The translations under genes were made by a program, and so were the position numbers. From assembly GCA_903837555.1 (NCBI GenBank), contig CAILUV010000008.1, positions 1 through 39,353 of the forward strand: a stretch of DNA of 39,353 nt, in the 5' to 3' direction. A model generated the notes under the pieces. It worked only from the letters and a program-made list of their open reading frames with translations. It searched no databases and was not told the DNA's origin. The number at the start of each line of letters is the position of its first letter. Position 1 is the first letter of the stretch. The DNA is from an uncultured Alphaproteobacteria bacterium (lineage in GTDB: Bacteria; Pseudomonadota; Alphaproteobacteria; Micropepsales; Micropepsaceae). Shown here piece by piece: positions 1 to 39,353 of this stretch.

Positions 1-230
1 CCCGCGTGGTGGAAGGCATTATCACCGGCATCGGATTTATCGGCGGCGGCGCCATCCTCAAGGATGGCCTGTCGGTGCGCGGCACGGCGACCGCCGCCAG
101 CATCTGGGCGACAGGGTGCATTGGCACGGCGGTCGGGCTGGGCGTTTATGATGTCGCCATTGTCATCGCGATCATGACCTTCTTGACGCTCAAGCTGCTG
201 CCAATCCTCAAGGACGATAATACAGACTGA
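1..230 (+). CDS. MgtC/SapB family membrane protein, C-terminal part
   Basis: The gene runs in from the left edge; the frame is open from base 3 and ends with TGA at 228-230, leaving about 75 residues. The glycine-rich GIGFIGGGAILKDG stretch followed by RGTATAASIWATGCIGTAVG is the conserved core of the MgtC/SapB integral membrane family, and a last hydrophobic helix (VAIVIAIMTFLTLKLLP) closes the protein. There is no C-terminal ACT-like domain, so this is the short SapB-like form. MgtC proteins are inner-membrane proteins linked to magnesium limitation and, in pathogens, to control of the F-type ATPase; nothing here shows which role applies. No terminator is visible in the following 130 bases. 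Confidence 0.85.
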   Translation, partial: RVVEGIITGIGFIGGGAILKDGLSVRGTATAASIWATGCIGTAVGLGVYDVAIVIAIMTFLTLKLLPILKDDNTD

Positions 231-360
231 GCAGGGCGATCCCCCCATTTTGCCGCGCCATGCAGGCGCATCGGCACTGGACGTCCCGCGCCAAGCCGTT
301 ACCATCGGCACGCAAAGCGGTGCTGCGGCACCGATCCCATGTTCTTGAGATGCCGGTGTG

Positions 361-807
361 ATGTTCGATTCTCTGTTGCGTATGCTCAAATCGCCGGAGC
401 CTCAGGCGCGTCCGGATCTGCGACTTTCGGTGGCGGTGCTGCTGCTGGAAGCGGCGCGCCAGGACGATGCATTCGTTTCCCATGAACGGGCGGTGATCGC
501 CGGGCTGCTGACCCGCAAGTTTGATCTGTCGGAACAGGAATGCGAGGCGTTACTCGAAGCGGGCGCGGTTCGCGCCGCCCAGATGGTGCAGCTTCACGGC
601 CATACCAGCCATGTGTTCGAGGAAATGACGCCGCAAGAACGCATCGGCATGGTCGAAATGCTGTGGGACGTGGCGTATGCCGACGGCGTGCTGGACCCGG
701 AGGAAGACCTTCTGATCCGCCGCATTTCTGGCCTGATCCATGTCACAGACCGCGAACGGGTGCTGGCGCGCCAGGAAGTGCTCAAACGCCTGGGCCGCAG
801 CTTCTAG
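361..807 (+). CDS. TerB-like (COG4103-type) protein
   Basis: A soluble helical protein of about 148 residues. A GTG lies directly before the ATG at 361; the ATG is preferred. It carries the two acidic helix pairs typical of TerB-like proteins: EAARQDDAFVSHERAVI near residue 35 and VAYADGVLDPEEDLLIRRI near residue 105, where the DG-x-DPEE cluster is the likely metal-binding face. TerB-fold proteins are named from tellurite-resistance operons, but the stand-alone short form is widespread and has no proven function. No other ter genes are nearby, so a tellurite role should not be assumed. It stands alone between the MgtC-like gene and the convergent PadR gene. Confidence 0.8.
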   Translation: MFDSLLRMLKSPEPQARPDLRLSVAVLLLEAARQDDAFVSHERAVIAGLLTRKFDLSEQECEALLEAGAVRAAQMVQLHGHTSHVFEEMTPQERIGMVEMLWDVAYADGVLDPEEDLLIRRISGLIHVTDRERVLARQEVLKRLGRSF

Positions 808-871
808 GCCAGCTTCTCCCGCATGCGCACGAATTTCTCCCGCCAGACCGGCGGCGTCAGCGCGGCGGCTT

Positions 872-1204
872 CTATGCCAGCCCACCCAGGTTTTGCGCGA
901 TTGCTTCATAAAGCGTGCGCGCGGTCTTGGCGGATTCGCGCAAGGCCTGTTGGCCGGATTTTTCCAGCCGGTAATGGCGGCGCGAGCGTCCGCCGCGCTC
1001 GGGCGTGGGGTCTGACAGCCAGGAGGCGATCAGGCCTTTCTCTTCCATGCGGTCCAGCGTGGCATAGACCGCGCCGCGCGTGACTTTCTTCGGTTTGGAG
1101 AGTTCTTCGACCTTGGCATGGATGGTGACGCCATAGGCGTTGTCGCCCGCCACGAGTACCGCAGTGAGAACGATCTGCTCGAACTGGCCCAGGCTGTCCA
1201 CCAT
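872..1204 (-). CDS. PadR family transcriptional regulator
   Basis: A 110-residue regulator consisting of a PadR winged-helix domain. Recognisable parts are LTAVLVAGDNAYGVTIHAKV (helices 1-2), the recognition region KVTRGAVYATLDRMEEKGLI, and the wing RGGRSRRHYRLEKSGQQAL. The C-terminal dimerisation helix is short, as in the minimal PadR-s1 subfamily. These repressors usually respond to phenolic or drug-like ligands and control an adjacent gene. The start ATG has no clear Shine-Dalgarno sequence, and a 15-base inverted repeat lies only 5 bases upstream, suggesting autoregulation. The divergent flavin monooxygenase gene 147 bases away is a natural candidate target (inference). Confidence 0.9.
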   Translation of the reverse strand: MVDSLGQFEQIVLTAVLVAGDNAYGVTIHAKVEELSKPKKVTRGAVYATLDRMEEKGLIASWLSDPTPERGGRSRRHYRLEKSGQQALRESAKTARTLYEAIAQNLGGLA

Positions 1205-1209
1205 TTGAT

Positions 1210-1224
1210 ATACATGGTAGGTAT
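1210..1224. promoter_or_regulatory. Candidate PadR operator (inverted repeat)
   Basis: ATAC at 1210-1213 and GTAT at 1221-1224 form an inverted repeat with a 7-base spacer, inside an AT-rich patch in an otherwise GC-rich region. It lies 5 bases before the padR start codon and upstream of the divergent monooxygenase gene. AT-rich dyads in this position are typical of PadR autoregulation; binding is inferred. Confidence 0.4.
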
Positions 1225-1351
1225 TATGGCTTCAGGCTGTCAAGTCGGGCGCTGACCAGGGGGCGGGTTTGCGCGCGCCTGGGGCCCGGCGGCCCGGCCT
1301 ATGGCATCCAGGTTCGCAGCGGTTAGCGTCGCGGCATTTTCCTGCTAAGTC

Positions 1352-2347
1352 TTGTCCCGAACCAACGCAGGTCTTTTCGTGCCGCCGCTTTCCATTCATG
1401 ATCTCATGCCCATCAAGCAGGGCGGCAACGCCGCGGCCACCTTCCGCGAGACGGTGGAGCTTGCGCGTCAGGCCGAGCGTCTGGGCTATCGCCGTTACTG
1501 GCTGGTCGAGCATCACAACACCGCCGGCGTCGCCGGGTCCGCCACCGCCGTGGTGATCGGCCATGTCGCGGCCGCCACAAGCACCATCCGTGTCGGGGCA
1601 GGCGGCATCATGCTGCCCAACCATGTGCCGCTGATGGTGGCCGAACAGTTCGGCACGCTGGCGGCGCTGCATCCGGGGCGCATCGACCTGGGGTTGGGGC
1701 GGGGTATCAATGCCGATCCCGCGACCATGCAGGCTCTCCGCCGCATGCCGGGCGACATGGAAGCCTTTCCGCGCGACGTGCAGGAGTTGCTGTCGTATCT
1801 GCGCGCCGCCGCGCCGGGCCAGCCGGTGCGCGCCGTGCCGGGCGAGAATTCCAACGTGCCGGTCTTTATTCTGGGCACCAGCATCGGCGGGGCGCAGCTT
1901 GCCGCGACGCTGGGGCTGCCCTTTGCCTTTGGCTCGCATTTCGCGCCCGACCAGCTCGATGTCGCGCTGTCGGCCTATCGCGGGCGCTTCATGCCGTCGG
2001 CGCAATGCGCCAGGCCCCAGGTGATGCTGTCGGTTGCGGTGGTCTGCGCCGAGACCGACGAAGAAGCCCGCTTTCATTTTTCATCGGCGCAGCAGGTCAG
2101 CGATGGCCCGTTGCCGCCGCCAATCCCCGACTATGAAAGCAAGATCGATCCGCAGCGGCTGGCGCTGATCCGTAAGGTGATGCGCTATTCGCTGGTCGGC
2201 TCACCCGAAACGGTCGGCAAGGGGCTGGGCGAATTCGTCGCGCGCTATAAGCCCGACGAGGTGATCGTCACCTCGCAGATCTTCGACCATGCGGCACGGA
2301 TGAAATCGTTCGAGCTGTTAAGCCAAGTTCACACGCCCAGCGGTTAG
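1352..2347 (+). CDS. Luciferase-like flavin-dependent monooxygenase (MsnO8-type LLM)
   Basis: About 331 residues of the bacterial-luciferase superfamily TIM barrel. Family marks are PLSIHDLMPIKQGGNAA at the N terminus, RLGYRRYWLVEHHN (conserved EHH), STIRVGAGGIMLPNH, and LAALHPGRIDLGLGRG. Such enzymes use reduced FMN from a separate reductase to oxygenate a small substrate, which cannot be read from the sequence. The frame starts with TTG at 1352; GTG at 1379 would give a start just before the conserved PLS segment and is an equally good choice. The stop codon interlocks with that of the convergent lipoprotein gene in four bases. The PadR gene is divergent and may regulate it. Confidence 0.87.
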   Translation: MSRTNAGLFVPPLSIHDLMPIKQGGNAAATFRETVELARQAERLGYRRYWLVEHHNTAGVAGSATAVVIGHVAAATSTIRVGAGGIMLPNHVPLMVAEQFGTLAALHPGRIDLGLGRGINADPATMQALRRMPGDMEAFPRDVQELLSYLRAAAPGQPVRAVPGENSNVPVFILGTSIGGAQLAATLGLPFAFGSHFAPDQLDVALSAYRGRFMPSAQCARPQVMLSVAVVCAETDEEARFHFSSAQQVSDGPLPPPIPDYESKIDPQRLALIRKVMRYSLVGSPETVGKGLGEFVARYKPDEVIVTSQIFDHAARMKSFELLSQVHTPSG

Positions 2348-2580
2348 CGCGGAGCAGGTGTGGGCGGCGTCGGCGTATAAGGGCCCGGGCGCATGTCCTG
2401 GAACGGCGGCGCGGGTTTTGTCGGGTCATAGGTTTCCGAACCCACAGTCTGCGGCTTCACCGCCATGGTGCCGCCCGCTTTGTCCGCGTAGGGCGAGCCG
2501 TTGGGATTGCCTTGCGGACCGGCGCAGGCGCCGAGGGCCAGGGTTGCAGTCAGGGTGATGGCGGCGATTTGAATTTTCAT
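2344..2580 (-). CDS. Small proline-rich lipoprotein
   Basis: A 78-residue predicted lipoprotein. MKIQIAAITLTATLALGAC is a type II signal peptide with lipobox LGAC, so the mature protein would begin at Cys19. The remaining 60 residues are low-complexity and rich in Pro, Gly and Thr (ending PGPYTPTPPTPAPR), with no recognisable domain. It resembles the many small envelope lipoproteins of alphaproteobacteria; function unknown. It is divergent from the PQQ sugar dehydrogenase gene with 118 bases between them, and its stop interlocks with the monooxygenase stop. Confidence 0.75.
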   Translation of the reverse strand: MKIQIAAITLTATLALGACAGPQGNPNGSPYADKAGGTMAVKPQTVGSETYDPTKPAPPFQDMRPGPYTPTPPTPAPR

Positions 2581-2698
2581 GGTCTGAATCTATCCAATAT
2601 CGGTGATCTGGAACAGTCCGGGGAGCTTTTGGGTTCCGGCCGCCCTTGGCAAGTCCTACCGGCTAGGGGTTAAATATCCGAAAAATCGGGGGATTTGC

Positions 2699-4045
2699 AT
2701 GAAACGCCGCCTTCTCGCCATCGCTCTTCTGGCTTGCGCCTTTCCGGCGACCGCCCAGACCCCGGCGCCCACTGCGCCCGCCGCCAAGCCTGCGCCCGCC
2801 CCCGATTACAATGCCGGCGGCCTGCCGCGCACCCCCAGTTATGGCACGATCGAGGGCCAGCCGGTGGATGCCCGCCCGTTCGAGAAAAAGCGCGACACGC
2901 GCCAGTTCGCCGAACAGACCCGCGCGCCCTATCGCAAGTCGACCGATTTCAAGGTGGAGGTTCTGACCGACAAGCTGTCCGCCGCCTGGGCGGTGGCGCA
3001 TCTGCCCGATGGAAAATACCTGATCACCGAACGCCTGCCGGGCCAGTTCCGTCTGCTGGACAAGGGCAATCTTTCCGCCCCGCTGACCGGGCTGGATGGC
3101 CTGAAGATCGGCACGCCGATGATGGCGCTGCTGGACGTGGTGCTGGATCCGGAGTTCGCCAAGAACCGCACCATCTTCTTCACCTATACCGAGTATCACG
3201 ACCGCACCATCGGCAACACGTCGATCGCCCGTGCCGTGCTGGACGTAAATTCCAATTCCATCCGCGACGTGAAGGTGCTGCTGAAGACCAACCCCTTCCT
3301 GCCCAATGATCAGACATTGTCGATGGGAACCAAGACCGGCGGGCGCATCGCCATCGGCAAGGATGGCTTCCTCTATGTCTCCATCGGCGACCGTGACAAT
3401 GCCGGCACCCGTCCCTGGGGCGTGGCGCAGGTGAACGATACCCATCTGGGCAAGGTCGTGCGCATCACCAAGGATGGCGCACCCGCCCCGGGCAATCCCT
3501 TTATCGGCGTCGCAGGCGCTTTGCCGGAAATCTGGGCCATCGGCTTCCGCAGCCAGGAAGGCCTTGCGTTCGATCCCAAGGGCACGCTGTGGCAGACCGA
3601 GCACGGCCCGCGTGGCGGCGACGAGCTCAACATTATCGAGCGCGGCAAGAACTACGGCTGGCCCATCATCAGCCACGGCATCGATTATCGCGGCGGCGAC
3701 ATCGCCGAGGGTGAAGTGGTCAAGGCGGGCATGGAGCAGCCGGCCTATTACTGGTCGCCTTCGGTGGCGGTGGCAGGCCTGGCTTTCTACACCGGCAAGT
3801 CGAGTGCCTGGAAAGACAGTGTCTTTATCGGACTGTTGAATGGACGCGGCGTGTCGCGGCTCAAGCTCGTGAACAACAAGGTGGTGGAAGAAGAAGTGAT
3901 GCTGACCGACCGCAAGGCCCGCATCCGCGACGTGCGCATGGGCAATGACGGCTCGATCCTGGTGGTCACGGATAGCGGCGGCACGGCGATGAGCGTCAGC
4001 CCGCCCGCCACCGGCCAGTTGCTGAAGCTGACGCCCGCCCGCTAA
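2699..4045 (+). CDS. Periplasmic PQQ-dependent aldose sugar dehydrogenase (YliI/Asd type)
   Basis: A 448-residue exported quinoprotein of the GSDH six-bladed propeller family. The frame is open from 2603, but ATG at 2699 is preceded by a GGGGGA ribosome binding site and begins a clear signal peptide (MKRRLLAIALLACAFPATAQ), followed by a Pro/Ala-rich linker. Family motifs are WAVAHLPDGKYLITERLPG, GGRIAIGKDGFLYVSIGDRD, IWAIGFRSQEGLAFDP, EHGPRGGDELNIIERGKNYGWP and a late SVAVAGLAFYTG. The enzyme oxidises aldoses to lactones in the periplasm using PQQ and Ca2+, passing electrons to an unknown acceptor. It differs in fold from the two eight-bladed quinoproteins downstream. Its stop interlocks with that of the convergent small lipoprotein. 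Confidence 0.92.
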   Translation: MKRRLLAIALLACAFPATAQTPAPTAPAAKPAPAPDYNAGGLPRTPSYGTIEGQPVDARPFEKKRDTRQFAEQTRAPYRKSTDFKVEVLTDKLSAAWAVAHLPDGKYLITERLPGQFRLLDKGNLSAPLTGLDGLKIGTPMMALLDVVLDPEFAKNRTIFFTYTEYHDRTIGNTSIARAVLDVNSNSIRDVKVLLKTNPFLPNDQTLSMGTKTGGRIAIGKDGFLYVSIGDRDNAGTRPWGVAQVNDTHLGKVVRITKDGAPAPGNPFIGVAGALPEIWAIGFRSQEGLAFDPKGTLWQTEHGPRGGDELNIIERGKNYGWPIISHGIDYRGGDIAEGEVVKAGMEQPAYYWSPSVAVAGLAFYTGKSSAWKDSVFIGLLNGRGVSRLKLVNNKVVEEEVMLTDRKARIRDVRMGNDGSILVVTDSGGTAMSVSPPATGQLLKLTPAR

Positions 4046-4311
4046 TCGCGCGTGTAGCAGACCGCGTCATCGGCCTTGGTCATGCGCGTGACGCATTCGG
4101 TGTCGGATGACTGGAAGGCGTAGCCTTTCTGCGCCATGCAGACCAGCATCTGGCGATGTTCGTGCACGTCGATGATGTCGTCATCGCCATGCGGGGCGGT
4201 GGCCATGATCTGCTGGTGGCACGCAGTCACGTCCGCGCGCGCGGGCCCGTGACGGTCGCATCCGCTGAGGCCGAGCGCCAGCAGCGCGATTGCAGCATAT
4301 CCTGTTCGCAT
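4042..4311 (-). CDS. Small Cys-rich lipoprotein
   Basis: An 89-residue predicted lipoprotein with signal MRTGYAAIALLALGLSGC (lipobox LSGC, mature Cys18). The mature part holds four further cysteines at TACHQQ, LVCMAQ, TECVTR and AVCYTRD, which could form two disulfides in the periplasm, and a charged HGDDDIIDVHEH patch. No family recognised. It lies 9 bases downstream of the quinoprotein gene on the same strand and so is probably co-transcribed with it. Confidence 0.7.
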   Translation of the reverse strand: MRTGYAAIALLALGLSGCDRHGPARADVTACHQQIMATAPHGDDDIIDVHEHRQMLVCMAQKGYAFQSSDTECVTRMTKADDAVCYTRD

Positions 4312-4320
4312 GCGGCCTGA

Positions 4321-6372
4321 TTAGGGGCGGGGCAGCCGGAAAGCAACAAGTTCGCCGGCAACCCCGCCACCGCCAATCGCCACCACGATGTATTGGCGTC
4401 CCCTCAGCATGTAGCTCATCGGCGATCCGGTCTGGGGCGCGGCGATATAGACCGCGCCTTTTTCCTCGCCGGTGTTCTTGTCATAGCCGCGCAGCATGGC
4501 GCCGCGTGCGCCCGATGGCGTGGTGTTCATGCCCGCTTCGCCGCAGATCACCAGCGTCTTGGTCACCATCGGTCCCAAAAGGCCGGGCCGCCCGGTGCGC
4601 GGGATTTTCAGGGCCTTCAGCGCCGGATGGTTCTTGATCGCGTCGGGCGTATCCCCATGGGCGATCTGCCAGTCATGCTCGCCGCTCGCCAGGTTGATGG
4701 CGGTGATTGTGCCGTAAGGCGGCTTGAGGATAGGCAGCCCGTCGATGGTGTTCTGGCCCGAGCGGAAACCGTCCTTGCCGCTGACGCCCTGCGCATTGTT
4801 GGTGCCCGGTCCCGCGCTGGTATCGCCCATGGCGGCGGCGGGAAGCGAGGTCACACCCGCCACGCCGCGCACATACTCATTCTCGGTGAAGCGCGGGTCG
4901 CCCTTCACCACGCCCACCACATCGGCGGTGTTCTGGGTGAAGACATAGACGCGGTATGTTTCGGGATCGTAGCAGCCACCCGGCCAGTTGGTGCCGCCCT
5001 GGAAGCCCGGCGCCAGCAGCGTGCCCCAGGTGCCTTCCGGCTTGGAAAGGCTGGGCGGTTCAAACGGCCCCCCGGTCTTGTAGCGCTTGATCAGCGCCAG
5101 ACCACGCGCGTGCAGCTCCGGCGTGAAGTTCAAAATCGTGTCGGCATTGACGTCCTGCACGCCGTAAGGCGCGGGCCTGGACGGGATCGGCTGGGTCGGC
5201 GCGTACCATTCGCCCGGCACGCTGCCTGCGGGCACCGGCAGGTCGGGGATCGGCCAGACCGGCTCGCCGGTTTCGCGGTTCAGAACATATAGCCAGTTCT
5301 GCTTGCTGGGCTGGGCCAGCGCCTTGATGATTTTTCCGTTGTGGGGGATGTCGCATAGGATCGGGGCGCAAGGGATGTCGCGGTCCCACAGGCCGTGGCG
5401 CACCATCTGATAGTGCCATTTGCGTTTGCCGGTATCGATGTCGACCGCGACGATGCTTTCTCCGAACAGGCCGTCGCCGATGCGGTTGATGCCCACCGCG
5501 TCGCCGGTCGGCATCTCGATCGGCAGATAGGCGAGACCCAGTTTTTCGTCGGCGCTGGCTTGCGCCCACATGCCGGTATTGCCAGCCGCTTCGGCCTGGC
5601 CGGCTTTCAGCCAGCTTTCGTAACCCACCTGGCCCTTGCGCGGCACGGTGTGGAAAATCCATTTGCGCTTGCCGGTGCGCGCGTCATAGCCGCGGACATA
5701 ACCCTTGATGCCGCCCTTCTTGGCTGGAACGCTGCCGCCCAGGAAGGCCGCGCCCACGATCACCGTGTCGTTGGCCACCAGCGGGGTGGCGTGCAGCCCG
5801 ATGGGTTCTTTCTCCAGGTCCATCTCCTGGTCGATGTCGGTCTTCAGGTCGACCACGCCATCGACGCCGAAGCTTGTCACGCGGTCGCCGGTTTTGGCGT
5901 CCAGCGCGATCAGACGGTAACCGGCGGTGACATAGAGGATGCGCTCGGCTTTGCCGTCGGTCCAATAGGACACGCCATGGCCGGAATATTGCCGCGGCGC
6001 ATTGCGGCCGCGCGCGCCTTCATCCTCGCTGTGCATCCACAGCATCTCGCCGGTGGCCGGGTCCAGGCACACCACCGCGCGGCGTGTGCCGGCGGTGACA
6101 TACATGCGGCCCTTGATGACCAACGGCGTGCCTTCATACTGGTATTCGGGTCGTGGCCCCAGATTGTCGGTCTTGAAGCGCCAGGCGACCTGCAGCTTGC
6201 CGAAATTCTCGCCGTTGATCTGGTCCAGGGGCGCATAGCGGGTGTTGGCCGTGTCGGCGGCATAGTGGCGCCATTCGGTATCGGCGGGCGCTTGCGCCAG
6301 GGCGGGCAACTGCGTGGCGCCAAGCATGGCTGTGCCCGACAGGAGCACGTTGCGGCGTGACGGCGATGACAT
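4321..6372 (-). CDS. Exported PQQ-dependent dehydrogenase, glucose-dehydrogenase type (copy 1)
   Basis: A 683-residue eight-bladed quinoprotein. The frame is open to 6441, but ATG at 6372 has a GGGAAGG site 6 bases upstream and starts a Tat-like signal peptide (SRRNVLLSGTAMLGATQ, cleavage near ALAQA). Propeller W-motif repeats such as VVCLDPATGEMLW run through the protein. HGLWDRDIPCAPILCDIP followed by QPSKQNWLYVLNRETG matches the membrane glucose/quinate dehydrogenase group: D330 and K357 are 27 residues apart, as Asp466 and Lys493 are in E. coli Gcd. Unlike Gcd it has no N-terminal membrane domain; unlike alcohol dehydrogenases it has no adjacent-Cys ring and no CxxCH haem site. Substrate and electron acceptor are unknown. 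A leader hairpin hides its ribosome binding site. Confidence 0.9.
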   Translation of the reverse strand: MSSPSRRNVLLSGTAMLGATQLPALAQAPADTEWRHYAADTANTRYAPLDQINGENFGKLQVAWRFKTDNLGPRPEYQYEGTPLVIKGRMYVTAGTRRAVVCLDPATGEMLWMHSEDEGARGRNAPRQYSGHGVSYWTDGKAERILYVTAGYRLIALDAKTGDRVTSFGVDGVVDLKTDIDQEMDLEKEPIGLHATPLVANDTVIVGAAFLGGSVPAKKGGIKGYVRGYDARTGKRKWIFHTVPRKGQVGYESWLKAGQAEAAGNTGMWAQASADEKLGLAYLPIEMPTGDAVGINRIGDGLFGESIVAVDIDTGKRKWHYQMVRHGLWDRDIPCAPILCDIPHNGKIIKALAQPSKQNWLYVLNRETGEPVWPIPDLPVPAGSVPGEWYAPTQPIPSRPAPYGVQDVNADTILNFTPELHARGLALIKRYKTGGPFEPPSLSKPEGTWGTLLAPGFQGGTNWPGGCYDPETYRVYVFTQNTADVVGVVKGDPRFTENEYVRGVAGVTSLPAAAMGDTSAGPGTNNAQGVSGKDGFRSGQNTIDGLPILKPPYGTITAINLASGEHDWQIAHGDTPDAIKNHPALKALKIPRTGRPGLLGPMVTKTLVICGEAGMNTTPSGARGAMLRGYDKNTGEEKGAVYIAAPQTGSPMSYMLRGRQYIVVAIGGGGVAGELVAFRLPRP

Positions 6373-6378
6373 GAAAAT

Positions 6379-6413
6379 CCTTCCCAGCGGCTTTGGACAG
6401 CCTTTTGGGAAGG
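6379..6413 (-). promoter_or_regulatory. Leader hairpin sequestering the ribosome binding site of the 4321-6372 quinoprotein
   Basis: On the minus strand CCTTCCCA (6413-6406) pairs perfectly with TGGGAAGG (6386-6379); an inner GGCT/AGCC stem (6402-6399 with 6392-6389) extends the structure around a 6-base loop. The 3' arm contains the GGGAAGG Shine-Dalgarno sequence, which ends 6 bases before the ATG at 6372. The folded form should block ribosome entry, so translation may be controlled by ligand, protein or temperature. The structure is seen directly; the regulation is inferred. Confidence 0.5.
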
Positions 6414-6461
6414 ACTTTATGTACCCGCACGCGCGGGTCAACCACGCTTAAGTTGGCATGC

Positions 6462-8456
6462 TTAGGCGGGCAGGCGGAAGGCGATGAAAGCGCCGTTATA
6501 GCTGCGGCCGCCGATTGCCAGCACGATGTATTGCCGTCCGCCCAGCATGTAGGTCATGGGCGAGCCGGTCTGCTCGCCGGGGATGAAGACCGCGCCTTTT
6601 TCCTCGCCGGTCTTCTTGTCATAGGCCCGCAACCGCGCGCCCACGCGCCCGGTTTCGTCGGTATAGGTCATGGGGTCGCCGCAGATCACCAGGCTCTTGG
6701 TGGAGAGCGGGCCGACCTTGCCAATCATGCCGGTGCGCGGAATCTTCACGCCCTTGAGCAGCGGATGGTTGCGGATATTGTCCGGTGTCTCGCCATGCAC
6801 CGTCTGCCAGCTCTGGGTGCCGGTGGCCAGGTTGGTGGCAGTGATGCGCCCATAGGGCGGCTTGACCAGCGGGATGCCATCGACCGTCAGGTCGCCGGGC
6901 CGCACACCGGGCGTGTCGGCGGGCGGATTGACGTGCACCATCGAGAACTCGCCCATCTTCTTGTCGGGATTGGGGATGACGTTGCCGATGGTGAGCAGGT
7001 TGGTCTGCGAGTAGGTATAGACTGTGTGCTCGACCGGATCGTAAGCGCCGCCCGGCCAGTTGATGCCGCCGATATAGCCCGGCATGTTGATCACGCCATA
7101 GGGACCACCCTTCTTGGGCATGATCGGCGCGGTATAGACCGGACCCCACTTGTAATAGCTGGCGATCTTCAGCGCGCGTTCCTTGATCTCGGGCGTGAAG
7201 TCCACAATGTCGTCGGCGCCGAAACCCTGGCGGTCGAACGGCGGCGGCTTGGACGGGTGCGGCTGGGTTTTGGAATACCATTCGCCCGGCACGTCGCCGG
7301 CCGGCACGCGCTTTTCGGGAATCGGCCAGACCGGCTTGCCGGTCTCGCGGTCCAGGACAAACAGCCACGACTGCTTGGTCGGCTGCGCCAGCGCCTTGAT
7401 GATGCGGCCATTGTGCGGGATGTCGCAGAGGATGGCGGCGCAGGGCACGTCGTAGTCCCACAGTCCGTGATGCACCATCTGATAGTGCCAGCGGCGCTTG
7501 CCGGTCCTGGTGTCGACCGCGACGATGCTCTCGGCGAAGAGATTGTTGCCGGGGCGGTAGAAGCCCATCTGGTCGCCGGTCGGCATTTCCACGCCCAGAT
7601 AGGCCAGGCCCAGTTCTTCGTCGGCGGAAATCTGCGCCCAGGCGCCGGTGTTGCCGGCTTCCTCGGCGGTGCCGGGCGCCCAGGTGTCGTAACCGAACTC
7701 GCCCTTGTGCGGGATGGTGTGGAAAATCCACAGCCGCTTGCCGGTCTTCACGTCATAGCCGCGCACATAGCCGCGCGCATTCTTGATCACGGCGGGCGTG
7801 TTGCCGGCGGTGTGGGCCGCGCCGATGATGATCACGTCGTTGGCGATGGTGGGCGCGGTGTGCAGGCCGATATCAGCCTTTTCCGGATCCAGGTCCTGGT
7901 CGATTTCCTTTTTCAGGTCGACCATGCCGTGCACGCCGAATGCCAGGTCCATCAGGCCTGTGCGGGCGTCCAGCGCCACCATCTGGTAGCCGATGGTGAC
8001 ATAGATGATGCGTTCGATGGTGCCGTCGGTCCAGTAGCCGACGCCGCGGCCCGAAAGGCGGCGCGGGGCATTGCGCACGCGCGCGCCTTCATCGGGAGCC
8101 TTGTGCAGCCAGAGGAGTTCCCCGGTGGCTGCATCCAGGCAGACCACGTCGCGCCGCGCGCCGGCGGTGCAATAGAGCTTGCCCTTGATCAGCAGCGGCG
8201 TGCCCTGAAGGATAACTTCCGCGCGCGGACCCAGATTCTTGGTGCTGAATTCCCAGGCGACTTCCAGCTTGTTGAAATTATTTCCGTTGATCTGGTCCAG
8301 CGGCGCATGGCGGGTATGGGCGAGATCGTTGCCATAGCTGCGCCATTCGGTATCCGCGGGCGCCGTGGTTTGCGCCAGGGCTGGGATCGGCAATGCCGCT
8401 GCGGCAAGCCCGCCGATCGTGGTGGTCAGCATCAAGCGGCGGTTCAGCGCGTGCAT
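6462..8456 (-). CDS. Exported PQQ-dependent dehydrogenase, glucose-dehydrogenase type (copy 2)
   Basis: A 664-residue paralogue of the adjacent quinoprotein, colinear with it over its whole length. TTG at 8462 opens the frame, but ATG at 8456 has GGGAG 6 bases upstream and begins the signal (NRRLMLTTTIGGLAAAALP, cleavage near ALAQ). HGLWDYDVPCAAILCDIP and QPTKQSWLFVLDRETG hold the predicted catalytic D334 and K361, again 27 residues apart. No transmembrane domain, haem site or adjacent-Cys pair is seen. The two genes are 89 bases apart on the same strand, consistent with tandem duplication and later divergence; the inter-blade loops differ most, which suggests different substrates (inference). 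Confidence 0.9.
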   Translation of the reverse strand: MHALNRRLMLTTTIGGLAAAALPIPALAQTTAPADTEWRSYGNDLAHTRHAPLDQINGNNFNKLEVAWEFSTKNLGPRAEVILQGTPLLIKGKLYCTAGARRDVVCLDAATGELLWLHKAPDEGARVRNAPRRLSGRGVGYWTDGTIERIIYVTIGYQMVALDARTGLMDLAFGVHGMVDLKKEIDQDLDPEKADIGLHTAPTIANDVIIIGAAHTAGNTPAVIKNARGYVRGYDVKTGKRLWIFHTIPHKGEFGYDTWAPGTAEEAGNTGAWAQISADEELGLAYLGVEMPTGDQMGFYRPGNNLFAESIVAVDTRTGKRRWHYQMVHHGLWDYDVPCAAILCDIPHNGRIIKALAQPTKQSWLFVLDRETGKPVWPIPEKRVPAGDVPGEWYSKTQPHPSKPPPFDRQGFGADDIVDFTPEIKERALKIASYYKWGPVYTAPIMPKKGGPYGVINMPGYIGGINWPGGAYDPVEHTVYTYSQTNLLTIGNVIPNPDKKMGEFSMVHVNPPADTPGVRPGDLTVDGIPLVKPPYGRITATNLATGTQSWQTVHGETPDNIRNHPLLKGVKIPRTGMIGKVGPLSTKSLVICGDPMTYTDETGRVGARLRAYDKKTGEEKGAVFIPGEQTGSPMTYMLGGRQYIVLAIGGRSYNGAFIAFRLPA

Positions 8457-8496
8457 AAGCAACTCCCTGGGAGCTCCGGTTATTCTTGTGGTGTAT

Positions 8497-8533
8497 GGAG
8501 CGCCGTCAGGCTAGCCCAAGCCTGTGGCGCTCC
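8497..8533 (-). terminator. Strong hairpin between mmsA and the copy-2 quinoprotein gene
   Basis: GGAGCGCC (8497-8504) pairs with GGCGCTCC (8526-8533), and CAGGCT (8507-8512) pairs with AGCCTG (8519-8524) around the loop AGCCCA, giving 14 base pairs with one small internal loop. It begins 27 bases after the mmsA stop on the minus strand. No U-run follows on either strand, so it may be a weak or Rho-assisted terminator, an RNA-processing site, or a leader structure for the quinoprotein gene. Confidence 0.45.
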
Positions 8534-8559
8534 CAAGGCAAAAACCGTCGCGGAATGTC

Positions 8560-10047
<1,488 letters not shown>

Positions 10048-10129
10048 GCCATGGTCTTTATCAGGCCTGCTAGCGACTTGTCAGCCGCTCTGAATCTCGC
10101 CAGTCTGGCGGGCAAATAGGCAAAACAAC

Positions 10130-10148
10130 ATGCCCGGAAAACGGGCAT
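10130..10148 (+). promoter_or_regulatory. Leader hairpin before amtB
   Basis: ATGCCCG (10130-10136) and CGGGCAT (10142-10148) form a perfect 7-bp stem around the loop GAAAA, 9 bases before the first amtB ATG. It could be an operator dyad or a 5' leader structure. No sigma-54 promoter with correct GG-N10-GC spacing was found beside it. Confidence 0.4.
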
Positions 10149-10157
10149 TGCTTTGGG

Positions 10158-11396
10158 ATGGGGCAAACCGTGATAGACGCCGCAATCAGCGCTGCTGATA
10201 CCGCCTGGATTCTCACCGCCACCGCGCTGGTTCTGTTGATGACCCTGCCGGCGCTGGCACTTTTCTATGCCGGACTGGTCCAGGCCAAGAACGTGCTGTC
10301 GGTGCTGGCGCAGTGTTTCGCCATCGCCTGCGTCTGTTCGGTGCTGTGGTTCGCATTCGGCTATTCGCTGGCTTTCTCCGGTGACGGCGACTGGCTGGGC
10401 GACACCTCCGCCTTCTTCCTGCAGAGCCTGACACGCGATGGCGCGCGCGCCGGCACGCATCTGCCCGAAAGCGTCTTTGTGATGTTCCAGATGACCTTTG
10501 CGGTCATCACGCCGGCGCTGATCGTGGGAGCCTATGTCGAGCGCATCCGCTTTGCCGCCGTGCTGCTGATCTCAGGCCTTTGGATGCTAATCGTCTATGC
10601 CCCCACGGCGCACTGGATATGGGGTGGCGGCTGGCTCGCCAAGATGGGCGTGATGGATTACGCGGGCGGCATCGTCGTGCACGTCACCGCGGGCGTCTCG
10701 GCTTTGGTGATCGCCTGGATGCTCAAGCCGCGCCAGGAATTTCCCCATCATGTCCGCCCGCCGCACGCGCCCTGGATGGTGATGGTCGGCGCGGCGCTGC
10801 TGTGGGTCGGCTGGTTCGGTTTCAATGCGGGCAGCGCCCTGACGGCGGGCGGCGATGCCGGCATGGCGATGCTGGCGACGCATCTGTCGGCGGCCAGCGC
10901 CACGCTGGCATGGATGGCGATCGAATGGATCAAGTTCGGCAAGCCCAGCCTGGTGGGCGCCGTTACCGGCACGATCGCGGGCCTTGCCACCATCACGCCG
11001 GCGGCCGGCGTCGCGGGGCCGCTGGGCGCGGTACTGCTGGGCGCGGCCGCGGCCTGCGTCTGCTACTTCGCGGTCTGGCTGGTGAAGAAGGTCATGGCGG
11101 TGGACGACGCGCTGGACGTGCTGGGCGTGCACGGTGTCGGCGGCGCGCTGGGCACGCTGGCGCTGCCCTTCATCGTGGTGATCGGCGTCGCCGGCGGCAA
11201 GCTCAACCACGCGCCTCTGGAACAGTTCGGCGTGCAGGCCGTTGGCGTTATCGTGGTGGCGCTGTTCTCGGCCGTTGCCACCTGGATCATCACCAAGCTG
11301 GCCGACATGCTGGTGGGCCTGCGGGTCGATGCCGAGCATGAAACCCAGGGCCTGGATTTCACCAGCCACGGTGAAACCGGCTATCACACCCGCTAG
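10158..11396 (+). CDS. amtB: Ammonium transporter AmtB
   Basis: A 412-residue Amt/MEP/Rh channel of the inner membrane with about 11 transmembrane helices. The N-terminal DTAWILTATALVLLMTLPAL is the usual first helix of processed Amt proteins, so there is little or no cleavable signal. The pore twin histidines are visible as H175 (AGGIVVHVTAGVSAL) and H325 (VLGVHGVGGALGTLALP). GTG at 10170, preceded by GGATGGGG, is an alternative start. The channel conducts ammonium and is closed by binding of the PII protein encoded 10 bases downstream. Gene order is amtB then glnK, the reverse of the common arrangement. Confidence 0.95.
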   Translation: MGQTVIDAAISAADTAWILTATALVLLMTLPALALFYAGLVQAKNVLSVLAQCFAIACVCSVLWFAFGYSLAFSGDGDWLGDTSAFFLQSLTRDGARAGTHLPESVFVMFQMTFAVITPALIVGAYVERIRFAAVLLISGLWMLIVYAPTAHWIWGGGWLAKMGVMDYAGGIVVHVTAGVSALVIAWMLKPRQEFPHHVRPPHAPWMVMVGAALLWVGWFGFNAGSALTAGGDAGMAMLATHLSAASATLAWMAIEWIKFGKPSLVGAVTGTIAGLATITPAAGVAGPLGAVLLGAAAACVCYFAVWLVKKVMAVDDALDVLGVHGVGGALGTLALPFIVVIGVAGGKLNHAPLEQFGVQAVGVIVVALFSAVATWIITKLADMLVGLRVDAEHETQGLDFTSHGETGYHTR

Positions 11397-11406
11397 GAGA
11401 TTTCCC

Positions 11407-11745
11407 ATGAAACTCGTCACCGCGATCATTCAACCGCACCGCCTCGATACGGTGCGTGAAGCGCTCACCGCCATCGGCGTTGCCGGCATGACGGTGACCG
11501 AAGTGCGCGGCTATGGCCGCCAGAAGGGTCACACCGAAATCTATCGCGGCGCCGAATACACCATCGCCTTTACGCCCAAGCTGAAAGTCGAAGTGGCGCT
11601 GGGCAATGACCGCGTGGATGAGGTGATCGGCGCCATCACGCAGGCAGCGCGCACGGGCCGCATCGGCGACGGCAAGATTTTTGTCGTCGATCTGGAAGCC
11701 GCGCTTCGCGTCAGAACCGGCGAAACCGGCGACGAAGCCCTGTAA
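11407..11745 (+). CDS. glnK: Nitrogen regulatory protein P-II (GlnK)
   Basis: A 112-residue PII signal protein of normal length. ATG at 11407 follows a GGAG site and begins the standard MKLVTAIIQPHRLDTVREAL. The T-loop GRQKGHTEIYRGAEY places the uridylylation residue exactly at Tyr51. A B-loop-like TGRIGDGKIFV near residue 85 binds ATP/ADP and 2-oxoglutarate. PII trimers sense carbon/nitrogen balance, are modified by GlnD (not in this window) and plug the AmtB channel. Tight coupling to amtB (10-base spacing) marks this copy as GlnK rather than GlnB. Confidence 0.96.
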   Translation: MKLVTAIIQPHRLDTVREALTAIGVAGMTVTEVRGYGRQKGHTEIYRGAEYTIAFTPKLKVEVALGNDRVDEVIGAITQAARTGRIGDGKIFVVDLEAALRVRTGETGDEAL

Positions 11746-11757
11746 CTTGCCCTTTGG

Positions 11758-11784
11758 GTGGGGGTATGGAATCCATGCCCCCAC
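11758..11784. promoter_or_regulatory. 13-bp inverted repeat abutting the bioF start codon
   Basis: GTGGGGGTATGGA (11758-11770) and TCCATGCCCCCAC (11772-11784) are reverse complements except for one position (a G:U pair in RNA), around a single central base. The right arm ends immediately before the bioF ATG. It matches neither the BirA operator nor the BioR TTATMKATAA site as commonly described, and no U-run follows. It could be an operator for the bio genes or an RNA hairpin controlling bioF translation. Confidence 0.45.
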
Positions 11785-12912
11785 ATGACCGGCGATCCCC
11801 ATAAGACCGTGCTGGACGCCCTTGAGGCCAAGGGCCGGTTGCGCACGCTGGCGCCACGGGCGGGGCGCGATTTCACCTCCAACGATTTTCTGGCGCTGGG
11901 GGAAAGCCGCGTTTTGCGCGATGCGGCGCGCGATGCGCTGGAACGGGGCGTGCCGATTGGCGCGGGGGGCTCGCGGCTGCTGCGGGGCAATCATCCCGAG
12001 CATGAAGCGCTGGAAGACGAAGCGGCCAGTTTCTTCGGCAGCGAAGCGGCCCTGTATTTTCCCACCGGGTTTGCCGCCAACGCCGCGCTGGTGGCGACGC
12101 TGCCGCGCGAAGGCGATCTGATCGTCTATGACGCGCTGATCCATGCCAGCATCCGCGACGGTCTCGATCCGGCGCGCATTTCGGCAATCTCCGTGCCGCA
12201 TAACGATGTCACCGCGATGGAAGACGTCATCCGGCAATGGCGCGGGCAGGGCGGCGGGGGGCGTGTATGGATATCGGTGGAGACGCTCTATTCCATGGAC
12301 GGCGACCGCGCACCGCTGGATGATCTGGTCGTGTTGGCAAGTCGGCACGAGGCCATGTTGTTGCTGGATGAAGCCCATGCCACCGGGGTCTATGGCGATC
12401 AGGGGCGTGGACTGGGCGCAGACTATGAAGGCGCCCCCAACATCATCTCGCTGCACACCTGCGGCAAAGGGCTGGGCGCGTCGGGCGCGCTGGTATGTCT
12501 GCCGCGTCTGTATCGCGATTTCATCGTCAATCGCGGTCGCGCCTTCATCTATTCCACCGCGCCGTCGCCCCTGATGGCGGCGGTGGTCCGCGTGGCTCTG
12601 AAGGTTTGCGCCGGGGCCGAGCAGGAGCGCGCCCAGTTGCAGGCGTTGGCGCGGCAGGCCGATGACCTGATGAAGAAACTGGGTTTGCCACCCTCCGGTT
12701 CGCAGATCGTGCCGGTAATTTTGGGTGCGGACACGCGCGCCGTCGCGCTTGCCAATGCCTTGCAGGCGCGAGGCCATGACATTCGCGCCATCCGTCCGCC
12801 CACGGTGCCGGAAGGCACCGCGCGGCTGCGCCTTGCCCTGACCCTGCATGTGACGCCGGATGATCTGGATACGCTGTTCGCCGACCTGGCGGCGGAGATG
12901 GCGCGCGCATGA
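11785..12912 (+). CDS. bioF: 8-amino-7-oxononanoate synthase
   Basis: A 375-residue PLP enzyme that condenses pimeloyl-ACP/CoA with alanine to give 8-amino-7-oxononanoate, the first ring-assembly step of biotin synthesis. Alpha-oxoamine synthase marks are [49 protein letters not shown] (PLP-ring Asp) and the PLP lysine region [18 protein letters not shown] at 11785 is preferred over GTG at 11758, since the 27 bases between them form an inverted repeat. No good ribosome binding site precedes the ATG. The stop overlaps bioD in ATGA. Confidence 0.92.
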
Positions 12913-13508
12913 GATTTGTCGTCAGCGGCACCGACACCGATATCGGCAAGACAGTCTTCGCTGCGGGCCTCGCGGGCCTGATCGGCGCCCGCTACTGGAA
13001 GCCGGTGCAGGCCGGCGAACCGGGCGACCGCGAAACCGTGGCGGCACTGGCGGGCGGGGAAACCGTGCCCGAAGCCTATCGCCTGAAACTCGCGGCCTCG
13101 CCCCACCAGGGCGCGGCGGAAGAAAATGTCGTGATCGATGCGGACAGGTTGACGCCGCCCGATGGTCCGCTGGTGATCGAAGGCGCGGGTGGTCTGATGG
13201 TGCCGCTGACCCGCGAGATGCTGTTCATCGATGTCTTTGCCCGGTGGAAACTGCCGGTGGTGCTGTGCGCCCGCACAACGCTGGGCACCATCAATCACAC
13301 GCTGCTGTCGCTGGAAGCGCTGCGCGCCCGCCACATACCCGTTCACGGCGTCGCCTTTATCGGCGAAGCCAATGACGAAAGCGAAGGCATCATTGCGGAA
13401 ATGGGCCGGGTGAAGCGGCTGGGGCGACTGCCCCACATCACGCCGCTGACGCCCGCACGGCTGGTGGCGGCGTTTGCCGACAATTTTCGCAAAGAGGATT
13501 TCGCGTGA
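12909..13508 (+). CDS. bioD: Dethiobiotin synthetase
   Basis: A 199-residue P-loop enzyme that uses ATP and CO2 to close the ureido ring of 7,8-diaminononanoate. The Walker A segment [16 protein letters not shown] is at residues 6-21, substrate-binding [14 protein letters not shown] near residue 36, and the second phosphate-binding segment [16 protein letters not shown] near residue 88. It is slightly shorter than the E. coli protein. It overlaps bioF by ATGA and bioA by GTGA, so the three genes are translationally coupled. Confidence 0.94.
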
Positions 13509-14764
13509 CGTCGCCGGCCACCCCATCACCTGTTTGGCATCCCTTCACGCAGCACGCCGTCAGCCCGGCAATGCCGCGCGTGGATCGCGGCGAAGGCGCA
13601 TGGCTTGAGACCGAGCATGGCCGTTTGCTGGATGCGATTTCCTCCTGGTGGGTGATCACCCATGGTCATCGCCATCCCCGGATCATCGACGCGATCAAGG
13701 CGCAGGCCGATCAACTCGATCAGGTGATCTTCGCCGGTTTCACCCACCAGCCGGCGGAGGACCTGGCGCGGGGCCTGATCGCGATTGCGCCGCCTGGCCT
13801 GTCACATGTGTTCTATTCCGACAGCGGTTCAACGGCGGTGGAAGTGGCGCTGAAGATGGCGTTGGGCTTCTGGAAAAATCATGGAAGCCCGCGCAGCCGC
13901 GTGATCGCGCTGGAGCATGCCTATCATGGCGACACGGTCGGCACGATGTCGGCGGGCGCGCGGGGCGTGTTCAACGCCGCCTATGAACCGCTGCTTTACG
14001 ATGTGGCGCGACTGCCGTTTCCCACGGGGCGCGGCTGCGACACGCTGGCGGCGCTGGAAGAGGCGGCCAAGGATGCTGCCGCCCTGATCGTCGAGCCGCT
14101 GATCCTGGGCTCGGGCGGCATGCATATCTACAGCGCCGAACTTCTGGCCAAGATGAAGAACATCTGCGAGCGCCACGGCACGCTGTTCATCGCCGACGAA
14201 GTGATGACGGGCTTTGGCCGCACCGGCACCCTGTTTGCCTGCGAACAGGCCGGCATCACGCCGGACATTATTTGTTTGGCCAAGGGTCTGACGGGCGGCA
14301 GCTTGCCGCTGGCCGCCACCCTCTGCACGCCGCAAATATTCGACGCACATTATTCCACCGACCGCAGCCGCACCTTTTTCCATTCCAGTTCCTTCACCGC
14401 CAACCCCATCGCCTGCGCCGCGGCACGGGCCAATCTGCAAGTCTGGCGTGAGGAGCCGGTGCGCGAACGCATTGTGGGCCTGGGCGAGATGCAGGAACAG
14501 CGGCTGGCGCAATTCACCGGCGACGCCCGGTTCCAGAATGTGCGCCGCCTTGGCACCATCGCGGCGCTGGACCTGAAAGTTGCCGACCCCGGCTATCTTG
14601 CCGGGCTGGGGCCGGAACTCACCGCCTTCTTCCATGCGCGCGGCATCTTGCTGCGCCCGCTGGGCAATACCATTTATGTCATGCCGCCTTATTGCGTGAC
14701 GGCGGCGGAACTCGATCTGGTGTATGATGCGATCGGCGCGGCCGCCGCAAAATTCTGCGGCTGA
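13505..14764 (+). CDS. bioA: Adenosylmethionine-8-amino-7-oxononanoate aminotransferase
   Basis: A 419-residue class III aminotransferase that converts 8-amino-7-oxononanoate to 7,8-diaminononanoate with SAM as amino donor. BioA features are [17 protein letters not shown] at the start, [16 protein letters not shown] (the WW pair contacts substrate), [46 protein letters not shown] (PLP Asp) and the Schiff-base lysine in [15 protein letters not shown]. The start is GTG at 13505 inside the bioD stop. bioB and the pimeloyl genes (bioC/bioH/bioZ) are absent from the window. Confidence 0.94.
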
Positions 14765-14815
14765 TCCGAAATCGTCGATTTTTCGTAACCTGAAGTGCCG
14801 CTCGTACGTAAGGTG

Positions 14816-15532
14816 ATGATGATGCAAAAGCTCAAAGCCCTTTTTCTGGCTGCCGCCACTGTCGCGGCGATTGTCGCGATCCCCGCCTTCCTGTCGTCGC
14901 GCGTGTCCGCTGGTGATCTGAACAAGCCGATCCCCGCGCCGCTGAGCGATCCCGCCAATCGCGCCGCGACCGAAACTGTTGTGCTGGCCGGTGGCTGCTT
15001 CTGGGGTCAGCAGGCGGTGTTCGAGCATGTGAAGGGCGTGACCCGCGTGGTGGCGGGCTATTCCGGCGGCACCAAGCAGACGGCCAATTACGAAGACGTG
15101 GCGCATCAGCGGTCCGACCACGCCGAAGCGGTCGAAATCACCTTCGATCCCAAGCAGGTCAGCTTCGGCCAGTTGCTGCAGGTCTATTTCTCGGTGGCGC
15201 ATGATCCCACCCAGCTCAACCGCCAGGGCCCCGACCGCGGCGCCAGTTACCGGTCGGAAATCTTCGCGGCGACTCCGGCGCAGCTCGCCACCGCCAAGGC
15301 CTATATCGCCCAGCTCGAGGCGGCGCGAATCTTCCCCGCCCGCATCGTCACCAAGATCAGCGCCCTCAAAGGTTTCTACTGGGCCGAAACCGAGCATCAG
15401 GACTATCTGGTGAAGAACCCCAACTCGTCCTACATCCGCACCCATGACCTGCCCAAGCTGGCGGCGCTCAAGCAGGTCTGGCCGCAATTCTGGCGGGAAA
15501 ATCCGGTTCTTCTGGTTCAGACCCGGCATTAA
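14816..15532 (+). CDS. msrA: Exported peptide-methionine (S)-S-oxide reductase
   Basis: A 238-residue MsrA with an N-terminal export segment (KLKALFLAAATVAAIVAIPAF) absent from cytosolic MsrA. Three in-frame ATGs (14816, 14819, 14822) follow AAGGTG; the exact one is uncertain. The catalytic motif GGCFWG has Cys61 as nucleophile, followed by GYSGGTKQTANYEDV, HAEAVEITFDP, VAHDPTQLNRQGPDRGASYRS and ETEHQDYLVKNP. It reduces the S-epimer of methionine sulfoxide, here presumably in the periplasm. The R-epimer enzyme, also exported, lies just beyond the two IalB genes, so the four genes may share a role in envelope oxidative repair. Confidence 0.92.
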   Translation: MMMQKLKALFLAAATVAAIVAIPAFLSSRVSAGDLNKPIPAPLSDPANRAATETVVLAGGCFWGQQAVFEHVKGVTRVVAGYSGGTKQTANYEDVAHQRSDHAEAVEITFDPKQVSFGQLLQVYFSVAHDPTQLNRQGPDRGASYRSEIFAATPAQLATAKAYIAQLEAARIFPARIVTKISALKGFYWAETEHQDYLVKNPNSSYIRTHDLPKLAALKQVWPQFWRENPVLLVQTRH

Positions 15533-15595
15533 AACGCTGTCATCCGCGCCCTGGGATTCACCAAGTGGCGCCAAAGCCGGCAGGGCTTGCGGGTT

Positions 15596-15614
15596 AAAGC
15601 CCCCGGGGGCGTTT
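15596..15614 (+). terminator. Possible msrA terminator
   Basis: A perfect GC palindrome GCCCCCGGGGGC (15599-15610) flanked by AAA and GTTT can fold as a short hairpin with a CCGG loop and a bulged G, followed by TTTCCTTT. It is weak, but it is the only terminator-like element in the 190-base gap between msrA and the IalB pair; nothing else was recognised there. Confidence 0.3.
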
Positions 15615-15721
15615 CCTTTGTCGGCTTGATCTGGTAGTTCGTCCGCCTGGCTGGGTCGGGGGTTGCCTATAAAGGCGGCTTTTTGGGCTTATCCGAAGAA
15701 ATCAAAGCGAATCCAAAAGCG

Positions 15722-16288
15722 ATGAAAAATCTCACTGAACGCCTTGTGATCGGCGGCGCCGCGCTGGCCCTCGGCCTGCTCCTGGGCTGGATGATCCGCG
15801 GCGTGGCGACCTACAAGACCAACACCGCGCAGCTTGCCTCTTATGAAGACTGGCGCGTGACCTGTCCCGCCGCCACCGTGAAGGAAGGTTCGTGCGAACT
15901 TTCCAGCGAGATCATGGACAAGAGCCAGCCACAGCCGGTGGCCCGCACCACCATCACCACCGACCCGCAGGGCAACAAGGTGATCGGTTTCCACATGCCG
16001 CTTGGCGTGGCGCTGGAAGCGGGCATGGGCCTGACCATCGGCAAGGAGCCGGTCAAGGTTTTCCCGTACCGCACCTGCAATGCCGTCGGCTGCCTGGCCA
16101 CCGCGCCGTTCGACGACAAGATGGGCGAAGCGCTCAAGGGCGCGACCGAAGCCCGCCTGATGTTCGCCACCCTGGAAGGCAAGCCCATCGCGGTGGACAT
16201 GTCGTTCAAGGGTTATAACCAGGCCGTGCGCGCCTGGCGCAGCGGCGACGCGAAACGCAATTCCTGGTTCTGGAGACTCTGGTCATGA
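15722..16288 (+). CDS. Invasion-associated locus B (IalB) family protein, membrane-anchored
   Basis: A 188-residue IalB-fold protein with an N-terminal hydrophobic segment (VIGGAALALGLLLGWMIRG) not followed by an obvious signal peptidase site, so probably anchored with its C-terminal domain in the periplasm. Family features are YEDWRVTCP, two Cys pairs (CPAATVKEGSC and CNAVGC) and the closing DMSFKGYNQAVRA. IalB proteins were named from Bartonella invasion but are common in free-living alphaproteobacteria; the molecular function is unknown. TTG at 15683 after AAGGCGG is an alternative start. It overlaps the next IalB gene in ATGA. Confidence 0.85.
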   Translation: MKNLTERLVIGGAALALGLLLGWMIRGVATYKTNTAQLASYEDWRVTCPAATVKEGSCELSSEIMDKSQPQPVARTTITTDPQGNKVIGFHMPLGVALEAGMGLTIGKEPVKVFPYRTCNAVGCLATAPFDDKMGEALKGATEARLMFATLEGKPIAVDMSFKGYNQAVRAWRSGDAKRNSWFWRLWS

Positions 16289-16899
16289 CCTTTTCCCAAT
16301 CTCTGATTGGCGCGACCCTCGGCCTGATGCTGGCTTCGGGCGCCGCCCTGGCCCAGGACGCCGCCGCGCCCGCCGCGCCGGCGTCCGGCGCGCAGGGCCG
16401 TCCCGAAGTGAGGCCGATTGGCGACTGGGTGGTGCGTTGCTTCCCGATCACCAGCCCCAGCCCCTGCGACATCTATCAGGAGCTGAACGACCAGCGCACG
16501 CAGCAGCGCGTGCTGTCCTTCTCGATCGCCTTTGTGCCGAGCCTGAACCGTCACGGCATCCAGATCACCGTGCCGCTGGAAGTCTCGATCCCGCGCGGCC
16601 TGGTCATCGAAACCGACTCCTTCAAGTCGCAGGCGATGAAGTACCGCATGTGCGACCGCACCGGCTGCTTCGTGCAGATGCCGATCGAAAATGCGGCCAT
16701 CAACTCGATCGCCAAGTCGGGTCCGGACGCCAAGGTCCGCATCTTCGCCGACAGCGGCAAGTCCTATGAGCTGAAGTTCTCGCTCAAGGGCTTCTCGGCC
16801 GCGCATGACGCGATGGTCGAGCAGGCCAAAGCCAAGGCCAAGAACGTGCCGGTGCAGCCCGCCGCTGCGGCGCCCGCCGCGCCGGCTCCGGCGCCGTAA
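16285..16899 (+). CDS. Invasion-associated locus B (IalB) family protein, secreted
   Basis: A 204-residue IalB-family protein with a cleavable signal (SQSLIGATLGLMLASGAALAQ), then an Ala/Pro linker, the IalB domain (IGDWVVRCFPITSPSPCDI, MCDRTGCFVQMPIE, LKFSLKGFSAAHDAM) and an Ala/Pro-rich C-terminal tail. The four-cysteine pattern matches the upstream protein, so the pair arose by duplication and now differs in anchoring: one membrane-bound, one soluble. Translation is coupled by the ATGA overlap. A clear terminator follows. Confidence 0.87.
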   Translation: MTFSQSLIGATLGLMLASGAALAQDAAAPAAPASGAQGRPEVRPIGDWVVRCFPITSPSPCDIYQELNDQRTQQRVLSFSIAFVPSLNRHGIQITVPLEVSIPRGLVIETDSFKSQAMKYRMCDRTGCFVQMPIENAAINSIAKSGPDAKVRIFADSGKSYELKFSLKGFSAAHDAMVEQAKAKAKNVPVQPAAAAPAAPAPAP

Positions 16900-16919
16900 C
16901 AGTTCGAAAAGACCAAATG

Positions 16920-16954
16920 AAAAGGCCGGCGCAAAACGCCGGCCTTTTTCTTTT
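16920..16954. terminator. Bidirectional terminator between the IalB operon and msrB
   Basis: GGCCGGCG (16924-16931) and CGCCGGCC (16937-16944) form a perfect 8-bp stem around CAAAA, followed by TTTTT on the plus strand and preceded by AAAA, which reads as a U-run on the minus strand. It sits between two convergent genes and should serve both. Confidence 0.9.
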
Positions 16955-17412
16955 CAGGCCTTCGCCGGTTTGAATGCCAGCGCGACGCCATTCATGCAGT
17001 ATCGCAGTCCCGTGGGCGGCGGCCCGTCGTCGAAGACATGGCCCAGATGCCCGCCGCAACGGCGGCAATGCACCTCGGTGCGCGTCATGCCCATCTTGCG
17101 GTCGGTCTTGGTGCCAACGGCGTTGGCCAACGGCCGCCAGAAGCTGGGCCAGCCGGTGCCGCTTTCGAACTTGGTGGCCGAGGAAAACAGGTCCAGATCG
17201 CAACCGGCGCAGGCAAAAATGCCGTCCCGCTTTTCCTTGTTCAGCGGCGAGGTGTAAGGCCGCTCGGTGCCCTCATGGCGCAGCACGGCATACGCCAGCG
17301 GCGAAAGCTGCTTCTTCCACTCCGCGTCGCTTTTGGTCACGTCGAAGCCAAGCGCGGGCGCGGCAAAAGCGGCGCTGCCCATCAGGCCCGTCAGGAAAAC
17401 CCGTCTGCGCAT
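16954..17412 (-). CDS. msrB: Exported peptide-methionine (R)-S-oxide reductase
   Basis: A 152-residue MsrB. The frame is open to 17715, but ATG at 17412 has GGAGG 6 bases upstream and starts a twin-arginine-like signal (RRRVFLTGLMGSAAFAAP). The zinc site is intact (C68/C71 in FACAGCD, C116/C119 in HCRRCGGHLGHVF), and the catalytic Cys139 sits in GLRYCMNGVALAF. FESGTGWPSFW is the substrate-pocket motif. It reduces the R-epimer of methionine sulfoxide. A Tat-type signal fits a metal-loaded enzyme folded before export. It complements the exported MsrA 1.4 kb away. Confidence 0.93.
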   Translation of the reverse strand: MRRRVFLTGLMGSAAFAAPALGFDVTKSDAEWKKQLSPLAYAVLRHEGTERPYTSPLNKEKRDGIFACAGCDLDLFSSATKFESGTGWPSFWRPLANAVGTKTDRKMGMTRTEVHCRRCGGHLGHVFDDGPPPTGLRYCMNGVALAFKPAKA

Positions 17413-17462
17413 GTTTGCCTCCATATCCGCAATTATACGCCCTTTTGGGCGCGCCGGATCAA

Positions 17463-17487
17463 GGAACTTAAGCATGGTCCGCCCGTT
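17463..17487 (+). promoter_or_regulatory. Candidate EcfG (general stress sigma) promoter for csbD
   Basis: GGAAC (17463-17467), a 16-base spacer and CGTT (17484-17487) match the consensus known for the alphaproteobacterial general-stress sigma factor EcfG. The start of transcription would fall near 17494, about 40 bases before the csbD ATG. The gene product belongs to a stress-response family, which supports the assignment. Confidence 0.7.
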
Positions 17488-17535
17488 ACATTCCGAGCGT
17501 TCCCCAGCGCGAAAACCCATTTTCAGGAGCATGTC

Positions 17536-17718
17536 ATGGACAAGGACAGAATCGAAGGCGCCGCCACCCAGGCCAAGGGCGCGATCAAGGAAACCGTCGG
17601 CAAGGTCACCGGCGACGCCAAGCTGAAGGCGGAAGGTGCGGCCGAAAAAACCGCTGGCAAGGTCCAGAACGCCATCGGCGGCGCCAAGGATGCTGTGCGC
17701 GACGCGCTGAAGCACTAA
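17536..17718 (+). CDS. CsbD family general stress protein
   Basis: A 60-residue hydrophilic, Lys/Ala/Gly-rich protein of the CsbD family. ATG at 17536 follows AGGAG by 6 bases. Near-repeats of the family are GAATQAKGAIKETVGKVTGD and GAAEKTAGKVQNAIGGAKDA, predicted to be amphipathic and largely disordered. CsbD proteins accumulate in stationary phase and under osmotic or oxidative stress; the biochemical role is not settled. It is monocistronic, with its own EcfG-type promoter and a strong terminator. Confidence 0.93.
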   Translation: MDKDRIEGAATQAKGAIKETVGKVTGDAKLKAEGAAEKTAGKVQNAIGGAKDAVRDALKH

Positions 17719-17739
17719 CGCTCTGTCATAAAACGGATC

Positions 17740-17771
17740 AGCCCGGCGCCCTATTGGGCGCCGGGCTTTTT
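17740..17771 (+). terminator. Intrinsic terminator of csbD
   Basis: A perfect 12-bp stem, AGCCCGGCGCCC (17740-17751) with GGGCGCCGGGCT (17756-17767), loop TATT, followed by a run of five T ending at 17771. It lies 22 bases after the csbD stop and separates it from sppA. Confidence 0.95.
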
Positions 17772-17808
17772 CGTTACATTGCCGCCTTCATTTCTTGCAG
17801 GACATTCC

Positions 17809-19590
17809 ATGATCCGTTTTCTCGGCTGGGGCCGCTCCATCGTGATGTCGGTGGTCAATGGCATCGCGCGCGCAGTGGTGGCGCTGGTTCTGCTGCTGGT
17901 TGGGTTGCTGATTTTTTCGCTCGCCTGGGGTGACGGCCAGCCGCGCAACATGGTGCTGGCGCTGGACCTGCGCGAACCCATCGCCGATTCCAGCGCGTCG
18001 GCGGGCACGTTGTTCACGCCGCGCCGCGTGACAGTGATGGAGATCGTGCTGGGGCTGGAAACTGCGGGGCGCGATGCCCGCGTCAAAGGCGTGGTGATGA
18101 AGCTGGGCTATGGCGCCCTGTCCACTGCCGAAGGCCAGGAAATCGCCGCCGCCATCGAACGGTTCCGCGGACGGGGCAAGTTCGTGATTGCCCAGACCAC
18201 GGCATTCTTCGGCGCGGGCCTTGGCGACTATGTCGCCGCCAGCGCCGCCAACGAGATATGGATGCAGCCCAAAAGTCCCTTCACGCCTTCGGGCGCGGGC
18301 GGCGGCAACCTGTTCCTGCGCGGGGTGCTCGACAAGATCGAAGCCCAGCCCCAGATCGTGAAGCGCGCCGAATATAAAAGCGCCGCCGACACCTTCATGG
18401 AAAAGCAGATGACCCCCGCCGACCGCGAACAGACCATGCGGTTGATGCAGTCGGTTTACGATTCTGCGGTGGGGCTGGTGGCCAAGAATCGCAAGCTGGA
18501 CCGCGATGTGGTGGCGGCGGCGCTGGAGGCCAGCCCGCAATTTGCCGAAGATGTGTTCAGCAAGAAGCTGATCGACCGGATCGGCTATGACGACCAGGCG
18601 ACTGCCGCCGCCGATGCCCGCGCGGGTGCCGGCGTGAAGACCATCAAGTTCATGACCTATGTGCGCGACGCCGCCAAGCCGATGGGCGACGCCAATATCG
18701 CCATCGTCCAGGCGGCGGGTGAAATCCGCGACGGCACCGCCAAGGATTCGCTGCTGGGCGCCAGCCCCGGCATCGCCAGCGATGACCTGTCCGAAGCGAT
18801 CCGCCAAGCGACGCGCGACAAGGCCATCAAGGCCATCGTGCTGCGGGTGGATTCGCCCGGCGGATCGGTCACCGCCTCAGACCAGATCCTGCATGCTGTG
18901 ATGGGCGCGCAGAAAGCGGGCAAGCCGGTGGTGGTCAGCATGGGCGGCGTGGTGGCCTCGGGCGGCTATTTCATCTCCACCACCGCCAACCGCATCGTTG
19001 CCCAGCCCGGCACCATTACCGGTTCCATCGGCGTGCTGACGGGCAAGGTGTCGTTCGACAAGACGCTGGCGCTGGTCGGCGCCAATGCCGAGCAGCTTTC
19101 GGTCGGCAAGAACGCGCTGATGAATTCGCCGCTGTCGCCGTACACGCCCGAGCAGCTCGAAATCCTCAATCGCCAGGCCGACGCGGTCTATGAAGACTTC
19201 ACCGCCAAGGTGGCGGCGGGCCGCAAGCTGCCGCTTCCCAAGGTGAAGGAGGTAGCGCGGGGCCGGGTCTGGTCGGGGAGCGATGCCCAGAGCCACGGGC
19301 TGGTCGACAGGCTGGGGGGCTTCTGGACGGCCGCCGGCGAGGCGGCCGCGCTGGCCAAGGTCCCGGCCGGGCAGGTGGTGTTCAAAACCTATCCCCGACG
19401 GACGGGGGTTCTGGGCAGCCTGTCGCGCCTAATGGGCGACATGGACGCCAGCCTGGGCCTGCTGGGCCGAATCGAATCGCTGCTGAACCTGCCCGCCCTG
19501 CAGGCCTTGCTGGGGGGGATTTCGGAGCTGCCGGCGGGCGGGGTACAGGGCGGAATCAGCCTCAAAGCGGCACAACTCCCAGAACCGTGA
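17809..19590 (+). CDS. sppA: Signal peptide peptidase SppA, 67 kDa type
   Basis: A 593-residue double-domain S49 peptidase of the inner membrane that degrades cleaved signal peptides on the periplasmic side. ATG at 17809 has an AGGA site; upstream codons in the same frame lack one. One membrane helix spans about residues 20-40 (ARAVVALVLLLVGLLIFSLA). The Ser/Lys dyad is split across the two domains as in E. coli: K190 in KRAEYKSAAD (E. coli Lys209) and S384 in MGGVVASGGYFIS (E. coli Ser409). IVLRVDSPGGSVTASDQI and TGSIGVLTGK are the family core. The C-terminal 70 residues are variable. It stands alone between the csbD terminator and the xseB promoter. Confidence 0.94.
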   Translation: MIRFLGWGRSIVMSVVNGIARAVVALVLLLVGLLIFSLAWGDGQPRNMVLALDLREPIADSSASAGTLFTPRRVTVMEIVLGLETAGRDARVKGVVMKLGYGALSTAEGQEIAAAIERFRGRGKFVIAQTTAFFGAGLGDYVAASAANEIWMQPKSPFTPSGAGGGNLFLRGVLDKIEAQPQIVKRAEYKSAADTFMEKQMTPADREQTMRLMQSVYDSAVGLVAKNRKLDRDVVAAALEASPQFAEDVFSKKLIDRIGYDDQATAAADARAGAGVKTIKFMTYVRDAAKPMGDANIAIVQAAGEIRDGTAKDSLLGASPGIASDDLSEAIRQATRDKAIKAIVLRVDSPGGSVTASDQILHAVMGAQKAGKPVVVSMGGVVASGGYFISTTANRIVAQPGTITGSIGVLTGKVSFDKTLALVGANAEQLSVGKNALMNSPLSPYTPEQLEILNRQADAVYEDFTAKVAAGRKLPLPKVKEVARGRVWSGSDAQSHGLVDRLGGFWTAAGEAAALAKVPAGQVVFKTYPRRTGVLGSLSRLMGDMDASLGLLGRIESLLNLPALQALLGGISELPAGGVQGGISLKAAQLPEP

Positions 19591-19632
19591 CAAACCGGGC
19601 ACAACTGCGTTTCGCAATTGCAACGAAACCGC

Positions 19633-19660
19633 TTGTCCCAAGGGGTCATTAAACTATAAT
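19633..19660 (+). promoter_or_regulatory. Sigma-70-type promoter for xseB-dxs
   Basis: TTGTCC (19633-19638), a 16-base spacer and a perfect TATAAT (19655-19660) give the best housekeeping promoter in the window, with transcription expected near 19667. Just upstream, GTTTCG (19609-19614) and CGAAAC (19624-19629) form a 6-bp inverted repeat that may be a weak sppA terminator or an operator. Confidence 0.65.
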
Positions 19661-19704
19661 TTCTGGCGTGCGGGGGCGCGAAACCGGCTCGGGAAACACC
19701 ATGG

Positions 19705-20013
19705 GTGGGACCGCTGGTTTCGGGGCTTTTGCTGAACCGTTATGCCTGCTGGAGACGAGCCATTCCCCCTGCCGCAAAAGCTGCCGCCGTCGACGAACTT
19801 CCGTTCGAAGGCGCGCTCAAGGAGCTCGAAGCCATCGTCTCCCGTCTGGAGCAGGGCGAAGTGGATCTGGAAGATTCCATCGCGCTGTACGAACGCGGCC
19901 AGGCGCTGAAGGCGCACTGCGAAAAGAAACTGAAGTCGGCGGAAGGCCGGCTGGAAAAAATCGTGATGGGCGCCGCTGGTCCCCAGATCGGCGAGAGCAT
20001 GGAAACCGTCTGA
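19705..20013 (+). CDS. xseB: Exodeoxyribonuclease VII small subunit
   Basis: The XseB helical hairpin is clear: [39 protein letters not shown] and [16 protein letters not shown]. With XseA (elsewhere) it forms exonuclease VII, which degrades single-stranded DNA. The start is unclear. In this frame there is only GTG at 19705 (giving an unusual [17 protein letters not shown] leader). ATG at 19742 in another frame reads MPAGDEPFP and would join this frame if one C were added to the C-run at 19768-19772, giving a typical XseB N terminus. The stop overlaps the dxs start (TGATG), so translation is coupled. Confidence 0.85.
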
Positions 20014-21944
20014 TGAACATTCCCAACACCAAGACGCCGCTGCTGGATCAGGTGGACCTGCCCGAAGACCTGCGCAAGCTGGAGAAGTGGCAGCTGCGCC
20101 AGTTCGCCGACGAGCTGCGCACCGACCTGATCGACATCGTCTCGGTCACTGGCGGCCATTTCGGCGCCGGCCTGGGCGTGGTCGAGCTGACCACCGCCTT
20201 GCACTATGTGTTCAAGACGCCGGACGACCGTATCATCTGGGACGTCGGCCATCAGGCCTATCCGCACAAGATCCTCACCGGCCGCCGCAGCCGCATGCGC
20301 ACCCTGCGCCAGGGCGGCGGTCTGTCCGGTTTCACCAAGCGTTCGGAGAGCGAATACGATCCGTTCGGCGCGGCCCATTCCTCGACCTCGATTTCCGCCG
20401 GCCTGGGCATGGCGGTGGCGCGCGACCTCAAGGGCGGCGACAACAATGTCATCGCGGTAATCGGCGACGGCTCGATGAGCGCTGGCATGGCCTATGAGGC
20501 CATGAACAATGCCGGCGCCCACAAGAACCGGCTGATCGTCATCCTGAACGACAATGACATGTCCATCGCCCCGCCGGTCGGCGCGATGAGCGCCTATCTG
20601 GCGCGCCTGGTGTCGTCGCGTCCCTATACCGGCATCCGCAATGTCGCCAAGCGGCTGGCGCGCAAGATGCTGCCGCGCGGGTTGTTCAAGGTTGCCCAGC
20701 GCACGGAAGAATATGCCCGTGGCATGGCCATGGGCGGCACGCTGTTCGAGGAAATCGGCTTCTTCTATGTCGGCCCGATCGACGGCCACAATCTGGATCA
20801 CCTGATCCCGGTGCTGGAGAATGTTCGCGACACGATGCGCGGTCCGGTGCTGGTGCATGTCGTGACCAAGAAGGGCCATGGCTACGCCCCGGCGGAAGCC
20901 GCGCCCGACAAGTATCACGCTGTCGCGAAGTTCACCGTGCTGACGGGCGAGCAGGCAAAGTCCACGCCCAAGGCGCCGCAGTATCAGAAGGTGTTCGGCG
21001 AAGCCCTGATCGCGGAAGCCAAGAAAGACAGCAGCATCATTGCCATCACCGCCGCCATGCCCTCGGGCACGGGCGTCGATCTGTTCGGCAAGGCTTTCCC
21101 CGAGCGCACCTTTGACGTCGGCATCGCCGAGCAGCATGGCGTGACGTTTGCGGCGGGCCTGGCGACCGAGGGCATGAAGCCCTTCTGCGCCATCTATTCG
21201 ACCTTCCTGCAGCGCGCCTATGACCAGGTGGTGCATGACGTGGCGATCCAGTCGCTGCCGGTGCGCTTTGCCATGGACCGTGCCGGCCTGGTGGGCGCTG
21301 ACGGTTCGACCCATGCCGGTTCGTTCGACATCGCCTATCTGGCGACGCTGCCGAACTTCGTAATCATGGCGCCGTCGGATGAAGCCGAACTGGTGAACAT
21401 GGTGGCGACCTGCGTCGCCATCAACGACCGCCCCAGCGCCATCCGCTATCCGCGCGGCGAGGGCACGGGCGTGATGCGCCCCACCGAAGGCGTGCCGCTG
21501 GAAATCGGCAAAGGGCGTATTGTCAAAGAGGGTTCCGGGATCACCATTCTGAACTTCGGCACCCGCATGACCCAGGTTCTGCTGGCCGCCGAACGCATGG
21601 CCGCCTATGGCCTGTCGCTGACCATCGCCGACGCCCGCTTTGCCAAGCCGCTGGATACCGACATGATCCGCCGCCTGGCCAAGGAACATGAGGTGTTCAT
21701 CACCATCGAAGAAGGCGCCGCCGGCGGCTTCGGCGCGCATGTGATGCACTTCATGGCCCATGACGGCCTGCTGGATCGCGGAATCAAGGTACGGCCCATG
21801 ACCCTGCCGGATATCTTCCAGGACCATGATACCCCCGAGAAGATGTACCAGCAGGCCGGCCTGGATGCCGATGGCATCGTTTCCACCGCGTTGAAGGCTC
21901 TGGGCCGCGTGGAAGATGCCGCGCGTGTCGGCAATATCGCCTAG
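20013..21944 (+). CDS. dxs: 1-deoxy-D-xylulose-5-phosphate synthase
   Basis: A 643-residue thiamine-diphosphate enzyme catalysing the first step of the MEP isoprenoid pathway, pyruvate plus glyceraldehyde 3-phosphate to DXP. Full family length. Visible parts are [20 protein letters not shown] near residue 46, [17 protein letters not shown], the ThDP/Mg motif [33 protein letters not shown], the C-terminal-half start [15 protein letters not shown] and [15 protein letters not shown]. The frame stays open about 345 bases upstream across xseB, but that is overlap noise. It is coupled to xseB and overlaps the downstream methyltransferase gene by 29 bases. Confidence 0.96.
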
Positions 21945-22980
21945 TCAAACCTGTCGCCATTTCGGTGCATGCGGCGGCTGTTCGCTGCAGCACCTTTCCC
22001 CTGCCGACTATGCGGCAGGCAAGCGCGCTGCCGTCCAGCACGCGCTGATGCAGGCCGGTGTCACCGCCGAAGTGTTGGCGCCCATCATCGTGCCGCCCCA
22101 TTCGCGCCGCCGCGCCGCGCTCGAGATCTCGTGTGGTGAAATCGGTTTTCACGCGGTCAAAAGCCACGAGATCGTGGACATGCGCGAGTGTCTGATACTG
22201 ACGCGCGGCCTGTTCGCGCTGGTGCAGCAGTTGCGCAGCCGGTTTGGCTTCCTCAAGGCGCCGGCCGATCTTCATGTCACCGAAACGCTGACCGGCTTCG
22301 ACCTGGGCGTCCGCAGTCCGCAAAAACTCAACCCGCAGATGAGTGCTGATCTGGCCGGAGCGGTGGCGGGACTGGGTATCGTCCGCGTCAGTTTTAACAA
22401 TGCCCTGGTGCTGGAAAGCGCTCCGCCGCAGGTGGAAGTCGGCGGGGTGCGTGTGCATTTGCCGCCCTATTCCTTCCTGCAATCCACCCTCGAAGGCGAG
22501 GCCGTGCTGCAGGAGCGCGTGCGCAAGATCGTGGGCAAGGCCAAGCTGGTGGCTGATCTGTTCAGCGGCGTGGGCACGTTCGCCTTGCCGCTGGCGAAGA
22601 AGGCCAGGGTCCATGCTGTGGAGCAGGATGCGCTCGCCCTGGCGGCGCTGGCGGAAGCGGCCAAGTCGCCCGGCCTCAAGCCCGTCACCACCGAGCGGCG
22701 CGACCTGTTCAAGCTGCCGCTGACGCTGCCCGAACTGAACAGCTATGACGCGGTGGTGCTGGACCCGCCCCGGGCGGGCGCGGAAGCCCAGGTCCGCCAA
22801 TTGGCCAAGTCCCGTGTGCCCGTGATCGCCTATGTTTCGTGCAATGCGGCCAGTTTCGCCCGCGACGCCGCCATTCTGGTCCAAGGCGGGTACCGGTTGG
22901 GTCCGGTGACGCCGATAGACCAATTCCTCTGGTCGTCGCATATTGAGCTAGTTGCGGCCTTTGTCAGGAACAAGCGATGA
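21916..22980 (+). CDS. RNA (uracil-C5)-methyltransferase, short RumA/RlmD-like form
   Basis: A 354-residue SAM-dependent m5U methyltransferase. An N-terminal iron-sulfur site is formed by C13, C19 and C22 ([10 protein letters not shown]) and C92 (MRECLIL). The SAM fold shows [17 protein letters not shown] and [11 protein letters not shown], the catalytic Cys309 is in [12 protein letters not shown], and the general base E344 in SSHIELVA. It lacks the N-terminal TRAM RNA-binding domain found in E. coli RlmD and starts almost at the cluster, so the target (23S rRNA uridine is likely) is inferred. It overlaps dxs by 29 bases and the C13 protease gene by ATGA. Confidence 0.88.
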
Positions 22981-23705
22981 AACGCCTTCTGGCAGTTCTG
23001 GGATTTGTGCTGTTGCCCTCTGTTTTTTGGGGGGCGGCGCAGGCGCAGGATTTCTCCAAATGGGCGGTTCTGGTTGTGGCCGGCGACAACCGCGCCCAGA
23101 ATGGCGGGCCCACTAAAGTGTTCGACAATGCCCGCAAGGATTTGGTGAAGGCTTTCACCGGCCTGGGCTTTGCGCCGGGCAATATCGAGCAGTTCGCGGT
23201 CAATCACGACGCCACGGCGCGTCCCGCCGACATGGGCTCCATCGCGGGTGCGTTTTGGGACTTGTCGAACCGCGCCCCGCAGGGATGCCTGATCTATTTC
23301 ACCTCCCATGGCGTGCCCGAAGGCATCGGCGTGGGCAAGGATGTCGTGTCGCCCGAAAAAGTGGCGGCCATGGTCAACAACAGTTGCGGCGACAAGCCGG
23401 CGGTAGTCGTGATGTCGGCCTGCTATTCGGGCGTGTTCGTTCCGGCGCTGGCGCGCGATAGCCGCATCGTGATCACGGCGGCGCGCGCCGACCGCGCCAG
23501 CTTTGGCTGCGGCGAGCTCGACCAGTTCACCTATTTCGACGACTGCTTCCTGCGCGCGCTGCCCAAGGCCGAAGACTTTGCCGGCCTGGGCGGGCTGGTG
23601 CAGCAATGCGTGGCCTTCCGCGAAAAGCAGATGAAGGCCGAACCGGCGTCGGAACCGCAAGTCAGCATCGGATCGAAGGTGACGTTCACGCTGCGGTGGA
23701 AATGA
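22977..23705 (+). CDS. Exported C13 (legumain-like) cysteine peptidase
   Basis: A 242-residue protein with a signal peptide (RLLAVLGFVLLPSVFWGAAQA) and a caspase-like fold domain of peptidase family C13. The dyad is visible: H111 in LIYFTSHGVPEGIGV and C149 in VVVMSACYSGVFVPAL. The WAVLVVAGDNRAQNGG strand and the DNARKDLVKAFTGLGF helix are also family features. C13 includes legumain (asparaginyl endopeptidase) and GPI transamidase; bacterial members are periplasmic or membrane proteins of unknown substrate. Four or more extra cysteines may form disulfides. ATGA overlap with the methyltransferase gene and 41 bases to the quinoprotein gene suggest one transcript. Confidence 0.85.
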   Translation: MKRLLAVLGFVLLPSVFWGAAQAQDFSKWAVLVVAGDNRAQNGGPTKVFDNARKDLVKAFTGLGFAPGNIEQFAVNHDATARPADMGSIAGAFWDLSNRAPQGCLIYFTSHGVPEGIGVGKDVVSPEKVAAMVNNSCGDKPAVVVMSACYSGVFVPALARDSRIVITAARADRASFGCGELDQFTYFDDCFLRALPKAEDFAGLGGLVQQCVAFREKQMKAEPASEPQVSIGSKVTFTLRWK

Positions 23706-23746
23706 GCAGCGCTCGCCGCCAAACAACAACAATTCGAAGGATGGTC

Positions 23747-25705
23747 ATGAAAAAACGCGCGGCAGGGATCGTGGTATTGGTGGGCATAGGCCTGCTCAGC
23801 GGGGCGACGGCGCAGCCAACCGGTACCGACTGGAAAGACTGGGGCGGCACCGGCGCACGCATGAACTATTCGTCCCTGAACCAGATCACCGCCGCCAATG
23901 TCGCTGATCTGAAGCCGGTCTGGGTCTGGGACAGCGGCAAGTTCGGCCGTACCTGGCAGACCAGGCCGCTGATGATCGACGGGCTTCTCTATTTTACCGA
24001 AAGCCAGTCGGGCGACATCATCGCCATGCAGCCGGAGTCCGGCAAGCTCGTCTGGCGGACCAAGCCGCCCGTCACGGTGGGCGCGGGCGTTAACCGCCGC
24101 GCCTTGGCCTATTGGGCCGGCGACGGCGCCATGAAACCGCGCATCGTGGCGATCTGGGGGCATGTGATGTACGGCTTCGATTTGAAGACTGGCCATCCGT
24201 CTTCCGACTGGCCGGAAACAGGCCTCGATATCGGTCTGCCCAATCCGGCCGAAGGCGGAAAGATCGGCGGCGGTGTCCAGTCCAACGCACCACCCATCAT
24301 CTACAAGAACCTGATCATCACCATGGGCGCCACCGGCTTCCTGCCGCCGCCGGCCCAGCCCGCCGATCCCCATGCCAACGATCTGCGCACCGGCAAGCTG
24401 GTCTGGACCGCGCGCATCATCCCGGGTGCCAACGAAGCGGGCGGCGACAGCTGGGGACCCGAAACGCAGAATGTGGTGAGCATGGGCGGCTGGGGGCATA
24501 TGGCGCTGGATGAAGCCAGCGGCACGGTCTATGTCCCCACCGATTCCCCCAGTCCCGATTATGTCGGCATCTGGCGTCCGGGCGACAATGCCGGCTCCAG
24601 CTCGACCGTGGCGGTTGATGCGGCCACCGGCAAAGTGAAGTGGCGTTTTCAGGAACATCGCCACGGCATCTACGACCTGGATACCAACGCCGCGCCATCG
24701 CCGTTGACCGTCACCAAGGATGGTAAGCGCGTGAAAGTCGTGGTGCAGCCCACCAAGCAGGCGATGATCTGGATACTGGATGCGGCGACGGGCAAGCCGG
24801 TCCATCCCTGGGAAGAGAGGCCGGTGGCGCAGAGCCAGATTCCGGGTGAAAAATCATCGCCCACCCAGCCTTTCACCATCCTGCCGCCGCCGCTGATCCC
24901 CGCGACGGTGAAGCGTGCCGAGCTCAGCCAGCTTTCGCCGCAGGCCAATGAGGAATGCAAGGCGCTGTTCGACGAGCGCAAGCTTTCCGATGTCGGGCCT
25001 TTCTCGGTTCCTGTCGGGGGTGGGGCGTGGGCGCTCAACAGCATCGGCGCCATCGGCGGCATGGATTGGGGTGGCGTCTCGATCGATCCGCAGAACGGAA
25101 TTGCCTTCGCCACTGTCACCAACATGCCCACCATGATTACGGTGACCCCTACATCGAGCGGCGTGAAGGGCAATGGCGGGCTTCACTCCAATGTTGGCAA
25201 TGTCCGGTTTCACGACAAGGGTGGCCGCAGCTGCAATGGCGGCAAGCAGGGCGAACTGGTTGCCGTCAATCTGGGAACGGGCCAGATCGCCTGGCGCGTG
25301 CCGTTGGGCTCGCTGGAAAGCGAGTATGGTTCAGGCGCAAAGGATATGGGCGCGGCCGCCATCGCCCCCACCTTGGCGACGCGCGGCGGCGTCGTCTTCG
25401 CAGCCCCGTCCGATGACCATTTTTACGCCCATGACGCGCGCACCGGCCGCCAGTTGTGGAAAATGAGGATGCCGGCGTCTTCCGATGCGGGGCCGATGAC
25501 CTATATGGGCAAGGATGGCCGCCAGTATGTGGTCATCGCCGCAGACGGGCAGGGCAATGCGCGCCGTCCGTCGCCGCGGGAAAATTCGGTCTATCGCCAG
25601 ACGCTGATCGCCTTTGCGCTGCCCAAACCGGGAGAGAAGGCGGTGGACATCACCGGGCTCTATCCCGCCCGCACGCAGGGGCCGGGGCCCTGGCCGCCGC
25701 AGTAA
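23747..25705 (+). CDS. Exported PQQ-dependent dehydrogenase-like protein (copy 3)
   Basis: A 652-residue eight-bladed quinoprotein. ATG at 23747 with AAGGA 5 bases upstream begins a signal peptide (KKRAAGIVVLVGIGLLSGA, cleavage near TAQ); ATG at 23741 is also in frame. HRHGIYDLDTNAAPSPL and QPTKQAMIWILDAATGKP preserve the D310-K337 pair with the same 27-residue spacing as the two minus-strand paralogues, so PQQ binding and catalysis are likely kept. It is clearly more divergent from them than they are from each other. No haem-binding CxxCH or membrane domain. The family resemblance is to glucose/quinate dehydrogenases; substrate unknown. A hairpin cluster follows the stop. Confidence 0.88.
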   Translation: MKKRAAGIVVLVGIGLLSGATAQPTGTDWKDWGGTGARMNYSSLNQITAANVADLKPVWVWDSGKFGRTWQTRPLMIDGLLYFTESQSGDIIAMQPESGKLVWRTKPPVTVGAGVNRRALAYWAGDGAMKPRIVAIWGHVMYGFDLKTGHPSSDWPETGLDIGLPNPAEGGKIGGGVQSNAPPIIYKNLIITMGATGFLPPPAQPADPHANDLRTGKLVWTARIIPGANEAGGDSWGPETQNVVSMGGWGHMALDEASGTVYVPTDSPSPDYVGIWRPGDNAGSSSTVAVDAATGKVKWRFQEHRHGIYDLDTNAAPSPLTVTKDGKRVKVVVQPTKQAMIWILDAATGKPVHPWEERPVAQSQIPGEKSSPTQPFTILPPPLIPATVKRAELSQLSPQANEECKALFDERKLSDVGPFSVPVGGGAWALNSIGAIGGMDWGGVSIDPQNGIAFATVTNMPTMITVTPTSSGVKGNGGLHSNVGNVRFHDKGGRSCNGGKQGELVAVNLGTGQIAWRVPLGSLESEYGSGAKDMGAAAIAPTLATRGGVVFAAPSDDHFYAHDARTGRQLWKMRMPASSDAGPMTYMGKDGRQYVVIAADGQGNARRPSPRENSVYRQTLIAFALPKPGEKAVDITGLYPARTQGPGPWPPQ

Positions 25706-25754
25706 CAGAGGTTTTTCGCCCGGCGGCTCGCCCAAGCTCGCGGCGTTCGTCGCT

Positions 25755-25795
25755 CGAAACGGTCCACTGGACCGTTTCGTAGGCCTTCGGCCTAC
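25755..25795. repeat. Two adjacent perfect hairpins between convergent genes
   Basis: CGAAACGGTCCA (25755-25766) and TGGACCGTTTCG (25768-25779) are 12-base arms around one base; GTAGGCC (25779-25785) and GGCCTAC (25789-25795) are 7-base arms around TTC. The upstream sequence from 25720 is also dyad-rich. No T-run follows. The pair resembles an interspersed palindromic (REP-like) unit and may also stop transcription from both the quinoprotein and aroC genes. Confidence 0.5.
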
Positions 25796-25801
25796 CGCTT
25801 C

Positions 25802-26902
25802 TCACCCAACTTGCCCGCGGTGGCGCAAGGCCTGATCGGCCAGCACGCAGGCCATCATCGCTTCGCCCACCGGCACGGCGCGGATGCCGACGCAAGGGTC
25901 ATGACGGCCCTTGGTGATGATGTCGGCTTCGGCGCCCGCCCGGTCGATGGTCTTGCGCGGCGACAGGATCGATGACGTCGGCTTGACCGCGAAACGCGCC
26001 ACGATGGGCTGTCCGGTGGAAATGCCGCCCAGAATGCCGCCGGCATGGTTGGCGAGGAATTCCGGCTTGCCGTCCGCACCCATGCGCATTTCGTCGGCAT
26101 TCTCTTCGCCGGTCATGGCGGCGGTGGCGAAACCGTCGCCGATCTCCACGCCCTTGACCGCGTTGATGCTCATCAGGGCGCTGGCCAGTTCATTGTCCAT
26201 CTTGGCATAGACCGGCGCGCCCAGGCCGGCGGGAATGCCTTCCGCCACCACTTCGATGATGGCGCCGACGGATGACCCGTTTTTCCGGATGCCTTCCAGA
26301 TAGGTTTCCCATTCCACAGCCGCCTTGGCGTCCGGGCAGAAGAACGGGTTGGCGTTCACCGCGTCCCAGGACCAGTTGGCGCGAACGATCTTCTGCGTGC
26401 CCATCTGCACCAGCGCGCCGCGGATGGTGACTTTGCCGTACAGCTTTTCCAGAACCTTGCGGGCGATGGCGCCAGCGGCGACGCGGGTGGCGGTTTCGCG
26501 CGCGCTCTGGCGGCCGCCGCCACGATAATCACGCACGCCATACTTGGCGTCATAGGTGTAATCGGCATGGCCGGGACGAAACTTGTCACGGATGTCGCCG
26601 TAATCCTTGGAGCGCTGGTCGGTATTCTCGATCAGCAGCCCAATGGGCGTGCCGGTGGTGAGCTGTGCCGCCATGCGCTCGTCCTGGAACACGCCCGACA
26701 GGATTTTCACCGCATCGGCTTCCTGGCGCTGGGTGACGAACTTGCTCTGGCCCGGGCGGCGCTTGTCCAGCCAGGGCTGGATATCCGCTTCGGTCAGTTC
26801 GATGCCCGGCGGGCAACCATCGACCACGCAGCCGATCGCCGGCCCATGGCTTTCGCCGAAGGTGGTGACGCGGAACAGGTGACCAAATGTGTTGTGCGAC
26901 AT
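25802..26902 (-). CDS. aroC: Chorismate synthase
   Basis: A 366-residue enzyme making chorismate from EPSP with reduced FMN, the last step of the shikimate pathway. Signature stretches are [18 protein letters not shown] (residues 17-34), [38 protein letters not shown] (flavin/substrate-binding arginines), [36 protein letters not shown] and [18 protein letters not shown]. It is full length and bifunctional-type features are absent. It is the last gene of the minus-strand fabI - phosphatase - aroC run, 37 bases after the phosphatase stop. Confidence 0.97.
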
Positions 26903-26939
26903 GGGCTGGGATTACAGCGATTTGGCGCTACGGTCCAGT

Positions 26940-27545
26940 TTACGGGTCTAAACGAACGACTTCCGTGCCCCGGACGCGGAAAACCACACCCTGCGGCTCG
27001 TCCAGGGCGCTCATGGCCCGCCAGTCCAGCCCCGCCAGCAGGCCCCGCAAGATGCGGGTGGTGGCGCCATGGCTGATGGCAAAGGTGTGCTGTTCAAGGC
27101 CGCCCAGCCAGTCGCTCACGCGGGCTGCGACTTCGGCGTAATTCTCGCCGCCCGGCACCCGCACATGCCATTTGTCGTCGCCGCGCTGGGCAAAGAGGGT
27201 CGGGCTCTGGGCGCGGGCTTCCTCGTCGGTGAGCTGATCCCAGCTCCCCAGATTGATTTCCTTCAGCCGGTTGTCGGTGGAAAAGCCATCGGGCGGCAAC
27301 CCCATCGTGGTGCGGGCGATCTTCATGGTGGTTACCGCGCGCGCCAGCGGGCTGGATACGAAGGCATAGCCTTCTGCCATTCCCAGTTCACGCTTCAGGA
27401 TGCGGCCGACCTGTGCCGCCTGTTCAAGACCCAGCGCCGTTAGCGGCGTGTCCTTGTAGCTGGAGAAACGCCTCTCGACATTGGCCTGGGTCTGGCCGTG
27501 GCGCGCGAAATACAGCGTGCGCCCAGGGGCGAGCTTAAGCCCCAT
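26940..27545 (-). CDS. Histidine phosphatase (phosphoglycerate-mutase-like) family protein
   Basis: A 201-residue branch-1 histidine phosphatase. The phosphorylated histidine is H16 in LYFARHGQTQAN, SSPLARAVTTMKIA is the second phosphate-binding arginine region, and TFAISHGATTRILRG holds the second catalytic histidine near residue 159. Such proteins are often annotated as phosphoglycerate mutase, but most short bacterial forms are phosphatases with varied substrates. The start overlaps the end of fabI by 11 bases, indicating coupled translation; the fabI-phosphatase-aroC order is a recurring alphaproteobacterial arrangement. Confidence 0.9.
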   Translation of the reverse strand: MGLKLAPGRTLYFARHGQTQANVERRFSSYKDTPLTALGLEQAAQVGRILKRELGMAEGYAFVSSPLARAVTTMKIARTTMGLPPDGFSTDNRLKEINLGSWDQLTDEEARAQSPTLFAQRGDDKWHVRVPGGENYAEVAARVSDWLGGLEQHTFAISHGATTRILRGLLAGLDWRAMSALDEPQGVVFRVRGTEVVRLDP

Positions 27546-28359
27546 CCGGCTTGTTGACGCTGATATCGGGCGCGTCGACCGCTTTCATGCCCACCACATG
27601 ATAGCCGGCATCGACATGCAGGTTTTCGCCGGTCACAGCGCTGGACAGGTCCGACAACAGATAAAGCGTGGAATTGCCCACTTCGGTCTGGGTCACGTTG
27701 CGGCGAAGCGGCGAGTTGTACTCGTTCCACTTCAGGATGTAGCGGAAGTCGCCGATGCCGCTGGCGGCCAGCGTCTTGATCGGGCCGGCCGAAATGGAAT
27801 TGACGCGGATGTTCTTCTTGCCCAGGTCTTCGGCCAGGTATTTCACGCTGGCTTCCAGCGCCGCCTTGGCCACGCCCATCACATTGTAGTGCGGCATCAC
27901 CTGCTCGGCGCCGTAATAGCTGAGCGTCACCATCGAGCCGCCCTTGGACATCATCTTTTCGGCGCGCTGCGCCACCGCGGTGAAGGAGTAGCAGGAGATG
28001 TCCATGGTCATGCGGAAATTGTCCGCCGTGGTGTCCACGTAACGGCCCTTGAGCTGCTCCTTGTCGGAGAAGGCGATGGCGTGCACGACGAAGTCGATCG
28101 AATCCCAGACCTTGGCCAGTTCGGCGAAGCCCGCATCCAGAGAGGCGGCGTTGGTGACATCGCAATCGATCAGCGCGGCCGGCTTCATCGGTTCGACCAG
28201 CGGCACGACGCGCTTCTTGAACAGATCGCCCTGATACGAGAAGGCCAGCTCCGCGCCCGCGTCATGCAGCGCCTGGGCAATGCCCCAGGCGATGGAGTGC
28301 TGATTGGCCACGCCCATGATCAGGCCGCGTTTGCCCTTCATGAGCCCCTGAAATGACAT
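27535..28359 (-). CDS. fabI: Enoyl-[acyl-carrier-protein] reductase (NADH)
   Basis: A 274-residue FabI that reduces enoyl-ACP in each round of fatty acid elongation and is the target of triclosan. ATG at 28359 follows GAGGA. The atypical nucleotide motif GVANQHSIAWGIA is at residues 16-28, FVVHAIAFSDKEQLKG near residue 90, and the active-site set Y148, Y158, K165 (SYYGAEQV, YNVMGVAK) matches E. coli Tyr146/Tyr156/Lys163. SAGPIKTLAASGIGDF is the substrate-binding loop. It is first in the cluster with the phosphatase and aroC. Confidence 0.96.
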   Translation of the reverse strand: MSFQGLMKGKRGLIMGVANQHSIAWGIAQALHDAGAELAFSYQGDLFKKRVVPLVEPMKPAALIDCDVTNAASLDAGFAELAKVWDSIDFVVHAIAFSDKEQLKGRYVDTTADNFRMTMDISCYSFTAVAQRAEKMMSKGGSMVTLSYYGAEQVMPHYNVMGVAKAALEASVKYLAEDLGKKNIRVNSISAGPIKTLAASGIGDFRYILKWNEYNSPLRRNVTQTEVGNSTLYLLSDLSSAVTGENLHVDAGYHVVGMKAVDAPDISVNKPDGA

Positions 28360-28442
28360 GCAAATTCCTCGATATCGGTGCGCGAACCCCTGTCTTTACC
28401 CTGAATAGGGCAGCCGGGGGAGGGCTTTTTCCGTAAGTGAAA

Positions 28443-28458
28443 TTGTGAAATATTACAA
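28443..28458. promoter_or_regulatory. AT-rich imperfect palindrome upstream of fabI
   Basis: TTGTGAAATATTACAA at 28443-28458 pairs at 6 of 8 positions and is one of the most AT-rich stretches in the window. It lies 84 bases before fabI and 4 bases after the DnaJ-like gene stop on the minus strand. It may be an operator or promoter region for fabI; no clear -35/-10 pair was found. Confidence 0.25.
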
Positions 28459-28462
28459 CTGT

Positions 28463-29407
28463 TTAGCGTGTTTTGCCGCGCGGGTCATAGTCCGCCGGCC
28501 AGCCATTCAGGAAGTCCCTGAGTGCGTCGTCCGGCTTATCAGGGAGGGTCACCAGCAGCCGCACATACAGGTCGCCGGCGGGCGTGGCGCCATGGGCGCC
28601 GATGCCTTTGCCCTTCAACCGCAACGTGGTGCCGGTGTTGGAGTTGGGCGGCACCGACAGCGACACCGTGCCGGTCAAGGTCGGTACCGGCACCTTGCCG
28701 CCCAGCACCGCTTCTTTCAGCGTCACGGGCAGATCGGTGCGGATATCGTTGCCGTCGCGGGTCATGCCCGGATGCGCCGCCACCGAAACGTGGAGCAGGA
28801 TGTCGCCATTGGGGGCGCCGCCGCGGCCAGCGCCGCCGCGCCCCTTGATGCGCACCACCTGGCCGTCCTTCACGCCGACGGGAATCTTGACGTCGAGCTG
28901 CTCGCCATTCTGCAACACGATGCGCCGCGTGCCGCCGGTGGCCGCTTCGGCAAAGCTGACCGTGACGGATGCGGAAAAGTCCTCGCCCTTGGCGGGGCGC
29001 TGGCCCCCGCGCCGCCGCCCGCCGCCGCCCATCAGGTCGGCGAAAATATCCTCGAACCCGGCCGCGCCGCCGGGCGCCTGGTCGAAATCGAATTTGAAGC
29101 CGCCGGCGCGCGGATCGAAGCCGCCGCCGCCGAACGGATTACCCTGGCGGAAGCCGCCCTGCTGGCGTGGATCGAACCCGCGCGGATTGCCGTCCGCGCC
29201 GATCGCGCCAGCATCGAACTGGGCGCGCTTGTCCTTGTCGCCTAGAATGTCATAGGCGCCGGAAATTTCCTGAAACTTCTTTTGCGCGGCGGCATCACCC
29301 GCATGCTTGTCGGGATGGTGCTTCTTGGCCAGCGTGCGGAACGCTTTCTTGATGTCCGCTTCGCTGGCGTTCTTGGGCACGCCAAGGGTCTTGTAAGGGT
29401 CGTCCAT
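28463..29407 (-). CDS. DnaJ/CbpA-like co-chaperone
   Basis: A 314-residue class II J-protein. The N-terminal J-domain (residues 1-70) has the DnaK-stimulating HPD at 31-33 (LAKKHHPDKHAG). A Gly/Phe-rich linker spans about 85-140 (GGGGFDPRAGGFKF). Two C-terminal beta domains follow, with FAEAATGGTRRI, VKIPVGVKDGQVVRIKGRG and DLPVTLKEAVLGGKV. There is no zinc-finger CxxCxGxG region, which separates it from DnaJ proper and groups it with CbpA. It helps DnaK bind unfolded proteins. It lies between the Sel1/TPR gene and fabI on the same strand. Confidence 0.93.
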   Translation of the reverse strand: MDDPYKTLGVPKNASEADIKKAFRTLAKKHHPDKHAGDAAAQKKFQEISGAYDILGDKDKRAQFDAGAIGADGNPRGFDPRQQGGFRQGNPFGGGGFDPRAGGFKFDFDQAPGGAAGFEDIFADLMGGGGRRRGGQRPAKGEDFSASVTVSFAEAATGGTRRIVLQNGEQLDVKIPVGVKDGQVVRIKGRGGAGRGGAPNGDILLHVSVAAHPGMTRDGNDIRTDLPVTLKEAVLGGKVPVPTLTGTVSLSVPPNSNTGTTLRLKGKGIGAHGATPAGDLYVRLLVTLPDKPDDALRDFLNGWPADYDPRGKTR

Positions 29408-29458
29408 GGTTCGAATCTGCCTTTATCCCAATATAGGCAGGGATCGGGCCGTTGCCAC

Positions 29459-30067
29459 TCAGAGCTTGGGCGGGTCGGGTATGACGATCGGGCCTTGGGT
29501 CGGGTCCGGCGTGGCGGCGGGCGGGGCAGGGGGGAGCGCGCTCAGCCTTTCCGACGCCTCTTTCATGCCCCGGCTGGCGGCGGCGGCGTAAAGCTTGCGG
29601 GCGGCTTCGGCATTCTGGGGTACCAGGCCGCCCGCGCCGGTTTCATACATCTGGCCGAGCTGGAACTGGGCGATCGGATGATTGGCGGCGGCGCGCAGCA
29701 GTGGCAACGCCGCCTTGGGGTCGGGCTTGCCGCCTTCGCCCTTCAACAGCATGTCGGCCAGGTCGGCCTGGGCGGTGGGAAGGCCAGCTTCCGCCGCGCG
29801 GCGGTAGATTTCCCTCGCCTGGCGGTAATCCTGCGTGGTGCCCTGTCCCTTGCGCAGCATCATCGCAATGTTGCGCATGGCGGCGACGTCTTCATATTGC
29901 AGCCCCCACCAGATCTTGAAGGCTTCGTCGTGCTTTCCGGCATCGTAGGCGGCGACGCCGCTGTCGAACACCTTGGCGATTTCCTCGCCGGTGCGCGCGG
30001 TGGCGGGCAGGGCGGCGAGCGCAAAGCAGATGGTCAGAAGCGGTAAAATTTTGTGCATTGGGGTCAT
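29459..30067 (-). CDS. Exported Sel1/TPR repeat protein
   Basis: A 202-residue protein with a signal peptide ([20 protein letters not shown]) and four Sel1-like helical repeats, for example [50 protein letters not shown] and [19 protein letters not shown]. The C-terminal 30 residues are Pro-rich. Sel1 repeats mediate protein-protein contacts; the partner is unknown. ATG at 30058 is an alternative start. It is 51 bases upstream of the DnaJ-like gene and divergent from pdxH. Confidence 0.85.
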
Positions 30068-30116
30068 GTCCGGCCCAAGGCTACCCTCTTGGAAACGAAA
30101 CTGCTATGGCGGCGCC

Positions 30117-30746
30117 ATGACCATGGAAACCGGCGGTCCCCTGGACGATGGCGGCATATCGCCGGCGGGTGACCCCTTCGCGCTGTTCGCCGAGTGGATG
30201 GCGGAAGCGCAAGCATCCGAACCCAACGACGCCAATGCCATGGCGCTGGCCACTGCCGATGCCGACGGCCATCCCAATGTCCGCATGGTGCTGCTGAAGG
30301 GCGTCGATGCCAGCGGCTTCGTTTTTTATTCCAACGCCCAAAGCATCAAGGGCGGTGAGCTGGCGGCCACCCCCCATGCCGCGCTCAACTTCCATTGGAA
30401 AAGCCTGCGCAAGGTGGTGCGGGTCAAAGGCGCGGTGACCCAGGTTTCCGATGCGGAGGCCGACGCCTATTTCGCTACCCGCCCCAAGGACAGCCAGATC
30501 GGCGCCTGGGCCTCGCCCCAGTCGCGCCCCATGGAAGGCCGCTGGGTGTTTGAAAAACGCATCGCCGAGTACGCGCTGAAATACGGCATCGGCACGGTGC
30601 CGCGCCCGCCGCACTGGACGGGCTGGCGCATCACGCCGACGCGCATCGAATTCTGGCGCGACCGCCCGTTCCGGCTGCACGACCGGCTGGTCTACAGCCG
30701 CGCAACCGAAAAGGATGCCTGGAGCACCGAGCGGCTTTTTCCCTGA
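30117..30746 (+). CDS. pdxH: Pyridoxamine 5'-phosphate oxidase
   Basis: A 209-residue FMN enzyme producing pyridoxal 5'-phosphate. The frame is open from 29973, but ATG at 30117 (or 30123) gives the expected N terminus. Family motifs are [69 protein letters not shown] and the C-terminal [15 protein letters not shown]. The protein ends ERLFP rather than the usual RLAP, a conservative change. It is divergent from the Sel1/TPR gene and its stop directly abuts the esterase stop. Confidence 0.95.
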
Positions 30747-31994
30747 TCAGCTTCCTTGGCGGAACAGCAGCGGCGCGGTTTCATACAGGCCGCGGCGCCA
30801 CACCTTGTATTCGTGCATGCCCGGATAGGCCTCGAAGGTCAGCTTCACGCCCAGCGAACGCAGCTTGTCCGCCAGCCGCTTGTCGGCCTCGTACAGAACG
30901 TCTTCGCGGCCCACCAGGAAGTGCAGCAGCTTGAGATTTTTCTTCAGCGGCTCGGGATTGGCAAAGATGTCTTCGCTGATCTTCATGAACTGGTCGTCGC
31001 CCTGGTTTTCCGCGCCCGCGCTCATCGGCACCAGCCAGTGGAACGTGTCGGTGTTGCGCAAGCCGATGGTCACGGTCTGGATACCGCCCTGTGACAGGCC
31101 CGACAAAGCGCGGTTGTCGGCATTGGCAAGCGTGCGGAATTTCTTGTCGACCAGCGGAATGATGGTGGTCAGCAGGTCGACCTCGAACAGGTTGCCCGGA
31201 TCGTAGTTGCTCTGGCGGCCCGCCGGCGGCTTGTTACCTTCGCGGTGCGCGGGCACCGGGCCAAGGCCCTCGCTGGGGCCGGAGCGCGCGCCCAGCGCCA
31301 TGACCACGATCATGGGCTTTGCCTTCTTCTCGGCGATCAGGTTGTCCATGATCATGTTGGCGCGGGCCTGTTCCATCCAGCTGTACTCGCAGCAATTGCC
31401 GCCATGCTGGAGATACAGAACCGGATAGCGCTGCTTGCTGTCGTCATAACCGGGCGGGGTATAGACGCGCAGGTAACGCACCGAGTTTGTCGCCTTGGAG
31501 TGATAGACCACCATGCGCACATCGCCGTGCGGCACATCCTGCGGGTCGTAATAAGCGGGCTTGTCGCCCGGCACCTGCACCAGGTTGATGCGGTTGCCCG
31601 GATCGGACACGCCCGCCCCATTCACCAGAAAATTGTACTGATAGATTTCCGGCTCCAGCGGGCCGATGGTGATGCTCCAGACGCCGTCCGTCCCCTTGGT
31701 CAGCGGCAGCGAGCGTTCCGGCGACAGCCAGTGCATCTTCGGCCCGATCACATGCCCGGTCAGCCGCACATCGGTGGCGGCGGGCGCGTTCAGCCGGAAG
31801 GTGACGCGGCGGTCGGGATGAATGACGGGCGAGATCACGGCGCGGGTGCGCATGTAATCGGGGCTGATGGTGGCCGGGCCGCTCTGGCCCAAGGCGCCAG
31901 GGTCTTTGCCCGCGGGCGCTTGGGCCGCCGCCGGTATCGCCAGCAGCGCCGCCGCGACGGGCAATAACATCTGTCGCATCATGGTCTTTTTCAT
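30747..31994 (-). CDS. Exported esterase of the enterochelin-esterase/feruloyl-esterase type
   Basis: A 415-residue protein: signal peptide (RQMLLPVAAALLAIPAAAQA), an N-terminal beta-sandwich related to CBM48 (VTFRLNAPAATDVRLTGH to PEIYQYNFLVNG, about 62-125), then an alpha/beta-hydrolase domain. S301 in ALSGLSQGGIQTV is the nucleophile and H394 in PGMHEYKVWR the histidine; an acid is likely in VGREDVLYEAD near 365. The oxyanion region is LYLQHGGNCCEYSW. This architecture is common in plant-polysaccharide esterases (feruloyl or acetyl) and in the siderophore esterase Fes. With no TonB or siderophore gene adjacent, a carbohydrate-ester role is more likely (inference). Confidence 0.87.
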   Translation of the reverse strand: MKKTMMRQMLLPVAAALLAIPAAAQAPAGKDPGALGQSGPATISPDYMRTRAVISPVIHPDRRVTFRLNAPAATDVRLTGHVIGPKMHWLSPERSLPLTKGTDGVWSITIGPLEPEIYQYNFLVNGAGVSDPGNRINLVQVPGDKPAYYDPQDVPHGDVRMVVYHSKATNSVRYLRVYTPPGYDDSKQRYPVLYLQHGGNCCEYSWMEQARANMIMDNLIAEKKAKPMIVVMALGARSGPSEGLGPVPAHREGNKPPAGRQSNYDPGNLFEVDLLTTIIPLVDKKFRTLANADNRALSGLSQGGIQTVTIGLRNTDTFHWLVPMSAGAENQGDDQFMKISEDIFANPEPLKKNLKLLHFLVGREDVLYEADKRLADKLRSLGVKLTFEAYPGMHEYKVWRRGLYETAPLLFRQGS

Positions 31995-32015
31995 TGGTCC
32001 GTCCCCGATTGTTTT

Positions 32016-32058
32016 GCGCGAAGTTTACCCGTTTCGCGCCCAAGTCTATGATGCATCA
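32016..32058. promoter_or_regulatory. Two dyads in the esterase/CDF divergent region
   Basis: GCGCGAA (32016-32022) and TTCGCGC (32033-32039) form an inverted repeat with a 10-base spacer; TGATGCATCA (32049-32058) is a perfect 10-base palindrome. Both lie in the 101 bases between divergent starts and could be operators, the second perhaps for a metal-responsive regulator of the CDF gene. Confidence 0.3.
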
Positions 32059-32095
32059 GACATGAGTTTTCTTATCTTTTGCACGGGAATTTGCG

Positions 32096-32962
32096 GTGGC
32101 TGAGCCCGGCGCCCTGATGAAACGCGCGGCCATCGCCTCCGTGGCGGTGTCGGCCTTCCTGGTGGTGATCAAGGCCGGGGCCTATTTCGCATCGCACTCG
32201 GTGGCGATGCTGGCCAGCATGGCGGACTCGGCGCTCGATCTTCTGGCCTCGCTGCTCAACATGCTGGCAATCCGCCATGCGCTGGCGCCTGCCGATGCCG
32301 AGCACCGCTTTGGCCATGGCAAGGCCGAACCGCTGGCGGGCCTGGCACAGGGCGCGTTCATCGCCGCGTCCGCGCTGTTCCTGTCCATCGAAGTGGTGCG
32401 GCGCATCGCCAATCCCGCGCCGATCGACAACTCCGTACCCGCGCTGGCGGTGATGGTGGTTTCGATTGGCATCACGTTTGCGTTGATTGCCTATCAGCGG
32501 CGGGTGGTCGCGCAGACCGGCAGCATCGCGGTCGAAGCCGACAGCGGCCACTATGCCGGCGACCTTTTCAGTAATCTGGGCGTGATCGCGGCGCTGATCC
32601 TGTCGGCCTGGATGGGCTGGACGCTGGCCGATCCGATCCTGGCGCTGATCGTGGCGGGCATGCTGGCATGGACGGCATGGAACGTGGGCCGCCGCAGCCT
32701 GGACCAGTTGATGGATCACGAATTGCCGGACGAAGACCGCCAGCGCATCCGCGCCATTGCCGAACGCCATGCATCAGTTATCGACGCGCATGACCTGAAG
32801 ACCCGCGAGGCGGGACTGTCCACCTTCATCCAGCTTCACTTGCGGCTGCGGTCCGACATGACGCTAGCGCAAGCGCATGTGGTGAGCGACGAAGTGGAAC
32901 GCGCGATCCGCGCGGCATATCCCACCGCGCAGATCATCATTCATCAGGATCCTGCTGGTTAG
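32096..32962 (+). CDS. Cation diffusion facilitator (FieF-like) metal exporter
   Basis: A 288-residue CDF antiporter exporting divalent metals (Zn2+/Fe2+ likely) in exchange for protons across the inner membrane. Six membrane helices are predicted. The tetrahedral site is complete: D44 and D48 in SMADSALDLL, H152 and D156 in ADSGHYAGDL, the DD-HD pattern of zinc/iron exporters. The cytoplasmic domain (residues 205-288) has the usual HDLKTREAGLSTFIQLHLRL and IIIHQDP. The start is GTG at 32096; ATG at 32117 is an alternative. The stop interlocks in four bases with the convergent antiporter gene. Confidence 0.92.
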   Translation: MAEPGALMKRAAIASVAVSAFLVVIKAGAYFASHSVAMLASMADSALDLLASLLNMLAIRHALAPADAEHRFGHGKAEPLAGLAQGAFIAASALFLSIEVVRRIANPAPIDNSVPALAVMVVSIGITFALIAYQRRVVAQTGSIAVEADSGHYAGDLFSNLGVIAALILSAWMGWTLADPILALIVAGMLAWTAWNVGRRSLDQLMDHELPDEDRQRIRAIAERHASVIDAHDLKTREAGLSTFIQLHLRLRSDMTLAQAHVVSDEVERAIRAAYPTAQIIIHQDPAG

Positions 32963-34179
32963 CCGGGCCCCGGCAGCGCGGGCGCCAATTGCACGCGGCG
33001 GCGGAAGTGGCCGGTGGTCGCCTTGCGGTGGCAGACGCGCGCGAACAGGAAGAACAGCGGGCTGACCAGCAGCGACATGGCGATCACCGCCAGCGCAAGC
33101 TTGTAACCGTCCGGCGACAGCGCCCCCATCGCCAGACCCGCGCCCGCGATGACGAAGGAGAATTCCCCCACCGGCGACAGAATCAGCGAGGCCACCGCGG
33201 CGGTGTGGAATTTCTCGCCCGCCAGCCTGAGCAGGATGAAATTGAGGAAGGTGCGCCCGCCGGTCACCACCACCAGCGCCGCCAGGATCACCCACACATG
33301 CAGGGCAAGGAACGACAGGTCGATCAAGAGGCCCACCGACAGGAAGAAGACGAACAGCAAAATTGCTTCCACCGGCTCGCTCATGTTCAGCGCGCCACGC
33401 CTTAAAGTCGAATGGCCCACCACCAGCCCGCCCAGGAACGCGCCCAGCGCGGGCGACAGGCCAATAAGACCCGACACGGCGGCGGCGGCGAAACAGATTC
33501 CCAAGACGCCCAGCGTGCCGATATCGTGATGCTTGAGCAGGAATTCCGATCCGGGGAAGCGGAAGCTTTTCACCTTGTTCAGCACATGGATGAACACCGC
33601 CAGCAAACACGAGGCCAGCAGCAGCTTGCCCGCCACGATCAGCATCGCCTTGGCGGTGATGGTCGCGCCCAGCGATTCGGTGATCAGCAGCAGCGGCACC
33701 ACCGCCAGGTCCTGCGCCACCAGGATCGCCAGCGCCAGACGCCCGCCCTCGGTATCCTTGTGGCCGCCATCCTCCATCATTTTCATGGCGACGGCGGTGG
33801 ACGAGATCGCCAGCATGAAGCCGATCACGATGGCGCCCATTACTTCGCCGCCCACCACCAGCGCGAACAGCGCCACGGAGGTGGGGATCACCGCGCAGGT
33901 AATGCCCGTGATGCCCAGCGCCACCGGCAGCGACTTGGTGAATTGCCCCAGCCGCATTTCCATGCCGATGATGAACAGCAGCATCAACACGCCCATCTCG
34001 GTCAGGGTTTCGATGGAATCGTCGCTGCTGATCATGCCCGCCCCGGACGGGCCCAGCGCCACCCCCACCAGGATGAACCCAGCCGCCGCCGGCAGCCGCA
34101 AACGGCTCATGAACAGGCCCAGCGCCACGGCGGCGGCCAGGAGCAGGGCAATGGCGGTCAGGCCGTGATGATCGTGCAT
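32959..34179 (-). CDS. Kef-type cation/proton antiporter (CPA2), membrane domain only
   Basis: A 406-residue membrane protein of 12-13 helices. The frame is open to 34698, but the upstream part lies under the divergent SDR gene; ATG at 34179 gives the normal beginning just before the first helix (HDHHGLTAIALLLAAAVALG). CPA2 marks are GFILVGVALGPSGAGM, LLFIIGMEMRLGQF, AISSTAVAMKMMED, LAILVAQDLAVVPLLL and LSPALGAFLGGLVVGHS. It ends shortly after the last helix, without the RCK/TrkA-N domain of KefB/KefC, so gating by NAD(H) or glutathione through that domain is absent. It exchanges K+ or Na+ for H+. Confidence 0.9.
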   Translation of the reverse strand: MHDHHGLTAIALLLAAAVALGLFMSRLRLPAAAGFILVGVALGPSGAGMISSDDSIETLTEMGVLMLLFIIGMEMRLGQFTKSLPVALGITGITCAVIPTSVALFALVVGGEVMGAIVIGFMLAISSTAVAMKMMEDGGHKDTEGGRLALAILVAQDLAVVPLLLITESLGATITAKAMLIVAGKLLLASCLLAVFIHVLNKVKSFRFPGSEFLLKHHDIGTLGVLGICFAAAAVSGLIGLSPALGAFLGGLVVGHSTLRRGALNMSEPVEAILLFVFFLSVGLLIDLSFLALHVWVILAALVVVTGGRTFLNFILLRLAGEKFHTAAVASLILSPVGEFSFVIAGAGLAMGALSPDGYKLALAVIAMSLLVSPLFFLFARVCHRKATTGHFRRRVQLAPALPGPG

Positions 34180-34221
34180 GGGGATGAGGACAGATTTGCC
34201 CGGCGATGATAGGGTCAGGAC

Positions 34222-34986
34222 ATGGCAGACACCAATACGCCCAACCATATCGACGACGAAAAACGCACCCTGATCCTGACCGGGGCCTCGCGCGGCATCG
34301 GCCATGCCACCGTGAAGCGCTTTTCCAGCGCCGGCTGGCGGGTGATCACCTGCTCGCGCCACGCCTTTCCGGAAAACTGCCCCTGGGCGGCGGGGCCCGA
34401 AGACCATATCCAGGTCGACCTGGCCGACCCGGCGGACACGGCGCGGGCGGTGGCGGAGATGCGCTCGCGGCTTCCGGATGGCAAGCTGCACGCCCTGGTC
34501 AACAACGCCGCCATTTCGCCCAAGGGCGCGAAGGGCGAGCGGCTGGACACGCTGCAATCCTCGATGGAGGCCTGGCGGCAGGTGTTCGAGGTCAACTTCT
34601 TCTCGACCATCTGGCTGGCCCAGGGCCTGAAGGACGAGCTGGCCCGGGCCAAGGGCTCGATCGTCAACGTCACCTCCATCGCGGGCAGCCGGGTGCACCC
34701 GTTCGCCGGGGCGGCCTATTCAACCTCCAAGGCGGCGCTGGCGGCGCTGACCCGCGAAATGGCGTCGGACTTCGGCCCCCTGGGCGTGCGGGTCAACGCC
34801 ATCGCGCCGGGCGAGATCGACACCGCCATCCTGTCGCCCGGCACCGAGAAGATCGTCGAGACTATCCCCCTGCGCCGCCTAGGCCAGCCGGCCGAGGTCG
34901 CCAAGGCCATCTGGTACCTGTGCACCGAGCAGTCGTCGTATGTGACCGGCTCCGAACTGATGATCAACGGCGGCCAGCACGTATAA
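34222..34986 (+). CDS. Short-chain dehydrogenase/reductase
   Basis: A 254-residue classical SDR. The dinucleotide motif LTGASRGIGHATV starts at residue 19, LVNNAAIS near 92, the catalytic Ser152 is in VNVTSIAGSRVHP, and Tyr166/Lys170 are in AAYSTSKAAL. The C-terminal SSYVTGSELMINGGQHV is the usual tail. An NAD(P)-dependent oxidoreductase; substrate not predictable. An Arg in the first glycine motif suggests NADP preference (inference). It is divergent from the antiporter with 42 bases between starts and is followed 80 bases later by the lectin-like gene. Confidence 0.93.
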   Translation: MADTNTPNHIDDEKRTLILTGASRGIGHATVKRFSSAGWRVITCSRHAFPENCPWAAGPEDHIQVDLADPADTARAVAEMRSRLPDGKLHALVNNAAISPKGAKGERLDTLQSSMEAWRQVFEVNFFSTIWLAQGLKDELARAKGSIVNVTSIAGSRVHPFAGAAYSTSKAALAALTREMASDFGPLGVRVNAIAPGEIDTAILSPGTEKIVETIPLRRLGQPAEVAKAIWYLCTEQSSYVTGSELMINGGQHV

Positions 34987-35066
34987 AGCTGACTATCCGT
35001 ACGGTGAGGGCAGTGGAGATTTTCTCCCCGCCCGCCCTATGATCCCTGCGGCTCAGGGGCTCTTTG

Positions 35067-35708
35067 ATGATTTCGGCATACGCCACCACGCGCTTGCGCA
35101 GGCTGGTGATCGTCCTGTGGGCGGTCGCCGGGATCGGGCTGGTGTGGCTGGGCTGGATGCTGGCCTTCCCGCCGCCGCCCGACAATACCCCGCAGGTCTT
35201 TGAAGAGCCCGGCACCACGCAGGTCGTGGAGCGCCCGAACGGCCACGCCTATCAGTATATCCGCGAGCCCAACCTGACCTGGGATGCGGCGAAGGCAGCC
35301 GCCGAAAATCTCACCCACAAGGGCCAGCGCGGCTACCTCGCCACCATGAACACCAAAGCCGAGATGGACTTTGTGATGAAGGCGCTTTTCCCCGAGCCCA
35401 CTGACGTCGTCTATCTCGGCGGACGCCAGACCGCGCCGAACGAATGGCGCTGGGTAACGGGACCGGACGCGAAGGAAGACGGCGCCAAGGGCCGCCTGTT
35501 CTGGACCGGCGCCGCCAAGGGGAACGCCCCCGACTCCGCCTTCGCCGACTGGATGTTCACCGCGTTTCAGTATGGCGGGAAATGGGATGTCTCGAAGGTC
35601 TGTTGCGTAACATTATTCTCGTACCGCAAGCGCCAGTTCAGCACCGCGCTGGGCAATGGCGATCCGGAAGAGGGTGTTGCGGGGTATCTCGTCGAGTTTG
35701 GAAAATAA
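35067..35708 (+). CDS. Membrane-anchored C-type-lectin-like domain protein
   Basis: A 213-residue protein with one N-terminal membrane helix (LVIVLWAVAGIGLVWLGWML) and a periplasmic domain resembling a C-type lectin fold: YQYIREPNLTWDAAKAAAEN, RGYLATMNTKAEMDFVMKAL, VVYLGGRQTAPNEWRWVTG, and the closing GVAGYLVEFGK. Bacterial CTLDs usually bind protein or carbohydrate ligands; the calcium-site EPN/WND motifs are not evident, so sugar binding is doubtful. A CC pair (KVCCVTLF) is the only cysteine feature. ATG at 35067 follows AGGGG. It lies 63 bases upstream of the DAAO-like gene and may be co-transcribed. Confidence 0.75.
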   Translation: MISAYATTRLRRLVIVLWAVAGIGLVWLGWMLAFPPPPDNTPQVFEEPGTTQVVERPNGHAYQYIREPNLTWDAAKAAAENLTHKGQRGYLATMNTKAEMDFVMKALFPEPTDVVYLGGRQTAPNEWRWVTGPDAKEDGAKGRLFWTGAAKGNAPDSAFADWMFTAFQYGGKWDVSKVCCVTLFSYRKRQFSTALGNGDPEEGVAGYLVEFGK

Positions 35709-35771
35709 TCCGGGCTTGTCCGGACGCGTTTGTCCTGCAACGCTCTATATGTGTTTGCGAACGAGGCTTGC

Positions 35772-36917
35772 ATGATCTTGGATCGTCGTCTGGCTTTGTT
35801 GGGTGGCTTGGCTGGCCTTTCCGCTTGCGCGACCAACCCACAACGCATTCCAGCAATCGATACGCCGCGTCTCATGCCAGTCCGCGCCCACATGCGGCGG
35901 GTGTTTGACATCACGGTGTGCTCGCGTCCTTTCCGCGCCGCCGGTCCGCGTCTCAATACCGAAATGCTGGGCGATACGCTGGTGGTGCACAACTACGGCC
36001 ATGGTGGGTCGGGCTGGTCGCTGTCCTGGGGCTCGGCGCAGATCGTTCTGGAAAAGGCGCTGGCGCGGGGCGACAAAAATCTCGCGGTGATCGGCTGCGG
36101 CGCGCTGGGGCTGACCACGGCGGTGCTGGCGCTCAAGATGGGTTGCAGTGTCACGCTCTATGCCAAGGAGCTGCTGCCGCTGACACGCTCGGCCCGCGCC
36201 ACCGGAAGCTGGACGCCGGATTCGCGCATCGCCCTGCGCGATTCCGCTGCTCCCGGCCTCGGCGATCTGTGGGAACAGATGGCGCGCATTTCGTGGAAAA
36301 GCTATCGCAGCTATCTGGGCCTGCCGGGCAAGCCCGTGGAATTCGGCGACCGGTACTACATCACCGATGGTTCGGGGCAGAACTATTATTCCACCCCGAA
36401 CGCGCTGGCCTTCGCCCAGTACAGCAGCCGCATCACCGACATCGTGCCGTCGGGCGTGGACATGCCGCCGGGCTCCACGCCCTTCCAGTTTCCCAATGTG
36501 CGGCGCACGGAGAACATGCTGTTCAACGTCGCCTCCTACGGCCACACGCTGATGGCCGAATTCTATGCCATGGGCGGCAAGCTGGAAGTGCGCGAGTTCC
36601 ACGAACCCGCCGAGTTCACCCGCCTGAAGCAGAAAGTGGTGATCAACTGCACCGGCTATGGCGCGCGCAGCCTTTGGAAGGACGAAAGCCTCATTCCGGT
36701 GCGCGGCCAGATCGCCTGGCTGGCGCCGCAGCCCGAGGTTACCTACGGCGTCAATTATCGCGGCGTGCAGATGATCCCGCGCAGCGACGGCATCGTGATC
36801 CAGATGCTGGAGGGCGGCGACATGCGCGGCTACAACGAGGCCAATGAGGTGGTGGACCGCGCCGAGGCCGCCGAGGGCATCGCCCGCATCGCGGAACTGT
36901 ACACGCGCTTCCAATAA
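35772..36917 (+). CDS. Circularly permuted D-amino-acid-oxidase-like FAD lipoprotein
   Basis: A 381-residue FAD protein. ATG at 35772 follows GAGG and begins a lipoprotein signal with twin arginines (LDRRLALLGGLAGLSAC, mature Cys19). The segment that ends ordinary DAAO proteins comes first here: SRPFRAAGPRL (residues 51-61) and VVHNYGHGGSGWSLSWG (71-87). Only then follows the FAD Rossmann motif AVIGCGALGLTTAVLA (GxGxxG at 108-113), then TGSWTPDSR, VVINCTGYGARSL and VRGQIAWLAP. Y325 and Y329 keep the i/i+4 spacing of pig DAAO Tyr224/Tyr228, and R52 corresponds to Arg283. The protein stops where the usual C-terminal segment would begin. Likely an envelope oxidase making an imino acid and H2O2; substrate unproven. 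Confidence 0.85.
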   Translation: MILDRRLALLGGLAGLSACATNPQRIPAIDTPRLMPVRAHMRRVFDITVCSRPFRAAGPRLNTEMLGDTLVVHNYGHGGSGWSLSWGSAQIVLEKALARGDKNLAVIGCGALGLTTAVLALKMGCSVTLYAKELLPLTRSARATGSWTPDSRIALRDSAAPGLGDLWEQMARISWKSYRSYLGLPGKPVEFGDRYYITDGSGQNYYSTPNALAFAQYSSRITDIVPSGVDMPPGSTPFQFPNVRRTENMLFNVASYGHTLMAEFYAMGGKLEVREFHEPAEFTRLKQKVVINCTGYGARSLWKDESLIPVRGQIAWLAPQPEVTYGVNYRGVQMIPRSDGIVIQMLEGGDMRGYNEANEVVDRAEAAEGIARIAELYTRFQ

Positions 36918-36919
36918 GA

Positions 36920-36945
36920 AAACGGCGCCATTGCTGGCGCCGTTT
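36920..36945. terminator. Bidirectional hairpin terminator
   Basis: AAACGGCGCCA (36920-36930) and TGGCGCCGTTT (36935-36945) form an 11-bp stem with loop TTGC, just after the DAAO-like stop and before the end of the convergent Sel1 gene. The arms' A and T ends supply a short U-run in either direction. Confidence 0.8.
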
Positions 36946-36974
36946 CCTCAGGTCTCGATAGAGGTCGAGTTGGT

Positions 36975-37577
36975 TTAGGCGCAGCCCTTGTAGTTGGCGC
37001 GCTTGCAATTCACGGAGAGCTGACGAGCCTGCTGCTGCGCCGCCGGGGTCATGCGCGACCACAGGGCGTTGCGATGGGCAACCGCGTTGGGCATGTTGCC
37101 CATGTCGGCGGCCAGCGAGTACCACATATAGGCGCGGAACGGATCGGGCTTGCCGCCCTGACCCAGCTCATGCATCAGGCCCAGATTGTACATGCCGGCG
37201 CTGTTGCCCTGCTGGGCGGCGGCGGTGAACCACTGCATGGCGCGGCCGAAGTCGCGCGGCACGCCCTTGCCGTCACGGTACAGGCCGCCCAGATTGTTCT
37301 GGCCCAGCGAGGAACCGGCTGCCGCGGACAGCGACAGGTAACGCACCGCTTCGTTCATGTTCTGCGGCACGCCTTTGCCGTCCAGGTACATGATGCCCAG
37401 ATTGTTCTGCGCCACCGGGTTGCCCTGAACGGCAAGCGGACGCCAAAGGGCGAGGGCGCGGTTGTACTGGCCACCCTGGAAGGCGCGGGCGCCGTCCTGC
37501 AGGTTGTCAGCGCTGGCGGTGCCGGCGCCGAAGGCCAGCGCGGCCGCGGCCAGAGCGATCATGAAAACTTTACGCAT
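36975..37577 (-). CDS. Exported Sel1-repeat protein
   Basis: A 200-residue periplasmic protein. ATG at 37577 has GGAG 6 bases upstream and begins a signal peptide (RKVFMIALAAAALAFGAGTA, cleavage near ASA); the longer frame from 37595 is less likely. Four Sel1 repeats follow, for example AQNNLGIMYLDGKGVPQN, GQNNLGGLYRDGKGVPRD, GMYNLGLMHELGQGGKPD and AYMWYSLAADMGN. Two cysteines near the C terminus (NCKRANYKGCA) could form a disulfide. Sel1 proteins act as adaptor scaffolds; the partner is unknown. It is a second, separate Sel1 protein from that at 29459-30067. Confidence 0.9.
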   Translation of the reverse strand: MRKVFMIALAAAALAFGAGTASADNLQDGARAFQGGQYNRALALWRPLAVQGNPVAQNNLGIMYLDGKGVPQNMNEAVRYLSLSAAAGSSLGQNNLGGLYRDGKGVPRDFGRAMQWFTAAAQQGNSAGMYNLGLMHELGQGGKPDPFRAYMWYSLAADMGNMPNAVAHRNALWSRMTPAAQQQARQLSVNCKRANYKGCA

Positions 37578-37746
37578 TGCGATCTCCACCGTCATATTCG
37601 AGATGGCGAAGCTAGCACCCGAAAGGTGAAGGACCGCTTACCAAGCCCGCAGATGACCCGGCGGAAAAGCCCGGATTCCGGTGGTTAACGCCACAAAGGC
37701 GCTGTTTCAGATGGGGGCAGGTGCAGGCAAAAGACCGCCCGCCAGG

Positions 37747-37980
37747 CTAGCCGTTTTTGGCGTCCGCGATGATCTCGGCGATGGTGTCCTTGCCCTCGGA
37801 CGAGTGCATCCAGCCTTCGGCGGCGGACAGGGTGGGGAACTGCAGCGGCACCCTGTGGGGCTTGTTGCGGCCTTCCACCGGGATCAGGACCTCGAAAGTT
37901 CCCGCAAAGCGGACATCCTTGGTCTCGGCGGCATAGGGCGGGGGCGTCTGATTCTTGCGCTTGTCCTTCATGCTGCCCAT
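37747..37980 (-). CDS. Small conserved-looking hypothetical protein
   Basis: A 77-residue soluble protein without signal or membrane segment. ATG at 37980 has GGAGA at good spacing. A Lys/Pro-rich N terminus (KDKRKNQTPPPYAAE) is followed by a compact alpha/beta part: FAGTFEVLIPVEGRNKPHRV and LSAAEGWMHSSEGKDTIAEI. I do not recognise the family. Codon use matches its neighbours, and the ribosome binding site supports a real gene. It lies 38 bases downstream of rluB on the same strand. The 169 bases beyond it up to the Sel1 gene show no recognised element. Confidence 0.7.
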   Translation of the reverse strand: MGSMKDKRKNQTPPPYAAETKDVRFAGTFEVLIPVEGRNKPHRVPLQFPTLSAAEGWMHSSEGKDTIAEIIADAKNG

Positions 37981-38018
37981 GGCCGTCTCCTGTGTTGGCG
38001 GGCTTCTAGCAGCTTTCG

Positions 38019-38786
38019 TCAGTCATGGTCAGCACGTTTTTTACGGCCGATTCCCAGCTTTTCCCGCCAAAGCCGGGCCGGAATTTCCTCGATCTGGCCT
38101 TCGATCAACTGGCCAAGCTGGAAGGGGCCATAGGATGTGCGGATCAGGCGGGCCACCTTCAGGCCCAGCCGTTCCATCACCCGCTTGATCTCGCGGTTCT
38201 TGCCTTCCTTCAGCGAAACGGTGGCCCAGCTATAGACGCCCTTGCTGCGTTCCAGGTCGGCCACGATCGGTCCGTACTTGACGCCGTCGATGGTGATGCC
38301 GGTGGCCAGTTTGTCGAGTTCGGCCTGCGTGACCTTGCCGAACAGGCGCACGCGATAGACGCGCGTCCATCCTGCCGACGGAATTTCCATGCGCCGCGCG
38401 ATCTCGCCGTCATTGGTCAGCAGCAGCAGGCCTTCGGTGTTGTAGTCCAGCCGCCCCACCGACACGACGCGGCCCAGATGCTTGGGCAGGTTGGCGAAGA
38501 CGGTGGGCCGGTCTTTCTCATCCTTGTGCGTGGTGACCAGGCCCGACGGCTTGTGATAGCGCCACATGCGCGCGGCATCGGGCTGGGTCAGCGGCTTTTC
38601 ATCGACCTGCACGACATGGTTGGTTGTGACGTTCAGGGCGGGCGAGGTGACCAGCACGCCATCGACTTTCACGCGCCCTTCCAGGATCAGCTTTTCGGCG
38701 TCGCGCCGCGAGCAGATGCCGGCCCGCGCGATCACTTTCGCGATGCGGTCGCCGTCTGGGGTGGCTGGCTTTTTGTCGGCGGGCAA
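38019..38786 (-). CDS. rluB: 23S rRNA pseudouridine synthase, RsuA/RluB family
   Basis: A 255-residue pseudouridine synthase. The N-terminal S4 RNA-binding domain covers about residues 12-60 (DRIAKVIARAGICSRRDAEK), followed by the RsuA-type catalytic domain with D114 in VSVGRLDYNTEGLLLLTNDG. Later motifs are TRVYRVRLFGKVTQAEL and KEGKNREIKRVMERLGLKV. RluB modifies a uridine in the peptidyl-transferase region of 23S rRNA (U2605 in E. coli); separation from RluF/RsuA rests on similarity only. It is divergent from tadA with 17 bases between starts, a pairing often seen in alphaproteobacteria. Confidence 0.9.
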   Translation of the reverse strand: MPADKKPATPDGDRIAKVIARAGICSRRDAEKLILEGRVKVDGVLVTSPALNVTTNHVVQVDEKPLTQPDAARMWRYHKPSGLVTTHKDEKDRPTVFANLPKHLGRVVSVGRLDYNTEGLLLLTNDGEIARRMEIPSAGWTRVYRVRLFGKVTQAELDKLATGITIDGVKYGPIVADLERSKGVYSWATVSLKEGKNREIKRVMERLGLKVARLIRTSYGPFQLGQLIEGQIEEIPARLWREKLGIGRKKRADHD

Positions 38787-38803
38787 GGCTAACTCCGGGC
38801 ACT

Positions 38804-39259
38804 ATGAACGATAGCGAAGCCATAGCACTGGCGCTGGAAGAAGCGAAATCGGCGGCCTTGCGCGGCGAGGTGCCGGTGGGCGCGGTCTTGCTCGGTTCGG
38901 AAGGCGGGCTTCTGGCCCAAGACGGCAACCGCATCCTGGAACTGAAAGACCCCACCGCCCATGCCGAGATACAGGTGATGCGCACCGCCGCCCGCAATCT
39001 TGGCAATGAGCGGTTGATCGGCACGACCTTGTTCGTCAGCCTGGAGCCCTGCGCCATGTGCGCGGGCGCAATCGCGATGGCGCGGGTGTCGCGGCTGGTG
39101 TTCGCCGCCTGCGATCCCAAGGGTGGCGCGGTGCTGCACGGCCCGCGCTTTTTTGAGCAGCCGACCTGCCATCACCGTCCGCAGGTGGTGCAGACCGAGC
39201 TGCATGCGGTGGAAGCGGGCGAAATCCTGCGCGAATTTTTCCGCGCCAGGAGAAGCTAG
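38804..39259 (+). CDS. tadA: tRNA-specific adenosine deaminase
   Basis: A 151-residue zinc deaminase that converts A34 to inosine in tRNA-Arg(ACG). The catalytic set is H53 and E55 (PTAHAEIQVM) plus C83 and C86 (SLEPCAMCAGAI). VPVGAVLLG and RLVFAACDPKGGAV are family-typical; length is normal for TadA. It is divergent from rluB with almost no gap, so both promoters must overlap or lie inside the neighbouring coding regions. The stop interlocks with that of the PAP2 gene. Confidence 0.93.
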   Translation: MNDSEAIALALEEAKSAALRGEVPVGAVLLGSEGGLLAQDGNRILELKDPTAHAEIQVMRTAARNLGNERLIGTTLFVSLEPCAMCAGAIAMARVSRLVFAACDPKGGAVLHGPRFFEQPTCHHRPQVVQTELHAVEAGEILREFFRARRS

Positions 39260-39353
39260 AACCAGGTCGGGGCAAATCCCGGAAAGCCCAGCAGCAGCAC
39301 TTCACGCGCCGCGATTAACCCGATGCCTGCGCCAATCAGCACGTCGCTGAGAA
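39256..39353 (-). CDS. PAP2-type phosphatase, C-terminal fragment
   Basis: A minus-strand frame enters from the right edge and ends with TAG at 39258-39256. Its last 32 residues include LSDVLIGAGIGLIAAREVL, which matches the final motif of PAP2 phosphatases: the conserved Asp after the catalytic histidine followed by a membrane helix. PAP2 enzymes dephosphorylate phosphatidate or undecaprenyl-pyrophosphate at the membrane. Identity rests on this short stretch only. Confidence 0.5.
   Translation of the reverse strand, partial: LSDVLIGAGIGLIAAREVLLLGFPGFAPTWF

Follow-up and report, generated by a model that had tools for sequence, protein, structure and literature searches.

Does the gene at positions 35772 to 36917 of this window, by which we mean the whole 39,353-nucleotide stretch of DNA analyzed, encode a natural circular permutant of the D-amino-acid oxidase (DAAO) fold, and if so, where would such a protein act and on what? 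The open reading frame (ORF), on the plus strand, runs uninterrupted from ATG to stop and encodes a 381-residue protein, P0001. The first-pass annotation placed RPFRAAGPRL and HNYGHGGSGW ahead of GCGALG, and we confirm them at residues 52–61, 73–82, and 108–113, respectively, so that the order RPxR, HNYGHGG, GxGxxG, substrate domain departs from that of canonical DAAOs. The annotation erred in ending the chain after the MIPRSDG/Gly-rich strand: IPRSDG lies at residues 335–340 and is followed by about 40 further residues, including one helix (363–377), before the stop codon. The features of the gene are as follows.

35772..36917, plus strand: whole gene for the circularly permuted DAAO-fold FAD protein P0001 (381 residues; Pfam DAO, 69.4 bits).
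35772..35828, plus strand: predicted twin-arginine signal DRRLAL and lipobox LSAC, residues 1–19, with Cys19 the likely lipidation site (sequence; family trait; TatC encoded in the genome).
35829..35876, plus strand: linker from anchor to folded domain, residues 20–35 (low pLDDT, 51–57, across residues 11–30).
35877..36065, plus strand: moved segment, residues 36–98, C-terminal in canonical DAAO and N-terminal here (Pfam DAO 308–351 of 353; 7ct4 residues 320–379; DSSP of the model).
35925..35936, plus strand: RPFR, residues 52–55, with Arg52 equivalent to DAAO Arg283 (invariant in 78 aligned members; 2du8 match of 60–89 to 290–323).
35988..36008, plus strand: HNYGHGG, residues 73–79, with Gly79 equivalent to DAAO Gly313 (pig DAAO 301–326 aligned without gaps on 67–92; invariant in the 78).
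36066..36077, plus strand: joint, residues 99–102, from the old C terminus (helix 85–97) to the old N terminus (strand 103–107) (best start in the rotation scan 96, next 101; block pLDDT of 98 on either side).
36078..36914, plus strand: canonical N-terminal part, residues 103–381, with GCGALG at 108–113 (VIA-align, model 102–379 to pig DAAO 1–269).

Comparison with proteins of known structure bears directly on the order of the chain. A phmmer search of the PDB with native P0001 matched the fungal (Rasamsonia) DAAO 7ct4 in two stretches that are out of order, query residues 101–322 to chain residues 23–247 (24.0 bits) and 49–94 to 325–370 (30.3 bits). When the two halves of the query were swapped, a single stretch resulted, from query 2–345 to chain 24–370, at 54.0 bits; the total number of bits is nearly unchanged by the swap, and what changes is that two matches merge into one. 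A profile of 78 aligned family members (see below) likewise gave two stretches on 7ct4 (47.0 and 51.0 bits), the moved part matching residues 320–379 at 51.0 bits, and in none of the 17 DAAO or D-aspartate oxidase rows matched by this profile did the best stretch span both parts.

The same pattern is seen with the Pfam DAO family (PF01266), which all 78 aligned members match. Native P0001 covers profile positions 2–295 of 353 (69.4 bits, above the cut-off), the swapped protein covers 2–351 (77.7 bits), and residues 36–100 alone match positions 308–351 with an E value of 5.5e-4, below the family cut-off. As a control, we also rotated residues 36–381 five positions at a time and compared every rotation with seven canonical DAAOs, running 20 shuffles per pair. 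The summed best local score rose from 826 in the native order to 1257 when the chain was started at residue 96, with the rotated order ahead in seven of seven comparisons, two of which have as their optimum a broad plateau starting at residue 96. Best local scores of rotated P0001 lay between 135 and 234, compared with a shuffle maximum of 56. Taken together, the match of the isolated segment to Pfam, the profile match to 7ct4, and the rotation scores relative to shuffles lead us to regard a chance origin as excluded.

We then turn to the predicted structure. AlphaFold2, given the 78 aligned members, returned a model of P0001 with a mean pLDDT of 92.0 and a pTM of 0.88, and the ten-residue blocks across residues 41–110, joint included, have pLDDT values of 96–98. 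DSSP assigns strands at 44–55, 63–66, and 69–73 and a helix at 85–97 to the moved segment, and this order of elements across residues 44–97 fits the C-terminal end of DAAO. Searched with Foldseek, the model retrieved D-aspartate or D-amino-acid oxidases in all of its top 33 rows (best E value, 5.9e-14); with VIA-align, the top 17 rows were DAAO or D-aspartate oxidase, 6rkf having a Z score of 20.9. Model residues 102–379 superpose on residues 1–269 of the 339 in pig DAAO 1kif with a Z score of 19.7 and an rmsd of 2.8 Å over 249 aligned residues. The final ≈70 residues of DAAO and model residues 36–98 are left unmatched in these alignments, as a permutation predicts; because both programs apparently align sequentially, their output alone cannot show a permutation, only what a permutation leaves unmatched. 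Folded alone, residues 36–100 gave a poor prediction (pLDDT 61.6) that counts neither for nor against the permutation, and the presumed spatial place of the moved segment is taken from the whole model and from homology. The register of Arg52 on Arg283 is taken in part from the human DAAO sequence.

The permutation itself is thus evident in the primary sequence comparisons and supported by the model, in which the alignment of residues ≈100–379 to DAAO ≈1–269 stops where a permutation predicts. In this rearrangement, the last ≈60 residues of the ancestral enzyme, comprising the RPxR strand, the HNYGHGG strand, and the closing helix, came to lie at the start of the protein, where some five residues connect them to the β strand that opens the FAD domain; the new termini fall in what had been the loop leading from the final helix of the substrate domain into the RPxR strand.

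How widely does this order occur? A scan of 84,980 species genomes yielded at least 588 candidate stretches, at least 574 of them confirmed. The best 80 loci were retained and, combined with 20 loci from relatives, gave a family set of at least 91 distinct proteins, the window protein included; the permuted order is present in 91 of 91. (The alignment used above holds 78 of these 91; the other 13 are cut, near-duplicate, or oddly started.) Among the relatives, 17 of 61 genomes have matches, its own genome counted. Within the class, at least 14 of 289 genomes give a match at E < 1e-80 that extends along most of the profile, and most of the at least 221 class matches tallied are confined to the Rossmann part and resemble other FAD proteins. 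In the Acidobacteriota, to which the Granulicella locus belongs, 11 of 119 genomes gave matches at 1e-12, and in ten of these the match extended across most of the profile. More divergent permuted members are found on two rhizobial plasmids, in Nonomuraea, and in an alphaproteobacterium (L117, with a Sec-like signal). A search of a phage collection gave no match.

These data also bear on whether the order could be an artefact of a misassembled or frameshifted contig. The genome is in 101 contigs, which leaves room for such an error in principle, but the frame is full-length, and at least 91 distinct proteins, among them those of named isolates such as Acetobacter, Caulobacter segnis, and Granulicella and of a Kozakia plasmid, have the same order. 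We therefore reject this explanation, which we consider vanishingly improbable, and with it the rearranged assembly that the first-pass annotation had named as a possible source of the order.

A second alternative is that the N-terminal segment arose by duplication or was acquired independently as a module, for example through fusion with a second DAAO gene, part of the core having been lost. Circular permutations are thought to arise through duplication and subsequent trimming, and an intermediate of this kind may have existed. In the present-day proteins, however, each DAAO part occurs once: with duplicates counted, 141 module-bearing ORFs in 145 loci comprise 134 permuted, 7 canonical, and, at the threshold used, none with two modules, and the nearly complete Pfam DAO coverage of the swapped protein (2–351 of 353) likewise argues against an added module. 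We regard this reading as very improbable, and the earlier description of the protein as a permutation rather than a fusion or duplication holds. Circular permutation is accordingly the reading carried forward here, upheld by the out-of-order PDB matches, the gain in Pfam coverage on swapping, the rotation scan, the at least 91 proteins of the same order, and the model.

Removal of identical proteins leaves 113 permuted and 7 canonical sequences. Of these 120, 61 (54 permuted and all 7 canonical) went into a tree for which swapping of the halves brought the sequences into a common register, and a branch with an SH-aLRT of 98 separates the permuted proteins from the canonical ones. The same split, with an SH-aLRT of 99, was recovered from 53 permuted and 3 canonical proteins after five long rows, four of them canonical, were dropped. 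Both trees are unrooted by any outgroup, have long branches and seven canonical sequences at most, none eukaryotic, and come from a short search, and the split is consistent with a single permutation event. Canonical-order DAAOs occur in related genomes, namely L101, from the same genus, and L118; L101 used as a query at E 1e-15 found no canonical DAAO in 249 genomes of the phylum, a set without a positive control, so that this negative carries no weight.

In the N terminus of P0001, MILDRRLALLGGLAGLSAC, twin arginines are followed by a short run of hydrophobic residues and then by a lipobox. Because the twin arginines of DRRLAL precede the lipobox LSAC, the signal looks Tat rather than Sec by the general motif rules for Tat lipoproteins. 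By regular expression, a Tat-type signal (RR plus hydrophobic stretch) is present in 103 of the 113 distinct permuted members, and among these 103, 79 have a lipobox, 21 an AxA site, and 3 neither. The ten negatives are mixed. L006 and L125 have RR by eye, and three others (L020, L048, and L080) are truncated at the ends of their contigs. L082 lacks RR, the signal of L117 resembles the Sec type, and none is visible in L123, L124, or L143. A looser RR test was passed by one of the seven canonical sequences, and the Pfam TAT_signal family matches one of the 78 aligned members at an E value of 0.001. The genome encodes TatC (G000:C28, 240.8 bits). The envelope lipoprotein proposed at first reading is thus supported, by sequence, as a predicted Tat-type family trait.

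Tat exports folded, cofactor-loaded proteins, so a predicted Tat signal fits an FAD enzyme. Most likely, the new N terminus with its twin-arginine lipoprotein signal would allow the protein to fold in the cytoplasm with FAD, leave through Tat, and be tethered to the envelope; the motifs are plain, and export would follow from them. That some permuted branches are signal-less suggests that permutation and export were separate events.

The active site offers a view of the likely substrate. In human DAAO, the substrate carboxylate is bound by Arg283 and Tyr228 and the amine by Gly313, and Tyr224 sits on a mobile lid loop, residues 216–228 (PMC6279847). The equivalents of Arg283 and Gly313, Arg52 and Gly79, are invariant in the 78 aligned members. 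The Tyr228 column, however, holds Gln333 in P0001 and no tyrosine in any of the 12 main-clade rows shown, where Gln, Asn, Ser, Glu, or Ile is found; divergent permuted members have Tyr in eight of ten and His in two of ten, and tyrosine is found in pig DAAO and four of seven canonical rows (Phe in two, Cys in one). Of the key residues that the first-pass annotation considered kept, then, the arginine stands and the tyrosine pair does not: Tyr325 and Tyr329 of P0001 align with pig Asn212 and Thr216, not with Tyr224 and Tyr228. The lid loop is also shorter here than in DAAO. A longer stretch also takes the place of the LGGT strand end of DAAO.

By alignment, then, the active site has been remodelled. 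The substrate likely carries a carboxylate, held by Arg52 in the scheme that we favor, with oxidation of an amine or amino-acid-like compound and the electrons handed on; simple D-amino acids are not assured, since loss of the Tyr228 equivalent suggests some other substrate. With the column occupied by residues other than tyrosine in both P0001 and the 12 main-clade rows, D-amino-acid oxidase activity cannot be assumed, and P0001 probably works in the periplasm as an FAD-dependent dehydrogenase or oxidase that acts on an amino-acid-like compound.

To consider where the electrons might go, we looked for CxxCH motifs on the same strand, up to 450 bp downstream, in 116 rows (109 permuted and 7 canonical, the flank of four further permuted rows being too short to score). 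The motif occurs in 17 of the 116 and is absent from 92 of the 109 permuted rows. Sixteen of the 17 make up exactly one FastTree subclade, a label that needs two changes on the tree; the remaining row, L093, lies outside the subclade with its motif in a 441-residue frame and was set aside as chance. In the 61-protein tree, seven cytochrome-linked members form a clade with support of 100 inside a group of nine that includes P0001 (support 97). All three of the downstream proteins tested match the Pfam cytochrome family PF13442, and the neighbor of the permuted gene in Kozakia is annotated as cytochrome c.

A second permuted copy is present in the same genome (L018, G000:C32:21107-22213; wider locus, L146) and belongs to the cytochrome-linked subclade. 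It is 50% identical to P0001. A gene for a secreted cytochrome c lies ≈15 bp downstream of it, followed at some distance by a Rid-family gene, and on its upstream side is an amidohydrolase gene in the opposite orientation. The amidohydrolase and Rid-family genes would fit amino-acid chemistry, as circumstantial evidence.

Next to the P0001 gene itself there is no cytochrome c gene; its neighbors are ordinary chromosomal genes, and its own subclade yielded no conserved operon. The close relatives L147 and L148 share synteny, with a short-chain dehydrogenase gene upstream and Sel1, pseudouridine-synthase-like, and TadA-like genes downstream. Clustering of neighbors across 76 loci found no gene near a majority of family members.

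Since a c-type cytochrome gene lies directly downstream and its product is the likely acceptor, the cytochrome-linked branch is probably a respiratory dehydrogenase. For P0001, the acceptor may instead be an unlinked cytochrome, a quinone, or O2. The last of these leads to the chief alternative, which keeps the permuted fold and export and differs in the final step, making P0001 a genuine H2O2-forming oxidase whose substrates would be D-amino acids or glycine, supplied for example by peptidoglycan turnover, and which would use O2 without any cytochrome. The invariant Arg283 and Gly313 equivalents speak for this, as does the lack of a cytochrome c gene beside P0001 and of CxxCH downstream of 92 of 109 permuted genes, but Gln333 in the Tyr228 column, the non-tyrosine residues in 12 of 12 main-clade rows, and the cytochrome c partner of the sister subclade all weigh against it, and we judge it rather unlikely. 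In our preferred reading, to which we attach considerable confidence, P0001 would be a natural circular permutant of the DAAO fold, exported by Tat and tethered to the envelope, that oxidizes an amine or amino-acid-like substrate and passes the electrons on.

A fuller history can be sketched tentatively, and we would put it forward with less than even confidence. One ancient permutation would have given rise to a distinct bacterial lineage of the DAAO fold and, by shifting the N terminus away from the first strand of the FAD-binding part onto a loop at the surface, would have permitted a Tat/lipoprotein anchor. The exported branch would then have remodelled its active site, losing Tyr228, and one lineage would have become a respiratory dehydrogenase with its own c-type cytochrome, feeding periplasmic electron transport instead of making H2O2.

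Compared with known DAAOs and D-aspartate oxidases (EC 1.4.3.3 and 1.4.3.1; pig 1kif, human 2du8 and 6rkf, and Rasamsonia 7ct4), P0001 shares GxGxxG, RPxR with the carboxylate arginine, HNYGHGG, and the fold of residues ≈100–379, whereas it differs in its permuted order, its Tat-type lipoprotein signal, Gln for Tyr228, and the longer stretch replacing the LGGT end. It has the Pfam DAO match in common with the group that includes the glycine oxidase ThiO, and glycine oxidases superpose on the model with Z scores of ≈15, but P0001 scores 25.3 bits against a cut-off of 250.8 for the ThiO family (NCBIfam TIGR02352). Cytochrome-c-linked periplasmic dehydrogenases exist in acetic acid bacteria and other alphaproteobacteria. 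Sixteen permuted members resemble them, by analogy, in pairing a predicted exported FAD protein with a cytochrome gene directly downstream, although the P0001 gene has no cytochrome neighbor and the FAD protein here has a DAAO fold. The rhizobial-plasmid relatives WSH67949.1 and WP_304495191.1 share the permuted order but have no signal that we could see, retain Tyr in the Tyr228 column, and are flanked by genes for an FAD-binding oxidoreductase and a thiamine-pyrophosphate enzyme.

At the level of titles and abstracts, and for part of the literature on DAAO, bacterial DAAO, and circularly permuted flavoproteins, no such permutant is described. The words FAD, flavin, oxidase, and oxidoreductase are absent from a paper on a circular-permutation search method (PMC12667903), as is "permut" from passages of PMC4699246. 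Proteins released from chocolate agar by Asaia bogorensis include, by name only, a "D-amino acid oxidase," A0A060QKK3 (PMC12502724).

The proteins described here thus form a conserved branch of the DAAO fold whose chain is circularly permuted and most of whose members are apparently exported. If correct, it offers a clean case of a fold surviving rewiring of its chain, in a textbook flavoenzyme, with the permutant conserved in Alphaproteobacteria and Acidobacteriota and a divergent relative in at least one actinomycete. The permutant has been hidden in annotation because the Pfam DAO match reports the core and the records seen say "FAD-dependent oxidoreductase." The cytochrome-c-linked subclade predicts a periplasmic DAAO-fold dehydrogenase and hints at a DAAO fold rewired for respiration outside the cytoplasm; the family also provides a ready-made permuted scaffold for DAAO engineering.

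Several further observations concern the neighborhoods of the permuted genes. In the window, a gene at 35064-35708 (plus strand), whose product has a hydrophobic stretch at the N terminus and matches a C-type lectin below threshold, sits between the short-chain dehydrogenase gene and the permuted gene and is not called at that position in G036 or G015 (L147 and L148). At 4321-8462 (minus strand) are two adjacent PQQ-type dehydrogenase genes with RR-like N termini, the second below NCBIfam cut-offs. On the rhizobial plasmids, L124:2470-6696 and L143:2369-6696 encode an FAD-binding oxidoreductase, a signal-less permuted protein, and a thiamine-pyrophosphate enzyme, a three-gene set that may be biosynthetic. 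L114 (G316:C1:2962242-2963366) has a reported internal TGA and is possibly a decaying copy. At L030:2250-9839, an amine-oxidase-type gene and a cytochrome c gene lie upstream, and downstream are genes for an MFS transporter and a 798-residue exported protein, perhaps a TonB receptor, a neighborhood that may give a clue to the substrate. In 4 of 76 loci, a related MFS transporter gene lies in the same orientation no more than 1.5 kb away, the one at L030:6179-7402 starting where the permuted gene ends.
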